Positions 1-64,000 of a stretch of 64,000 bases of DNA are shown here, piece by piece (positions within the stretch are counted from its first letter, which is position 1; each line of letters begins with the position of its first letter). Made by a program: the position numbers and the translations under genes. This stretch comes from Haliea salexigens DSM 19537 (lineage in GTDB: Bacteria > Pseudomonadota > Gammaproteobacteria > Pseudomonadales > Halieaceae), in NCBI RefSeq assembly GCF_000423125.1, contig NZ_AUHJ01000010.1, positions 1 to 64,000 of the forward strand. Reading direction: 5' to 3'. The notes under the pieces were generated by a model. It did not search any database, had not been told where the DNA came from, and saw only the letters and a list, made by a program, of their open reading frames with translations.

Positions 1-320
1 ACCTGCACATCATTCTCGATAATCACAGCGCCCACAAAACGAAAGAGATCAGAGATTGGCTGGAGGCCAGGCCTTACATTCACTTCCATTTCACGCCGAC
101 CAGTGCCTCCTGGCTGAATGCAGTAGAGGGTTGGTTTGCCCAGCTTGAACGGCGCGCCCTCTACCGCGGAGTTTTCACCAGCGTCCCAGAGCTCAAAGCA
201 GCATTACTCGACTTTATTAAAGTCCACAATCGCACGTTGGCCAAACCGTTCAAATGGACCAAGGATGCGAAGGGTATCCTCGCAGCCGTTGATAGAGCAA
301 AGAATGCGTTACCTAATTAA
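1..320 (+). mobile_element. IS630-family transposase, 3' end only
   Basis: The reading frame is open from base 3 to the TAA at 318-320 and encodes the last 105 or so residues of a DDE transposase; the 5' part lies outside the window. Near the start is DNHSAHKT, which carries the second Asp of the DDE triad. It is followed by TPTSASWLNAVEGWF, which carries the catalytic Glu and the LN.VE.WF signature of IS630-type enzymes. The C-terminal tail (KWTKDAKGILAAVDRAK) is also typical of the family. Whether the element is intact cannot be judged here. The sequence CTAG at about 333-336 just downstream could be the outer end with the TA target, but I cannot confirm a terminal repeat without the other end. 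Confidence 0.85.
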
Positions 321-617
321 TCAAGCGTCCCACTAGCGATGGCAGTGTGTATGCTCCTTACGCTCCAATCCAGCGCCTCGCCTGAATGGAGACGGGTGCG
401 TTTGGCGTGCAGGTGTTGCCGGATGAGCTTACCCGGTCGTGGCCCCATTGCGACACGAGGTCTTGCGAGTGCCGCAGCACACGGTCGACCGAAGGTATTT
501 GACGTCTGATATCCCGGTTAGCGGTCATTGCACATGGCCTCAGCTGAGCCCCTCGATTTTAAGCGAAAAACGGATGTATGCCACTCATGCGAATCCGGCA
601 TGGCTTTGCTTGCCACG
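321..617. other. Intergenic stretch without a recognisable gene
   Basis: About 300 bases separate the transposase stop from the end of yicC. Open frames here are short or read through into the antisense of yicC, and none resembles a protein I know. The first 15-20 bases may be the right end of the IS630 element. The rest is probably yicC downstream sequence or debris from the insertion. Confidence 0.5.
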
Positions 618-1472
618 TCATTCGATATTCTGCACCTGCTCCCGCATCTGCTCGATCAGCACCTTGAGCTCCACCGCGTTGTGGGTGCTGCTGCTGGCAA
701 TGGATTTCGAGGACAGGGTGTTCGCCTCGCGGTTCAGCTCCTGCATAAGGAAATCGAGCCGGCGCCCGCAGGGGCCCCCTTTATCCAGGGTGCGCTGCAC
801 CTCGCCGATATGTGCCTGTAAACGATCCAGTTCCTCGTCGACATCTGCCTTCTGTGCCAGATACACCAGCTCCTGCTCCAGACGGCCTGGATCAATTTCA
901 ACCTGCAGCTCGGCCAGGCGCGCCTGCAGCCGGGCCCGTTGCCGCTCACGCAGGGCGGGCACCAACTGCCGAGTGGCCAGGGTAGCGGCTTCCACCTGCG
1001 TCAGGCGCTCGCGAATCACCGCCGCCATCTTGGCCCCTTCCCGGGCGCGGTTTTCCAACAGGCTGGTGAGTGCTGCCTCGAATAGCGCAGTGGCGCCCTG
1101 CAGCAGCGCCGTTTCGTCGATCTCCGCCGTGGCGCACACGCCGGGAAACTGCAGCAGTTCCAAGGGGTTGACGGCCTGTGCATCGGGCAGCAAGGCGCGC
1201 AGTTCGGTCGTGGCGCCGAGCACCTGCTGTAGCCGTGCGCGGTCGATTTCCAGCGTGGCGGCCTGCGCGCCGCCGGCCTGAAAGCGGAACTGACAGTCGA
1301 GCTTGCCGCGCGACAGGCGTGCCGCGGCGCGATCCCGCAGCCGCGTTTCGGCATTGCGCAGCGCCTCGGGTAGTTTGAAGCTGCAGTCGAGATAGCGGTG
1401 GTTTACGGTGCGCACTTCGGCGATCAGCTCACCACCGCTCACGCTGGCGCTCTCCCGGGCGAATGCGGTCAT
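618..1472 (-). CDS. yicC: YicC/YloC family endoribonuclease
   Basis: The protein of about 284 residues matches YicC along its length. The N-terminus (MTAFARES, then EVRTVNHRYLD and KLPEALR) is the hallmark of the family, and the C-terminal DUF1732 region holds GRRLDFLMQELNREANTLSSK. YicC proteins are cytoplasmic endoribonucleases linked to RNA turnover and stationary-phase survival. The open frame extends 11 codons upstream, but the ATG at 1470-1472 aligns with the usual family start. The gene is divergent from rph, with about 190 bases between the two starts. Placing yicC next to an RNA-processing exonuclease is common in proteobacteria. Identity is secure; the exact start is slightly uncertain. 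Confidence 0.93.
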   Translation of the reverse strand: MTAFARESASVSGGELIAEVRTVNHRYLDCSFKLPEALRNAETRLRDRAAARLSRGKLDCQFRFQAGGAQAATLEIDRARLQQVLGATTELRALLPDAQAVNPLELLQFPGVCATAEIDETALLQGATALFEAALTSLLENRAREGAKMAAVIRERLTQVEAATLATRQLVPALRERQRARLQARLAELQVEIDPGRLEQELVYLAQKADVDEELDRLQAHIGEVQRTLDKGGPCGRRLDFLMQELNREANTLSSKSIASSSTHNAVELKVLIEQMREQVQNIE

Positions 1473-1662
1473 GCTGTAAATCTCTGCCACGTGCCTGCCT
1501 CGCATACTGTGTTAGCGGGCAGTCTAGCAGCCTCTGCGGAAGGCTCACACCGGCGTTCCCCGGGCGGTAACACCTGCGGTCGATTGCGGCCTGTACTGAG
1601 CCTGCTCTGCAGGCGGCTTGCGGCTCGCGTATACTGCGCTCCCCATTGACCGGAGACTCCCC

Positions 1663-2382
1663 ATGCAACGACCCAGCGGCCGCGCGCCTGACGACCTGAG
1701 AACAGTCACCCTTACCCGGGATTTCACCTGCCACGCAGAGGGCTCTGTGCTGGTCGAGTTTGGCGCCACGCGCGTTATCTGCACAGCCTCGGTGGAGCCG
1801 GGCGTGCCGCGCTTCCTGCGCGGCACCGGCAGTGGCTGGGTGACCGCTGAGTACGGTATGCTGCCGCGCTCTACAGGATCGCGCATGGATCGTGAAGCGA
1901 GCCGCGGCAAGCAGGGTGGCCGCACGCTGGAAATCCAGCGCTTGATCGGTCGCTCACTGCGCTCCGCCGTCGACCTGAAAAAGCTGGGGGAATTCACCAT
2001 CACGGTCGACTGCGACGTGATCCAGGCCGACGGCGGCACGCGCACGGCGGCCATTACCGGCGCCTGTGTGGCGCTGGTGGATGCCCTGAACCACCTGCAA
2101 CGCAAGAAGTTGATTACCACCGACCCGCTGTTGCAGATGGTGGCGTCGGTGTCCGTCGGTGTGTTTCAGGGTGAGCCGGTACTGGACCTGGACTACCGCG
2201 AGGACTCCCGCGCCGACACCGACATGAACGTGGTGATGGGCGAGGACGGCGGTTTTATCGAAGTGCAGGGCACCGCCGAAGGGCAGCCGTTTCAGCGCAG
2301 TGAGATGAACGCCATGCTGGACCTGGCAGAGAGCGGCATTCGCGAGCTGTTTGCGGCCCAGAAGAGGGCGCTGGCGGGCTGA
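1663..2382 (+). CDS. rph: Ribonuclease PH
   Basis: The 239-residue protein is a full-length RNase PH, the phosphorolytic 3'-5' exoribonuclease that trims tRNA 3' ends. It is nearly collinear with E. coli Rph, including [11 protein letters not shown] at the N-terminus, the phosphate-binding [16 protein letters not shown] stretch, [18 protein letters not shown] and the C-terminal [20 protein letters not shown]. The frame opens 15 codons earlier, but the ATG at 1663 lies behind a GGAG at 1651-1654 and gives the normal family start. Its 3' end faces the crc-type gene with only six bases between the stops. The order rph, crc, pyrE matches Pseudomonas. Confidence 0.97.
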
Positions 2383-2388
2383 CGCGGC

Positions 2389-3153
2389 TCAGACTTCGAT
2401 GTCGTAATCCATGATGACCGGGGCGTGGGAGGAAAACACCCGCGCCTTGTAAATGGCGCCGTAATCCACCGCGTACTTCAGGCCCTTGGAAATGATCTGG
2501 AAGTCAGTGCGCCAGCCGTTGCTGCCGGGCTCACCGTCCGGCCACCAGCTGAATTCGTCGCGGTCAGAGTTGATCTCCCGGAACGCGTCCACGTAACCGC
2601 CATCGAGCAGTTCGTCCATCCATTGCCGTTCCTCGGCCAGGAAGCCGGGAACGGTGCTGTTGCGTTCGGTATCCTGCACGTCGGCCGCGGTGTGCGCCAG
2701 GTGCCAGTTGCCGCAGATGATGAACTCGCGGCGCTTGTTGCGAACCTTCTGCAGATGGTTCTGCAGCAGCCCGTAGAATTCTGTCTTGCGCGCCAACTGG
2801 TCGGCGTTGCCCGGCTCGGCGTAGGGGGCCAGCAGGCAGCCCACGCTGAGGTTTTCGTAGTCAGCCTGAATGTAACGGCCTTCCATGTCGAAGTCCGCGA
2901 ACCCCAGCCCGGTCATAATGGCTTTCGGCAGCTTGCGACAGTACACCGCCACGCCATTCGATTTGCCATCGACGTGGTCGTAGAAGTAAGCGTTGTATTC
3001 CCGCGGGAAGTAGAGATCGTCGCGCAGGTCGTATTCGGTGCAGCGCAAATCCTGAATGCAGATGAAATCGGCGTCCTGCTCGTTCAGCCAGTCATAAAAT
3101 CCGTTACCGGCGGCGTTCTGGATGCCGTCGGCACTGAAGCTGATGATCCTCAT
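2389..3153 (-). CDS. crc: Crc-type catabolite repression protein (nuclease-dead ExoIII fold)
   Basis: This 254-residue protein has the exonuclease/endonuclease/phosphatase fold and would be labelled exodeoxyribonuclease III by automatic annotation. It matches Pseudomonas Crc better: MRIIS..GIQ.A, ICIQD, GRY.QADY, KRREFI.CG, PGFLAEERQW.DE, FSWWPD and RTDFQ follow Crc in order. ExoIII catalytic positions are changed: the first Asn is Ala8, the metal-binding Glu is Asp35, and GDFN has become GNWH (residues 148-151), losing both the Asp and the Asn. The later Asp217 and His243 remain. Known Crc proteins have no nuclease activity and help Hfq repress translation of A-rich targets. The neighbourhood (rph convergent, pyrE divergent) is also that of Pseudomonas crc. 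The frame stays open upstream to 4035, but the ATG at 3153 is the family start. Confidence 0.82.
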   Translation of the reverse strand: MRIISFSADGIQNAAGNGFYDWLNEQDADFICIQDLRCTEYDLRDDLYFPREYNAYFYDHVDGKSNGVAVYCRKLPKAIMTGLGFADFDMEGRYIQADYENLSVGCLLAPYAEPGNADQLARKTEFYGLLQNHLQKVRNKRREFIICGNWHLAHTAADVQDTERNSTVPGFLAEERQWMDELLDGGYVDAFREINSDRDEFSWWPDGEPGSNGWRTDFQIISKGLKYAVDYGAIYKARVFSSHAPVIMDYDIEV

Positions 3154-3270
3154 TCTTGGCCCCTTGCTGAGAGAGCGTGTATCATTAAAGCGCCATGATA
3201 CCGGCGTCGTGGGGCAAGCATAACCCCAATCTGGCCAATTCGCAGCCTTTACTCCCGCTCGGAGTTGTAA

Positions 3271-3915
3271 ATGAACGCATATCAGCAGGAGTTCATCGAG
3301 CTCGCCCGTCGTCACGATGTCCTCAAGTTTGGTGAATTCACCCTCAAATCGGGTCGCGTCAGCCCCTACTTCTTCAATGCCGGCGCGTTCGCCAGTGGCG
3401 CGGCGCTGGCCACGCTCGGTCGTTGCTATGCGCAGAGCATCGTGCAGGCCGGGATTGAATTCGACGTATTGCTCGGGCCGGCCTATAAAGGCATCCCGCT
3501 GGCCGCCGCGACGGCCGTGGCTCTCGCGGACCACCACGGGCGCGACGTGCCTTTTGCCTACAACCGCAAAGAGGCAAAAACCCACGGGGAGGGCGGCACG
3601 CTGGTCGGTGCACCTTTGCAGGGGCGCGTGCTGGTGATCGACGATGTAATCACCGCCGGCACTGCCGTGCGTGAGGTCATCGGCATGATCGAAGCGGCGG
3701 GGGCCAGCCTGGCCGGTGTGGCCATCGGTCTCGACCGGCAGGAGCGCGGCACGGGAACGGCCTCTGCCATCCAGGAGCTTGAGCGGGAGCAGGGCATTCC
3801 GGTACTCAGCATCATCAACATGGGCCACATTATCGATTATCTGCAGGCGGCGGGCGATCCCTACACTGAGGTGCTGACCGCCATGCGTGCCTACCGACAA
3901 CGTTACGGCGTGTGA
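3271..3915 (+). CDS. pyrE: Orotate phosphoribosyltransferase
   Basis: The 214-residue enzyme converts orotate and PRPP to orotidine monophosphate, the fifth step of pyrimidine synthesis. The PRPP-binding loop [17 protein letters not shown] (about residues 113-129) is intact. The N-terminal [17 protein letters not shown], the flexible loop [12 protein letters not shown] and the dimer-interface C-terminus NMGHIIDYL are typical of bacterial PyrE. The ATG at 3271 is divergent from crc with 117 bases between starts. The DUF4124 gene begins 37 bases downstream and may be cotranscribed. Confidence 0.97.
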
Positions 3916-3952
3916 CTTGTTGCGTCGGCTGGCAACCTCTATATTGAACGCC

Positions 3953-4624
3953 ATGAAAAGACCGGTCCTTATGCAGCTTGTCGGCGCGGCCCTGTTCACT
4001 TGCCTGGTGGCCCAGGCGACTGCACAGGGTGGCAACCTGTACCGCTACCGCAATGACCAGGATGTCGTCGTGGTGGATGACAGCGTGCCGCCGGAGTTCG
4101 TCGCGCGCGGCTATGAAGTGCTGAACGAGCGCGGCGCGGTCATTCGCGTGGTGCCCAGGGTACTCACCCCCGAGGAGCTCGCCGACGCCACCCTGCAAAC
4201 CCGTCTGGAAGAGGCGGCGGCGCGTGAAGAGCAGCGGCTGCGCAAGTGGGACCAGACACTACTGCTGCGCTACAGCTCCATCGAGGACATCGAGGCACAC
4301 CGCGACCGCGCACTCGCCGACCTGCGCCTGCGCGTAGGTATCCTCAAAAGCAACCGCCGCAATTTCAAACAGCAGATCGAGAACTACCAGTCCCAGGCCG
4401 CCGATCTCGAGCGCCGTGGCTACGAAGTCGACGAGGCGCGGCTCAAGGCCATCGCCAGCCTGCAAAAGGAACTGGCCGCAACCGACCGCCAGATCGCCGA
4501 TCGCAATGTGGAAGTGGAAGAGGTTCGAGCCAGCTTCGAGGCGGACATCGAGCGTTTCAAGATGCTGGAAGAGGCGGTGCGTTTGCGCCGCGAACTGAGC
4601 TCCAGGGCCGCTCAGGCCGATTAG
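3953..4624 (+). CDS. DUF4124-type exported coiled-coil protein
   Basis: This protein of about 223 residues starts with a cleavable signal peptide (MKRPVLMQLVGAALFTCLVA, then QATAQG). It continues with a short YRYRNDQDVVVVDDSVPPEFV segment like the DUF4124 domain of periplasmic proteins, and then a long charged helix from about residue 85 to the end, rich in Arg, Glu, Leu and Gln and likely a coiled coil. The ATG at 3953 is chosen because it begins the signal peptide; an upstream in-frame start would overlap pyrE. No enzymatic motif is visible. Pseudomonads have proteins of this shape near pyrE or crc, but their role is not known to me. It is probably periplasmic and structural. Confidence 0.7.
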   Translation: MKRPVLMQLVGAALFTCLVAQATAQGGNLYRYRNDQDVVVVDDSVPPEFVARGYEVLNERGAVIRVVPRVLTPEELADATLQTRLEEAAAREEQRLRKWDQTLLLRYSSIEDIEAHRDRALADLRLRVGILKSNRRNFKQQIENYQSQAADLERRGYEVDEARLKAIASLQKELAATDRQIADRNVEVEEVRASFEADIERFKMLEEAVRLRRELSSRAAQAD

Positions 4625-4679
4625 TCGGGGGCGCCAAGTCGGGGGCGCCAAGTCGGGGGCGCCAAGTCGGGGGCGCCAA
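4624..4679 (+). repeat. Four perfect 14-bp tandem repeats
   Basis: The unit GTCGGGGGCGCCAA occurs four times without a mismatch, starting in the last base of the DUF4124 stop codon. Each unit contains the palindrome GGCGCC. The array lies between the DUF4124 gene and the broken sulfatase gene. Confidence 0.95.
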
Positions 4680-4795
4680 GCCTCGCAAGCCCCAAATCCC
4701 AACGGTCACGAATTTGTCGCATATTTGCGCTTGCACTTTCAAGTTAATGTGTAGTGCTTGAAGTGAAGTTGACAAAAAGATGCGAGGCAAATCCA

Positions 4796-6356
4796 ATGCA
4801 CCGAATAATAAAACGCGCGGGGCTCTGCCTTGCGTTTCTGGTGGCGGCGTCCACCGGCTCGGCCCTGGCGGCTGATAAACCGAATATCCTGGTGATCTGG
4901 GGTGACGATGTCGGCCAGTCCAATATCAGTGCCTATACCCGTGGCCTGATGGGCTACAAGACACCGAACATCGACCGCATTGCCAACGAGGGCATGCTGT
5001 TCACGGACTACTACGGTGAGCAGAGCTGCACCGCAGGGCCGCGCCTCATTCATCATGGGCCAGTCGGTATTTCGCACCGGGCTGTCCAAAGTGGGCCTGC
5101 CGGGTGCCGAGCTCGGCATGCAGGAAGAGGACCCGACCATTGCCGGTCTGCTGAAAAACCACGGCTACATGACCGGCCAATTCGGTAAGAACCACCTTGG
5201 CGACAAGGATGAGCACCTGCCGACCAATCACGGTTTCGATGAATTCTTCGGTAACCTGTACCACCTGAATGCGGAAGAGGAGCCTGAAAACGAGGATTAT
5301 CCCAAGGATCCCGCTTTCCGCGAAAAGTACGGTCCGCGCGGTGTCATCCGCTCTTACGCTGACGGTCGCATCGAAGACACCGGCCCGCTGAGCAAGCGGC
5401 GCATGGAAACCGTTGACGATGAAACGGTTGCCGCGGCGAAAGACTTCATTACCCGCGCGGTGAAAGCCGATACGCCCTTCTTCGTCTGGTGGAGCGGCAC
5501 GCGCATGCACTTCCGCACCCATGTCAGCGACGAAAAAATGGCGATGGTGAAGAAGCAGTATCCCCACGCGGATGAATACACCGCTGGCATGATCGAGCAC
5601 GATATGCATATCGGGGAGTTCCTCACGTTGCTCGATGAACTCGGTGTAGCCGACAACACGCTGGTTTTTTATTCCACCGACAATGGCCCCCACATGAACA
5701 CCTGGCCGGATGCGGCGATGACGCCTTTCCGCGGTGAGAAAAACACCAACTGGGAAGGTGGCTGGCGGGTACCCGCCGCAGTGCGCTGGCCCGGCAAGAT
5801 CCCTGCTGGCAGCGTCTCCAACGACATCATGCACCACATGGATTGGCTGCCCACCTTTCTGGCGGTAGCGGGAGAGCCTGATGTGAAGGAGAAACTGCTC
5901 AAGGGGCACCGTGCGATCAACCGCAAGTACAAGGTGCACCTGGATGGCTATAACTTCCTGCCCTTCCTCACCGGTGAAGCCGAAACCGGGCCGCGTCGTG
6001 AGATATTCTACTTCTCCGATGATGGTGACCTGACGGCCCTGCGCTACGACGTGTGGAAGCTGGTGTTCCTGGAGCAGCGCATCGCGCAGACGTTGCAGGC
6101 GTGGCAGGAGCCCTTTGTGGAACTGCGTTTGCCTTACATATTCAACCTGCGCCGCGACCCCTACGAGCGCGCCCAGATCACCTCCAACACTTACTATGAC
6201 TGGATGATAGACAGGGCCTACCTGTTGGTGCCCGCGCAGGACTACGTAGCGCAGTTCCTGGCGACCTTCAAGGAGTACCCGCCACGTCAGAAAGCCGCCA
6301 GCTTCTCGCTGGACCAGGTAATGGAAAAGCTGACGACGCCCGCCGGTACGCCCTGA
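4796..6356 (+). pseudogene. Exported arylsulfatase, frameshifted in the formylglycine motif
   Basis: Two overlapping frames together encode one type I sulfatase of about 519 residues. The first (from the ATG at 4796) gives a signal peptide ending [19 protein letters not shown] with the metal-binding Asp pair, and [11 protein letters not shown]. The second continues [77 protein letters not shown] and the C-terminal domain. Joined, they give CTAGR, the C-x-A/P-x-R signal that is oxidised to formylglycine. One extra G in the GGG at 5036-5038 breaks the frame exactly there. Translated as written, the product stops at 5188 and lacks most of the enzyme. It is either a genuine inactivating mutation or a base-calling error; both halves otherwise look well conserved. 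A terminator follows the gene. Confidence 0.88.
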
Positions 6357-6370
6357 GGCCGTTGATGAGA

Positions 6371-6402
6371 ACCCCGCGGGCGCAAGTCCGCGGGGTTTTT
6401 TT
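6371..6402 (+). terminator. Rho-independent terminator after the sulfatase gene
   Basis: The perfect 8-bp stem CCCCGCGG/CCGCGGGG with an 8-base loop is followed by seven T residues, 15 bases after the sulfatase stop codon. Confidence 0.9.
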
Positions 6403-6428
6403 ATGAGCGCTGTTTGACGAGCGCCTGG

Positions 6429-7064
6429 CTAGCTGGCGGCGGAGCCCGTCTGGCCGGCGAGGGGTGTGCTGATTGCCTGGCGGAAAAAACCGTTGAGCAG
6501 CAGCGACCACTGTTCCTGCCAGTTCTCGGTGGGTGAGCGGGTGAAGCCGCTGCGCACGAACTGCGCGATACGCCCTTCGGCGGTAGCCATGAGCAGGTTG
6601 GCGGCGGCGGGCAGTGGTATGACCGGGCGCAGCCCCTCGCGCAACTCCGCCTCCCGCAGCACCTGTTTCAGCTGTGTTTCGTAGCGGTCAAAAAGCTGTG
6701 CCACGCGCTGGTGCAGGCGATCGTTTTCCCCGGCGAGGGCATCGCCGGTGAGTATGCGGGTAATGCCCGGGTTGCGTTCGGTAAAGGCCAGCAACAGCAG
6801 CAACATCTTCTCGCAGCGCCTGGCGACGCCGGGTTCCTCAGTGAGGATGAGGTTGATGCGGGAAAACAGTGTGTCTTCAATAAACTCGATCAGCCCCTCA
6901 AACATCTTTCCCTTGCTGGGAAAGTGGCGGTAGAGAGCGGCTTCGGACACACCGACTTCACGCGCCAGACCGGCGGTCGTGATGCGATTGCCAGGGCTGG
7001 CCTCCAGCATCTGGGCAAGGGCTTCCAGGATTTGCTGACGGCGTTGGGATTTTTTCGGCGGCAT
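6429..7064 (-). CDS. slmA: Nucleoid occlusion factor SlmA (TetR family)
   Basis: This 211-residue TetR-type protein matches SlmA, which binds specific chromosomal sites and blocks FtsZ assembly over the nucleoid. The helix-turn-helix (about residues 22-45) reads [25 protein letters not shown]. The following [20 protein letters not shown] and [15 protein letters not shown] are specific to SlmA rather than to metabolic TetR repressors. The frame also has a GTG three codons upstream (7073); I prefer the ATG at 7062-7064, which begins with the [13 protein letters not shown] typical of the family. In E. coli slmA sits between dut and pyrE. Here it lies downstream of argB on the same strand, separated by 84 bases. 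Confidence 0.93.
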
Positions 7065-7148
7065 GTCGCTCACGATCGATGACGGGTGCCCTAATGCTAT
7101 CGACTCACCGGGGCGGCTGCAACACGCGAAACGTTCTGGCGCCCCGGT

Positions 7149-8096
<948 letters not shown>

Positions 8097-10676
8097 TTAT
8101 TCGGGGAGGCTGAGCTGTGGCGACACCACGGCCATCTGGTCCCGGAAATCAGTCATGATAGCGCGCAAGCGCTGCTCTGTGGAGGCCTCGAAGCGGGCGG
8201 TGAGCGCGGCTGACGTGTTGGATGCACGCACCAGACCCCAGCCGTCGTTGAAGTCGACGCGCAGGCCATCGAGCGTGTTCACCTTGCCCTCCGGGAAGTA
8301 GGCGCCATCCACAAGCTGTTGTACCAGTGCGAACTTGTCGTCATCCGGAACCGGGATGAGAATCTCCGGCGTATTTGCCGATTGAGGCAGGGCATCGAGC
8401 ATGTCGTCAAGGGTCTGGTTCTGGTTGCTGAGTATTTCCGCGAGGCGCACGGCCGCGTACATGCCGTCATCAAATCCATACCAGCGTTCGCCGAAGAAAA
8501 TGTGCCCGGAGAATTCGCCGCCGAGCATCGCGCCCGTTTCCAGCATCTTTTCCCGCATGAAGGCGTGCCCGGTTTTCGACAGCACAGGCCGCCCTCCGTG
8601 CTCGACAATCAGCTGCCCCAGGTTGCGGCTGCACTTCACGTCAAATACCACGTCCGTACCCGGATTGCGGGATACGACGTCTTCGACATAGAGCATCATC
8701 AGCTGGTCCGTGCGCAGTATCCGGCCGGAGCCCGTCACCACGGCAATGCGGTCACCGTCACCATCGAAGGCAACACCCAGATCGGCGTGGTTGTGACGCA
8801 CGGCCGCCGCGAGGTCGGAGAGATTTTCCTCGCGGCTGGTATCCGGGGAGCGGTTCGGGAAGCGCCCGTCAATTTCGCAGTACAGTTGCAGGACATCACA
8901 ACCCAGCTCTGCGAACAGCTGCGGCGCGATGTCGCTGGTGGCACCGTTGCCGGCGTCCACCACCACTTTCAGCGGAGCGGGCAGCGTGATGTCGCTGATA
9001 ATCTCCTCGAGGTAGGCGGGCAGTGGATCGGCTTTCGATGCCTTGCCCCGGCCTTCCCGGAAGTCTCCGGCCAGCGCGGTTTCGCGTAGGCGCTGCATCA
9101 GGCCTGTCGTGCTGGGCGCGTTCCTCAGCACTATCTTGAGCCCGTTGTAGGACGCCGGGTTGTGGCTGCCGGTCACCATGACGCCGGAGCGGGTTTGCAG
9201 TGTGCGTGTTGCGAAGTACAGCAGTGGTGTGGGCACGACACCGATGTCGATGACATCGCGACCCGTGCTGAGCAGCGCCTTGATCAGGGCAGCTTTGATG
9301 CGTGGGCTGGATGTTCGCCCGTCGCAACCTACAATAAGTGCGCTTTCTTTGTTGTCGGCGGCGATGGTGCCCAGCGCACGACCGATCAGGCTGACGGTGG
9401 TATCGCCCAGCTCCCGCTCGGCTTGCCCGCGAATATCGTAGGCGCGGAATATCTGTGCCGGCAGGAACTCCTCCGGGTTGATCACGGGGTCGTGGGAGAG
9501 ATCGGCGTTCTCGAGGTCGACGTGGGTGTCGGCGCTGGCGTGGTCGGGTTCATCCTCGACCAGGGGCGTACGCTGGAACAGCGGATGCATCAGGTGGTTG
9601 TCTGACTGACTGTTTCTAGGCTGCTCGGGTTTGTCCTCGTCCTCGTCTTCGTCTTCGTCTTCGTCGAGAGGTGCATGCCCCTTGTGCTCTACCAGCAGTT
9701 CGCGCAGGTGCTCCCCGAGGGGAACCAGATGCGGCAGGTGCAGCTGCACCTGACCCCGCAGGCCTGCACCGCGCATGATACGTTCGACATCCTTGGTCAG
9801 CAGGCCGGGTATCCGTGCGGCGAGCAGCAACAGGCCACCGGTGATACCGAGCAGAATCAGGGCCAGCAGTAGCAGCACCGGCAGACGGCTGATGTGGAAC
9901 TGGGCGATGAGGGCATGCGAGGGCGTGAATGCCAACTGCCAACTGGTGTCCGGGACGGTAAATACCACTCGGTACGCTTCGCCCTGTGCCTCGGCGCTGC
10001 CTACGGTAATCAGTTCCACACCGTTTTCGACATGGCTCTGCTGCAGGGTCACCTGCCCATTGGCCGGGTCGGCCAGCGCCAGCCAGCGCGGGATAAGCGC
10101 CTTGTCGAAGGTCCCAAGGATCACGATCTGTTGCCCCGGCTGGTCGTCAGCGCGCACCAGTTGCGCCATGGAGGTGTAGATCTGGCCTTCGGCGCGATAG
10201 GTTTCCGGCTGGCTCGGGTCACCTGCGGTAGCGCGGCGCACCAGGTCGAGCTCAATGTGGTTGCGCAGCTGATGACTGGACCCGCTGAGGCTGGCTGTGC
10301 CCAGGTCGCTGAGCAGCAGTGCACGCACCTCGCTGAACTCCGGGAACAGGCGCAGGATCTGCCTCTCCAGCGGCGCTACCGTTGCCTCCTCGGCAACCAG
10401 CAGCTGCTGCCCGAGTGCGCTGTCGGCGACCTGCTGCAGGCGTTGGCGCAGGTCCGCCGCGACCTGAGCCAGGGCGCGCGCCTGTTCGCTGGCAATGATA
10501 TTCACCGCGGCGCGGGTATGCCGATCCTGCAGCCCGGTATCGCGCAGCAGGGCGAGGTAACCGAACCCGAGCAGCACCGGCAGGGTAATGGTCAGCACGG
10601 CAATCAGGAGTATGCGGTGCAAGGTCGCTTTGCTGGCGACGACCCCGGCAGCGGTGTTCTTGATGTCTTTAGCCAT
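8097..10676 (-). CDS. algC: Phosphomannomutase/phosphoglucomutase with membrane-anchored N-terminal extension
   Basis: The C-terminal half (from about residue 405) is a complete AlgC-type mutase: the phosphoserine loop TGSHNP (Ser504), the Mg site DGDGDR (638-643) and the sugar-binding GEFSGH (720-725). It interconverts hexose 1- and 6-phosphates for alginate, LPS and other polysaccharides. Classical AlgC is about 460 residues, but this protein has 859. The extra N-terminus holds a membrane helix at about 21-44, a predicted periplasmic domain of some 220 residues, a second helix at about 265-287 and a linker with an 11-residue Asp/Glu run (338-348). The periplasmic part resembles a sensor domain in layout only. 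The start overlaps the end of coaBC by eight bases; dut, usually between them, is missing. Confidence 0.9.
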   Translation of the reverse strand: MAKDIKNTAAGVVASKATLHRILLIAVLTITLPVLLGFGYLALLRDTGLQDRHTRAAVNIIASEQARALAQVAADLRQRLQQVADSALGQQLLVAEEATVAPLERQILRLFPEFSEVRALLLSDLGTASLSGSSHQLRNHIELDLVRRATAGDPSQPETYRAEGQIYTSMAQLVRADDQPGQQIVILGTFDKALIPRWLALADPANGQVTLQQSHVENGVELITVGSAEAQGEAYRVVFTVPDTSWQLAFTPSHALIAQFHISRLPVLLLLALILLGITGGLLLLAARIPGLLTKDVERIMRGAGLRGQVQLHLPHLVPLGEHLRELLVEHKGHAPLDEDEDEDEDEDKPEQPRNSQSDNHLMHPLFQRTPLVEDEPDHASADTHVDLENADLSHDPVINPEEFLPAQIFRAYDIRGQAERELGDTTVSLIGRALGTIAADNKESALIVGCDGRTSSPRIKAALIKALLSTGRDVIDIGVVPTPLLYFATRTLQTRSGVMVTGSHNPASYNGLKIVLRNAPSTTGLMQRLRETALAGDFREGRGKASKADPLPAYLEEIISDITLPAPLKVVVDAGNGATSDIAPQLFAELGCDVLQLYCEIDGRFPNRSPDTSREENLSDLAAAVRHNHADLGVAFDGDGDRIAVVTGSGRILRTDQLMMLYVEDVVSRNPGTDVVFDVKCSRNLGQLIVEHGGRPVLSKTGHAFMREKMLETGAMLGGEFSGHIFFGERWYGFDDGMYAAVRLAEILSNQNQTLDDMLDALPQSANTPEILIPVPDDDKFALVQQLVDGAYFPEGKVNTLDGLRVDFNDGWGLVRASNTSAALTARFEASTEQRLRAIMTDFRDQMAVVSPQLSLPE

Positions 10677-11874
10677 CCGCTGCCTCCATGCGCTGTGCGA
10701 TCAGGGCTATCAGCTCGCGTGCAATGGTCGACTTGCTGGCCTGCGGCAGCGCGCAGCTGCCCTGCTGCCAGAACACCGTTACGGCATTCTGGTCACTGTT
10801 GAACCCAATGGCCGTATCGGAAACATCGTTGGCGACGATCATGTCCAGTTTTTTACGCTCGAGTTTGCCTCGTGCATACTGCTCAACATCGTGTGTTTCC
10901 GCGGCAAAGCCCACGGTGAAAGGCGCCTGCGCATGGCGGCTTACGGACGCCAGAATATCCGTGGTGCGCTCCAGTTCGAGGGTGAGGTGCTCCGCATCCT
11001 TCTTTATCTTGCCTGCGGCGGCTGTCGCCGGACGGTAGTCCGCTACCGCGGCGCAGGCGATGAACAGGTCGCAGTCCGTCACCCGCGCGAGGCAGGCGTC
11101 CAGCATCTCGGCCGCACTCACAACATCCACACGTTCTGCGTGCTCGGGCGTGGCCAGCTGCACGGGCCCGCTGACCAGGGTTACCTGCGCGCCAGCATCC
11201 ACGGCCGCAGCGGCCAGGGCATAGCCCATCTTGCCGGAGCTGTGATTGGACAGGTAGCGCACAGGATCGAGTGCTTCACGAGTTGGCCCCGCGGTGATCA
11301 CAACGCGGCGGCCGGCCAATGCGCCGTTGGCAAACAGCCCGGCAGCGGCCAGCGCGATATTGGCGGGCTGTTCCATGCGTCCGGGCCCCACATCCCCGCA
11401 GGCCTGTTCACCCGAAGCGGGGCCTACCAGTGACATGCCCCGGTCCTGAAGCGTGTCGATGTTGGCGCTGGTAGCCGGGTCGCGCCACATTCGCTGGTTC
11501 ATCGCTGGCGCCACCAGTTTCGGCGCCGCGGTGGCGAGGGCAACAGTGGTCAACAGGTCATCGGCGCGCCCACTGGCCAGCCGGGCAATCAGGTCTGCGG
11601 TGGCCGGCGCAATGATGAGCAGGTCAGCCCAGCGCGCCAATTCGATATGCCCCATGCCGAGCTCGGCCTCGGTGTCCAGCAGTTCGGTGTGAACCGGGTT
11701 GCCGGAGAGCGCTTGCAAGGTCAGCGGCGTGATGAATTCCTGCGCGCCCCGGGTCATCACGACTCGCACATCGGCGCCGCGCTCCTTGAGTTGGCGGACG
11801 AGCTCTGCCGATTTGTAGGCGGCGATGCCGCCGCTGACGCCGAGCACAACATTGCGATTGAAAAGATGTGCCAC
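10669..11874 (-). CDS. coaBC: Bifunctional phosphopantothenoylcysteine decarboxylase/synthetase
   Basis: The 401-residue fusion carries out two steps of coenzyme A synthesis. The N-terminal flavoprotein CoaC domain (about 1-185) has GVSGGIAAYKS, the catalytic His region GMGHIELARWAD, APAMNQRMW and the substrate clamp with Cys in SGEQACGDVGPGRM. The C-terminal CoaB domain has ITAGPTREALDPVRYLSNHSSGKMGYALA and AAVADYRP. Translation appears to start at a GTG (11872-11874), since no ATG is near. It is divergent from radC by about 100 bases and overlaps algC downstream, so the two are probably translated together. Confidence 0.95.
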   Translation of the reverse strand: MAHLFNRNVVLGVSGGIAAYKSAELVRQLKERGADVRVVMTRGAQEFITPLTLQALSGNPVHTELLDTEAELGMGHIELARWADLLIIAPATADLIARLASGRADDLLTTVALATAAPKLVAPAMNQRMWRDPATSANIDTLQDRGMSLVGPASGEQACGDVGPGRMEQPANIALAAAGLFANGALAGRRVVITAGPTREALDPVRYLSNHSSGKMGYALAAAAVDAGAQVTLVSGPVQLATPEHAERVDVVSAAEMLDACLARVTDCDLFIACAAVADYRPATAAAGKIKKDAEHLTLELERTTDILASVSRHAQAPFTVGFAAETHDVEQYARGKLERKKLDMIVANDVSDTAIGFNSDQNAVTVFWQQGSCALPQASKSTIARELIALIAQRMEAADG

Positions 11875-11976
11875 TGCGGCTACCCAACTGGGACAATAGG
11901 TTGTTTTCAGAGGCGAACAATACCATCACGACAGGTGTTTTGACACCGCAGGGCCGAAGCCAGGGAGGGCGTCGCC

Positions 11977-12651
11977 ATGTCAATCAGGAATTGGGCCGCG
12001 GGGGAGGGCCCGCGGGACAAGCTGCTGCAGCGCGGCGCGAGGACGCTTTCCGACGCCGAGTTGCTCGCCGTGTTGCTGCGCACCGGGCGCCGCGGTTACT
12101 CCGCGCTGGACCTGGGGCGCGACCTGTTGCAGCGCTTCGGCAGCCTGGGCGGGCTGCTGGGCGCAAGCCAGGAAACGCTACTGGAGTATCCGGGATTGGG
12201 GTCCGGCAAGTACGCGCTGCTGAAAGCCGGGCTCGAGCTCGCCCGGCGTCACGCGCTGGAACAGGCCCGCGCCGGGAGTGCCCTGTGCAGCCCCCAGGCG
12301 ACGCGGCAGTTTCTGCAGCATCACCTGGGCGGCCAGCCGCGTGAAGTCTTTACCTGCCTGTTTCTCGACAACCAGCACCGCATACTGCGTTGCGAGGATC
12401 TTTTTTTCGGCACGCTGGATGGTGCTGCCGTGTACCCGCGCGAGGTGGCTGTGCGCGCGCTGCAATACCATGCAGCGGCGGTGATTCTCGCGCACAACCA
12501 CCCCTCCGGCATCGCCGAGCCCAGCCACGCGGACCGGCGCATCACCGAGCGCCTGCAGGCGGCGCTGGGCCTGCTGGATATCCGCGTGCTGGACCACGTC
12601 ATCGTGGGGCGGGGCCAGAGCTATTCCTTTGCCGAAAGCGGGTTGTTGTAG
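11977..12651 (+). CDS. radC: RadC family JAB/MPN-domain protein
   Basis: The 224-residue protein has the usual RadC layout: an N-terminal helix-hairpin-helix-like UPF0758 region ([27 protein letters not shown]) and a C-terminal JAB1/MPN metalloprotease-like domain. The zinc ligands appear in [15 protein letters not shown]. The name comes from an early repair assignment that was later withdrawn; the cellular role is unsettled. The ATG at 11977 has GGGAGGG upstream. It is divergent from coaBC and lies upstream of the ribosomal protein genes, a conserved arrangement in gammaproteobacteria. Confidence 0.94.
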
Positions 12652-12791
12652 CGTATACTTCGCAGCCGGTTTCGCTTGCGATACGTGGGGTGTTCTGGTA
12701 TAAAGTCGCGCTCCGCGCGGCCGGGGTACCCTTTCAGACCCGTTTGGCCACACAAATTCGACAAGTCCCGTGGTATATGGGAGAGGCAATC

Positions 12792-13028
12792 ATGGCAAGA
12801 GTATGTCAGGTCACCGGCAAGCGCCCGGTCACAGGAAACAATGTATCACACGCAAAAAACCGCACGCGCCGTCGTTTTTTGCCGAACCTGCACCACCACC
12901 GGTTCTGGGTTGAATCCGAGAAGCGTTTTGTCTCCCTGCGTGTTTCCAGCAAGGGCATGCGTATCATCGACAAGAAGGGCATTGACCAGGTGCTGAGCGA
13001 TATTCGCGCCAGCGGCGTCAAGGTCTGA
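12792..13028 (+). CDS. rpmB: 50S ribosomal protein L28
   Basis: The 78-residue basic protein starts [21 protein letters not shown] and continues [17 protein letters not shown], the standard L28 sequence of gammaproteobacteria. A GGAGAGG lies a few bases before the ATG at 12792. The open frame extends far upstream, but that part overlaps radC in another frame and is not coding. It forms the usual rpmB-rpmG pair, with 26 bases to the next start. Confidence 0.97.
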
Positions 13029-13054
13029 GCGGCGAAGTCTGAAGGAGAATAGCC

Positions 13055-13210
13055 ATGAGAGACAAGATCAGAATGATTTCGTCAGCGGGTACAGGCCACT
13101 TTTATACCACTGACAAAAACAAACGTACCACCCCGGACAAACTGGAAATGAAGAAATACGATCCAGTTGTGCGCAAGCACGTCATGTATAAAGAAGGCAA
13201 GATCAAGTAA
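13055..13210 (+). CDS. rpmG: 50S ribosomal protein L33
   Basis: A 51-residue frame reads [20 protein letters not shown] and continues [21 protein letters not shown], which is L33. An AAGGAG ribosome-binding site lies at 13042-13047. The protein has no cysteines, so it is the zinc-free form. Together with L28 it belongs to the 50S subunit. A strong terminator 27 bases after the stop ends the pair. Confidence 0.97.
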
Positions 13211-13237
13211 GCGCGTCTCGCCTCCTGGTACGTAGGG

Positions 13238-13264
13238 AACCCCGGCCTGTGTCGGGGTTTTTTA
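13238..13264 (+). terminator. Rho-independent terminator after rpmG
   Basis: The stem AACCCCG/CGGGGTT (within AACCCCGGCCTGTGTCGGGG) is followed by a run of six T residues. It ends the rpmB-rpmG transcript and lies immediately upstream of mutM. Confidence 0.88.
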
Positions 13265-13276
13265 TGGCCACGCAAC

Positions 13277-14089
13277 ATGCCTGAACTACCCGAAGTCGAA
13301 ACTACCCGTCGCGGTGTTCTGCCCTGGACCGAGGGGCAGCGCGTACTCGCCGTGGACATTCGCGAATCCCGCCTGCGCTGGCCAATACCGGATGACTTGC
13401 CACAGCGGCTCTGCGGTCAACATATTACCGCGGTGGAACGTCGCGCCAAGTATCTGCTCTTTCACACCGCCGCCGGCAGCCTGCTGGTGCACCTGGGGAT
13501 GTCTGGCTCCCTGCGCGTGATCCGCGATAACAGCCCCCTGCTGCGTCACGACCACGTGCAGATCACGCTCGCCAGCGGTGATCGGCTGCGTTACAACGAC
13601 CCCCGGCGCTTTGGTTGCATGCTATGGCTGGCTCCCGGTGAGTGTCATCCGCTGCTTGCCGGGCTGGGTCCGGAACCACTGTCCGAGGCTTTCAGCGGGG
13701 AGCTGCTTCATGCGCGCGCTCGCGGCCGCCGCGGTGCGGTGAAACCGTTTCTGATGGACGGCAAGGTGGTTGTGGGTGTGGGTAATATTTACGCCAATGA
13801 AGCGCTATTTCTTGCGGGCATTCGCCCGGATCGCCCCGCGGGCAAGATCAGCCTGGCCCGCTACCAGCGTCTGACGGAGCACGTGAAGCAAGTGCTTACT
13901 TCCGCTATAACGCAAGGAGGAACGACTCTGCGCGACTTCGTGGGCGGCGATGGCAAGCCGGGCTACTTCGCGCAGCAGCTCGCGGTCTACGGCCGCGGCG
14001 GCAGGCCTTGCACCCGCTGCGCGCGCCCCCTGCAGGAGGTGCGGCTGGGCCAGCGCAGCACAGTGTATTGCGTGGCCTGTCAGCGCTGA
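13277..14089 (+). CDS. mutM: Formamidopyrimidine-DNA glycosylase
   Basis: The 270-residue enzyme excises 8-oxoguanine and formamidopyrimidines and nicks the abasic site. Pro2 and Glu3 of [13 protein letters not shown] form the catalytic N-terminus. The helix-two-turn-helix region ([21 protein letters not shown]) and the C-terminal zinc finger, with its two Cys pairs in CTRCARP and YCVACQR, are intact. The ATG at 13277 is 12 bases beyond the rpmG terminator. The first codon must be Met-Pro for activity, which fixes the start. Confidence 0.97.
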
Positions 14090-14147
14090 ACAGGCTACAC
14101 TCTGGGTCTGTCTGGGTGGGGACGTCCGTCCCGCGGGGGAGTGAACA

Positions 14148-15025
<878 letters not shown>

Positions 15026-15089
15026 TCAGCGCTGATAGACCAGCCGCGGATGGTAAACACTCACTGTAGCCGGTGCAAACGCCCCGACG

Positions 15090-15686
15090 TCACGCCGTGG
15101 TGCGGAAAACGCGGTAGCGCACCGCGCCGGAGGTTTTATCGCGATACAGCACCCAGTCCTCTGGCAGTGCGGCTTCCGGCTCGGTAGCCGCGGTTTCGAC
15201 GTAGATGCTCGCCCCCGGCGCCAGCACACCGCTCTGTGCCAGCAGCGCACAGACAGGCTCCACCAGTTGCAGGGCAAACGGCGGGTCGATGAAGACGATG
15301 TCCCAGGGGCCGGCCCCCGAGGCCAGCAGGTCCAGCGCACTACAGGCATGGCAACTCGCGCGCGCCGCCCCGTCCAGGGTAGCCAGGTGGCGGCGGATCT
15401 GCGTCAGGCTCGCGGCATTGTTGTCGACAAAATCGCAGTGGCGCGCCCCGCGTGACAGCGCCTCCAGCCCGAGCGCGCCGGAGCCGCTGAACAGGTCCGC
15501 GCAGCGCGCATCCGGCACCTCGGCCGCCAGCCAGTTGAACAGGGTTTCCCGCACGCGATCACCGGTGGGTCGCAGGCCCTCCGCGGCGTTGAAAAGCAGT
15601 TTGCGGCCGCGCCAGCGCCCGCCGATGATACGCAGGCTGCTGCTGGCAGTTGACGGCTGCTTGGCCGACCGATGCCGTGCTGTCAT
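15090..15686 (-). CDS. rsmD: 16S rRNA (guanine(966)-N(2))-methyltransferase
   Basis: The 198-residue protein has LRIIGGRWRGRKL near the N-terminus, RPTGDRVRETLFNWL, the SAM-binding DLFSGSGALGLEALSRGA and the catalytic motif DPPF in IVFIDPPFAL. These identify RsmD, which methylates G966 of 16S rRNA in the small subunit. The open frame continues far upstream into ftsY antisense, but the ATG at 15684-15686 gives the family length. It is divergent from ftsY with about 70 bases between starts. Confidence 0.95.
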   Translation of the reverse strand: MTARHRSAKQPSTASSSLRIIGGRWRGRKLLFNAAEGLRPTGDRVRETLFNWLAAEVPDARCADLFSGSGALGLEALSRGARHCDFVDNNAASLTQIRRHLATLDGAARASCHACSALDLLASGAGPWDIVFIDPPFALQLVEPVCALLAQSGVLAPGASIYVETAATEPEAALPEDWVLYRDKTSGAVRYRVFRTTA

Positions 15687-15759
15687 TTCGTCGCTCCCCC
15701 GAGCAGTGGTAGGATACGCAGTCCTGCGGATGCCTCCCGCGAATTTTATCACGAGACCC

Positions 15760-16917
15760 ATGAAGTTTTTCAAACGCAGTAAGAAGACGCCTGCGCCGGA
15801 CGTAGCTGAAACCGAAACCCGCGCGGACGATGACGTTGCGCCCGCGGAGCGCGAGGCAGGCAGTGCTGACGACGTGGTCGCCACCCCGGTGCCCGCGGCC
15901 GAGGCTCTGGTGCCAGCCTCCGAGGCCGAGCAGGCCGCGGCGGAACCGGTACAGCAGCCTGCCGAGCGGCCGGTGGCGGCGGCGGAGGCCGGTTTCTTCG
16001 CCCGCCTGCGGCGCGGCCTCGGCAAGACCAGCAACACTCTGGTGGAGGGGCTGGGAACGCTGTTTCTGGGGCGCAAGGAGATCGACGCCGAGCTGATGGA
16101 AGAGCTGGAGTCGCGCCTTCTGCTGGCTGATGCCGGCGTTGACGCCACTGTCGAGATTATCGGGCGCCTTACCCAGCGTGTTTCACGCAAGGAGCTGACA
16201 CGGCCGGAGGCCCTGCAGCGCGCCCTGCAGGAAGAGCTGTTGAGCCTGCTTCAACCCTGCGAAATGCCGCTTGATGTCAGCGGCCACAAACCCTATGTGA
16301 TCCTCATGGTCGGCGTGAACGGCGTAGGCAAGACGACCACCATAGGCAAGCTCGCGCGTCGCTTTCAGGCGGAAGGGCGCTCTGTCATGCTGGCGGCTGG
16401 TGATACGTTCCGCGCCGCTGCGGTCGAGCAGTTGCAGGTGTGGGGTGAGCGGCACAATGTGCCGGTCATCGCCCAGCATACCGGTGCCGATAGCGCGTCC
16501 GTGATCTACGATGCGCTGCAGGCAGCTCAGGCGCGCAAGGTGGATGTACTGATTGCCGACACTGCCGGGCGCCTGCACAACAAGGACCACTTGATGGAAG
16601 AGCTGCGCAAGGTGGTGCGCGTGATGGGCAAGCTGGATGCCGCTGCACCCCACGAGGTCATGCTCGTGCTGGATGCCGGCACCGGGCAGAATGCCCTGGC
16701 CCAGGCCAGTCAGTTCCAGCAGGTGGTGGGGGTGACCGGCCTCACTCTCACCAAGCTGGACGGCACCGCCAAGGGCGGTGTGATCTTTGCCATTGCCCGC
16801 AAGCTGGGGCTGCCGATTCGCTTTATCGGCGTGGGCGAAACAGCGGACGACCTGCGCCCGTTCGCGGCGGAGCCGTTCATTGACGCCCTTTTTGCAGGTG
16901 CCGATCAGGCGCCATGA
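15760..16917 (+). CDS. ftsY: Signal recognition particle receptor FtsY
   Basis: This 385-residue SRP GTPase docks SRP-ribosome complexes at the membrane. The first 75 residues are the acidic, Ala/Glu-rich A domain. The N domain begins near [16 protein letters not shown] (79-94), and the G domain has [15 protein letters not shown] (about 185-199), [27 protein letters not shown] and [10 protein letters not shown]. The ATG at 15760 is chosen because the sequence before it does not resemble the family. Its TGA overlaps the ftsE ATG in an ATGA, so ftsY, ftsE and ftsX form one operon. Confidence 0.96.
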
Positions 16918-17576
16918 TCACGTTCGATCGTGTCAGCAAGCGCTACGCGGAAGGTCACGAGGCTCTGAGCGAAGTCAGCGTTGATATTCGCCAGGATGAA
17001 ATGGTGTTTCTCACCGGTCATTCGGGTGCCGGCAAGAGCACGTTGCTGCGGTTGATCATGCTCATCGAACGGCCCTCACGCGGGCAGGTTATTGTCGATG
17101 GCCTGAATCTGGCCAAGGTGGGGGAGCGCGGCATTCCCCGTCACCGGCGCAATATCGGCGTGGTATTCCAGAACCACCAGCTGCTGTTCGACCGCAGCGT
17201 ATTCGACAACGTTGCCCTGCCGCTGGTGATTGGCGGCTACGAACACCGGGAGATTGGCCGCCGTGTGCGTGCAGCGCTGGACAAGGTAGGGCTGCTGACG
17301 AAAGAGCGGGCGCTGCCTGTGACCCTATCTGGCGGTGAACAGCAGCGGGTGGGCATCGCCCGTGCGGTGGTAGCGCGCCCGCGGATCCTGCTGGCGGATG
17401 AACCCACGGGCAACCTCGACCCGGTGCTTTCGGCGGAGATCATGCAGTTGTTCGAAGCCTTCAGCCAAGTCGGCGTGACGGTATTGATTGCCAGCCACGA
17501 CCTGGCGCTGATCTCCCGCCTGCGCCACCGCATCCTGACCCTGCGTAATGGCCGTCTGGTCGGTGCGGGGTCATGA
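16914..17576 (+). CDS. ftsE: Cell division ATP-binding protein FtsE
   Basis: The 220-residue ABC ATPase works with FtsX at the septal ring and activates peptidoglycan hydrolases. Walker A is GHSGAGKST (about 36-44), the Q-loop is in VVFQNHQLL, the signature is LSGGEQQR and Walker B is ILLADEPTGNLD. Length and sequence fit FtsE. It overlaps ftsY upstream and ftsX downstream by four bases each (ATGA), so the proteins are probably made in fixed proportion. Confidence 0.97.
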   Translation: MITFDRVSKRYAEGHEALSEVSVDIRQDEMVFLTGHSGAGKSTLLRLIMLIERPSRGQVIVDGLNLAKVGERGIPRHRRNIGVVFQNHQLLFDRSVFDNVALPLVIGGYEHREIGRRVRAALDKVGLLTKERALPVTLSGGEQQRVGIARAVVARPRILLADEPTGNLDPVLSAEIMQLFEAFSQVGVTVLIASHDLALISRLRHRILTLRNGRLVGAGS

Positions 17577-18547
17577 GCGCCGCCGAGGGCAAGCCGCGTC
17601 GCGATGGTGCCAGTGCTCGCCGCACGCGCCTGCGCCACTTGCTCCAGGGCTGGCTGGCCCACCACCGGCTCTCCGCGGCAGATAGCCTGGCGCGTGTGCT
17701 CGACCATCCGTTTGCCAGTGCGCTTACCTGGCTGGTGATCGGCATTGCGCTGGCGCTCCCGGCTGCACTGACCGTGGCGCTGGACAATGCCCGCGCGCTC
17801 AGCGACCGTTGGGACAGCCCGGCGCAACTTTCTCTATTCCTGGGTGGTTCGGTGGGTGGCGAGGAGGCGCAGGCGTTGCAGGATACGCTCCAGCAGCGAC
17901 CCGACATCGAACAGGTGGTGTTTGTATCGCGCGACGATGCCCTCGCCGAATTCAGTGCGCTTTCCGGGTTCGCCGATGTGCTCGATACACTGGAGCGCAA
18001 CCCGCTTCCGGACGTTCTGCTGGTAACGCCCGTGCCCGGTAGCGACGCGCTGGCGCCGCTCTACGAACAGCTCAAGGATGACCCGCGCGTCGCGGAGGTG
18101 GTGCTGGACATGGCCTGGCTGGAGCGACTGAATACCCTTATGCAGCTTAGTCGGCGCGTGGTGCTGGCACTGGGTAGTGTGCTGGTGGCGGGGGTGGTGC
18201 TGATTCTGGGCAACACCATCCGGCTGGCCATCGAGAGCCGGCGCGAGGAGATCGTGGTGATCAAACTGGTCGGCGGCAGCAATGCCTTCGTGCGCCGCCC
18301 CTTCCTCTACACGGGCCTCTGGTACGGGGTGGGGGGAGGCGTGTTCGCGGCGCTGCTGGTGGCCTCGGCACTGTGGTTTCTCGGCGGGCCGGTGACACGC
18401 CTCGCCGAACTCTACCAGAGCAATTTCCGGCTCGGCGGCCTGGGCATCATGGGCAGCCTCAACCTGGTGCTCATCGGCGGTGTTTTGGGGTTGGCGGGCG
18501 CCTGGCTGGCGGTGACCCGGCACTTGCGCCTGATCGCTCCGCGCTAG
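17573..18547 (+). CDS. ftsX: Cell division permease-like protein FtsX
   Basis: The 324-residue inner-membrane partner of FtsE has a cytoplasmic N-terminus, a first membrane helix (HPFASALTWLVIGIALALPAA), a periplasmic domain that contacts EnvC-type activators, and three C-terminal helices in the FtsX/MacB core (VVLALGSVLVAGVVLILGNTIRLAI, RRPFLYTGLWYGVGGGV, LVLIGGVLGLAGAWLAV). The family motif RREEIVVIKLVGGSNAFVRRPF links to the ATPase. The rpoH gene follows after about 90 bases with its own promoter and operator. Confidence 0.96.
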   Translation: MSAAEGKPRRDGASARRTRLRHLLQGWLAHHRLSAADSLARVLDHPFASALTWLVIGIALALPAALTVALDNARALSDRWDSPAQLSLFLGGSVGGEEAQALQDTLQQRPDIEQVVFVSRDDALAEFSALSGFADVLDTLERNPLPDVLLVTPVPGSDALAPLYEQLKDDPRVAEVVLDMAWLERLNTLMQLSRRVVLALGSVLVAGVVLILGNTIRLAIESRREEIVVIKLVGGSNAFVRRPFLYTGLWYGVGGGVFAALLVASALWFLGGPVTRLAELYQSNFRLGGLGIMGSLNLVLIGGVLGLAGAWLAVTRHLRLIAPR

Positions 18548-18579
18548 GCAGGGCGCGCCTGCAGGGAACTTTTCCACCG

Positions 18580-18606
18580 TTAGCACTCTAATACAAAGAG
18601 TGCTAG
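18580..18606 (+). promoter_or_regulatory. CIRCE operator (HrcA site) at the rpoH promoter
   Basis: TTAGCACTC, nine bases, then GAGTGCTA plus one mismatched base (G for the final A) gives a near-perfect CIRCE inverted repeat, the binding site of the heat-shock repressor HrcA. A TTAGCA at 18580 and a TAGAAT at 18604 are 18 bases apart and could be the -35 and -10, placing the operator between them. The predicted transcript start lies only about 20 bases before the rpoH ATG. The hrcA gene is not in this window. Confidence 0.9.
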
Positions 18607-18637
18607 AATCGGGCACATGACAGAGGGGAAAAATCGC

Positions 18638-19492
18638 ATGAGTAAAGCGTTGCTGCCGGTCGACCAGATGGTCCCGGGCGCCAATCTTGCCGCCTACGTG
18701 CAGGCTGTAAGCACCATTCCGCTGCTCACACCGGAGCGCGAAAAGGCGCTGGCGGAAGACCTCTTTTTCAACAGCAATCTTGAGGCTGCACGCGAGCTGG
18801 TCATGTCGCACCTGCGCTTTGTGGTGCACATCGCCCGCAGCTACTCCGGCTACGGCCTGTCCGAGGCCGACCTCATTCAGGAAGGCAATGTAGGCCTGAT
18901 GAAAGCGGTCAAGCGCTTCAATCCGGAAAAGGGCGTGCGCCTGGTGTCGTTTGCCGTGCACTGGATCAAGGCAGAGATGCACGAGTTCATCCTGCGCAAC
19001 TGGCGCATCGTCAAAGTCGCCACCACCAAGGCCCAGCGCAAACTGTTTTTCAACCTCCGCGGTGCGAAGAAGGACTTGTCCTGGCTCAGTCACGAAGAGG
19101 CTCAGGCGGTAGCGGATGATCTGGGTGTTGATATCGCTGAAGTGCAGCGCATGGAAGGGCGGCTCAGTAGCCGTGATGTCGCCTTCGATTCACCGGTAGG
19201 GCAGGACGAAGACGACGCCTGGCAGGCACCGCAATATTACCTGGAAGACCAGCGTAGCGACCCCGCCCTGTCCGTTGAGTCGGACAATTGGCAGGAAAAC
19301 AGCGAAGAACAGCTCTACCACGCACTGTCTGAGCTGGATGAGCGCAGCCGCGACATCCTCGCCCAGCGCTGGTTGGCGGAGAAAAAGGCCACGCTGCACG
19401 AGCTGGCTGCCAAGTACGAGGTGTCTGCGGAGCGCATTCGTCAGCTCGAGCAGAACGCCATGAAGAAATTGCGCAGCGCGATCGCCGCCTGA
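18638..19492 (+). CDS. rpoH: RNA polymerase sigma factor RpoH (sigma-32)
   Basis: The 284-residue protein has the complete RpoH architecture. Region 2 includes SHLRFVVHIARSYSGYGL, DLIQEGNVGLMKAVKRF and VSFAVHWIKAEMHEFILRNW. The RpoH box QRKLFFNLR follows, then region 4 with the helix-turn-helix ATLHELAAKYEVSAERIRQLEQNAMKKLR. An upstream in-frame ATG exists at 18617, but AGAGGGGAA sits just before the ATG at 18638 and that start gives normal length. A CIRCE element overlaps the promoter, so transcription is probably repressed by HrcA. The short predicted leader leaves little room for an E. coli-like RNA thermosensor upstream of the start. Confidence 0.96.
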   Translation: MSKALLPVDQMVPGANLAAYVQAVSTIPLLTPEREKALAEDLFFNSNLEAARELVMSHLRFVVHIARSYSGYGLSEADLIQEGNVGLMKAVKRFNPEKGVRLVSFAVHWIKAEMHEFILRNWRIVKVATTKAQRKLFFNLRGAKKDLSWLSHEEAQAVADDLGVDIAEVQRMEGRLSSRDVAFDSPVGQDEDDAWQAPQYYLEDQRSDPALSVESDNWQENSEEQLYHALSELDERSRDILAQRWLAEKKATLHELAAKYEVSAERIRQLEQNAMKKLRSAIAA

Positions 19493-19501
19493 CGCATCTC
19501 C

Positions 19502-19530
19502 GGGGGTGCTACACTGCACCCCCCTGTTTT
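19502..19530 (+). terminator. Probable rho-independent terminator after rpoH
   Basis: The perfect 8-bp stem GGGGGTGC/GCACCCCC with a 6-base loop, followed by CTGTTTT, starts nine bases after the rpoH stop. The T tract is short, so the call is moderate. Confidence 0.65.
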
Positions 19531-19542
19531 CCGGAGCCTGCC

Positions 19543-19920
19543 ATGGCGCAGTTTTTCATTGCCAGCGCGGCTGTCAGCGGTGCTCTCGCGGTCAGTTTTG
19601 GCGCCTTCGGTGCCCACGCCCTGAAAGCCCGGCTGGATAGCTACTCTCTGGGCGTCTTCGAGACCGCCGTGCAATACCACTTTATTCATTCTCTCGCCCT
19701 CCTGGCGGTGGGCATCCTGCTGCAGCAAAACAGCGAGCTGGCCCTGCTGCGCAGCAGTGGCTGGCTGTTCGTGCTCGGTATGCTGCTGTTTTCCGGTAGC
19801 CTCTACGTGCTCAGCCTGTCTGGCCTGCGCTGGCTCGGTGCCATTGCGCCGCTCGGTGGCCTGTCGTTTATCGCCGCCTGGGGTTGCCTGGCGGCCGCGA
19901 GCTGGAAACTGGCTGGCTGA
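19543..19920 (+). CDS. DUF423 family inner-membrane protein (YgdD-like)
   Basis: The 125-residue protein has four predicted membrane helices and the DUF423 signature [14 protein letters not shown] near the N-terminus, followed by [25 protein letters not shown] and the C-terminal [16 protein letters not shown]. Its function is unknown; it is widely conserved in proteobacteria. A GGAGCC precedes the ATG at 19543. The stop codon TGA shares its last base with the trmB ATG (TGATG), so the two genes are probably translationally coupled. Confidence 0.9.
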
Positions 19921-20609
19921 TGGGTGAGAACAGCCAGCGCCCCATTCGCAGCTACGTACTGCGCATGGGGCGTCTTACCACCGGCCAGCAACGCGCCTGG
20001 GATACCTACTGGCCGCGCTTCGGCCTGCTGCACGGTGATGGTCAGCTCGATTACCAGAAGGTGTTTGGTCGCGACGCGCCGCGGGTGCTGGAAATCGGCT
20101 TCGGTATGGGGCAATCCTTTGTCGAGATGGCCGCGGCAGCGCCCGCGACGGATTTCATCGGCATTGAGGTGCATCGCCCCGGCGTGGGGAAAATGCTGCA
20201 CAGCATGGCCGAGTGTGGTGTGGGAAACATCCGTGTGTACTGTCACGACGCGGTGGAAGTGTTGCGCGACTGCATTGCCCCCGCTTCGCTTGATACCATC
20301 CAGATATTCTTCCCCGACCCCTGGCACAAAAAGCGTCACCATAAACGACGCCTGATCCAGCCGGCTTTCACCGCAACGCTGGTGGACTACCTGAAGCCCG
20401 GCGGCGTGCTGCACCTGGCGACCGATTGGGAAAACTACGCGCAGCAGATGCTGGAAGTGCTGGACGCCACCCCGGGCCTGGTCAACCTGGCGCCCGATGG
20501 GCTGTATGTCCCGCGCCCGGCACACCGACCGCTGACCAAGTTCGAGCAGCGCGGCGAGCGCCTGGGGCACGGCGTCTGGGACCTCATGTTCCGTCGCAGC
20601 GTCGACTGA
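19920..20609 (+). CDS. trmB: tRNA (guanine(46)-N(7))-methyltransferase
   Basis: The 229-residue protein is Trm[21 protein letters not shown], the SAM-binding [27 protein letters not shown] and the catalytic/tRNA-contact stretch [18 protein letters not shown] are all present. It makes m7G46 in the variable loop of tRNAs. The frame opens 12 codons earlier inside the DUF423 gene, but the ATG at 19920, overlapping that gene's stop, gives the normal start. It is convergent with hemW, with 31 bases between. Confidence 0.96.
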
Positions 20610-20640
20610 AGCCCGGCCTTGCGAGCCCGAGGGGATGCCC

Positions 20641-21783
20641 TCAGGCGAGAAATTCCGTAATCACCGAGTCGAGAAAGCGGCGCCCCAGGGCGCTGGCGCG
20701 TACCCGTGTGCCCTCCTGCAGCAGCAGGCCGCGAGCGGTCAGTGTATCCAGTGCCGGTTGCAGCGTGGATGGCGGGAGTCCGGTGCGCGCCGCGTAGTCC
20801 GCCAGGGCGAAGCCGCTGTTCAGGCGCAGGGCGTTGAGCATGTATTCACCGGGCTTTTCCGCGTCTGTCAGCCACTGGGACTGGACGCGCCAGTCGCCCG
20901 CCGCCGCGAGGTAAGCGTCCGGCTGGCGTCGTTTGGCATAGCGCATAATACGTCCATCGGAAAAACTCACCTTGCCGTGCGCGCCCGCCCCGATACCCAG
21001 GTAGTCGCCGAACTGCCAGTAGTTCAGGTTGTGCCGGCACTGCTCACCGGCCGCGGCCCAGGCCGATACTTCGTACTGCTCAAGGCCAGCCGCCGCGAGC
21101 TGGATCTCGCCGGCGTCCTGAATATCCGCCAGCACGTCCTCTACAGGCAGAATGGGTGGTTGTTTGTAGAAAACCGTGTTCTGCTCGATGGTCAGCTGGT
21201 ACCAGGAGAGATGCCCGGTCTGGTAGCCACTGGCCGTTGCCAGGTCGGCCATGGCCGCGCTTGCACCCTGCGCGGGCAGCCCGTGCATCAGGTCGAGGTT
21301 GATACGCTGAAAGCCCGCGCGGCGCGCCGCCGCCACCGCGGCGTGCGCCTGGTCACTGTCGTGCACCCGGCCCAGCGCCGCGAGCTGCTCATTCTGGAAG
21401 GATTGAATTCCCAGCGACAGGCGGTTGATGCCGGCAGCGCGAAACCCGGCAAACTTCTCCGCCTCCGCGCTGCCCGGGTTGGCTTCCAGGGTGGCTTCGA
21501 GGGCGTCTGCCAGCGCTACCCGCTGCCCGATACCCTGCATCAACCGACCAATGCCGGCAGCGCTGAACAGGCTCGGTGTACCGCCGCCGATGAACAGCGT
21601 CTGGATCACGCGGCCCTGCACGAAGGGCAGGTCGGCCTCCAGGTCTGCCAGCAGGCTATCGATATAGGCGGTTTCCGGCAGGTTGCGGGATTCGTGTGAG
21701 TTGAAATCGCAGTAGGGGCATTTGCGCTCGCACCAGGGCAGGTGCACATACAGTGCCAGCGGCGGTAGTGGCAGCTCGCCCAT
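20641..21783 (-). CDS. hemW: Heme chaperone HemW (radical SAM)
   Basis: The 380-residue protein has the radical SAM cluster motif CERKCPYC (Cys18, Cys22, Cys25), the SAM-binding GGGTPS, and LSLGIQSFQ. It lacks the extra N-terminal features of coproporphyrinogen dehydrogenase HemN and carries HNLNYW (the HNxxYW motif), which marks HemW. HemW proteins bind heme and deliver it to respiratory proteins; many are still annotated as oxygen-independent coproporphyrinogen oxidases. Its ATG overlaps the rdgB stop by one base (TGATG), as in Pseudomonas and E. coli. Confidence 0.93.
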   Translation of the reverse strand: MGELPLPPLALYVHLPWCERKCPYCDFNSHESRNLPETAYIDSLLADLEADLPFVQGRVIQTLFIGGGTPSLFSAAGIGRLMQGIGQRVALADALEATLEANPGSAEAEKFAGFRAAGINRLSLGIQSFQNEQLAALGRVHDSDQAHAAVAAARRAGFQRINLDLMHGLPAQGASAAMADLATASGYQTGHLSWYQLTIEQNTVFYKQPPILPVEDVLADIQDAGEIQLAAAGLEQYEVSAWAAAGEQCRHNLNYWQFGDYLGIGAGAHGKVSFSDGRIMRYAKRRQPDAYLAAAGDWRVQSQWLTDAEKPGEYMLNALRLNSGFALADYAARTGLPPSTLQPALDTLTARGLLLQEGTRVRASALGRRFLDSVITEFLA

Positions 21784-22406
21784 CAGGGCGCCGGCTGCTG
21801 CAGACGCCGCTCCAGTGCCGCGACCAGCTGCGCGCAGGCCTGGGCCCGGTGGCTCACCCGGTTCTTGGTGCGCGGAGCCAGCTGCGCCGCGCTGCAGTTG
21901 AACGCGGCGACGTGAAACACCGGGTCGTAGCCAAAACCGCCCTCACCCTGGGGGCTCTCGAGAATATGACCCTCCCAGCTTCCCTGGCAAATAATCGGTG
22001 TTGGGTCACTGGCGTGGCGCAGGTACACCAGCACGCACTGGTAGCGTGCGCTGCGTTCCGGCCACGGCACGCCCTGCAGCGCGGCCAGCAGCTTGCGATT
22101 GTTGCCTTCGTCGCCCGCCCCGGAGTAACGCGCCGAGTGAATACCCGGCGCCCCCTGCAGGCAATCCACTTCCAGCCCGGAATCGTCGGCAATAGCCGGC
22201 AGGCCGGTGTGTTCGGCGGCGGCGCGTGCCTTGAGGAGGGCGTTCTCCACAAACGTGAGCTCGGTTTCCGCCACATCCGGCACGCCGAATTCCGACTGCG
22301 CCTGCAGCAGGTAGCCCAGCGGGTCGAGAATGCGTGACAGTTCCGCCAGCTTGCCGGCGTTGCCACTTGCCAGCACCACGGCCTGGGCGTTGCGCGCGGT
22401 GCTCAT
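21783..22406 (-). CDS. rdgB: dITP/XTP pyrophosphatase
   Basis: The 207-residue Ham1-family enzyme hydrolyses dITP, ITP and XTP and keeps deaminated purines out of DNA. The signature [14 protein letters not shown] begins the protein, followed by [39 protein letters not shown] and the C-terminal GFGYDPVF and SHRAQA. It is flanked by single-base overlaps with the DUF4426 gene upstream and hemW downstream, part of one minus-strand run. Confidence 0.96.
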
Positions 22407-22837
22407 CAGTTGACGTACAGCTGGTGGCGATGCTCGAAACGGTAGGTGGTATCGGCACCTTCGGGGCGGAAATCAATCTCGAAAAAGCGCCACTCCTCGT
22501 TGATGAAGCCGAATTCCGCAATGTAGTAGATGGCGCCGCTCTCCCGCACTTCGAGGAACTCCAGGGGCTCACCGGTAATCAGATCGCGCGTGTAGCCCTG
22601 AATCATCATCGCCCGCGCCTCGGTGCCATCGCCAACGTGCTCGCGGACCGCGAGGTTGAGGATAGCCCTGTTCTTGCCGCGGGTGATGCCGTAGCTGGCG
22701 GCGACACGCGGGTCGAGAAAGGTGGTGTTGACCACGCTGTAGTGCAACTCGTAGGGGCCGAAGCGCTCAGATTGTTGTGCGCTGGCGGTGCCGGTGAGCA
22801 CCAGCATGAGCAGTGTCAGGCAAAATCTCTGGATCAT
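22406..22837 (-). CDS. DUF4426 periplasmic protein
   Basis: The 143-residue protein starts with a signal peptide ([20 protein letters not shown]) behind a very good AGGAGAG ribosome-binding site. The mature part contains [38 protein letters not shown] and [17 protein letters not shown], the conserved stretches of DUF4426. The function is unknown. In Pseudomonas the same family member lies in the same metW-rdgB interval. The open frame upstream of the ATG at 22835-22837 runs into metW and is not used. Confidence 0.88.
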
Positions 22838-22847
22838 CGTTCTCTCC

Positions 22848-23438
22848 TCAGCGGCTGATGAGATAGATCGCGGTGACGGCGAACAGGTTGGGCCAGGCGC
22901 TCGCCAGCAGCGGTCGACGCGGGGTGTTGCCGACCATATCGCGGGCGAGTATGCGGATGCCCCGTTCCTCGCACAACGCTTCAAAATCCGTCACCGTGCA
23001 AAAGTGGATGTTGGGCGTGTCATACCAGTTATACGGCATGAAACGGGAAACGGGCATGCGGCCCCGTGAACCCAGATACAGCCGGCAGCGCCAGTGCGCG
23101 AAGTTGGGGAAGGTGACGATGCCCTGGCGGCCGATGCGCAGCATTTCTTCCAGCACACGGTCGGGGTAGTGCACCGCCTGTAGCGCGTGTGCCATCACCA
23201 CGGTATCGAAACTCTGGTCGGGGAAGTTGCCGAGTCCCGCATCCATATCCTGTTCAACAATATCCAGGCCGCGGGAGACGGCATTGGTAATCTTGTCCGG
23301 GTCGATCTCGAGGCCCAGGCCACGTACCTGGCGCTCCTTCGCCAGGCGTTGCAGGAATTCGCCGTTGCCACAGCCGAGATCGAGTACCCGTGAACCGGGC
23401 TCGATCCAGCGCTGGATATGCGTGAGGTCGAGGCGCAT
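22848..23438 (-). CDS. metW: Methionine biosynthesis protein MetW
   Basis: The 196-residue protein has the methyltransferase-like SAM fold: RVLDLGCGNGEFLQRLA, GLEIDPDKI and MAHALQAVHYPDRVLEEMLR. The MetW-specific VTFPNFAHWRCRLYL and YNWYDTPNIHFCTVTDFE are present. MetW is encoded next to MetX in many proteobacteria and is needed for full acyltransferase activity in some. Its ATG overlaps the metX stop codon (TGA at 23438-23440), so both are translated from one message. Confidence 0.95.
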   Translation of the reverse strand: MRLDLTHIQRWIEPGSRVLDLGCGNGEFLQRLAKERQVRGLGLEIDPDKITNAVSRGLDIVEQDMDAGLGNFPDQSFDTVVMAHALQAVHYPDRVLEEMLRIGRQGIVTFPNFAHWRCRLYLGSRGRMPVSRFMPYNWYDTPNIHFCTVTDFEALCEERGIRILARDMVGNTPRRPLLASAWPNLFAVTAIYLISR

Positions 23439-24574
23439 CAGCAGTTTCCCCGCACGCGCTGCATATAGGCAGTGAACAGCGCCAGGTAACGCGGGATCGG
23501 CATAAGGAAGGCGTCGTGCCCCTCATCGGCCTCGATTTCCGCATAGGTCACCGGCCGGTCGGCGGCGATCAGTGCATCGACGATCTCGCGGGAGCGGCCT
23601 GGCGAAAACCGCCAGTCGGTAGAGAACGACAGCACCAGAAAGCTGCACTGTGCGGTGCGGAAGGCCGCCACCGGGTCGTCACCGTATTCACGGGCCAGGT
23701 CGAAGAAATCCAGTGCCTGTGTCATCAGAATATAGGTGTTGGCGTCGAAGCTGCCGGAAAACTGGCTACCCTGGTAGCGCAAGTAACTTTGTACCTGGAA
23801 TTCCGCGATCTCCTCTTCACCCAGCTCGAGGCTGCCGGAACGCAGGTCGCGACCGAACTTGTTGGCCATGGCATCGTCGGACAGATAGGTGATGTGGCCT
23901 ACCATGCGCGCCAGCGCCAGCCCCTTGGCCGGCAGTGTGTTGTGCGTCAGGTAGTGGCCCTCGGCGAAGTCGGGGTCGGACTGTATAGCCTGGCGGGCGA
24001 TCTCGTTGAAGGCAATATTCTGGGCGCTCAGGCGCAGCGCGGAAGCGATCACGACACAGTGGCGCAGGCGCTGCGGATAAAGCAGTGCCCAGCGCATGGC
24101 CTGCATGCCACCCAGGCTGCCCCCGACCACGGCGGCCCAGCAGTCGATACCCAGCAGGTCCGCGAGGCGGGCCTGGCTGTGCACCCAGTCGCGTACCCGC
24201 AGTGAGGGGAAATCCGGGCCCCAGGGCGCACCGTTTTCCGGGTTGATGCTGACCGGGCCGGTAGACCCGTGGCAGCCGCCCAGGTTGTTCAGGCTCACCA
24301 CGAAAAAATGGTTGGTGTCGATCGGTTTGCCCGGCCCAATGCACTCGTCCCACCAGCCGGGTTTGCGGTCATCGGCACGGTGATAGCCGGCCGCGTGGTG
24401 GTGGCCGGAAAGCGCGTGGCATACCAGAACCGCGTTGGAACGCGTGCTGTTCAGAGTGCCATAGGTTTCGTAGACCAGCTCGTAAGATGCCAGTACACGG
24501 CCACAGGCCAGCGTCAGCGGCTCGTCGAAGCGGGCGCGCTGCGGCGCGACAATGCCAACGGTCGAAGTTTTCAC
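23438..24574 (-). CDS. metX: Homoserine O-acyltransferase MetX
   Basis: This alpha/beta-hydrolase-fold acyltransferase activates homoserine for methionine synthesis. Seen in sequence: the oxyanion and substrate region [26 protein letters not shown], the nucleophile Ser153 in GGSLGGMQ, and the C-terminal Asp/His region ADEGHDAFL. The family includes acetyl- and succinyl-transferases; the MetX-MetW pairing in gammaproteobacteria is often associated with succinyl-CoA use, so substrate is left open. The frame extends upstream into yggT; the GTG at 24572-24574 ([11 protein letters not shown]) gives 378 residues, the family length, and a 10-base gap to yggT. No strong ribosome-binding site is visible. 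Confidence 0.9.
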
Positions 24575-24584
24575 GTGGCGACGT

Positions 24585-25172
24585 TCAGAGCCCGATAACC
24601 AGGGCCGCGGGCAGACCCGCCGCTGCCGCCATGTGCCCGAGCGCAATCTGGATCACGTTGATCAGGATGAACACCAGAATCGGCGAGAAATCGATACCGC
24701 CCATGCTCGGCAGCATGCGCCGAAAGGGCGCCATCACTGGCTCGGTGAGCTGGAAGAGCAACAACAGCGCCGGGTGCCGGCCGCCAGGCGCGATCCAGCT
24801 GAGAATGATCATGGCCAGCAGGGCAAAGAAATAGATATTCACCAGCAGGCCGACAATGCCCAGCACGGACCACACCAACAGCGTCAGCACCCCCGGTGGC
24901 CCCAGGCCATTCAGTGCCAGCAGCGCCACAATCGCCGCCATCTGCAACAGCAGGGCGAGCAGCAGTGTCGACAGGTCCAGGCCCCGGTAGGCAGGAATCA
25001 CGCGGCGCACCGGCAGCACCAGCGGGTTGGTGACCTTGGCCAGAAACTGGCTCACCGGGTTGTAGAAGTCGGCCCTGACCAGCTGCAACAGGAAGCGCAA
25101 CAGGATGGCCAGCAGTGCGAGGTTGAGCACCGTTTGCAACAAATAGGCAACGATATCACTCAGTGCGTTCAT
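24585..25172 (-). CDS. yggT: YggT family integral membrane protein
   Basis: The 195-residue protein has four to five predicted membrane helices in two YGGT repeats, each with a short conserved stretch: [25 protein letters not shown] in the first half and [24 protein letters not shown] in the second. Such proteins are widespread and are often linked to cell-shape or osmotic functions, without a settled mechanism. The start overlaps the proC stop by three to four bases. The proC-yggT-metX order is as in Pseudomonas. Confidence 0.9.
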
Positions 25173-26002
25173 GGTGTCTCCTGCTCCGACTCGGCAGCCA
25201 TGTCAGTGGCTCGCTGTTGCGCTGCGGTCATGGCATGTGCCACCAGGTCGCGCAGGCCCTCGTGCTCGAAACACTCCACGGCGCGCTCAGTGGTGCCACC
25301 GGGGCTGGTGACACGGCGCCTCAACTCCACCAGGTCGACATCACTCTCCAGCGCCATGCGCGCCGCCCCCAGGCCTGTTTGCCGGGTGAGGGCGGTGGCG
25401 CAGTCGCGCGACAGGCCCATGGCGCAGCCGGCATTGATCATGGCCTCCATAAACAGGAAGAAATACGCCGGGCCGCTGCCCGACAGGGCGGTTATCGCAT
25501 CCAGCAGAGGCTCTTCATCGACCCACTGCACCAGGCCAACGGCGCCGAGAATGTTGGCGGCAAGCGCGCGTTGCTCAGCGTTCACCTGTGCATTTGCGTA
25601 CAGGCCACTGGCACCCGCGCCCAGCAGGGCCGGTGTATTGGGCATGCAGCGCACAATGGCGGTACCACTGCCCAGGGCGTTCTCCATACTGGCAACCGTG
25701 GTGCCCGCAGCGATGGAAATGACCAGCGCCCCGCGTGCACGAATCGCTGTGGCGATGCTCGCCAGCGCAGCGTGCATGGCCTGGGGCTTGACCGCCAGAA
25801 TGATGACATCGGCATTGGCACAGGCCTGTGCATTGTCGTTGTGGACATTGATCGGGCCCAGCTTGCGCAGGTTGGCCAGGCTCGCCGGCGAGGGATCGGC
25901 GGCGTGCAGGGCAGCGGCGGAATGGCCGCTGTCCATCAGGCCCCCGATGATGCTCGAGGCCATGTTGCCGGCGCCGATGAAGGTGATAGCCGCGTTGGTC
26001 AT
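25169..26002 (-). CDS. proC: Pyrroline-5-carboxylate reductase
   Basis: The 277-residue NAD(P)H-dependent enzyme makes the last step of proline synthesis. The Rossmann motif FIGAGNMASSIIGGL opens the protein, followed by VKPQAM, RCMPNTPALLGAG, the catalytic/proline-binding ALSGSGPAYFFLFMEAMINA and VTSPGGTTERAV. The frame extends 21 codons upstream, but the ATG at 26000-26002 starts two residues before the family's conserved N-terminus. yggS lies 59 bases upstream on the same strand. Confidence 0.96.
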   Translation of the reverse strand: MTNAAITFIGAGNMASSIIGGLMDSGHSAAALHAADPSPASLANLRKLGPINVHNDNAQACANADVIILAVKPQAMHAALASIATAIRARGALVISIAAGTTVASMENALGSGTAIVRCMPNTPALLGAGASGLYANAQVNAEQRALAANILGAVGLVQWVDEEPLLDAITALSGSGPAYFFLFMEAMINAGCAMGLSRDCATALTRQTGLGAARMALESDVDLVELRRRVTSPGGTTERAVECFEHEGLRDLVAHAMTAAQQRATDMAAESEQETP

Positions 26003-26061
26003 AATTCGTGTGTCGGTTGGTCTGGGGAAGACCGCAGTATACACGCCGTGGCTGGCCGAAA

Positions 26062-26766
26062 TCATCCGCCCCCGTGCGTGCTGCGCGGGCCGAAAATATC
26101 CGTGCCCACGCGCACCAGCGTAGCGCCTTCGGCGATAGCCGCTTCCAGATCGCCCGACATGCCCATCGACAACGTGTCCAGTTGTGGTAGTGCTGCCTGC
26201 AGTTCGACCAGCGCTGCCTGTAGCCGCGCGAAGGGCATGCGCTGCGCGGCAAAGGAGTCAGCGGGTGCAGGGATGGTCATCAAACCGCGCAGTTGCAGCC
26301 GCGGCAGCTGTGCCACCGCAGCGGCCAGTTCCGCTAGTTCACCCGGTTCCACGCCGGACTTGCTGTCTTCACCGGAGATGTTCACTTGCAGGCACACCTG
26401 CAGGTCGGCCAGCTGCGGTGGGCGTTGTGCGCTGAGGCGCTGGGCGATTTTCAGCCGGTCCACACTGTGCACCCAGTCGAAATGCTCGGCGATGGCGCGT
26501 GTCTTGTTGGACTGGATCGGCCCGATGAAGTGCCAGCAGAGGCCGAGATCAGCCAGCGCATCGACCTTCGCCAGCCCTTCCTGCAGGTAATTCTCGCCGA
26601 AATCCCGCAGCCCCAGCGCAGCCGCGGCGCGCACCTCGTCCGCCGAGCGGGTTTTGCTGACGGCGAGCAGACGTATCGCCCCCGGCGCGCGCTGGCTTTT
26701 TTCCGCGCTGAGTCGTACTCTTTCGAGGAGCCTGGAAATCCGTTGAGCGAGCTGTTCGTTCTGCAT
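26062..26766 (-). CDS. yggS: Pyridoxal phosphate homeostasis protein (YggS/PLPBP)
   Basis: The 234-residue TIM-barrel protein binds PLP through the Lys in LLAVSKTRSADEV. FGENYLQEGLAKV, WHFIGPIQSNKTRAIAEHFDWVHSVDR and LSMGMSGDLEAAIAEGATLVRVGTDIFG complete the family pattern. It has no enzymatic activity; it buffers PLP and influences amino-acid pools. The gene is divergent from pilT with about 120 bases between starts, as in Pseudomonas. Confidence 0.96.
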   Translation of the reverse strand: MQNEQLAQRISRLLERVRLSAEKSQRAPGAIRLLAVSKTRSADEVRAAAALGLRDFGENYLQEGLAKVDALADLGLCWHFIGPIQSNKTRAIAEHFDWVHSVDRLKIAQRLSAQRPPQLADLQVCLQVNISGEDSKSGVEPGELAELAAAVAQLPRLQLRGLMTIPAPADSFAAQRMPFARLQAALVELQAALPQLDTLSMGMSGDLEAAIAEGATLVRVGTDIFGPRSTHGGG

Positions 26767-26888
26767 GGGGCAGATGGTAGCTGATTCCGCTACTGCCAGG
26801 CGAGTTGAGAATAATCGGTTGCCGCGCCATGAGGTGTGAGCAGCAGTATCCGGCGCTCGCGCCGGACCGGCCCAGAGGGAGTGGAACG

Positions 26889-27923
<1,035 letters not shown>

Positions 27924-27947
27924 TACTCAAGGATGGGAGATCGGGCC

Positions 27948-29084
27948 ATGTTGATTGATGAGTTGTTGCAACGGGTCGTCAAGGAGCAGGCCTCCGACGG
28001 TTTTGTCACGGCCGGTGCGCCGCCGAGTATCAAGATTGACGGCCAGATCTACCCGATCAGCAAGGCCCGGTACACCGATGAGCAGACCCGCGATATCGTG
28101 CTCTCCACCATGAACGAGCGGCAGCGCGAGGAGTTCCTGCGCAGCCACGAATGCAACTTTGCCCTGGCGGTGCCCAACCTGGGCCGGTTCCGGGTCAATG
28201 CCCTGGTGCAGCGCGGCAGTATGAGCCTGGTAGTGCGCCGCATCCACACCGAGATTCCCGAAATCACCGAGCTGGGACTGCCGCCGATCATCAAGGAACT
28301 GGCCATGACCAAGCGCGGCCTGGTGATTTTCGTCGGCGCCACCGGCACCGGCAAGTCCACCTCGCTGGCGGCGATGGTGGGTTACCGCAACCAGAACAGT
28401 CGCGGCCATATCATCAGCATTGAAGACCCGATCGAGTTCATGCACGACCATGGCAACTGTCTTGTGACCCAGCGCGAGGTGGGCATTGACACCGAATCCT
28501 TCGATGTCGCCCTGAAAAACACCCTGCGCCAGGCGCCGGATGTGATCATGATCGGCGAGGTGCGCTCTGCCGATACCATGGCCCAGGCGCTGACGTTTGC
28601 GGAAACCGGCCACCTCTGCCTGTGTACCCTGCACGCCAACAATGCCAACCAGGCACTCGACCGCATCCAGAGCTTCTTCCCGGCCGACCTGCACTCCCAG
28701 GTGTGGATGGACCTGTCGCTCAACCTGAAGGCCATGGTGGCCCAGCAGTTGCTCCCGCACAAAGAGGGCAAGGGGCGCACGCCGGTGGTGGAGGTGCTGC
28801 TCAACTCGCCACTGATCCAGGATTACATTCGCAAGGGCGATGTGCACCTGATCAAGGATGTCATGGCCAAGTCCACCGAGCAGGGCATGCAAACCATGGA
28901 CCAGTCGCTGATTACGGCCTACAAGGACAACCGCATTACGCGCGAGGATGCGGTGCGCTACGCCGACTCGGCCAACGATGTGCGGCTGATGATCAAGATG
29001 TTCGACAAGGGGCAGGACTCGGGGGCGGACGACCTGGATTTGAGTTTTGACGACTCGGATCGCGGCAAACACATGGGCCGCTAG
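27948..29084 (+). CDS. pilU: Type IV pilus accessory retraction ATPase PilU
   Basis: This 378-residue PilT paralogue assists retraction under load and is found next to pilT in gammaproteobacteria. Walker A is GATGTGKST, the Asp box SIEDPIEFMHDHGNC, Walker B VIMIGEVRS and the His box ETGHLCLCTLHANN. It carries the acidic C-terminal tail typical of PilU (DSGADDLDLSFDD). The ATG at 27948 has GGGAG upstream; an ATG five codons earlier is less well placed. The 3' end faces ruvX with only three bases between stops. Confidence 0.95.
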   Translation: MLIDELLQRVVKEQASDGFVTAGAPPSIKIDGQIYPISKARYTDEQTRDIVLSTMNERQREEFLRSHECNFALAVPNLGRFRVNALVQRGSMSLVVRRIHTEIPEITELGLPPIIKELAMTKRGLVIFVGATGTGKSTSLAAMVGYRNQNSRGHIISIEDPIEFMHDHGNCLVTQREVGIDTESFDVALKNTLRQAPDVIMIGEVRSADTMAQALTFAETGHLCLCTLHANNANQALDRIQSFFPADLHSQVWMDLSLNLKAMVAQQLLPHKEGKGRTPVVEVLLNSPLIQDYIRKGDVHLIKDVMAKSTEQGMQTMDQSLITAYKDNRITREDAVRYADSANDVRLMIKMFDKGQDSGADDLDLSFDDSDRGKHMGR

Positions 29085-29087
29085 CCT

Positions 29088-29540
29088 CTAGTTATTCACC
29101 TGTTCGGCCAGCCAGGTCTGCAGGATCAGTTCCGCCGCGTAACTGTCCACCGGTGCGGCGCGATAGTCTCCCCGGTGCCCCTGTTCGCGCTGTGCCGATT
29201 TGGCGGCATAGCTGGTCAGGCGCTCATCGCTCATCTCTACCGGCAGCCCCAGGCGCCCGTGCAGTCGGCGCGCGAATTTGCGTGCCCGCAGGGCCAGGGG
29301 GCTCACCGTACCGTCCATGTTCAGCGGATCTCCCACGACGATGAGCCCCGGCTGCCACTCCGCGACCAGCGCCGCGATTTGCGCCCAATCGGGAATGCCG
29401 TCGCGGGCCTGCAGCACGCACAACGGCTGGCTGGTGGCGAGCAGGGAATTACCCACCGCAACGCCGATCTGGCGCAGGCCGTAGTCAAAGGCAAGTACGG
29501 TGGCGGCGCCGGCGCGCGTGCCGCGCTGCTGCTCAGGCAT
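29088..29540 (-). CDS. ruvX: Putative pre-16S rRNA nuclease / Holliday junction resolvase-like RuvX
   Basis: The 150-residue YqgF-family protein has the RNase H-like fold: LAFDYGLRQIGVAVGN with the first catalytic Asp, VGDPLNMDGTVSPLALRARKFARRL, the catalytic Glu region VEMSDERLTSYAA, and a C-terminal Asp in PVDSYAAELIL. Members process the 5' end of pre-16S rRNA. The ATG lies inside the end of yqgE (8-base overlap), the usual yqgE-ruvX pair. pyrR-pyrB, which follow ruvX in Pseudomonas, are absent here. Confidence 0.95.
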   Translation of the reverse strand: MPEQQRGTRAGAATVLAFDYGLRQIGVAVGNSLLATSQPLCVLQARDGIPDWAQIAALVAEWQPGLIVVGDPLNMDGTVSPLALRARKFARRLHGRLGLPVEMSDERLTSYAAKSAQREQGHRGDYRAAPVDSYAAELILQTWLAEQVNN

Positions 29541-30117
29541 GGCCTGCCTGCGCGCTGATCAGATTCATATCTATGCCCAACGCACCGGCGGCCGCGGACA
29601 TCCGCCGATGCCAGGGTGTCGCGAACAGGATATCGCCGTTGGCGGGCGCGGTGAGCCAGCTGTTGTGCGACAGCTCTTCCTCCAGCTGGCCGGCTGACCA
29701 GCCGGCGTAGCCCAGGGCGATAAGGTAGTCCCTGGGGCCGCTGCCAGCCGCGATCGCCACCAGAATATCCCGCGAGGTGGTCAGGGTGATGTCCTCGGTC
29801 ACCGTGAGGCTGGCGTCCCAGTTCTGGCGGGCGCCGCGGTGCAATACAAAGCCATGATCCAGCTGCACCGGCCCGCCAGCCATCACCGGCTCATCGCTGA
29901 AGTCGCGACAGGCTTCAATTTTCAGGTGCTCGAAGATCTCGGCGACGTTGAGGTCCAGCGGCTGGTTGACCACCAACCCCATAGCGCCGCTTTCCCCGTG
30001 CTCGCAGAGGTAGGTCACACTGTGCGCAAACAGGCCTTCCTCGAGGCTGGGCATGGCCAGCAGGAAGTGGTCCCGCAGGCAGGCGCCGCTGTGGGTGATG
30101 GTGGTGGAAACAGGCAT
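29533..30117 (-). CDS. yqgE: UPF0301/AlgH family protein YqgE
   Basis: The 194-residue protein shows the YqgE/AlgH pattern: LRDHFLLAMPSLEEGLFAHSVTYLCEHGESGAMGLVVNQPL, then GGPVQLDHGFVLHR, DYLIALGYAGWSAGQLEEEL and NGDILFATPWHRRMSAAAGALGID. AlgH was named for an effect on alginate gene expression in Pseudomonas; the biochemical role is unknown. It overlaps ruvX and follows the TonB-like gene by 52 bases on the same strand. Confidence 0.94.
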   Translation of the reverse strand: MPVSTTITHSGACLRDHFLLAMPSLEEGLFAHSVTYLCEHGESGAMGLVVNQPLDLNVAEIFEHLKIEACRDFSDEPVMAGGPVQLDHGFVLHRGARQNWDASLTVTEDITLTTSRDILVAIAAGSGPRDYLIALGYAGWSAGQLEEELSHNSWLTAPANGDILFATPWHRRMSAAAGALGIDMNLISAQAGHA

Positions 30118-30169
30118 GGTTTCGGGTGCTGACCTCAGGGTGAATGGTGCCGGTTGTATTGCTGTGTGT

Positions 30170-31015
30170 TCACTCTGAGCTTAGCCGGTTTTCTTCAAAT
30201 TGCCACGTGCGCACGATTTCCAGCTTGTCGGTGGTGGCGCGCAGCGCGGCGGGAAAAGGGGCAAATGGCGCGGCCATGCGCACGATCTTCATCGCCGCCT
30301 CATCGAGTACGGCGTATCCCGAGGAGCTCAGGATGCGAAGGTCCTCCAGCTGCCCTTCGTAGTTGACCACCACCAGCAATTGCAGGCTGCCGTAGAGGCC
30401 GTAGCGTATCGATGCTTCCGGATAATACTGGTTGCCTACAGCCTCCACCCGCCGCCGCCAGTCGTGCAGGTAGGCGGCGTCCATGGCTTCCTGCGCCGAC
30501 ACCGCACTGAGGCGGCGCACGCGGGGTGCACTCGACAGCGTGGTCTGGTCCTCGTCGATATCCATGTCGGCCTGTTCGCTGACCAGCCGGGCGGTGAGGC
30601 CGACTGGCTGTGGCGCTGACATCGGAGCCGCCTCCCGCTGTTGTTCCCGCTCTGCTGCGGCCTGTTCGCGACTGCTGCGCGCGCTCAGGGCGCTGTCACT
30701 GGCACTCGCATCAGCCGCCTCGCTCGCTTCGCGGGCCTCGGCTTGCAGGGGCGCACCGGCGGAGCGTCCTCCGGTGCGGTCCTCGGCGGCTGAACTGCCG
30801 CTGCCCGCCTGGCTGAACTGGGCGAGGTGGGTGATCTCCTCCGGCGTCAACGCGGCGCGGTGCTGGGCGAGGGTAATCGCCAGCTGCGGGGGTTGGGGCG
30901 AGGGCGGCTCGAAACCGAATCCCAGGCCCAGCAGCAGAATGAGGTGCAGGGCACCGGCCAGAAACAAGGCGATGGTGAAGGTGTTGCTCGCAGCGGGAGC
31001 GGTGGTCGTGGACAC
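30170..31015 (-). CDS. TonB-like energy transducer (TonB3 type)
   Basis: The 281-residue protein has one N-terminal membrane helix (FTIALFLAGALHLILLLGLGF), a long Ala/Glu/Ser-rich periplasmic linker and a C-terminal TonB domain with YYPEASIRYGLYGSLQLLVVVNYEGQLEDLRILSSSGYAVLDEAA. TonB proteins transmit proton-motive force to outer-membrane receptors. The linker lacks the usual Pro-Glu/Pro-Lys repeats. Its place between gshB and yqgE matches Pseudomonas tonB3, which is needed for twitching motility, so a pilus role is as likely as nutrient uptake. No exbB or exbD is adjacent. It appears to start at GTG 31013-31015, 12 bases after gshB. Confidence 0.85.
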   Translation of the reverse strand: MSTTTAPAASNTFTIALFLAGALHLILLLGLGFGFEPPSPQPPQLAITLAQHRAALTPEEITHLAQFSQAGSGSSAAEDRTGGRSAGAPLQAEAREASEAADASASDSALSARSSREQAAAEREQQREAAPMSAPQPVGLTARLVSEQADMDIDEDQTTLSSAPRVRRLSAVSAQEAMDAAYLHDWRRRVEAVGNQYYPEASIRYGLYGSLQLLVVVNYEGQLEDLRILSSSGYAVLDEAAMKIVRMAAPFAPFPAALRATTDKLEIVRTWQFEENRLSSE

Positions 31016-31027
31016 GTGGTGCCGGCC

Positions 31028-31981
31028 CTAGCGGGCGGCCAGCTCCGCGGCAATACAGTCCATGAGCTGGCCGCCGATATCGACATCGTAGGCGCGCTCT
31101 ATTTCCTGGATGCCGGTGGGGCTGGTCACGTTGATTTCCGTGAGGTAGTCGCCAATGATGTCCAGGCCGACGAAATACAGGCCGCGCTCGCGCAGGCTGG
31201 GTCCGACCTGCTCGGCGATCCAGCGGTCCCGCGCTGACAACAGCTGCGGTCGCCCCGTGCCCCCCGCCGCAAGGTTGCCGCGGGTTTCCCCCAGTGAGGG
31301 AACCCGCGCCAGGCAGTAGGGTATGGGTTCGCCATTGATCATCAGGATGCGCTTGTCGCCCTCGGTGATTTCGGGAATGAAGCGCTGTGCCATGATGGTG
31401 CGCTTGCCGAAATGCGTCAGCGTTTCCAGAATCACGTTCAGGTTCGGGTCGCCCGGTTTCACCCGGAAGATGGACGCTCCCCCCATGCCATCCAGCGGTT
31501 TGAAAATCACGTCGCCGTGCTCGGTCTGGAACGCTTTCAGGCGCCGCGTATCACTGCTTACCAGCAGCGGCGGGCAGCACTGGGGGAACTGGGTGGCAAA
31601 CACCTTCTCGTTGCAGTCACGCAGGCTGTGGCAGCGGTTCACGATGAGGGTGCCCTCGCGCTCGGCGGCTTCGAGCATGTAGGTTGCGTACACATACTCG
31701 TTGTCGAAGGGCGGGTCCTTGCGCATGAGGATAGCGTCCAGCACGGTGAGGTCCTGCACCTGCGCGTTGCCCAGTGTGTACCAGCTTTCCGGGTCGTGGA
31801 ACACGGTCAGGTGGGACATGCTGGCGCGGGCCTTGCCCTGTTCGAGGAACAGGTCACCGGGCTCCATGTAGTAAAGCTGCCAGTCTCTGGCCTGGGCGGC
31901 CCAGAGCATGGCCATGGTGCTGTCCTTCTTGAACTGAATCCGGGAGATGGGATCCATTACAACGCCGATCTTGATGGTCAT
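31028..31981 (-). CDS. gshB: Glutathione synthetase
   Basis: The 317-residue ATP-grasp enzyme joins gamma-glutamylcysteine and glycine. The N-terminus MTIKIGVVMDPISRIQFKKD and the pattern DSTMAMLWAAQ, PEDLFLRKDPPFDNEY-like stretch (LMRKDPPFDNEYVYAT), FKPLDGMGGASIFRV, MAQRFIPEITEGDKRI and the metal-binding GLDIIGDYLTEINVTSPTGIQEI identify bacterial GshB. The frame is open upstream to 32197, but the ATG at 31979-31981 is the standard start. gshA is not in the window. It lies between rsmE and the TonB-like gene. Confidence 0.96.
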   Translation of the reverse strand: MTIKIGVVMDPISRIQFKKDSTMAMLWAAQARDWQLYYMEPGDLFLEQGKARASMSHLTVFHDPESWYTLGNAQVQDLTVLDAILMRKDPPFDNEYVYATYMLEAAEREGTLIVNRCHSLRDCNEKVFATQFPQCCPPLLVSSDTRRLKAFQTEHGDVIFKPLDGMGGASIFRVKPGDPNLNVILETLTHFGKRTIMAQRFIPEITEGDKRILMINGEPIPYCLARVPSLGETRGNLAAGGTGRPQLLSARDRWIAEQVGPSLRERGLYFVGLDIIGDYLTEINVTSPTGIQEIERAYDVDIGGQLMDCIAAELAAR

Positions 31982-32066
31982 CAGTGTTTTCCGCGATTGG
32001 GTGTTGCCGTAAAGTACGCAATGGGTGTGTTGTTCGCAAGCGCGAACCCCGCGCAACACGGTCCGC

Positions 32067-32804
32067 CTAGCGGGGCAGGCACATATCGCCCCAGTGCGCT
32101 TGCAGTATGGCCAGTGCGGCCAGAGGTGCGGTCTCCGTGCGCAGTACCCGGGGCCCCAGAGCGAGTGGCAGGAAACCGGCGGCCATTGCCGTGGCAATTT
32201 CCGCTTCGCTCAGGCCACCCTCAGGCCCGACCAGCAGGCTGAGCGACGTTGGCGAGCTCGCCGTGGCGGGCAGGGGCGAAGCGCGGTGATGCAACACCAG
32301 GCGCTGTGCATCTTCGCAGTCGCCGGTCCAGCCCGGTACCGTGCCCGGCGCATGCACCTGCGGCAGGCAGCTGCGGCCCGACTGTTCGCAGGCGCTGATG
32401 GCAACCTGCTGCCAGTGTTGCAGCTTGCGGGCCTCCCGTTCGCCGCGCAGGCGCACTTCGGTGCGCTCGGTATAGAGCGGCGTAATCTCTGCTACCCCGA
32501 GTTCAGTGGCCTTCTGCACCACCCAGTCCATGCGCTCGCCGCGCGATACGCCAATGCCCAGGTGAATGCGCAGCGGTGACTCCACCAACCCCGGCTGACC
32601 CTGCTCCAGGGTGACGGTGACCGCGCGTTTGTCGGCGCTGACGATGGTTGCCGGGAAATCCACACCGCTGCCGTCAAACAGGCAGAGCGCATCTCCCGGG
32701 CCCATGCGCAGCACCCTGGCCAGATGCTGACTGGGGCCGGGCTCAAGCACCAGCGTGGCGTCACCGGTCAGTGTCTGCGCCGTGAAAATGCGAGGAATCC
32801 GCAC
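32067..32804 (-). CDS. rsmE: 16S rRNA (uracil(1498)-N(3))-methyltransferase
   Basis: The 245-residue SPOUT-class enzyme methylates U1498 of 16S rRNA. The N-terminal PUA-like part includes HLARVLRMGPGDALCLFDGSG. The SPOUT domain has GVSRGERMDWVVQKATELGVAEITPLYTERT, SACEQSGR, LLVGPEGGLSEAEI and the knotted LGPRVLRTETAPLAALA. Translation starts at GTG 32802-32804 (VRIPRIF), ten bases after metF, so the two are probably cotranscribed. Confidence 0.95.
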   Translation of the reverse strand: MRIPRIFTAQTLTGDATLVLEPGPSQHLARVLRMGPGDALCLFDGSGVDFPATIVSADKRAVTVTLEQGQPGLVESPLRIHLGIGVSRGERMDWVVQKATELGVAEITPLYTERTEVRLRGEREARKLQHWQQVAISACEQSGRSCLPQVHAPGTVPGWTGDCEDAQRLVLHHRASPLPATASSPTSLSLLVGPEGGLSEAEIATAMAAGFLPLALGPRVLRTETAPLAALAILQAHWGDMCLPR

Positions 32805-32814
32805 TACCTCGACC

Positions 32815-33642
32815 CTACAGCCCCAGGTTGTTGCGAATTTGCCGCGTGGGCTCCACCTGGTTCATGGTGTAGAAATGCAGGCCCGGAGCGCCATTCTCCA
32901 GCAGGGTCTGGCAGAGCTGGGTGACTACCTCGACGCCGAACTGACGGATGCTCTCCTGATCGTTGCCATAGCCCTCGATGCGCTGGCAGATCCAGCGCGG
33001 GATTTCGGCGCCGCAGTTGCGCGAAAAGCGCGCCAGGTTGGCGAAGTTGGTGATGGGCATAATGCCGGCCACGATGGGCTTGTCGATACCGATCGCCGCG
33101 CATTGGTCGAGAAAATAGAAATAGGATTCCACATTGTAGAAGTACTGGGTAATGGCGCTGTTGGCACCGGCATCCAGTTTTTCCTTCAGGAACCGCAGAT
33201 CGCTGTTGTAGCTCTCCGCCTGCGGGTGAATCTCAGGGTAGGCCGCCACTTCGATATGGAAGTAGTCGCCACTGTGTTCGCGGATGAATGATACCAGCTG
33301 ACTGGCGTACACCAGCTGGCTGGCACCTCCCATACCCGAGGGCATGTCTCCGCGCAGGGCGACAAGCCGGCGCACTCCCAGTTCACGGTAACGCTTCAGC
33401 AGGTCGCGGATGGTGTCTTCGCCGTCACCGCCGAAGCTCAGGTGCGGGGCGACATCAATGCCCTGCTCGCACAGAGCCGAGACCACACCGAAGGTGCTGT
33501 CACGCGTGGATCCGCCGGCACCATAGGTCACCGAGAAGAAGCTGGGGTCCAGCGCCTGCAGAGCGGGTGTCGTCCGCTCCAGCAGGGCTGTTTTGCCATC
33601 CGCCGTCTTGGGCGGAAAATATTCAAAGCTGATTGTGGGCAT
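32815..33642 (-). CDS. metF: Methylenetetrahydrofolate reductase
   Basis: The 275-residue flavoenzyme makes 5-methyl-THF, the methyl donor for methionine regeneration. SFEYFPPKT at the start, SVTYGAGGSTRD, PHLSFGGD, LVALRGDMPSG, QLVYASQLVSFIREHSGDYFHIEVAAYPEIHPQ, FLKEKLDAGANSAITQYFYN and IPRWICQR are the MetF landmarks. It sits eight bases downstream of ahcY, closing the SAM cycle in one cluster: metK makes SAM, ahcY clears SAH, metF supplies the methyl group. The homocysteine methyltransferase itself (metH or metE) is not in the window. Confidence 0.96.
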   Translation of the reverse strand: MPTISFEYFPPKTADGKTALLERTTPALQALDPSFFSVTYGAGGSTRDSTFGVVSALCEQGIDVAPHLSFGGDGEDTIRDLLKRYRELGVRRLVALRGDMPSGMGGASQLVYASQLVSFIREHSGDYFHIEVAAYPEIHPQAESYNSDLRFLKEKLDAGANSAITQYFYNVESYFYFLDQCAAIGIDKPIVAGIMPITNFANLARFSRNCGAEIPRWICQRIEGYGNDQESIRQFGVEVVTQLCQTLLENGAPGLHFYTMNQVEPTRQIRNNLGL

Positions 33643-33649
33643 GCTGCGC

Positions 33650-35041
<1,392 letters not shown>

Positions 35042-35078
35042 AGTCTTGTCCTTCCTGCTGGTTGTTTCGATTACTACT

Positions 35079-35120
35079 GTTTGTGTTTGTGTTTGTGTTT
35101 GTGTTTCGTGTTTCGTGTTT
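35079..35120. repeat. Simple repeat: four GTTTGT units plus two GTTTCGT units
   Basis: Four perfect GTTTGT units (35079-35102) are followed by two GTTTCGT units and a GTTTC. Read on the ahcY strand this is an ACAAAC-type, unstructured leader segment starting 38 bases before the ahcY ATG. The copy number is of the kind that can vary by slippage. Confidence 0.9.
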
Positions 35121-35143
35121 CCGGGTTGGGCGCGCTGTAGTGC

Positions 35144-35343
35144 GGCCCCGCTTGCCCTCCGCCGCGGGCGACCGGGACGGGCGGCCTGCGGCTGCCCTCA
35201 CTGCGGAGCCTGCTCCGGGCCCCGCCCCGACGCGCTTCCTGCGCGGCGAGGCTTTCCGGCACATCCCTGTGCCTCCAGGCCCTGCGCAGGCGCCTTCGTT
35301 CGGCGCCCTTCACGGTCACCCGCGGCGGAGGGCAAGCGGGGCC
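35144..35343. repeat. 200-base element bounded by 25-bp perfect inverted repeats
   Basis: The arm at 35144-35168 (begins GGCCCCGCTTGCCCTCC, ends GCCGCGGG) recurs exactly as its reverse complement at 35319-35343. The 150-base interior holds further hairpins, including CGGAGC/GCTCCG, GGCGCC/GGCGCC and GGCACA-TCCC-TGTGCC (35258-35273). On the minus strand the last one reads GGCACAGGGATGTGCC followed by GGAAAGCCTC, similar to the core of the nested palindromes at 35.5 and 44.5 kb. Confidence 0.85.
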
Positions 35344-35450
35344 TCGCATTCCTGCCACATCAAGGATCTGGCTGGACTAATTGCTCGATGTATCGCCCGA
35401 TCGCGCGGACCGGTGCTGCCCGGGACAAGCATGTCCAATGTGGCACCCAA

Positions 35451-35577
35451 GTGAGGCGCGGCGGGCTCGTCAGGGGTTTGCGGGACTGTCTGAAACATGG
35501 ATGTTTCAGACAAGCCTACAGGGACGTATTCACGGCGTGTCCCGCAAACCCTGACGAGCCTGCCGTGCCGGCCTCAC
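35451..35577 (+). repeat. Nested palindrome, copy A
   Basis: The outer arms GTGAGGC/GCCTCAC bracket a 22-23-bp inverted repeat (35464-35486 and 35539-35560, one bulged base). Between these lies a core of 52 bases with its own perfect 11-bp stem GTCTGAAACAT/ATGTTTCAGAC. The 49 bases at 35491-35539 match copy C (44537-44585) at 43 positions without a gap, whereas the arms of the two copies are unrelated. Confidence 0.92.
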
Positions 35578-35653
35578 AGAGTGCCCACCAAAGCAGGCCT
35601 GTGAGCCCATCCGAACCGTCCTCACAGAGTCCCTACCAAAGCAGGCCTGTGAG
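35573..35653. repeat. Two 33-bp direct repeats, 48 bases apart
   Basis: Copies at 35573-35605 and 35621-35653 begin CTCACAGAGT, contain ACCAAAGCAGG and end CCTGTGAG, differing at two positions. Each unit has complementary ends, CTCACAG and CTGTGAG, so each can fold on itself. They lie between the outer end of nested palindrome A and the metK stop codon. Confidence 0.9.
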
Positions 35654-35663
35654 ATCGCCCGCA

Positions 35664-36818
35664 TCACATCGCCCCGCGCAATACATCCGCCTTGTCCGTC
35701 AGTTCCCAGGTAAAATCCTCGTCCTCCCGGCCAAAATGTCCATACGCTGCAGTTTTACGATAAATAGGCCGCTTCAGATTGAGCATGTCGACGATGCCCT
35801 TCGGGCGCAGGTCGAAATGCTCACGCACCAGCTTCACGATGCTGGCATCGGACAGCTTGCCGGTGCCGAACGTGTTGATTGAGATTGACGTAGGCTCAGC
35901 CACCCCGATCGCGTAGGACACTTGAATCTCACAGCGGTCTGCAAGCCCTGCCGCAACAATGTTCTTGGCCACATAGCGCCCGGCGTAGGCGGCGGAGCGG
36001 TCAACCTTCGAGGGGTCCTTGCCGGAAAACGCGCCGCCACCGTGGCGCGCCATGCCGCCGTAAGTGTCGACAATGATCTTGCGACCGGTGAGGCCGCAGT
36101 CGCCCACGGGGCCGCCGATGATGAACACGCCGGTGGGGTTGATGTGGTAGCGCGTGTCGGCGCTCAGCCACTCGGCGGGGAGCACTTCCTTGATAATGAG
36201 GTCCATCACCGCCTGGTGGATGTCGGCCTGGCTGATGCTCTCATCGTGCTGCGTCGACAGTACCACCGCATCAATACCCACCGGCTTGCCATTCTCGTAG
36301 CGCAGGGTCACCTGGCTTTTGGCATCGGGGCGCAGCCAGGGCAGCGTGCCGTGCTTGCGCAGCTCCGCCTGCCGCTCTACCAGACGGTGGGCGTAGAAGA
36401 TGGGCGCGGGCATGAGAGTTTCGGTTTCATTGGTGGCGTAGCCGAACATCAGGCCCTGGTCGCCGGCACCCTGTTCCTTGTCGTCGCCGGCATCGACGCC
36501 CTGGGCGATGTCCGGGCTCTGCTTGCCAATGGCATTGAGAACAGCACAGGACGCGCCATCGAAGCCGACTTTCGAGCTGTTGTAGCCGATGTCCAGCACC
36601 ACGTTGCGCACCACGTCCTCGAGGTCGACGTAGGTTTTGGTGGTCACCTCGCCGGCAATCACCACCATGCCGGTCTTGACCAGGGTCTCCACCGCAACGC
36701 GCGCATCGGGGTCGTCGACAAGGATCTTGTCGAGGATGGCGTCGGAGATCTGGTCGGCCATTTTGTCGGGGTGCCCTTCGGACACTGATTCGGAGGTGAA
36801 AGTCGCGTACTCGCTCAT
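35664..36818 (-). CDS. metK: S-adenosylmethionine synthetase
   Basis: The 384-residue enzyme makes SAM from methionine and ATP. The N-terminus ([20 protein letters not shown]), the P-loop-like [15 protein letters not shown] and the [20 protein letters not shown] stretch are intact, and length equals E. coli MetK. The frame continues upstream, but the ATG at 36816-36818 overlaps the stop of the upstream ArsR-type regulator by three to four bases, so the regulator and metK are cotranscribed. ahcY and metF lie downstream on the same strand beyond a 622-base structured gap. Confidence 0.97.
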
Positions 36819-37831
36819 ACCGTGTTTCCTGTTGCTGTGTGTGGGCGGCCGAAGAGGCGCACCTGTATCTGAAATCCGTTGCGCTGTGCCAGGTAGACGC
36901 TGGCGATGTCGGTCAGTCCGGCATCGCTGGCCCAGGCCGCGAGGTCCTCGGGGGCAAAGCCCAGCCAGAGGTCCCCGCAGTTCTCCCGCGCCCAGGCCTG
37001 GTCGTGGCGGCACAGGTCGGTCACCAGTACCACGCCGCCGGGTGCCAGGCAGGCGGCAACGTCGTGCAGTATCTGCTGCGGCTGAGGCGTGTGGTGCAGC
37101 ACCATATTGATGACCACGCAATCTGCCTGCAGGCTCACCAGACGCTCGTGTCCGGTGTCGCCGTGCACGAATTCAATGTTGTCGAGTGCGTCGGTGGTGC
37201 TGCGTGCCCGTTCGAGCATGGCCGCGGTGTTGTCCAGCGCGACCACGTGCCGGAAACGGGGGCCCAGGGTGAGCAGGAAGCTGCCGTCACCCGGGCCCAC
37301 TTCCAGTGCGGTGTCGAAGCGGCTGAGCGGGGCGTCCCGCAAGACCTGGGCTACGGTGTCCGCGTACTGTTCGTAGCTGGCGATCAGGTCTTGCTGCTGG
37401 CGGAATTTGTGCGCGTTGTCGGTGAAGAAATGGCGTGAATTGGCCTCGCGCTGGCGTTGTACCTGTTGCAGGCGCTGTTCCAGCAGTTCGGGCAGGGGCA
37501 CGGCATCCAGCGCATCGAAAATCTGTTGCTGCAGGGCATCCAGGCCAGGCTGTTGGCCAAGCTCGCTGCGGCGGTAGAAGATGGAGTTGCCCTCGCGCCG
37601 GGAGGCGACCAGACCCATGCCAGCAAGCACCTTGAGGTGGTGGCTCAGCGCAGGCTGACGGGTTGCAAACAGGGCGCACAACTCGGACACACCAAAGGAG
37701 TCGTTGCGCAGCACGCGCAGGATCTGCAGGCGCAGCGGGTCTGCACTGGCCTTGCACAGGTTGGCCAGGGATTCGATGCGCGCTTCGGGACGGGTGTCCA
37801 GCGCGTCGGGCTGTCGGGTCGCGGTGAGCAT
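36815..37831 (-). CDS. ArsR-family regulator fused to a methyltransferase domain (SahR type)
   Basis: This 338-residue protein joins an ArsR winged helix (about residues 18-95; recognition helix in [19 protein letters not shown]) to a class I methyltransferase fold (from about 130; SAM/SAH motif [10 protein letters not shown] at 177-186). Proteins of this build next to metK and tkt are conserved in Pseudomonas. As I recall, SahR regulators of the SAM cycle sense S-adenosylhomocysteine through such a domain, which fits the genes here. A 24-base palindrome lies 28 bases upstream and is the likely operator. There is no Cys-rich metal site of the arsenic-sensing kind. The ATG at 37831 is preferred; an ATG at 37858 would nearly touch the palindrome. 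It overlaps metK downstream. Confidence 0.85.
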
Positions 37832-37859
37832 GGCGGCGGAGTGTAGCAGGCAATGCAAC

Positions 37860-37883
37860 CTATATCAAAATAATTTGATATAG
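37860..37883. promoter_or_regulatory. 24-bp palindromic operator between the ArsR-type regulator and tkt
   Basis: CTATATCAAA, four bases, then TTTGATATAG: a perfect 10-bp inverted repeat, very AT-rich in a GC-rich region. It lies in the 180-base divergent interval between the regulator (minus) and tkt (plus). ArsR-family proteins bind such AT-rich palindromes, so autoregulation and possible control of tkt are likely. Binding itself is inferred. Confidence 0.82.
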
Positions 37884-38014
37884 ATGCGCGATGTGTCGCG
37901 GCGGGCAGAATAAGCGCGCAATAGTTGGGTGATTTGTTTGCCGTGGGCCGCCGCTTACGCGAAAATAACGCCCCCTTGTTTACCGGCCTCAGCGCCCAGC
38001 CACGGAGCACGCCA

Positions 38015-40018
38015 ATGCCATCCCGCTTTGAACTCGCCAACGCCATTCGTGCACTCAGTATGGATGCTGTCCAGCGCGCCAACAGTGGTCACCCTGGTGC
38101 CCCGATGGGAATGGCGGATATCGCCGAGGTGCTGTGGAACGACTTCCTGCAGCACAACCCGGCAAACCCGCAATGGCCCAACCGCGACCGTTTCGTGTTG
38201 TCCAACGGTCACGGCTCCATGCTCATTTACTCCCTGTTGCACCTGAGCGGCTACGAACTTCCGCTGGAGGAGCTGCAGAATTTCCGTCAGCTGCACAGCC
38301 GCACGCCGGGGCACCCGGAGTACGGCTACGCGCCCGGCGTGGAAACCACTACCGGCCCGCTGGGCCAGGGCATCAGTAATGCCGTGGGCATGGCGCTGGC
38401 GGAAAAGGTGCTGGCGGCGCAGTTCAACCGGCCCGGGCACACCGTGGTGGATCACCATACCTATGTTTTCCTCGGCGATGGCTGCCTGATGGAGGGTATC
38501 TCCCACGAGGTTTGCTCCCTCGCGGGTACGCTGGGGCTGGGCAAGCTGATCGCCTTTTACGACGACAACGGCATTTCGATTGATGGCGAGGTCGAGGGCT
38601 GGTTCACCGACGACACGCCGGCGCGGTTCCGTGCCTACGGCTGGCAGGTTATCCCCCGCGTTGACGGCCACGACCCGGACGAGGTGCGCCAGGCGATTGC
38701 CACCGCGCGCGCCGAAGAAGGCATGCCCACGCTGATTTGCTGCAAAACCATCATCGGCAAGGGCGCACCGAACAAGCAGGGCACAGAAGCCTGTCACGGC
38801 GCTCCCCTGGGTGTGGATGAGATTGCGGCGGCGCGCGAGTCCCTGGGCTGGACGCACGGTCCCTTCGAGATCCCCGAGGCAATCTACGGTGGTTGGGATG
38901 CCCGCGCTGCGGGTGCCACGCGGGAGCAGGACTGGGAGGCTGCCATGGCAGCCTATGCCGAGGCGTATCCAGCCGAGGCGGCACAGCTGCGCCGGCGGCT
39001 CGCGGGGGATCTGCCCGAGGGCTTTGCCGCCCAGGCCCAGGCGTGGATCGACCAGTGCCAGGCCGAGGGGCAGAGCATTGCCTCGCGCAAGGCCTCGCAG
39101 AATTGCCTGGGTACCTTCGGCCCGCTGCTGCCCGAGCTGCTCGGTGGCTCGGCGGATCTCGCCGGCTCTAACCTCACTCTGTGGCAGGGTGCGCAGGGCA
39201 TCACCCAAACCGATGCCGCTGGCAACTACATCTACTACGGCGTGCGCGAGTTCGGCATGTCCGCCATCATGAACGGTATCGCCCTGCACGGCGGGTTTGT
39301 GCCTTACGGCGCCACCTTCCTCATGTTCATGGAATATGCCCGCAATGCCGTGCGTATGGCGGCGTTGATGAAGCTGCGCACGATTTTCGTCTACACCCAC
39401 GACTCCATTGGCCTGGGCGAGGACGGCCCAACTCACCAGCCGGTGGAACAGCTCACGGCACTGCGTGCCACACCCAACCTGCACACCTGGCGGCCCTGCG
39501 ATACGGTCGAGTCCGCGGTGTCCTGGAGCGCTGCCTTGCAGCGCACCGCGGGCCCCACCGCGCTGATCTTCTCGCGCCAGAATCTCGCGCATCAGGCGCG
39601 CTCTGCAGAGCAGGTGGCCGCGATTGCGCGCGGTGGCTACACCCTGGTTGATTGTGACGGTCACCCCGAGTTGATTCTCATCGGCACCGGTTCGGAGTTG
39701 CAGCTTGCCGTGGACGCCGCTGCCCGCCTGAGCTCCGCCGGGCGCCGTGTGCGCGTGGTGTCGCTGCCCTGTGCGGAGCTGTTCATGGAGCAGGACGCGG
39801 CGTACCGCGAAGCCGTGTTGCCCAGTGACGTGCTGGCGCGCGTTGCGGTAGAGGCCGCGCACGCCGACTACTGGTACAAGTTCGTCGGCCTCGACGGGCG
39901 GGTTGTGGGCATGACCACCTTTGGTGAGTCGGCCCCCGCCGCCGATCTTATGGCGTATTTCGGCTTCACCGTGGATGCGGTGGTCGCTGCGGCCGAAGAG
40001 GTGCTGCTGGGAGACTGA
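38015..40018 (+). CDS. tkt: Transketolase
   Basis: The 667-residue thiamine diphosphate enzyme moves two-carbon units in the pentose phosphate pathway. [53 protein letters not shown], the ThDP motif [13 protein letters not shown]...NGISIDG, and in the second half [17 protein letters not shown] and [20 protein letters not shown] are all present. The ATG at 38015 with CGGAGC upstream gives normal length; the frame is open 30 codons earlier. epd starts five bases after the stop. Confidence 0.97.
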
Positions 40019-40022
40019 AGCG

Positions 40023-41042
40023 GTGTTGCGTCTCGCCATCAATGGCTACGGCCGCATCGGGCGCAGCATCCTGCGTGCGCTCTATGAGGGGCGGCGGCGC
40101 GAGCAGCTGCAGATCGTCGCCATCAATGAACTGGCCGATGCGCGCACGGTGCTGCACCTCACGCGCTACGACAGCACCCACGGCCGCTTCGCGCTGCCCC
40201 TGAGTGGTGGGGTGGGGGAGCTGCATATCGACGGCGACCGTATCGCCCTGCTCAGCCAGCCGGATGTGGCGCGCCTGCCCTGGGCGGAACAGGGCGTTGA
40301 CCTGGTGCTCGAGTGCACCGGTGCCTTCAGTGACCGGGCTACTGCGGAACTGCACTTGCGTGGCGGCGCCGGACGTGTGCTGTTCTCGCAGCCTGCACAA
40401 ACCGATGTTGATGCAACGGTGGTGTTCGGTGTGAATCACGACACACTGCAGTCTGCTCACCGTATTGTCTCGGCGGCCTCCTGTACCACCAATGGCATCG
40501 TGCCGGTTATCGACGCACTGCACCGCGCGCTGGGGGTGGCCTGCGGCACCATTACCACCATCCACTCGGCGATGAACGACCAGCCGGTGCTGGATGCCTA
40601 CCACCACACCGACCTGCGCAAGACACGGGCGGCATCCCAGTCCATCATTCCTGTGGATACCGCCCTGGCGCGGGGTATTGAGCGCATTCTGCCGGAATTG
40701 GCCGGGTGCTTCACGGCGCAGGCGCTGCGGGTGCCCACGCAGAATGTGTCGGCCATGGATCTCACGGTGCAGGTGACCCGCGATACCAACGAGCAGGATG
40801 TGAACCGCATTCTGCGTGAAGCCGCCGCCAGCGCTTATCACGGTGTGTTGGGCTTCACCACGGAGCCGCTGGCGTCCTGCGACTTCAATCACGACCCGCG
40901 CTCCAGTATCGTGGATGCCAGCCAGACCCGGGTCAGTGGCCGGCGCCTGGTGAAGGTGCTCACCTGGTTCGATAATGAATGGGCCTACGCCAACCGCATG
41001 CTCGATGTGGCTGCCTGGTGGGGTGGCCGCGATGTTGACTGA
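40023..41042 (+). CDS. epd: Erythrose-4-phosphate dehydrogenase (GAPDH family)
   Basis: The 339-residue protein has the GAPDH fold with NGYGRIGRS (7-15) for NAD and the catalytic Cys154 in AASCTTNGIVPVIDAL. Features that favour Epd over GapA are TTIHSAMNDQPVLDAYHHTDLRKTRAASQSIIPVDTALARGIERILPE and the gene order tkt-epd-pgk-fba, as in E. coli and Pseudomonas. Epd oxidises erythrose 4-phosphate for pyridoxal phosphate synthesis, but some homologues act as glycolytic GAPDH, so substrate is not settled. Translation starts at GTG 40023 with GGAG upstream; no nearby ATG fits. Confidence 0.87.
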   Translation: MLRLAINGYGRIGRSILRALYEGRRREQLQIVAINELADARTVLHLTRYDSTHGRFALPLSGGVGELHIDGDRIALLSQPDVARLPWAEQGVDLVLECTGAFSDRATAELHLRGGAGRVLFSQPAQTDVDATVVFGVNHDTLQSAHRIVSAASCTTNGIVPVIDALHRALGVACGTITTIHSAMNDQPVLDAYHHTDLRKTRAASQSIIPVDTALARGIERILPELAGCFTAQALRVPTQNVSAMDLTVQVTRDTNEQDVNRILREAAASAYHGVLGFTTEPLASCDFNHDPRSSIVDASQTRVSGRRLVKVLTWFDNEWAYANRMLDVAAWWGGRDVD

Positions 41043-41060
41043 TTGCGCAGGAGTGCAGAG

Positions 41061-42221
41061 ATGAAGCTGATGTCCAACCTCGACCTGGCCGGCAAGCGGG
41101 TGCTGATTCGCGAGGACCTGAACGTACCCCTGAAAGCGGGCCAGGTGAGCAGTGATGCGCGCATACGGGCGGCGCTTCCCACCCTCCGTCAGGCACTGGC
41201 TGCGGGCGCGAAAGTACTGATCATGTCGCACCTGGGTCGTCCCGAGGAGGGCGTGTTTGCCGAGGAGTTTTCCCTCGCTCCCGTGGCTGAGCGCTTGTCG
41301 GAACTGCTGGGCCAGCCGGTGTCGCTGCTGCGCAACTGGCAGCAGGGTGTGACGCTGGACAACGGCGAGATCGCCCTGCTGGAAAATGTGCGCTTCAACC
41401 CGGGTGAGAAGAAAGATGACGAAACACTGTCCCGCGCTTACGCTGCGCTGTGCGATGTGTTCGTCATGGATGCCTTTGGCACCGCTCACCGTGCCCAGGC
41501 CTCCACCCACGGGGTGGCGCGCTTCGCGCCGGTGGCCTGCGCTGGCCCGTTGCTTGCGGCGGAGCTGGACGCGCTGGACAAGGCGCTGGCCAACCCTGCC
41601 CGCCCACTGGTGGCGATCGTCGGCGGATCCAAGGTGTCCACCAAGCTGACCGTACTCGAAACCCTGGCGGACAAGGTGGACCAGCTGGTGGTCGGCGGTG
41701 GCATTGCCAATACATTCCTCGCCGCCAGCGGCAAACCGGTGGGTAAATCGCTGTGTGAGCACGACCTCATTCCCGCGGCCCAGGCGCTGATGGCGAAAAC
41801 ACACATTCCCCTGCCCGAGGATGTGGTGACCGGCAAGGAGTTCGCGGAATCCGCCGCGGCGGAAACCAAGCCCGCCGCTGCCGTGGCCGACGACGACATG
41901 ATTTTCGACATCGGCCCGCAGGCGGCAGCAGCGATTGCTGACATTCTGGCCCAGGCGGGTACCATTCTCTGGAACGGCCCGGTGGGCGTATTCGAATTCG
42001 ACCAGTTTGCGGGCGGCACCGAGGCGCTGGCCCACGCCATTGCCGCGAGTTCCGCATTTTCCCTCGCCGGTGGCGGTGACACCCTGGCGGCGATAGACAA
42101 GTTCGGCATTGCCGACCGGGTGTCCTACATTTCCACCGGCGGCGGCGCTTTCCTCGAGTATGTCGAGGGCAAAACGCTGCCCGCCGTTGCCATGTTACAA
42201 CAGCGCGGGGACGATGCCTGA
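41061..42221 (+). CDS. pgk: Phosphoglycerate kinase
   Basis: The 386-residue glycolytic and gluconeogenic enzyme transfers phosphate between 1,3-bisphosphoglycerate and [104 protein letters not shown] and the nucleotide-site [13 protein letters not shown] are the expected landmarks. The ATG at 41061 has AGGAGTG upstream and gives the normal length. Confidence 0.97.
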
Positions 42222-42258
42222 GGGCGCACCTGCACCAGAACCCATCGAGGATAGACCT

Positions 42259-43314
42259 ATGGCACTTATCAGTATGCGTCAGTTGCTGGATCACGCCGCA
42301 GAGTTTGGCTATGGCGTGCCGGCGTTCAATGTGAACAACCTGGAGCAGACCCGCGCCATCATGGAAGCGGCCGATGCCACCAACTCGCCGGTCATCATGC
42401 AGGCCAGTGCGGGTGCGCGCAAATACGCCGGCGCACCGTTTCTGCGCCACCTGATCCAGGCCGCCATCGAAGAGTTCCCGCACATTCCCGTGGTCATGCA
42501 TCAGGACCACGGTGTATCACCCGCCGTGTGCCAGCGCTCCATTCAGCTGGGCTTCAGTTCGGTGATGATGGACGGCTCCCTCGGCACGGACGGCAAGACA
42601 CCCATGGATTACGACTACAACGTGGACGTAACGCGCCGCGTGGTGGACATGGCACACGCCTGTGGTGTGTCGGTGGAGGGCGAACTCGGCTGCCTGGGCT
42701 CGCTGGAGACCGGCGAGGCGGGGGAGGAAGACGGTGTCGGTGCTGCGGGCAAGCTGAGCCATGAGCAGATGCTCACCGACCCCGAAGAAGCGGCGGCCTT
42801 CGTGGCCGCCACGGGGGTGGATGCCCTGGCCATTGCCTGTGGCACCAGCCACGGGGCATACAAGTTCAGCCGTCCGCCCACCGGCGATATTCTCGCTATC
42901 GACAGGATTAAGGAGATCAATGCCCGCATCCCCAATACCCACCTGGTGATGCATGGCTCCTCCTCAGTGCCGCAGGAGTGGCTGGCGATTATCAACGAGT
43001 TTGGCGGCAACATCCCGGAAACCTACGGCGTACCGCTAGAGCAGATACAGGAAGGGATACGCCATGGCGTGCGCAAGGTGAATATCGATACCGACCTGCG
43101 CCTGGCCTCCACCGGTGCCGTGCGCCGTTTCCTGGCGGAGCACCCTGCCGAATTCGACCCGCGCAAGTTCCTGGCCGTGACCACCACGGCGATGAAGGAC
43201 ATCTGTGTGGCGCGTTACGAAGCCTTCGGCACCTCCGGCCATGCCGACAAGATCAAGGTGCGCTCGCTGATTGCCATGCAGGAAGCCTACGACGCGGGCC
43301 AGCTGGGCTCGTAG
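42259..43314 (+). CDS. fba: Class II fructose-bisphosphate aldolase
   Basis: The 351-residue zinc aldolase cleaves fructose 1,6-bisphosphate. The zinc and catalytic residues lie in [30 protein letters not shown], then [37 protein letters not shown] and [13 protein letters not shown]. The sequence is of the subtype shared with Calvin-cycle CbbA enzymes (about 350 residues) rather than E. coli FbaA. GAGGATAG precedes the ATG at 42259. With epd and pgk it forms a lower-glycolysis operon. I see no RuBisCO or other Calvin-cycle genes. Confidence 0.95.
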
Positions 43315-43337
43315 ACCCGATAGCTTCAGGCCGCGAC

Positions 43338-44276
43338 GTGGCTCCCGGCGCTGCAAGCCTGCAGGCACTGCGCAACGCACTGCCCCGTTTCGGCGGGGCC
43401 TGCGACCTTCCCGGCCTGGATGAGTACCTCGCGTTCTACGGTCTCGATTTCCGCGACTCGCCGGCGGGCTCTCGGTATCGGCTGGGCCGGGTCACCTCCG
43501 GTGGTTACGAACTCGCCGTGCAGTGCTGGGAACAACCTGACGCCCGGCACACCCTGCTGCTGGTGCACGGCTTTCTGGACCATGTGGGCTTCTACCGCCA
43601 CCTCATAGGTCATGCCCTGCAGCGCCAGTGCAACGTCATTGCCTTCGACCTGCCGGGGCACGGCCTCTCCACCGGTGAGCCGGCGGCCATTGGCGACTTC
43701 AGCGAATATGCCGATGCGATTCAGGCGGTGCTCGACGCCGTCGACGTGCCGCCGCTGCCCCTGCAGGCAATGGCCCAAAGCACGGGTGGTGCGGCCCTGG
43801 TCGCCTACGCGCGACAGTGCGCGGCATGGCCGTTTACCGGCACCGTTCTCCTCGCGCCGCTGTTGCGCCCCGCGGGCTGGCTGCGTGTACGCGCCGCGCA
43901 CGCGTTGGTCCACCGTTTTGTGGACACGGTGCCCCGCGGTTTTGCGCAGAACTCCTCGGACGCAGAGTTTCTTGCCTTCGTGCGCGCCGATCCCCTGCAG
44001 TCCCGGCGTATTCATGTGAGCTGGGTCGGTGCGTTGCGCCGCTGGCTGGCGGATTTGCCTATTGCCGACCTCGGAGTGGGGCCGGCGCTGCTGGTACAGG
44101 GCGATGCCGACGGTACGGTGGACTGGCGCTTCAATCTGCCGCGCTATGGTCAGCTGTTTCCGGGGTTGCGGATTGAGTTGCTGCACGGTGCGGGGCATCA
44201 GTTGGCGAATGAGTCCGAGGCGTTGCGAGAGCGGTATTTGCGTCAGGTGGATCGGTATTTGGGGTGGGGTTGTTGA
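43338..44276 (+). CDS. Alpha/beta hydrolase (lysophospholipase-like)
   Basis: The protein of about 312 residues has the alpha/beta hydrolase pattern: LLLVHGFLDHVGFYRHLI (oxyanion), FDLPGHGLSTGEP, the nucleophile Ser in AQSTGG, an acid region at LLVQGDADGTVDW and the His in HGAGHQLANES. The order and spacing fit the serine aminopeptidase S33/monoacylglycerol lipase group, but the substrate is unknown. No membrane segment or signal peptide is seen, so it is cytoplasmic. Translation most likely starts at GTG 43338, 24 bases after fba, although the ribosome-binding site is weak. Nested palindromes B and C begin 24 bases after the stop. Confidence 0.82.
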   Translation: MAPGAASLQALRNALPRFGGACDLPGLDEYLAFYGLDFRDSPAGSRYRLGRVTSGGYELAVQCWEQPDARHTLLLVHGFLDHVGFYRHLIGHALQRQCNVIAFDLPGHGLSTGEPAAIGDFSEYADAIQAVLDAVDVPPLPLQAMAQSTGGAALVAYARQCAAWPFTGTVLLAPLLRPAGWLRVRAAHALVHRFVDTVPRGFAQNSSDAEFLAFVRADPLQSRRIHVSWVGALRRWLADLPIADLGVGPALLVQGDADGTVDWRFNLPRYGQLFPGLRIELLHGAGHQLANESEALRERYLRQVDRYLGWGC

Positions 44277-44299
44277 ATTTTCTCTGGTGCCCTGAAGTC

Positions 44300-44411
44300 G
44301 GCTCTGGGCGTGTTGGTGCTCTCAAGGGCACGCAGTGAACCCTTCCATGGGGGCTTGATGAAAACATCCGTGTTTTCAACAGCCCTTGAGAGCACCAACA
44401 CCCCCAGAGCC
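44300..44411 (-). repeat. Nested palindrome, copy B
   Basis: The 30-base arms at 44300-44329 and 44382-44411 (GGCTCTGGG...AAGGGC) are complementary at 29 of 30 positions. Between them, on the minus strand, is the conserved core (44329-44378) with the hairpin TGAAAACA-CGGA-TGTTTTCA, then CAAGCC and CATGGAAGGGTTCACTGCGTG-like sequence. It aligns with copies A and C; the arms do not. Confidence 0.92.
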
Positions 44412-44514
44412 TGGCTTGTGTGGTTCGCGGAGCCAGGAGTTTCTACAGAAGTCAGGGGGGCGAGGCGGGGACGACTGGGCCGGGCAGTCTACCCAATTGA
44501 GGGGGTCGTCGCCG

Positions 44515-44601
44515 ACTGGGTCTCTCCGGGCTTGTATGAAACACGGATGTTTCATACAAGCCTCCATGGACGGATTTACGGCGTGCCCGGAGAGACCCAG
44601 T
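44515..44601 (+). repeat. Nested palindrome, copy C
   Basis: The perfect 17-base arms (44515-44531 and 44585-44601, ACTGGGTCTCTCCGGGC and its complement) enclose a core with the perfect 15-bp stem GGCTTGTATGAAACA/TGTTTCATACAAGCC around CGGA. The rest of the core, CATGGACGGATTTACGGCGTG, is shared with copy A. The distance between arms is 53 bases, against 52 in copies A and B. Confidence 0.93.
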
Positions 44602-44674
44602 GGGCTGCGGCACCCGGTTTGTGGCACGACATCTCAGCGCACCGTCACTCGGTAGCACTCACGCGGACCACTAC

Positions 44675-45271
44675 TCACCCCCCCGCCAGGTTGAGAAACT
44701 TCTGCACCCCGTCAAAAAACATCTGCACTGAGATGATCACCAGAATCATTCCCATCAAGCGCTCCATCGCCAGCAACCCGCGGGCGCCGAGCGCTTTCAG
44801 CAGCAGCGGTGCCATCATCAGCAATGCGGCGCACACGCCCCAGGCACCCACCACCGCAATGGTCCAGTCCACCATCCGGTCGGGGTCCTTGTGCACCAGC
44901 AGCATCGTAATCGCCAGCGCCGAAGGTCCCGCCACCATGGGTATGGCCAGGGGTACGATAAAGGGCTCGCCATCCGGCGTGTCGCCCATGAGGCCGTAGG
45001 GGGAGGGAAAAATCATGCGCAGCGCTATCAGGAACAGAATGATCGCACCGGCGATGCTGATCGACTCCTGTCGCAGGTTCAATACGTTGAGCATGGCGGA
45101 GCCGGCGTACAGGAACAGCAGCAACACCACCAGTGCAATCACCAGTTCCCGGAAAATCACCCATTGCCGGCGCCGTGGTTCCACATCCTTCAGCACCGAC
45201 AGGAAGATGGGTACGTTACCCAGCGGGTCCATGACGAATGCCAGAGTGACAAAAGCAGAAATGGTATCCAT
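44675..45271 (-). CDS. MarC/YhgN family inner-membrane protein
   Basis: The 198-residue protein has six predicted membrane helices and the MarC signature: MDPLGNVPIFLSVLK near the N-terminus, then ISIAGAIILFLIALRMIFP, FIVPLAIPMVAGPSALAITMLL and a C-terminal MERLMGMILVIISVQMFFDGV. MarC-like proteins were once linked to multiple antibiotic resistance, but that role was not upheld; function is unknown. GGAG lies just before the ATG at 45269-45271; the frame extends 30 codons further without resembling the family. It is divergent from the TPR/transglutaminase gene. Confidence 0.9.
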   Translation of the reverse strand: MDTISAFVTLAFVMDPLGNVPIFLSVLKDVEPRRRQWVIFRELVIALVVLLLFLYAGSAMLNVLNLRQESISIAGAIILFLIALRMIFPSPYGLMGDTPDGEPFIVPLAIPMVAGPSALAITMLLVHKDPDRMVDWTIAVVGAWGVCAALLMMAPLLLKALGARGLLAMERLMGMILVIISVQMFFDGVQKFLNLAGG

Positions 45272-45447
45272 GTTAACTCCGAGGCTGCAGCGCGCAGTGT
45301 AACCCGCAAGGGTGGCAGGGCAGTAGGGCCGTGGCCAGGGGCGGCCGGGGTGCGTGGACACGGTGAGGTGGATCTACGCTAGGGGTTGACGCGTCCAAGG
45401 CGGGCCGGTGCTATGCTTGGGCAAAAGGCTCGCCGGAGGGTTGAGGT

Positions 45448-46593
45448 ATGCAGCGGCTTATTGGGAAGTTTTTGCGCGCGGGTGTGGGGCTCGCCGCCGT
45501 TGCGGTGCTCAGTGCCTGCGCGGCACAGCCGCCGGTGGAACGCGCCGTAGTGGTGGCAAACAGCGAGCTGCTTTCGGGGAGTCGACTGGGTGTGGCGGCG
45601 GATGCTCGCGCGCCGTCTGCAGACCTGACGGCCGTGAATGCCGACATGCGTGATTTCCTCCGTCAGCATGTGCCGGAGGGGCTTGGGCCCACGCGTACCA
45701 TCGAGTTGATTCTGCGGGCGATTCTGGATGACGGCCTGCAGTTGCGCTACGACAATTTTCGTACCTTGACGGCTGCGGAGGCCTTCGACAGTCGGGAAGG
45801 GAACTGCATGTCATTCACGAACCTGTTTGTGGCCCTGGCGCGCGAGGCAGGTATCAAGGTGCATTACCAGGAGGTGGAGATACCGCCGTCGTGGACGGCG
45901 GAGGGCGACACCTGGCGCTACAATCTGCACATCAATGCGCTGGTGAAACTGCCGGGCGCGGAGCAGGTGGTGGACTTCAATCTGGGCGACTATGACCCCG
46001 CACTGCACCGGCGCGTATTGACTGACGAAGAGGCGCAGGTGCGCTATCACAACAACATGGGTGTGCACTGGATGACCGCGGGTGAGCACGAGCGTGCGTT
46101 CCTGCAGTTCCGCGAGGCGCTCCTGTTGCGGCCACGCACGGCGCATGTCTGGACTAACCTCGGCACGCTGTATCGTCGCGGGGGTGATCTGGTGGCAGCC
46201 GAATCGAGCTACCTGCATGCGGTGGAACTGGCCGATGATGCGGCGGCCAACAGCAACCTTGCGCGCCTGTACGCGGAGCTGGGTGAGCCGGCGCTGAGTG
46301 ACTGGTATCGTGGTCGCGTGCAATTGTTCCGCCAGCAGAATCCTTACTACCTTCTCTACCTCGCGCGGGAGGCCTACGCGACGGCGGATTATTCGGCGGC
46401 GGATCGGCTATTGCGGCGTGCGATTCGCAAACAGCCGGAGGAGCACGAGTTCTATCGCTGGCTCGGGCTCAATGACCTGCAGCAGGGGGATACGCGCGCG
46501 GCTGCGGCGCATTTCGCCCAGGCGCTGGCGCGTGCCGACGCCGAGTCGGGGGCACGTTACCGGCACAAGCTGGATTTACTCGCAGGGCATTGA
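45448..46593 (+). CDS. Lipoprotein with transglutaminase-like and TPR domains
   Basis: This 381-residue protein begins with a lipoprotein signal (lipobox LSAC, Cys24). Residues 75-185 resemble a transglutaminase-like fold: Cys120 in SREGNCMSFTNLFVALAREAG, His161 in HINALVKL and Asp176 in VVDFNLGDYD would form the triad. From about residue 195 there are tetratricopeptide repeats (NNMGVHWMTAGEHERAFLQFREALLLRPRTAHVWTNLGTLYRRGG and more), suggesting protein binding. It is presumably tethered to the inner leaflet of the outer membrane (Ser after Cys is replaced by Ala, not the Asp retention signal). Natural substrate unknown; processing or crosslinking of periplasmic proteins is possible. The two genes after it are on the same strand. 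Confidence 0.85.
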   Translation: MQRLIGKFLRAGVGLAAVAVLSACAAQPPVERAVVVANSELLSGSRLGVAADARAPSADLTAVNADMRDFLRQHVPEGLGPTRTIELILRAILDDGLQLRYDNFRTLTAAEAFDSREGNCMSFTNLFVALAREAGIKVHYQEVEIPPSWTAEGDTWRYNLHINALVKLPGAEQVVDFNLGDYDPALHRRVLTDEEAQVRYHNNMGVHWMTAGEHERAFLQFREALLLRPRTAHVWTNLGTLYRRGGDLVAAESSYLHAVELADDAAANSNLARLYAELGEPALSDWYRGRVQLFRQQNPYYLLYLAREAYATADYSAADRLLRRAIRKQPEEHEFYRWLGLNDLQQGDTRAAAAHFAQALARADAESGARYRHKLDLLAGH

Positions 46594-46704
46594 GCCGCCC
46601 TGCCTTGCGTAGAATTGCGCCGGGCCCTCAATTGCGTCGAGCCCTCTGGTAAACTTCGTGTTTTGACGTTGTCTGCGGGCGGGGTGATTCATGACAGTAT
46701 TGCA

Positions 46705-47907
46705 ATGGGGTGGGAGCGGCAGTTCGGTGCCTCTTTGTGCGCGGGTGCGCGCGTGAGCGGTCAGCCACAGCAGCGCCTGCAGGCGGCCCTGGAGGCGTTG
46801 CGTGCGGGGCGGGCGGGTGAAGCGGAGGCGCTGCTCGACGAGCTCACCCGGGCCGGTAACGCGGCGGCCTCCACCTGGCTGGCACTGGCCTTTGCGCGCG
46901 TGAATCTGGACCGGGCGGAAGGGGCTCTGCTGGCCGTGGACCGTGCCTTGCAGCTGGAGCCGCGCAACATCCGCGCGCTGTTGTTCAAGGCAGACCACCT
47001 GGATCGGCTGGGGCGCGATCGCACGGCCCTGGGGTTCTATCAGGGCGCGCTGCGCGTGGCGTCGAGCATGGCGCAGATACCGGAAGATGTGCGGCGCGGG
47101 CTGGCGCGTGCCGAAGAGGTGTGCGACCGCTGGGCCGCGCACTACGAGAATTACCTGCTGGAAAACCTGGAGGAGGCGGGTTTCAACCGCGCCGAGTTTC
47201 CACGTTTCGCGGAATCGCTCGATATTGCCTGTGGCAAAGTGCCGGTGCAGTTGCAGCAACCCACCCGTTACTATTTCCCGGGCCTGCCACAGCGCACGTT
47301 TTACCCCCGGGAGGCGTTTCCCTGGGCGGCGGCGTTGGAGGCACAAACCGCACAGATCCGCGCCGAGCTGCTCGCTGTCATGGCGGACGGTGCGCACTTT
47401 CAGCCTTACCTGGAGTCGGACCCGGACCAGCCGCAGCTGAATACCAGCCGCAACCTCGACGCCATGGACTGGAGCGCCTGCTATCTGTGGCGCGAGGGTG
47501 TGCGTGTGGAGGCGCTGGCGGAGCGCTGTCCGGTGACCTTCGCCGCGCTGGAGCAGGTGCCGTTGTGTCGGGTGCCCGGGCAGATGCCTTCGGCGCTGTT
47601 TTCCCGCCTGGCACCGGGAGCGCGTATCGAGCCCCACCACGGCGCGGTCAACACCCGGTTGATCTGTCACTTGCCCCTGGTGGTGCCGCCCCAGTGCGGC
47701 GAGTTGCGCGTGGGCAATGATCGGCGCAGCTGGCGCGAAGGGGAGTTGCTGGTGTTTGACGACACCATGGAGCACGAGGCATGGAACGAAAGCCGGGAGG
47801 AGCGGGTGGTACTGCTGTTCGACATCTGGCGGCCGGAGCTGGGTGAGGCGGAGCGCCACTGGGTGGCGACCATGCTGCAGGCCGTCAAGGCCTACGAAGC
47901 CACATGA
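46705..47907 (+). CDS. TPR-containing aspartyl/asparaginyl beta-hydroxylase-like protein
   Basis: The C-terminal half (about residues 190-380) is an Asp/Asn beta-hydroxylase domain of the 2-oxoglutarate/Fe(II) class: metal His in EPHHGAVNTRLICHLPL (311 or 312), ELRVGNDRRSWREGELLVFDDTMEHEAWNES with the second His357, and the 2-oxoglutarate Arg in RVVLLFDIW. The N-terminal half has TPR-like helices (ALEALRAGRAGEAEALLDEL, LALAFARVNLDRAEGALLAVDRAL). Family members hydroxylate Asp/Asn or Arg side chains or small molecules. The start is uncertain: ATG 46705 and GTG 46753 are both in frame and neither has a good ribosome-binding site. The stop overlaps the methyltransferase ATG (ATGA). Confidence 0.85.
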   Translation: MGWERQFGASLCAGARVSGQPQQRLQAALEALRAGRAGEAEALLDELTRAGNAAASTWLALAFARVNLDRAEGALLAVDRALQLEPRNIRALLFKADHLDRLGRDRTALGFYQGALRVASSMAQIPEDVRRGLARAEEVCDRWAAHYENYLLENLEEAGFNRAEFPRFAESLDIACGKVPVQLQQPTRYYFPGLPQRTFYPREAFPWAAALEAQTAQIRAELLAVMADGAHFQPYLESDPDQPQLNTSRNLDAMDWSACYLWREGVRVEALAERCPVTFAALEQVPLCRVPGQMPSALFSRLAPGARIEPHHGAVNTRLICHLPLVVPPQCGELRVGNDRRSWREGELLVFDDTMEHEAWNESREERVVLLFDIWRPELGEAERHWVATMLQAVKAYEAT

Positions 47908-48869
47908 GTGCTCAGGGGCCGGCCGCACACGCGGGCGCCTGGGATACCTACTGGCGGGGCACGCGGGAGAGTGCATCGCATCAGGAAGGGGGGCCACAGG
48001 AGCCCGTACTGGAGGCATTCTGGGCGACATTCTTCGCCGCGCAACTGGGCGCGCGCGCAACGCCATCGTTACTTGATCTCGCCTGTGGTCATGGCGCCGT
48101 GACCGGCCATGCCCTGAAGGTGTCTCCGGCACTGCTGCCGCACTGTAGCGATTACTCGTTCAATGCCTTGCAGGGCCTGCAGCAGCGCTACCCCAGCGCA
48201 CGCTGCATTGCTGCCGACGCCGGCAATACCCCGTTTGCTGACGGTGCTTTCGACCTCGTGGTCAGCCAGTTCGGCGTTGAGTATGCGGGCCCCGAAGCGC
48301 TGTTCGAGGCCGCCCGGCTGGTCGCCCCCGGTGGCACGCTGGGGCTGTTGCTGCACCTGGCGGGCGGGGCCATTTACCGGGAGTGCGAGCACAATCGCGA
48401 TACCGTGCGCGCCCTGCGTGAGCTGGATATCCTGAGCCTGGCGCGTGCCGCGTTTGACGCCGGATTTGCGTTGAATGCGGGTACCGGCAGCCCCGAGGCT
48501 TTCAAAGCCGCGGAGCGGGCCTTCACACCGGCCGTCAGGGGCCTGGAACAGTTGCTGCAAAGCCGCGGTGCGCAGTCTGCCGGGGGGCTTTTACAACAGC
48601 TGTATCAGGACATTGCGCACATGTACCGGCGCATGTCTGCCTATGCACCGGATGATATTCGCAGCTGGCTAGACGGCATGGATCTGGAGCTTACCGCCTA
48701 CAGCGGCAGAATGCAGTCGATGCTGGACGCCGCATTCAGTCAGCAGGCCATTGACGCCGCAATGCAACGACTGGCTGCCGACGGATTTTCCCTGCGGGAT
48801 TTGTCCCGGCTGCGGGTGTCCGCCGAGGCGCAGCCTGCCGCCTGGGCGCTGGTCATGCAACGCGGCTAG
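47904..48869 (+). CDS. Class I SAM-dependent methyltransferase
   Basis: The 321-residue protein has motif I LLDLACGHGAVTGHAL (56-71), a motif II-like CSDYSFNALQGLQQRYP, AADAGNTPFADGAFDLVVSQFGVEYAGPEALFEAARLVAPGGTLGLLLH and a C-terminal helical region of about 150 residues without family clues. It overlaps the hydroxylase gene by four bases, so the two are made together and may act on one substrate. The substrate is unknown. It ends 38 bases from the convergent small lipoprotein gene. Confidence 0.85.
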   Translation: MSAQGPAAHAGAWDTYWRGTRESASHQEGGPQEPVLEAFWATFFAAQLGARATPSLLDLACGHGAVTGHALKVSPALLPHCSDYSFNALQGLQQRYPSARCIAADAGNTPFADGAFDLVVSQFGVEYAGPEALFEAARLVAPGGTLGLLLHLAGGAIYRECEHNRDTVRALRELDILSLARAAFDAGFALNAGTGSPEAFKAAERAFTPAVRGLEQLLQSRGAQSAGGLLQQLYQDIAHMYRRMSAYAPDDIRSWLDGMDLELTAYSGRMQSMLDAAFSQQAIDAAMQRLAADGFSLRDLSRLRVSAEAQPAAWALVMQRG

Positions 48870-48907
48870 AAAACCCGTTCAGCGGTTCTAGATGGAGGGC
48901 GTGCCGC

Positions 48908-49198
48908 TTAGCCGCCGGCGGGGCCGGCGCTCTGCGCACTGTTGTTCTGGATGCTGTTGGTGGCATCGCGGCTGTCCTGTGATTCCTGCTTCCACTGGGC
49001 GTCTGTTTTGCAGACGCGTGTGCCCAGGCGTGTGCCGGTCTTGATGATATTGCGGCAGGTCATGTTTTCGTTGCTGGCCACGGCCTGGGCGGGCGTTGCG
49101 CTGTTGGCTCCGGCCGTTTGTGATGTGCCGGTGCTGGAGCACGCTGCCAACATCGTTAAGGTAGCGCCGAGGGCACAAAGCGTGAATGAGCGATTCAT
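48908..49198 (-). CDS. Small lipoprotein of unknown function
   Basis: The 96-residue protein begins MNRSFTLCALGATLTMLAAC, a clear lipoprotein signal with the acylated Cys20, behind a perfect AGGAGA ribosome-binding site. The mature part is Ser/Thr/Ala-rich and then contains NMTCRNIIKTGTRLGTRVCKTDAQW, whose Cys pair (about 48 and 63) is likely disulfide-bonded. Short proteins with this CR.I..TGTR.G..VC pattern are common in Caulobacter- and Haliea-type genomes; no function is known to me. It follows a terminator and so is probably transcribed on its own. Confidence 0.82.
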   Translation of the reverse strand: MNRSFTLCALGATLTMLAACSSTGTSQTAGANSATPAQAVASNENMTCRNIIKTGTRLGTRVCKTDAQWKQESQDSRDATNSIQNNSAQSAGPAGG

Positions 49199-49258
49199 GT
49201 TGATCTCCTGAAAAGTCAGTACAGTCTCTACTGCGTTGTGTTGAAGGTCAATCCATCG

Positions 49259-49283
49259 AAAAAAAACCCGGCCTGGGGCCGGG
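49259..49283 (-). terminator. Rho-independent terminator of the first TonB-dependent receptor gene
   Basis: On the minus strand a perfect 7-bp stem CCCGGCC/GGCCGGG with a 3-base loop is followed by eight T residues, about 50 bases after the receptor stop codon. Confidence 0.92.
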
Positions 49284-49334
49284 TCTGGTCTTGCACCGTT
49301 GGGCGGCCGTTGCCGGCCGCCCGCAGGAAGTCGC

Positions 49335-52205
49335 TTAGAAGCTGACGCTGACGCCGACGAACATGTAGCGACCGAGTGCGTCGTACATGCCGGGGAAGAC
49401 GTTACCGTTACCGTTGATAGACGGCCCGGCAGCGTTGCCCGCAATCGGCGGCTCTTTGTCAGTGATGTTGTTCACACCCAGACGGATCGACGCGTTCTCG
49501 GTGACATCCCAGGAGCCGGCCAGGTCAAGGTAGTTGACGGAAGGCAGGTCCAGGTTACCGTTCAGGTCGGTCACTGAGCTGATGTGGCGCCAGTAAGCAC
49601 TTACCGCCACATCCCAAGGGGTCATCCAGGTCGCGCGCAGGTTGTTGCGGAAGTCAGGTGTGGGGTAACCACACTCGCCGCCCCAGTTACCTTTGCAGTC
49701 AACAACCGGTGCACCTTCAAGCTCCTGCTGGTCCCAGGTGTCGATGATGGACATGGTGTTGTTGAACGACAGGCTGCCCATATCACCGATGGTCACATCG
49801 TAGTCAACGATCACGTCCCAACCGGTCACTTCCTCAATGGCGAGGTTGTCCAGCAGGGCCACGATCTGGCCACTGGAACCGACTTCGGAGCCAATCCACA
49901 GGTCACCGCGCGCGGCGTTACGCTTCACGTTTTCGCAGAGCGCGTCGTTGCCATCCAGACACTGGTTGAGGATGAACTCGGGGCCGAGGTTGTTGATGCC
50001 CTTCTCGATTTCGATCGAGTAGTAGTCAACGCTCAGCACCAGGCCGTCAACGAACTCTGGCGACCAGATGAAGCCCACGGAGTAAGTGTCGGACTCTTCC
50101 GGTGCCAGTTCGGTGTTACCGCCCTGGAGGTAGTTGTACTGGCCCGCGAAGGAGTTGAGGATGTTGCCGTACTGGGCAGCAGTCACCCCGGTGCGGGCGC
50201 AATCTTCAAAGCTGCGCTCGGGGGTGGCGCCACCACAGGGGTCCACGTCCATGTCGAACAGGTTCAGGCCCTGGGGCAGGAACAGTTCGCGGATGTTGGC
50301 AGCACGTACGGCGCGCTGGAAGCTGGCACGCAGCTTCACGTCCTGGTTGATTGCCCAGCCGCCGCGCACACCGTAGGTGTCAGTGGTCACGCCGGTAGAG
50401 TAATCAGAGTAGCGGTAACCCAGGTCCAGGGTGATTTCCTCGGCGAAGGCTGCGCCTTCCACCAGCGGAACACTGGCTTCCATGAAATATTCAGTGACGT
50501 CATATTCACCGTTAACCGCGTTGGTGGCGCCACCCTGGCCGGCACCCAGGCCGAGGCGGAAGCCTTCGTCGGGGTTGAAGTCCAGCGTTTCCTTGCGGTA
50601 CTCGGTACCGATGACCACTTCCACGCCGTTGTTGGCGGAAGGCAGCTTGAGGCCGTAGTCGCCCAGGCTACCTGCAACGAACGCGTTGAACACTTTCTGC
50701 GTGGTGGTGCCGCGAGCAAACAGCGGCAGTGTCAGGTATTCTGCAGCTGCGGGGTCAACCGCACCAGTTTCCCAGATGTTCCAGGGCACACAGTTCGTAT
50801 CGCTGCCGTCAACCACAGACTGACAGGTGATGTTGCCGTCTTCGTCCAGTACCGCATCCAGAGCGTTGCGGATCTTGGCATTGGACAGGTCGTTGTTGTA
50901 GGTGTTTTCCATGCTGACTTCTGAGTAGAGGCCAGACACGTCATAACGCCAGGTGTCGTTGATGTCGCCACGGAAGCCGAGCACACCGCGGAAAGAGGTG
51001 TGACGCAGGTCCTGGTTACGCGGGCCGCCTTCAACGTTCCGACGCAGAACAACCACATCCTGCGTGTCACCCGGGCCGAGGCCGTTGGCGCCGCAGATCA
51101 CGCCAACCTGCTGATCGGACAGGAACGGGTTGTCACAGGAGATCGGCACGTTCAGGCCGAACGCGCCAGAGGGCGCGATCTGCGCGTTGCTCTGGTTGTC
51201 CATGAACATCAGTTCGGTGTAGGTCTCTACATGCTCGTTGATCTGGTAGCGACCGAAAGCACCGGCGGTGTAACGCTCGTCGGGGCGCTGGTAGTAGTTC
51301 AGCGGGCCGTAGTTGTACACCTCGCTGGGCTGTACCAGTTCGTTGCCAGAAACACGATAGGGATCGGCGGTGCCAACGATAAAGGTACCTGCGGCGCTGG
51401 TGCCGGAACCGAAACAGCCGGTTGCATCGTTGTTCAGGGCGCAGGCGCTGTAATCGCGCGCGCTCTGCAGCACGGCGTCGATTTCACGGTACGTGGCGTA
51501 AGCCGTTACGTTGCCGCGGCCGTTGTCGAAGTTGCCACCCATGACCAGCGACCAGTTCTGGATTTCGCCGTCGGTGTTGCTGCCGTCAGGGAAGGGGAAG
51601 CCCGCATCGCCGACGATCTGCTGGAGGCCGCCGTTGTCGTTGTCGTGCTGGTACTGGCTGAACTGGTAGTCGAACTGCACGCCTTCGAAGTCGTCAACCA
51701 TCACGAAGTTGACAACACCCGCGACCGCGTCAGAACCGTAGGTAGCGGAGGCACCACCGGTCAGCACTTCAACACGCTGGATCAGGGCTGCCGGGATCTG
51801 GTTGATGTCGGCGCCGGTACCGCCCTGCAGCGGTGAGCCCGCGGGCAGGCGACGGCCGTTGACCAGTACCAGGGTACGCTCGTCACCCAGGTTGCGCAGG
51901 TTCAGGGTAGCGGTACCCGTTGCGCCGTTCGAGGTGGATGAGTTCTGGTTGGAGTAAACCTGAGGCAGGTTCTTCATCAGGTCTTCAACACGGGTGGTGC
52001 CCTGGAACTTGAATTCCTCGGCATCTACCTGAGTAACCGGGCTGGCGGAAACCAGGTTGGCCCGCTGAATACGGGAACCGGTAACAACCACTTCTTCCAG
52101 CATCAGCTGGTCGTTCTGGGCGTTGGCCACAGTCGGCATTACCGCCGCTGCGCTCATGCCCAGAGCAGCGGAAACTGCCATGGTCAGACGATTTTTCCTC
52201 AACAT
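49335..52205 (-). CDS. TonB-dependent outer-membrane receptor
   Basis: The 956-residue receptor starts with a signal peptide ending TVANAQN, behind AGGGGTA. The TonB box region and plug follow: LEEVVVTGSRIQRANL (about 37-52), RVEDLMKNLPQVYSNQN, LNLRNLGDERTLVLVNGRRLP, RVEVLTGGASATYGSDAVAGVVNF. The remaining 750 residues are barrel strands, ending in the C-terminal aromatic GRYMFVGVSVSF that signals outer-membrane assembly. There is no extra N-terminal signalling (STN) domain. Receptors of this type are numerous in marine bacteria that use polymers and peptides; no substrate can be assigned. The gene ends at a strong terminator and its start is separated from the next gene upstream by 245 bases. 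Confidence 0.93.
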   Translation of the reverse strand: MLRKNRLTMAVSAALGMSAAAVMPTVANAQNDQLMLEEVVVTGSRIQRANLVSASPVTQVDAEEFKFQGTTRVEDLMKNLPQVYSNQNSSTSNGATGTATLNLRNLGDERTLVLVNGRRLPAGSPLQGGTGADINQIPAALIQRVEVLTGGASATYGSDAVAGVVNFVMVDDFEGVQFDYQFSQYQHDNDNGGLQQIVGDAGFPFPDGSNTDGEIQNWSLVMGGNFDNGRGNVTAYATYREIDAVLQSARDYSACALNNDATGCFGSGTSAAGTFIVGTADPYRVSGNELVQPSEVYNYGPLNYYQRPDERYTAGAFGRYQINEHVETYTELMFMDNQSNAQIAPSGAFGLNVPISCDNPFLSDQQVGVICGANGLGPGDTQDVVVLRRNVEGGPRNQDLRHTSFRGVLGFRGDINDTWRYDVSGLYSEVSMENTYNNDLSNAKIRNALDAVLDEDGNITCQSVVDGSDTNCVPWNIWETGAVDPAAAEYLTLPLFARGTTTQKVFNAFVAGSLGDYGLKLPSANNGVEVVIGTEYRKETLDFNPDEGFRLGLGAGQGGATNAVNGEYDVTEYFMEASVPLVEGAAFAEEITLDLGYRYSDYSTGVTTDTYGVRGGWAINQDVKLRASFQRAVRAANIRELFLPQGLNLFDMDVDPCGGATPERSFEDCARTGVTAAQYGNILNSFAGQYNYLQGGNTELAPEESDTYSVGFIWSPEFVDGLVLSVDYYSIEIEKGINNLGPEFILNQCLDGNDALCENVKRNAARGDLWIGSEVGSSGQIVALLDNLAIEEVTGWDVIVDYDVTIGDMGSLSFNNTMSIIDTWDQQELEGAPVVDCKGNWGGECGYPTPDFRNNLRATWMTPWDVAVSAYWRHISSVTDLNGNLDLPSVNYLDLAGSWDVTENASIRLGVNNITDKEPPIAGNAAGPSINGNGNVFPGMYDALGRYMFVGVSVSF

Positions 52206-52450
52206 ATCAATACCCCTGTACTTGACTGTAAGCATGCTAATCCGGTGGCCAATGCCACTGGAGACGAACATTAAACGAATTCAGCGGCCGGTTCCTCAGA
52301 GTTCCATGTCACTTTTGTGACTTATTCACGAAAAACGCCGGGAACTCGGCAAATTACCAGAAATGACCTGACAACATGGCAGCAGGTCGCTGATATCCCG
52401 ATAGTTTTAGCGCCCCGGCGCGAGTGCCGCGCAGCGCAGGTTGTGGTCGC

Positions 52451-52921
52451 TCAGCGCACCCGGCTGACGCCGACGGTCTTGTCGGTGGAGGTGACAGTCA
52501 TTTGGTAGAAGCCGAAAAAATTTTTGTCGATAACTACCGCGGTGTCCTCGCCACGGTGCATGTAGCGCCCGGGCAGGCGCTGGCGCCAGACCTGGCCGTT
52601 ATCGAGGTAGAACAGGGTCTCGCCAGACCAGCCGTCGAAAGGCTGTTTGATGTGTGCCTCGATGCGTATGGCCTCCTCCGCCGCGATGACCTCTGGGTTG
52701 CTGCGCAGCATGGCGGGCGCCTCGGCAGCGGTGTAGTTCACCAGCCAGCGATTCAGTGCCGCGCGCTCGTCAGCGCTGAGCTTGTCGAGGCCCGAGGCCC
52801 GGTACTCCTCGTCGGACATCAATTTTTGTACGCCGGGGAATTCGCTGTCCGGGTCGGCGCCGGCCATGGGAATGATGCACGCGAGAGTGAGGAATAGCAG
52901 GGGGGGCAGTGCGCTGCGCAT
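52451..52921 (-). CDS. Exported protein of unknown function
   Basis: The 156-residue protein has a signal peptide (residues 1-22, ending AGA), a helical stretch with LMSDEEYRASGLDKLSADERAALNRWL, and a C-terminal beta-rich domain including FDGWSGETLFYLDNGQVW, RQRLPGRY and KNFFGFYQMTV. Similar GW.G.T.F.LDNGQVW segments recur in exported proteobacterial proteins of unknown role. It starts 15 bases after the STN receptor gene, so it probably belongs to the FecI-FecR operon. I do not recognise a function. Confidence 0.75.
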   Translation of the reverse strand: MRSALPPLLFLTLACIIPMAGADPDSEFPGVQKLMSDEEYRASGLDKLSADERAALNRWLVNYTAAEAPAMLRSNPEVIAAEEAIRIEAHIKQPFDGWSGETLFYLDNGQVWRQRLPGRYMHRGEDTAVVIDKNFFGFYQMTVTSTDKTVGVSRVR

Positions 52922-52935
52922 GAGTGGGGCTCCGG

Positions 52936-55908
52936 TCAGAAGCGCTGGCTGATACGGGTGTACCAGAAGCGCCCCTTCAGTTCGTGGGTGCGGGCGTCGA
53001 TGTTATCGTTAAATGCCGACGCCGCCAAAGGGGCTGCCTGGTCGAACAGGTTGTCGACGCCCAGTGTGAGGCGCAGCCCCGACAGCACATCGAACACATA
53101 GCTGACCTGCATATCGTGTACCGTCCAGCTGTCGATCTCGCGGGTTTCTGTGGTGCCGGGTACGGTTTCGTCCAGCGCGCTGACGTGGTGGATGTCATAG
53201 CTGGCCAGCCAGCGTTCGCGCTTCCAGCGCAGGCCCAGCTGGCCTTTCCACTCGGGAATGCCGCCGAGGCCCTCGGAGGCCTCGTCGACGAAGGTGCCCG
53301 CCAGGTCCACGTCGGGGCCGCCGTCACCGGGCTGCGAGAGGTACTCGTGAATCCACGCCCCGGTGCCGGTCACCGACACTTGGCCCCAGGGCTGATCGGG
53401 AAAGTAATAGGCCAGGCTCAAGTCCGCGCCGCGCACCCGGCGCTTGCCGAAGTTGATATTGCTGGCCGTCACCCGCGTGAGGTTGCCCCGCGCATCGCGG
53501 TTGACCTGCTCGCCGAAGGCTCCCGTCGCGGCATTGAGGTCAACGATGGACTGCGCGCTGGAGCTCACCACGTCTTCCTGGCGGATCTCGAAGAAATCCA
53601 GCGATACGCGCAGGCCGGGTAACACCACGGGTGTCCAGATTGCCCCGCCGCTTACCGAGGTGGAGGTTTCCGGATTGAGGTCCGGGTTGCCGCCTTTCAC
53701 CGTCAGAAATTGATTGCGCGAGGCATCCGCGAGTTGCGTGCACCCGGGTAGCTGGCCGACATTGGCGGCGATGGTGCAGGGGTCGGCAATAAAGGCCTGT
53801 TGCTCGCTGTTGCCTTCGTAGAGTTCGTTGAGGCTGGGTGCACGAAAGCCCATGGCATAGCCGCCGCGCAGTGTGAGTGAGGGGCCGAGCTGCAGCTTCA
53901 GTCCGATCTTGGGGTTGGTGCTGCTGCCGAAGTCGCTGTAGGCGGAATGACGGAGTGCCGCTTCCAGCTGCAGGTTGCGACCGCCGCTGGCATTGCTCCA
54001 GAGTGGTATGCGGCTCTCGCCGTAGAGTTCGAGAATCTTGCGATCGCCCCGGGTGGGCTGGAAGTTGGTGGCTCCGATGGTGCCGATGGAAGCCAGGCGC
54101 TGGTCCGGCAGCTTCGAGGTGGATTCATGACGAAACTCCACACCCAGCGCAAGGTCGCCCCGCCCCGCGGGCAGGTTCAGCAGCGCGTTACTGAGGTTGA
54201 GGGCTGCACTGGAGAGCGTGGTGTCGCCCCGGGTGCGTCCATCGAGCCGCAGGTAATCTACCTGCTCGTCCGTGATGCTGCCCACGGGCCCCATGATGTC
54301 CACCGGTACGCAGCCGTCCAACTCCGCGCCCCGGCAGCCGGCGGCGGGGCCCAGAGCACGTCGCAACCGGTCGGCGTCAACGAGGTTGGTGACGGTTTCC
54401 GTGGCTTCGCTGCGGCTCCAGTTCACCCCGATGTCCCAGTGCCAATCGGCGTACAGCCCTTCGACTATCGCACTGAGGCGAGCCACACGAGATTCATTTT
54501 GCTGCATTCGTCCGGGAAACTCGACCAGTCTGCGGCGAACATCGGTTATTTCCTGATCGAAGTCATTGTAGATACTGTCCGCGGCTACGCTCAACGGCAT
54601 CTGCTCGAAGCCGGTGAAAATGGGTGTGGGCGCCAGTGTGGCGCGGGCGCTGGTCTGCAGGTAGGTGGCCTCGAGCAGGGTGGTGACCTGTTCACTCAGG
54701 TCCCGGGTAAGGCTGGCGTACACGCTGCTGCGACGCAGGGGTACCACGGCCGAGGTAAAGGCCTGGTAGTTGAACAGGTCTTCGCTGCCCGCCGGACGAT
54801 AGCCGTCGCCGTCGGCGATCAGTGCCCGGCCGTCGGGCAGCACCACGCGCGCACTGGGGGTCGCGCTGGAGCGCAGGTCAGTGCCCCCGAGGTGGCGGGT
54901 GTCGGCGCTGGCGGAGACCGAGCGGTCGCGACTGAATAGCGGCTCCTGTTCGTAGTGCGTGGCGCTGATGAACACGCCACCGTCGCGGAAGCTGTTGCCA
55001 TACTGCAGTGTTTGCGTGGTCGTGGTGAGGTCGCCACGGCTGCTTTCGCCCACATAGGTTTCCGCCAGGAAGCCGTGGAAATCGCGCTTCATGATGATGT
55101 TGACGACACCGGCGATCGCGTCCGAGCCATAGATGGCGGAGGCGCCGTCCTTGAGTATCTCGACGCGCTCCACGGCGGCGGGAGAAATGCTGTTCAGGTC
55201 GACGGATTCGCCCGCCAGGCCGTCGTTGGCAATGCGGCGACCGTTGATCAGGATGAGCGTGTTGCTGGCGGGCAGGCCGCGCAGGGTCACGGTTGCCGTG
55301 CCGTCGCCGCCGTTGGAGATGGCGGTGCTGGTGGAGTTGCCGATGACCGCGGGCACAAAACGCAGCAGCTCGCCCAGTGTTTGTGCGCCGCTGCGCTCGA
55401 TATCGGAGCGAGCGTACACCTCGACCGGCGCGCTGAAGCGGTTCGGATCGCGGCGGATGCGCGAGCCTGTGAGCCGGCTGCCATACACGTAGGTCTGTTC
55501 CATGCCGGGTTCATAGATGGGCAGCGCAACCGCCGCCGGCGTGGTGCCTTCGCAGCGCTCTTGGGGGCAGTCACTGGAATAGATGGCGACGATGCGCTCG
55601 TCGATCAGCTCCCAGTTGAGCTCGCTTTCCGCCAGCAGTCGGTCGAGGGCGTCGTCCCGCGTCAGCTCGCCGACCAGCGTGGGTGCGGACAGGTGCCCGG
55701 TGAGGCGGTCGGAAAAAACAATGGGGGTGTTGCTCTGGCGGCTGAACTGGATGAGGGCTGCGGACAGCGAGCTCTCGCGTATGTCGTAGTGACGAACAGG
55801 CTCCGCCGCCGCCGCGTGCTGCGTCCAGCCGAACGCAATGGAGATCGCCAGCCATGCCGAAACGATACCCTGCGCGATAAAACCTGTCGCCCGGGACGCG
55901 GCAAGCAT
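52936..55908 (-). CDS. TonB-dependent receptor with STN signalling domain
   Basis: The 990-residue receptor starts with a signal peptide, then an STN domain (about 40-112: YDIRESSLSAALIQFSRQSNTPIVFSD...LTRDDALDRLLAESELNWELIDERIVAI), which passes ligand status to a FecR-type anti-sigma factor. The plug (about 150-275) has TLGELLRFVPAVIGNST, TVTLRGLPASNTLILINGRRIAND, RVEILKDGASAIYGSDAIAGVVNIIMKRDF. The barrel ends GRFWYTRISQRF. The ATG at 55906-55908 is behind GGGTGGGAAA and is preferred over an in-frame TTG ten codons upstream. It sits directly downstream of fecR, so ligand sensing probably induces its own operon. Ligand unknown. Confidence 0.93.
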   Translation of the reverse strand: MLAASRATGFIAQGIVSAWLAISIAFGWTQHAAAAEPVRHYDIRESSLSAALIQFSRQSNTPIVFSDRLTGHLSAPTLVGELTRDDALDRLLAESELNWELIDERIVAIYSSDCPQERCEGTTPAAVALPIYEPGMEQTYVYGSRLTGSRIRRDPNRFSAPVEVYARSDIERSGAQTLGELLRFVPAVIGNSTSTAISNGGDGTATVTLRGLPASNTLILINGRRIANDGLAGESVDLNSISPAAVERVEILKDGASAIYGSDAIAGVVNIIMKRDFHGFLAETYVGESSRGDLTTTTQTLQYGNSFRDGGVFISATHYEQEPLFSRDRSVSASADTRHLGGTDLRSSATPSARVVLPDGRALIADGDGYRPAGSEDLFNYQAFTSAVVPLRRSSVYASLTRDLSEQVTTLLEATYLQTSARATLAPTPIFTGFEQMPLSVAADSIYNDFDQEITDVRRRLVEFPGRMQQNESRVARLSAIVEGLYADWHWDIGVNWSRSEATETVTNLVDADRLRRALGPAAGCRGAELDGCVPVDIMGPVGSITDEQVDYLRLDGRTRGDTTLSSAALNLSNALLNLPAGRGDLALGVEFRHESTSKLPDQRLASIGTIGATNFQPTRGDRKILELYGESRIPLWSNASGGRNLQLEAALRHSAYSDFGSSTNPKIGLKLQLGPSLTLRGGYAMGFRAPSLNELYEGNSEQQAFIADPCTIAANVGQLPGCTQLADASRNQFLTVKGGNPDLNPETSTSVSGGAIWTPVVLPGLRVSLDFFEIRQEDVVSSSAQSIVDLNAATGAFGEQVNRDARGNLTRVTASNINFGKRRVRGADLSLAYYFPDQPWGQVSVTGTGAWIHEYLSQPGDGGPDVDLAGTFVDEASEGLGGIPEWKGQLGLRWKRERWLASYDIHHVSALDETVPGTTETREIDSWTVHDMQVSYVFDVLSGLRLTLGVDNLFDQAAPLAASAFNDNIDARTHELKGRFWYTRISQRF

Positions 55909-56004
55909 TTTCCCACCCTGCCAGATTTCTGGTTGCAACGCACTGATAATTCGAGAGAAATTATGTTGACCGGAGACAACGGTCAGGCAAGGGTTCGTTA
56001 TATC

Positions 56005-56994
56005 CTACTGCGGGGATTTCAGCAACTGCACTGAGCCGTTGCCGAGCGGTACGACGCGCAGCCCGAGACTGCGTTCCAGGGCCTGAACAACAGTATCCGG
56101 GTGGTCCAGGCTGAACACGCCGGACACGGTGAGCTCGGCCACCTCGCGTTCGCTGATGAGCAGACGTGTGTCCGAATAGCGCGCCATTTCATCCGCCAAT
56201 TCGGCCAGCGTGAGGGCTTCGGCGATAATCTCTCCCCGCTGCCACGCCAGGTAGCGAGCTGTATCCACACTGCGGCCCGTTCCGAGGGCGCCATTGCGGC
56301 CGGTTTCCAGGTGTTCGTCGGCTTCCAGCAGCACGCTTCGCGGCGCGGTACCACCCGCGGCGAGGTTGCTTATGCGCACCACCCCTTCGCTGACAGTGAT
56401 GGCGGTTGATTCGGGGCGACGGTAGACGTTGAAGGCGGTGCCCACAGCGGTGACCGTGGTGTCACCTGCGCTGACCGCGAAGGGGCGCTCGGGGTCGTGC
56501 GCGACATTGAAGAACGCTTCACCCTTTACCAGAGTCAGCGCGCGGGTATCCCCGGTGAAGGCCACGTCGAGTCGGCTGTCAGTGTTCAGGGTGACCTGTG
56601 AGGCATCGCTGAGCGTGAAGGTGGCTCGCTCGCCGTGGGCCGTGCGCAGGGACTCGGTGCCGCCCGGTTCGCGGTTCAGGGGTAGCAGCACAAAGGCCAT
56701 GGCCAGGCCCGCTGCCAGGGCGACGGCCCCGGTCAGCCATTGGCGCCGGGTGGGTTGCGCGCGTGCGGGGGCTGTGGCCGGCTGATCTGCTTCCAGCGGG
56801 AGGTGGCGCACACTGCCGAGGTCGTCCCAGAGTTCCAGCATCAGGTCCATGGCCTGGCGATGGCCCGCGTCAGCGGCCAGCCAGAGGGCAAAATCGCGGT
56901 GATCCTGATCGTTGGCCTCGCCACGGAATCGCGCAATCCACGCCAGGGCGGCGTCGCAATGCTGCTCGAATTCCTCTGTAAACGTCTGGTTCAT
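56005..56994 (-). CDS. FecR-family anti-sigma regulator
   Basis: The 329-residue protein has an N-terminal DUF4880-type cytoplasmic region (LAWIARFRGEANDQDHRDFALWLAADAGHRQAMDLM), one membrane helix (about 88-106), and a periplasmic FecR domain (LRTAHGERATFTLSDASQVTLNTDSRLDV...VKGEAFFNVAHD). The C-terminal part (about 255-325) resembles an STN domain (GVFSLDHPDTVVQALERSLGLRVV). Such proteins hold the partner sigma factor inactive and sense the receptor's STN domain. The sigma gene is 127 bases upstream and the receptor 96 bases downstream on the same strand. Confidence 0.93.
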   Translation of the reverse strand: MNQTFTEEFEQHCDAALAWIARFRGEANDQDHRDFALWLAADAGHRQAMDLMLELWDDLGSVRHLPLEADQPATAPARAQPTRRQWLTGAVALAAGLAMAFVLLPLNREPGGTESLRTAHGERATFTLSDASQVTLNTDSRLDVAFTGDTRALTLVKGEAFFNVAHDPERPFAVSAGDTTVTAVGTAFNVYRRPESTAITVSEGVVRISNLAAGGTAPRSVLLEADEHLETGRNGALGTGRSVDTARYLAWQRGEIIAEALTLAELADEMARYSDTRLLISEREVAELTVSGVFSLDHPDTVVQALERSLGLRVVPLGNGSVQLLKSPQ

Positions 56995-57121
56995 CGCTTC
57001 CCCAACGCCCGCCGGTTGTTGTATCCCGGGGTGCGCGCACCCACGCGGGGGTGCTGCCTTATGTTGTGACCTGTTAGTGTAACGAGGAACCCGAAAGTTC
57101 CCTCAAGTAAATATGTCCCAT

Positions 57122-57634
57122 TCATCCGTTTTCGCCCGGTGGATACAGCGCAGCCAGGCGTTTGCGGCAATGTTGCAGCGCCTGCAGGATGTATTTCTCC
57201 ACGCTGGAGACGGAAACCTGCATGGCATTGGCGATCTCGCCGTAAGACAGGCCGTTGCGCCGATGCAGCAAAAACGCCTGGCGCACGTTCAGAGGCAACT
57301 CTTCCACGGCCGCCATGATCAGGCTGAGTTTTTCGCGCGCACCAAGAATATGTTCGGGTGAGGCCGCACTGCCGTTGATATCCGGCGCTTCCCCCTCATC
57401 GGCTTGCTGGCGTTCGCCGTGCATGAACTGCAGGTGCAATTTGCGCCGCCGCAACTGATCCACGGCCAGGTTGGTGGCGACTTGGAAAAGAAAGGCCCGG
57501 GCGTTGTCGAGAGTCTCCGGGGATTGCAGTCGGTGCAGGCGCAAAAAGGCTTCCTGAGCGACTTCCGCGGCGTCTTCCGGGCTGTCCAGTTTGCGCGCCA
57601 GATAGCGTTCCAGCGCGCTGCCGTGGTCATTCAC
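57122..57634 (-). CDS. ECF sigma factor, FecI-like
   Basis: The 170-residue protein has region 2 (LDSPEDAAEVAQEAFLRLHRLQ...ARAFLFQVATNLAVDQLRRRK) and region 4 (MAAVEELPLNVRQAFLLHRRNGLSYGEIANAMQVSVSSVEKYILQALQHCRKRL) of FecI-type ECF sigma factors. It would direct RNA polymerase to the receptor genes when released by FecR. The only standard start is GTG 57632-57634. The in-frame codons before it (encoding SKNAFLARL) look like the normal beginning of such proteins but offer no ATG, GTG or TTG. The true start may therefore be non-canonical or the N-terminus slightly short. Confidence 0.9.
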   Translation of the reverse strand: MNDHGSALERYLARKLDSPEDAAEVAQEAFLRLHRLQSPETLDNARAFLFQVATNLAVDQLRRRKLHLQFMHGERQQADEGEAPDINGSAASPEHILGAREKLSLIMAAVEELPLNVRQAFLLHRRNGLSYGEIANAMQVSVSSVEKYILQALQHCRKRLAALYPPGENG

Positions 57635-57718
57635 CAGGCGCGCGAGAAAGGCATTCTTGCTGTTAGCGACGACCGTGATGGTGAAACCCTCGTAGTAGCG
57701 CGGCGTGCCGGGCGGTCG

Positions 57719-58948
57719 CTAGAATAGTACGCGACTGCGGATCGTACCGTCTATGCTGGCCAGTTTGGCCAGGGCCACGTCCGAATACTCGGCGTCCACG
57801 TCAATCACCACATAACCCACGGCTTCATTGGTCTGCAGAAACTGCGCCGAGACGTTGATATCGTATTCGGAGAAGACGCGGTTGATGGCGCTCATGACGC
57901 CGGGCACATTGTGGTGAATGTGCAGCAGGCGATGGCTGCCTTCGTGTTCGGGCAGTGACACCTCGGGGAAATTGACCGACGATGTGGTGGCGCCGGTATC
58001 GCTGTAGCGTGACAGCTTCTCTGCGACCTCGACACCGATATTGGCCTGTGCCTCTACCGTGCTGCCGCCAATATGCGGCGTAAGGATGGCGTTGTCGAAG
58101 GCCCGCAGTGGCGATACGAATTCTTCATCGTTGGAGCGCGGTTCCACCGGGAACACATCGATTGCCGTACCCCCGAGGTGGCCGGATTCCAGACTCGCCG
58201 CCAGCGCGTCGATATCCACGACGGTCCCCCGCGATGCATTGAGCAGGATGCTGCCCCTGGGCATCTGGTTCAGCTGCGTGGCCCCGATCATGTTCCGTGT
58301 GCTGCGGGTTTCCGGTACGTGCAGGCTGACGACATCCGACTGGGCCAGCAGCTGGTCCAGCGACGGCAGCTGGCGGGCGTTGCCCAGCGGCAGCTTGCTG
58401 ACCACATCGCAGAACTGCACCTGCATGCCCAGGCCCTCGGCGATCACGCCCAGCTGCATGCCGATATTGCCGTAACCGACGATGCCGAGCCGCTTGCCCC
58501 GTATTTCATAGGCATTGGTTGCGCTTTTCTGCCATTCGCCGCGGTGCGCGGCTGCATTGCGGGCGGCGACACCGCGCAGCAGCAGAATGGCCTCTGCGAT
58601 CACCAGCTCCGCCACGCTGCGCGTGTTGCTGAAGGGGGCGTTGAACACCGCGATACCGCGGCGTGTGGCGGCCGCGAGGTCCACCTGGTTGGTGCCGATG
58701 CAGAAGCAACCGATGGCGACCAGCTTGCGCGCCTCTTCCAGCACATCCTCAGTGAGCTGTGTGCGGGAACGAATGCCGACGAAATGGGCTTTGGCGATGG
58801 CCTTCTTCAGGTCATCAGGCGCCAGCGCCTTCTGGTGCAGTTCAATGTTGTCATAGCCGGCGTTGCGCAGGGTATCCACCGCTGATGGGTGAACGCCTTC
58901 CAGCAGCAGGAAGCGGATTTTGCTTTTTTCTAGCGACTTGGGCGCCAT
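57719..58948 (-). CDS. serA: D-3-phosphoglycerate dehydrogenase
   Basis: The 409-residue enzyme catalyses the first step of serine synthesis. KIRFLLLEGVHPSAVDTL, VGIRSRTQLTEDVL, CIGTNQVDLAAATRRGIAVFNAPFSNTRSVAELVI, the NAD-binding GKRLGIVGYGNIGMQLGVIAE, NASRGTVVDIDALAA and the catalytic His in ILTPHIGGSTVEAQ are present, followed by a C-terminal ACT domain for serine feedback (HHNVPGVMSAINRVFSEYDINVSAQFLQ). Size matches E. coli SerA. It is divergent from the D-2-hydroxyglutarate dehydrogenase-type gene. Confidence 0.97.
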   Translation of the reverse strand: MAPKSLEKSKIRFLLLEGVHPSAVDTLRNAGYDNIELHQKALAPDDLKKAIAKAHFVGIRSRTQLTEDVLEEARKLVAIGCFCIGTNQVDLAAATRRGIAVFNAPFSNTRSVAELVIAEAILLLRGVAARNAAAHRGEWQKSATNAYEIRGKRLGIVGYGNIGMQLGVIAEGLGMQVQFCDVVSKLPLGNARQLPSLDQLLAQSDVVSLHVPETRSTRNMIGATQLNQMPRGSILLNASRGTVVDIDALAASLESGHLGGTAIDVFPVEPRSNDEEFVSPLRAFDNAILTPHIGGSTVEAQANIGVEVAEKLSRYSDTGATTSSVNFPEVSLPEHEGSHRLLHIHHNVPGVMSAINRVFSEYDINVSAQFLQTNEAVGYVVIDVDAEYSDVALAKLASIDGTIRSRVLF

Positions 58949-59059
58949 ACGCGGTCGTGCTCCCTGGATGGTGTGGAGTGGGCGGGAATAAGCGGGCGCG
59001 TATGCTACCATACTGCGCCCTGTTTGCGCCCCCAACCCATTCGACTGCGGAGTACCCCT

Positions 59060-60460
59060 GTGTCCAATATCAGCCCGGAAATACTGCAGGCGTTACAGGC
59101 CTGTGTTGGCGAGTCGCGCGTGCTGACAGACCCTGACTCCCTGGCGCTGTACGGGCGGGATTGGACCCGGGCCCATGCCCCGGCACCCTCAGCGGTGGTA
59201 CTGCCCGGCAGCATCGCCGAGGTGCAGGCAGTGGTGGAGCTGGCCAGGGCGCGGCAGCTGGCTCTGGTGCCCTCCGGCGGCCGCACCGGACTCAGCGGAG
59301 GCGCCATGGCCTGCCAGGGGGAGATTGTCGTCGCGCTGGACCGCTTGAACCGTATCGAGGATTTCAACCCGGTCGACCGCACCGTGCGCTGCGGGGCGGG
59401 CGTTGTCACGGCGCAACTGCAGGCCTTTGCGGAGGAGCAGGGCCTTTTTTACCCAGTCGATTTCGCTTCCAGTGGTTCCAGCCAGATCGGCGGCAATATC
59501 TCCACCAATGCCGGGGGCATCAAGGTCATCCGCCACGGCATGACCCGCGACTGGGTGGCGGGCCTGAAGCTGGTCACCGGCAGCGGCGAGCTGCTGGATC
59601 TCAATCGCGGGCTGGTGAAAAACAATGCCGGTTATGACCTGCGCCAGCTGGTCATCGGTGCTGAGGGCACGCTGGGTATTGTGGTCGAGGCCACCATGCA
59701 GTTGGCGCGGCCCCCGCAGAACCTCACGGTGATGGTGCTGGGCGTGCCGGATATGGCCGCCGTGATGCAGGTGCTGGAAACCTGGCAGGGGGCCATGGAC
59801 CTGCAGGCCTTTGAATTCTTTTCCGAGCTGGCCCTGCAGAAGGTGGTGGCGCACCAGGGCCTGCAGCGCCCCTTCGAGACCCCTGCCGCCTTTTATGCCC
59901 TGCTCGAGTTCGAACAGCACACCGAGGCGGATCTCGATCAGGCCATGGCGCTGTTCGAGCACTGTGTGGAGCAGGGGTGGGTTGTGGACGGTGTGGTCAG
60001 CCAGAGCGTGGCTCAGGCGCAGGCACTGTGGCGCCTGCGCGAGGATATCTCCGAGACGATTTCCCGCTGGACGCCTTACAAGAACGATATCTCTACCACG
60101 ATTGTGCGCGTGCCGGACTTTCTTGCCGAGGTGGAAGCGGTGGTGGCGCGGGCCTATCCCGACTTCGAGATCGTGTGGTTCGGGCACATCGGTGACGGCA
60201 ATGTGCACCTCAATGTGCTCAAGCCCGACGAGCTGCCCATGGCTGAATTCCAGCAGCGTTGCGGGGAAGTGAGCCGCTGGGTCTTCGAAATTGTGCAGCG
60301 CCATGAGGGCAGTGTTTCAGCGGAGCACGGTGTGGGCCTGCTGAAGAAAGACTACCTGCACTACAGCCGCAGTGCGGCGGAAATCGCCATTATGAAGCAG
60401 ATCAAGCAGGTCTTTGATCCGCAGGGCATCATGAACCCGGGCAAGATCTTCGACCTCTAA
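59060..60460 (+). CDS. FAD-linked oxidase, D-2-hydroxyglutarate dehydrogenase type
   Basis: The 466-residue flavoprotein has the FAD-binding pattern VVLPGSIAEVQAVVELAR, VPSGGRTGLSGGA, VDFASSGSSQIGGNISTNAGGIKVIRHGMTRDWVAGLKLVTG, GAEGTLGIVVEATMQL, and the C-terminal metal/substrate motifs FGHIGDGNVHLNVL and SAEHGVGLLKKDYL, ending DPQGIMNPGKI. Family members include D-lactate, glycolate and D-2-hydroxyglutarate dehydrogenases. The divergent serA favours the last: SerA in pseudomonads reduces 2-oxoglutarate to D-2-hydroxyglutarate as a side reaction, and a partner dehydrogenase recycles it. Translation starts at GTG 59060 behind GGAG. Confidence 0.88.
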   Translation: MSNISPEILQALQACVGESRVLTDPDSLALYGRDWTRAHAPAPSAVVLPGSIAEVQAVVELARARQLALVPSGGRTGLSGGAMACQGEIVVALDRLNRIEDFNPVDRTVRCGAGVVTAQLQAFAEEQGLFYPVDFASSGSSQIGGNISTNAGGIKVIRHGMTRDWVAGLKLVTGSGELLDLNRGLVKNNAGYDLRQLVIGAEGTLGIVVEATMQLARPPQNLTVMVLGVPDMAAVMQVLETWQGAMDLQAFEFFSELALQKVVAHQGLQRPFETPAAFYALLEFEQHTEADLDQAMALFEHCVEQGWVVDGVVSQSVAQAQALWRLREDISETISRWTPYKNDISTTIVRVPDFLAEVEAVVARAYPDFEIVWFGHIGDGNVHLNVLKPDELPMAEFQQRCGEVSRWVFEIVQRHEGSVSAEHGVGLLKKDYLHYSRSAAEIAIMKQIKQVFDPQGIMNPGKIFDL

Positions 60461-60468
60461 CAGCAGCC

Positions 60469-61143
60469 TCAGGAAGCGCGCAGGGTTTCTACGCCTTCTG
60501 CTGTGCCCAGCAGCAGCACATCCGCAGGCCGCAGGGCGAACAGCCCATTGGTGACCACGCCGGTGATGTTGTTGATCTTTGCCTCCATGGCGAGCGGTTG
60601 CGGAATGGAAAAGTTGTGCACATCGAGGATGACGTTGCCGTTGTCGGTCACCACACCTTCGCGGTAGATCGGGTCGCCGCCCAGCTTGACCAGCTCCCGG
60701 GCCACGTGGCTGCGTGCCATCGGAATCACCTCGACCGGCAGGGGGAACTGCCCCAGCGTATGCACACGCTTGCTCTCGTCTGCAATGCAGATAAAGGTGC
60801 GCGCGACCGCGGCAACAATTTTCTCGCGCGTGAGGGCCGCACCACCGCCCTTGATCAGTTGCAGTGCGGCATTGGCTTCATCGGCGCCGTCGATATAGAA
60901 GTCGACCTGCGGCACGCTGTTCAAGTCGCTCACATGAATGCCGTGCTGGCGCAGCCGTTCGGCAGACGCCTCGGAGCTGGCGACGGTGGTGTTGATTTCG
61001 CCGCGCAGACTGGCGAGCAGGGCGATGAAGAGGTTTGCCGTGGAGCCGGTGCCGATGCCGAGCACCGTGTCGCGTTCCAGCTGTGGCCTGATGTGATCCA
61101 GTGCGGCCTGTGCAACCGCCTGCTTGAGCGCGTCCTGTGTCAT
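60469..61143 (-). CDS. rpiA: Ribose-5-phosphate isomerase A
   Basis: The 224-residue enzyme interconverts ribose 5-phosphate and ribulose 5-phosphate. [34 protein letters not shown], the catalytic [11 protein letters not shown] and [14 protein letters not shown], and [31 protein letters not shown] match RpiA closely. The frame extends far upstream across ilvA antisense, but the ATG at 61141-61143 is the family start. It is divergent from ilvA and convergent with the flavoprotein gene, eight bases apart. Confidence 0.96.
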
Positions 61144-61299
61144 TCTCGCCTGCCTGTCAGCCCGTGAAGCAGAGAGTATAGAGCATAAGCGGTGGCGTCT
61201 GGCCGATATCGAAAAAACGCTCGCTCCTCGGCGATCAATGCTGAAAATCCTCACCAGCTCCATTACCATGTCGGGCTGGCTTTTTACTGGATCACGCTT

Positions 61300-62832
61300 A
61301 TGCCCACGTCGTATATCAAGCGCATTCTCGACGCTCGCGTGTACGATGTTGCGCGCGAAACACCTGTCGATGAAGCCATGCTCATGTCGCGGCGCCTGGG
61401 GAATCGGGTGTTGTTCAAGCGTGAGGATCTGCAGCCTGTGTTCTCTTTCAAGCTGCGCGGCGCCTACAACAAGATGCAGAAGCTCTCGGCCGAGCAGCGC
61501 GCCTGTGGCGTGGTCGCCGCCTCGGCCGGCAATCACGCCCAGGGGCTGGCCATGGCGGCGCAGCACATGGGCGTCAAGGCCACGATCGTGATGCCGCGCA
61601 CCACGCCGCAAATCAAGGTCGATGCGGTGCGCAACCGGGGCGCCAAAGTGGTGCTGCATGGCGATACCTTCGACGAGGCATCGGTGTACGCGCAGAAGCT
61701 GGTCACGGAAAAGTCCATGGTGTACGTGCATCCGTTCGACGACCCGGACGTGATTGCCGGGCAGGGCACGGTGGGTATGGAAATCGTGCGCCAGCTGCAA
61801 CGTCCGCTGGACGCCATCTTTGTGCCGGTGGGTGGCGGGGGGCTGCTCGCCGGTGTCGCCGCGTACATCAAGTACGTGTGGCCTGAGACGCGCCTGATTG
61901 GTGTCGAGCCGGAGGATGCTGCCTGCCTGCAGCTGGCACTGCGCAAGGGCCGGCGCGCCGTGTTGCCGGAAGTAGGCCTGTTTGCAGATGGCTGCGCCGT
62001 GGCGCAGATCGGCAAGGAGACCTTCCGCGTCATCCGCAGCACGGTGGATGAGGTGATCACCGCCAGCACGGATGAAATCTGCGCCGCGATCAAAGATATC
62101 TTTGAAGATACCCGCGGCATTGCCGAGCCCGCGGGAGCACTGGCGCTGGCGGGCTTGAAGAAATATGTGGAAACCACCGGTGTGCGCGATCAGGACCTGC
62201 TGGCCATTGTCAGCGGTGCCAACACGAATTTCGACCGCCTGCGCTATATCTCCGAGCGTACGGAAATTGGCGAACACCGTGAAGCGGTAATCAGTGTAAC
62301 GATACCCGAACGCCCCGGCAGCTTCCGCACCTTCTGCAGCGCGCTTGGGCGACGCAATATCACGGAGTTCAACTATCGGTATTCCGATGCGGGAGCGGCG
62401 CTGGTATTCCTCGGCCTGTCGGTGATTCCGGGTGGCAACGACCTCAGCGATTTGCTGCAGGACCTTGCGGCACAGGGCTACGCAACGGAAGACATGACCA
62501 ACAACGAAATGGCCAAGCTGCATATCAGGCATATGGTGGGTGGCAGGGCGCCCGCCGATCTGGCGGACGAGGTGGTGTTTCGCGTCGAGTTTCCCGAGCG
62601 CCCCGGGGCGTTGCTGAAATTTCTCTCCGGTCTCGGCCAGCGCTGGAATATCTCCCTGTTCCACTATCGCAACCACGGCGCTGCTTACGGACGCATTCTG
62701 CTCGGGGTGCAGGTGCCGCGAGCCGAGCGCAAGGCGTTTCGTGACGTGTTGCAGGGTGTTGGCTACCCCTGGTGGGACGAAACCGACAATAGGGCCTATC
62801 AGCTGTACCTCGGGCAGCCCCAAAAGGGGTAG
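61300..62832 (+). CDS. ilvA: Threonine ammonia-lyase, biosynthetic
   Basis: The 510-residue PLP enzyme deaminates threonine to 2-oxobutanoate for isoleucine synthesis. Lys51 in [11 protein letters not shown] binds PLP, the phosphate loop is [11 protein letters not shown], and [10 protein letters not shown] and [16 protein letters not shown] are typical. Two C-terminal ACT-like regulatory domains ([17 protein letters not shown] and [17 protein letters not shown]) mark the isoleucine-regulated biosynthetic form rather than the short catabolic one. The ATG at 61300 gives the standard start; the frame is open 36 codons further but without similarity. rpiA-ilvA divergence is as in Pseudomonas. Confidence 0.96.
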
Positions 62833-63125
62833 TGGGTGGGTGCTGATCAGGAAAATCTCGATATTTCAAGGGTTTCGGGGTTCTCTTTCGAGAAATGCTG
62901 AGCTACACTCCTGAATGTTTGTGAAATAGTGCCAAAAAAGGTCTTGATAAAGGCCGAAAAGAGCCGAAAAGGCCGCAAGTTTTGGCGCACGTATTTGGCA
63001 AGCAGATAACAGTGATGGCCGCCTGGGTTGTTCGGGCGCATCATCGGGGGTGCGGTGCAGTTTGTCGCCTGGTGCGAAACAAGGCATTGCCGTGGGTTGC
63101 GAGAATTGTGTGAAAGAGTGTTGCT

Positions 63126-63272
63126 GTGAAGAATAAGCCGGATTTATTCCTCGTGATCGCCGCCGCCTTCGGGTTCGGCGTGTTGATCACCATGTTGTTG
63201 CCACTATCCGCCAGTGACTCCGTTGCGTCCCCCGCATCCGAGCTGCAGGCGGGCGTTATTATCGAGAAGTGA
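63126..63272 (+). CDS. Small single-span membrane protein (48 residues, putative)
   Basis: A frame from GTG 63126 encodes VKNKPDLFLVIAAAFGFGVL, continuing ITMLLPLSASDSV and ending VIIEK: a short basic N-terminus, one membrane helix of about 20 residues and a short periplasmic tail. An AAAGAG lies about ten bases upstream. The composition is what a small membrane protein would have, but there is no homologue I can name and no ATG. It ends 14 bases inside the 3' end of the convergent ygfA. Real expression is uncertain. Confidence 0.5.
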   Translation: MKNKPDLFLVIAAAFGFGVLITMLLPLSASDSVASPASELQAGVIIEK

Positions 63273-63864
63273 GTCGCTCACGGGGTTGTTGCGAGCACGG
63301 CACGAGGCCGTTCTCGGTCAGCACCCACTGCAGGGCCACATCCCAGTGTTGCATCGCCAGGCCTCTGATTTCCTGGCAGGCGTAAGCAAGCCCCACCCGT
63401 AGCGGCCCCCCGGCATCGGCGAGGGTGCGATCGTAGAAGCCGCCCCCCATGCCCAGGCGATAGCCATCGCGCTGCCAGCCCACCAGTGGCATTACCACAA
63501 CGTCCAGTTCGGCAACGGCAATCGCGTCGGCTTGTGCCGTGGGTTCCGGGATGCCGTAGCGGTTGTTTTGCAGGGACGAGTTTTCTCGCCACTCGCGGAA
63601 GGTCAGCGTGCGGTGTTGCGTCAACACCGGCAGGTAAACCCGCTTGCCCTCGTTACGGCAGGCATCGGCCAGCGGTCGGGTGTCGAGTTCACCGTCGTTG
63701 GGCCAGTACAGGCCGATGTGATATGCAGCGCTCCAATGCGGCAGCCCGCTGATATGCTCTGCGGCGGCTAGCGCTGCGGCAGTGCGCCGCACGGGTTCGA
63801 TGGTATTGCGTTGGCCGCGAAGCTGGCGCCGCAGCGCGCTGCGGGCGTCTGAATCAGTGGGCAT
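63259..63864 (-). CDS. ygfA: 5-formyltetrahydrofolate cyclo-ligase
   Basis: The 201-residue ATP-dependent enzyme converts 5-formyl-THF to 5,10-methenyl-THF. RSALRRQLRGQRNTI at the start, GLYWPNDGELDTRPLADACRNEGKRVYLPVL, YGIPEP, VVMPLVGWQRDGYRLGMGGGFYDRTLA and GLAYACQEI match the family. It lies immediately downstream of the 6S RNA gene on the same strand; the ssrS-ygfA pair is cotranscribed in E. coli and conserved across gammaproteobacteria. Confidence 0.95.
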   Translation of the reverse strand: MPTDSDARSALRRQLRGQRNTIEPVRRTAAALAAAEHISGLPHWSAAYHIGLYWPNDGELDTRPLADACRNEGKRVYLPVLTQHRTLTFREWRENSSLQNNRYGIPEPTAQADAIAVAELDVVVMPLVGWQRDGYRLGMGGGFYDRTLADAGGPLRVGLAYACQEIRGLAMQHWDVALQWVLTENGLVPCSQQPRERLTSR

Positions 63865-63873
63865 GTGAAAGGT

Positions 63874-64000
63874 GGATTCCCGGCATGGCGTTGACAGAGT
63901 TGCCCTGAACCCGACGGTTCAAGGAGGAGGGTCCTGCACTGTATCAGGCTTTCCGGTCAGTGCCGGACATGCACACCAACAGCAACGAGGAACCTCCGGG
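63874..64000 (-). ncRNA. ssrS: 6S RNA, 3' part
   Basis: On the minus strand the last 127 bases align with the 3' two thirds of E. coli 6S RNA: GTTGGTGTGCATGTCCGG...CCGGAAAGCCTGATACAG, then the strong hairpin CTTGAACC-GTC-GGGTTCAAGG and a closing segment ending GGGAATCC. The 5' strand of the closing stem and central bubble lie outside the window. 6S RNA binds housekeeping RNA polymerase and dampens transcription in stationary phase. Its position just upstream of ygfA supports the call. The exact 3' end is estimated to within a few bases. Confidence 0.92.

Follow-up and report, generated by a model that had tools for sequence, protein, structure and literature searches.

The repressor HrcA very probably stands above sigma-32, the product of rpoH, in Haliea salexigens DSM 19537 and its relatives. 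A CIRCE box between ftsX and rpoH is, with good confidence, an operator of HrcA that overlaps the promoter region of rpoH, where it would block both a sigma-E-type and a sigma-70 promoter as part of a GroEL-sensing loop. This reading is built on features visible in the sequence, namely the box, the hrcA and rpoE genes, the promoter-like elements, their conservation, and co-occurrence across genomes. The features concerned lie in the window (the whole stretch of DNA that was analysed, 64,000 nucleotides) as follows:

17573 to 18547, forward strand: ftsX, the upstream neighbour, with 32 bases from its end to the box
18565 to 18571, forward strand: predicted sigma-E-type -35 element GGAACTT, 8 nt upstream of the box, position conserved
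18580 to 18606, forward strand: CIRCE operator, 1 mismatch in 18, with arms at 18580-18588 and 18598-18606
18587 to 18591, forward strand: predicted sigma-E-type -10 element TCTAA, whose TC closes the left arm and whose TAA opens the spacer
18601 to 18609, forward strand: predicted extended -10 element TGCTAGAAT of a sigma-70 promoter, which overlaps the right arm of the box
18622 to 18628, forward strand: AGAGGGG, judged from its sequence to be the probable ribosome-binding region of the start at 18638
18638 to 19492, forward strand: rpoH (sigma-32) from its preferred start, the reading frame being open from an ATG at 18617

The box, TTAGCACTC-TAATACAAA-GAGTGCTAG, agrees at 17 of 18 positions with the full CIRCE consensus that was scored, TTAGCACTC-N9-GAGTGCTAA. 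With up to three mismatches allowed, neither the window nor the rest of the 4.26-Mb genome has another CIRCE site, and none arose when the window was shuffled 100 times with its dinucleotides preserved. A prior sequence-only reading of this DNA had described a near-perfect CIRCE box overlapping the predicted rpoH promoter, and both descriptions are borne out: the box also covers the only sigma-70-like match in 18400-18760 (TTAGCA-18-TAGAAT, 9 of 12 positions, with TG preceding the -10). The arrangement that defines an HrcA/CIRCE regulon, TTAGCACTC-N9-GAGTGCTAA near a promoter, is found at rpoH with its one mismatch in 18 and its overlap with promoter-like elements. Perfect GCACTC-N9-GAGTGC cores occur at exactly two places in the genome, at groESL and at rpoH. 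Cores with up to two mismatches number 201, against 183 in a reversed control, and sites beyond the two perfect ones were therefore discounted.

The open reading frame downstream of the box encodes RpoH (TIGR02392, 393 bits; equivalog cut-off 323). Its probable start at 18638, 31 nt from the end of the box, is preferred over the ATG at 18617 for its better ribosome-binding sequence and better alignment to relatives. The ATG at 18617 would coincide with the sigma-70 transcription start, expected near 18616, and an automatic start call may be seven codons too long. The distance from the end of the box to the position aligned with 18638 is 27-34 nt in 13 of the 16 named box-carrying loci. It is about 53-56 nt in L023, L025 and L039 (two Luminiphilus MAGs and Halieaceae CPC75), whose matches start at query residue 8 (printed distance 74-77). 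These three loci have a divergent layout, possibly with an upstream ATG, and GGAACTT with at most one mismatch is absent from its usual place in them. The leader to 18638 would measure about 22 nt from the sigma-70 start and about 40 nt from a sigma-E start expected near 18598, in keeping with the very short leader of the sequence-only reading. Its corollary, that little room is left for an upstream RNA thermosensor, does not exclude control of translation: the thermosensor element of E. coli rpoH lies mostly inside the coding sequence, so a short leader is no bar to one here. The fold of 18616-18846 was no better than shuffles (z 0.66), and an Rfam scan for a thermosensor gave no match.

The genome encodes one HrcA protein (PF01628, E 3.5e-61; TIGR00331, 323 bits, cut-off 197), on whose presence the proposal of HrcA control had been made to depend; its DNA-binding domain is barely over the cut-off (PF03444, 22.6 bits versus 21). 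Open reading frames downstream of hrcA were recognized by eye as grpE and dnaK. Of the further CIRCE boxes expected at groESL and dnaK, the former was found as a perfect core ending 104 bases before groES, but the whole-genome core search found no perfect core upstream of hrcA, grpE or dnaK. A core with one mismatch (C6:91226-91246, L006), about 1.3 kb upstream of hrcA, is probably due to chance, given the number of two-mismatch sites relative to the control. The groES box of this genome (C6:202943-202963, L003/L013) has degenerate outer bases (CTGGCACTC...GAGTGCCAG) and four mismatches to the full consensus; the boxes of the other 12 groES loci examined have zero or one. Visual comparison with the RpoH motif given in a passage of PMC3247240 identified sigma-32-like promoters upstream of groES (CTTGAAT-N12-CCCCAATAT) and upstream of both grpE and dnaK (CTTGAAA with a C-rich -10-like sequence). 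The predicted HrcA regulon thus consists of groESL and rpoH, with sigma-32 predicted to act on groESL, grpE and dnaK.

Among relatives, the rpoH box follows hrcA closely. A set of 97 genomes was assembled from the home family (61 genomes, including that of the window) and 36 other families in the order, with a single representative per family. Genes for HrcA are present in 73 of these, namely every one of the 61 from the home family and 12 from elsewhere in the order (G002, G034 and G049, with hrcA in pieces or in part only, were scored as present), and 24 genomes have none. Up to 260 nt upstream of rpoH were inspected in 95 genomes; the two left out, both hrcA-positive, were G033, whose rpoH sits at the end of a contig, and G049, which had no rpoH match. 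A CIRCE box with at most three mismatches is found at rpoH in all 71 assessable hrcA-positive genomes (zero, one, two and three mismatches in 52, 16, 2 and 1 of them, respectively), versus 1 of the 24 hrcA-negative genomes, the remaining 23 of which have at least five mismatches. The hrcA-positive genome with three mismatches, G085, has a damaged right arm. Beyond the home family, the box is present in 12 of 12 hrcA-positive genomes versus 1 of 24 hrcA-negative ones. Fisher's test gives p 4e-21 when each genome counts separately and 4e-9 when the home family is treated as a single case; neither is fully corrected for relatedness, which inflates genome counts. In a second, named set (50 of the 80 named rpoH loci, partly overlapping with the 97 genomes), hrcA is present in 15 of 16 box-carrying and 0 of 34 box-less genomes. 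Two genomes have the box and no hrcA match: G074 (locus L239, 96% complete), whose box has one mismatch, and a Luminiphilus MAG, L023. In both, hrcA could have been lost recently or could lie in sequence missing from the assembly. The best RpoH tree (quick method, 79 rows) has eight changes of hrcA and seven of the box, and its starred branches provide two independent pairs, with the box following in one and unchanged in the other (sign test p 1), the tree being too weakly supported for counting independent losses. The co-occurrence is strong indirect evidence in favour of HrcA control of rpoH; together with the presence of hrcA and the CIRCE box at groESL, it supports the earlier proposal that this repressor sits above sigma-32.

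That proposal had overlooked that the box overlaps two predicted promoters, one of sigma-E type and one extended -10 sigma-70 promoter. HrcA would not take the place of control by another sigma factor, given the predicted sigma-E-type promoter that overlaps the box. This promoter reads GAACTT-N15-TCTAA, its spacer of 15 being one below the 16-17 of the RpoE/AlgU motif GAACTT-N16-17-TCcaA (as quoted in a passage of PMC3247240). RpoE itself is encoded in the genome (C1:342535-343086, 324 bits, cut-off 236). Another RpoE-like ECF sigma factor is encoded in the window (57146-57658, reverse strand) and scores 60 bits, under the RpoE cut-off. Among the 71 hrcA-positive genomes, GGAACTT with at most one mismatch is found 8 or 9 nt upstream of the box in 63, versus 43 of 14,200 mononucleotide-shuffled controls; the best GGAACTT with up to two mismatches has a gap of 8 in 57 and of 9 in 10. 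The spacer starts with TAA in 59 of 71 rpoH boxes versus 0 of 13 groES boxes (the latter read by eye), and the final T of the extended -10, outside the box, is conserved in 70 of 71. Because the TC of TCTAA and the TGCTA of the extended -10 are part of the CIRCE consensus itself, only GGAACTT, the TAA of the spacer and the final T independently support the promoters. GGAACTT is 7 nt from the box in G058.

HrcA may instead block only the sigma-70 promoter, with the sigma-E-type promoter escaping repression or not being real, so that envelope stress would bypass HrcA. Three genomes (G030, G052 and G096) that retain the box with no recognizable GGAACTT in place are in line with this. It is nevertheless unlikely, since in most hrcA-positive genomes the left arm and the sigma-E-type -10 have bases in common, with the -35 at a fixed spacing, and bound HrcA should accordingly exclude either polymerase.

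Much less probable still is that the palindrome is retained solely for the promoter elements in each arm and not as an HrcA site. What speaks for it is that promoter elements survive at loci without the box: GGAACTT and TGNTANNNT, with one mismatch allowed in each and 35-37 nt apart, were found at 42 of 64 named box-less rpoH loci versus 78 of 6,400 shuffles, and at 15 of the 26 such loci outside Pseudomonas. A palindrome kept for its promoters would not be expected to track hrcA as this one does, absent from 23 of 24 negative and present in 71 of 71 assessable positive genomes, and groESL has the same palindrome under a different promoter layout. When the ten CIRCE positions outside the promoter elements were scored at 20 box-less loci with this geometry (15 named, 5 other), 97 CIRCE-like matches were counted versus 62.5 (sd 5.8) after shuffling, and 0 of 2000 shuffles reached 97. 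This is a hint that box-less loci may carry decayed boxes after the loss of hrcA, which promoter constraints outside the model could mimic. A repressor other than HrcA, for which only the box-carrying G074 and L023 with no hrcA match could be cited, is the most improbable reader of the box, since the box and hrcA otherwise always go together in the two genome sets and CIRCE is described as the operator of HrcA in passages of PMC545781.

With HrcA as the repressor of both promoters, the circuit may operate as follows, HrcA binding, dual repression and GroEL sensing being the steps that we infer. HrcA, held active by GroEL, would bind the box and cover both -10 elements, that of sigma-E type in the left arm and the extended -10 of sigma-70 in the right. 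Unfolded protein occupying GroEL, or inactivation of HrcA by heat, would release rpoH and groESL. Sigma-32 would then drive groESL, grpE and dnaK from their sigma-32-like promoters, and the restoration of GroEL would reactivate HrcA and close the loop. HrcA binding in Campylobacter jejuni is stimulated by GroE and impaired by heating, according to a passage of PMC8533110; if these effects are valid here, a low level of free GroEL would release rpoH and groESL together. For P. putida, the authors of PMC4263515 draw from an algU mutant the conclusion that AlgU primarily controls rpoH at 45 degrees, in support of a promoter of sigma-E type at the rpoH gene of relatives.

The arrangement is not special to this genome: it is family-wide and spread across the class, and a CIRCE at rpoH had been predicted earlier for Geobacter sulfurreducens (PMC545781). 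The exact pattern AACTT-N(8-16)-CIRCE core with TA was present in 97 of 370 Gammaproteobacteria, the 97 spanning 75 genera, in a pattern search that included five genomes of the home order; the reversed-pattern control gave no matches among the rows listed. On inspection, 28 of 30 pattern loci were upstream of rpoH with at most one mismatch in the box, and in the other two no rpoH was found in the locus. A search with a gap range of 12-22 gave 19 of 391, an undercount, as this range missed the spacing found here and in most of the family; a gap range of 2-32 found the pattern in 56 of the 97 genomes of the order-wide set. On balance, the element of about 45 bp may be regarded as a three-input gate that is ancestral for much of the class and at which sigma-E, sigma-70 and HrcA vie for the same bases upstream of rpoH. 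Lineages that lost hrcA, namely Pseudomonas and probably E. coli, would then have kept bare promoters while the palindrome decayed. Such a gate, at the head of the heat-shock response in Gammaproteobacteria, would link envelope stress to the capacity of GroEL in the cytoplasm.

CIRCE at rpoH has been predicted before, and its overlap with both promoters is new as far as the literature was searched. In the open-licence literature, no description was found of CIRCE over the rpoH promoters of Gammaproteobacteria, which is weak evidence of absence, nor any account of the class-wide spread of the promoter-overlapping rpoH box and its link to hrcA. The 2003 study of Permina and Gelfand is said to cover the gamma-proteobacteria and may already report rpoH sites.

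Known systems resemble this one in different parts. Within the genome itself and in relatives, the classical HrcA/CIRCE system at groESL has the same operator as rpoH. In contrast to the rpoH box, the groES box is directly upstream of a sigma-32-like -35 (by eye, 12 of 13 loci have CTTGA no more than 13 nt beyond the box), and groES loci have no GGAACTT at the rpoH spacing. In Geobacter sulfurreducens, CIRCE sites were predicted in 2004 upstream of rpoH (position -51) and groESL (PMC545781, Table 8), the same two targets as here. In that species CIRCE is also found at hrcA-grpE-dnaK-dnaJ, where this genome has no perfect core, and the passages of PMC545781 on CIRCE make no mention of a sigma-E-type promoter overlapping it. 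The Pseudomonas rpoH promoter is AlgU-dependent according to passages of PMC4263515 and PMC4585239. In many Pseudomonas rpoH loci, as in the locus described here, GGAACTT is followed at 35-37 nt by an element resembling an extended -10, but the Pseudomonas loci have no CIRCE, and hrcA was absent from the eight Pseudomonas genomes tested.

In E. coli, rpoH has the sigma-E promoter P3 as well as sigma-70 promoters. The one E. coli genome compared shares the ftsX-rpoH order with this one and has GAACTT-N16-TCTGA upstream of rpoH, but CIRCE is absent (best match 8 mismatches in 260 nt), and the HrcA profile had no match in the E. coli control genome. The textbook account of sigma-32 control derives from E. 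coli, a species without HrcA. If HrcA stands above rpoH in a substantial fraction of the Gammaproteobacteria, the scheme known from E. coli may be derived, one layer having been lost. Sigma-32 synthesis would then be coupled to GroEL capacity at the level of transcription, and sigma-E control would act on top of this through the same bases. Such a system would allow the study of how an operator and two promoters co-evolve, and of how they decay once the repressor is lost.
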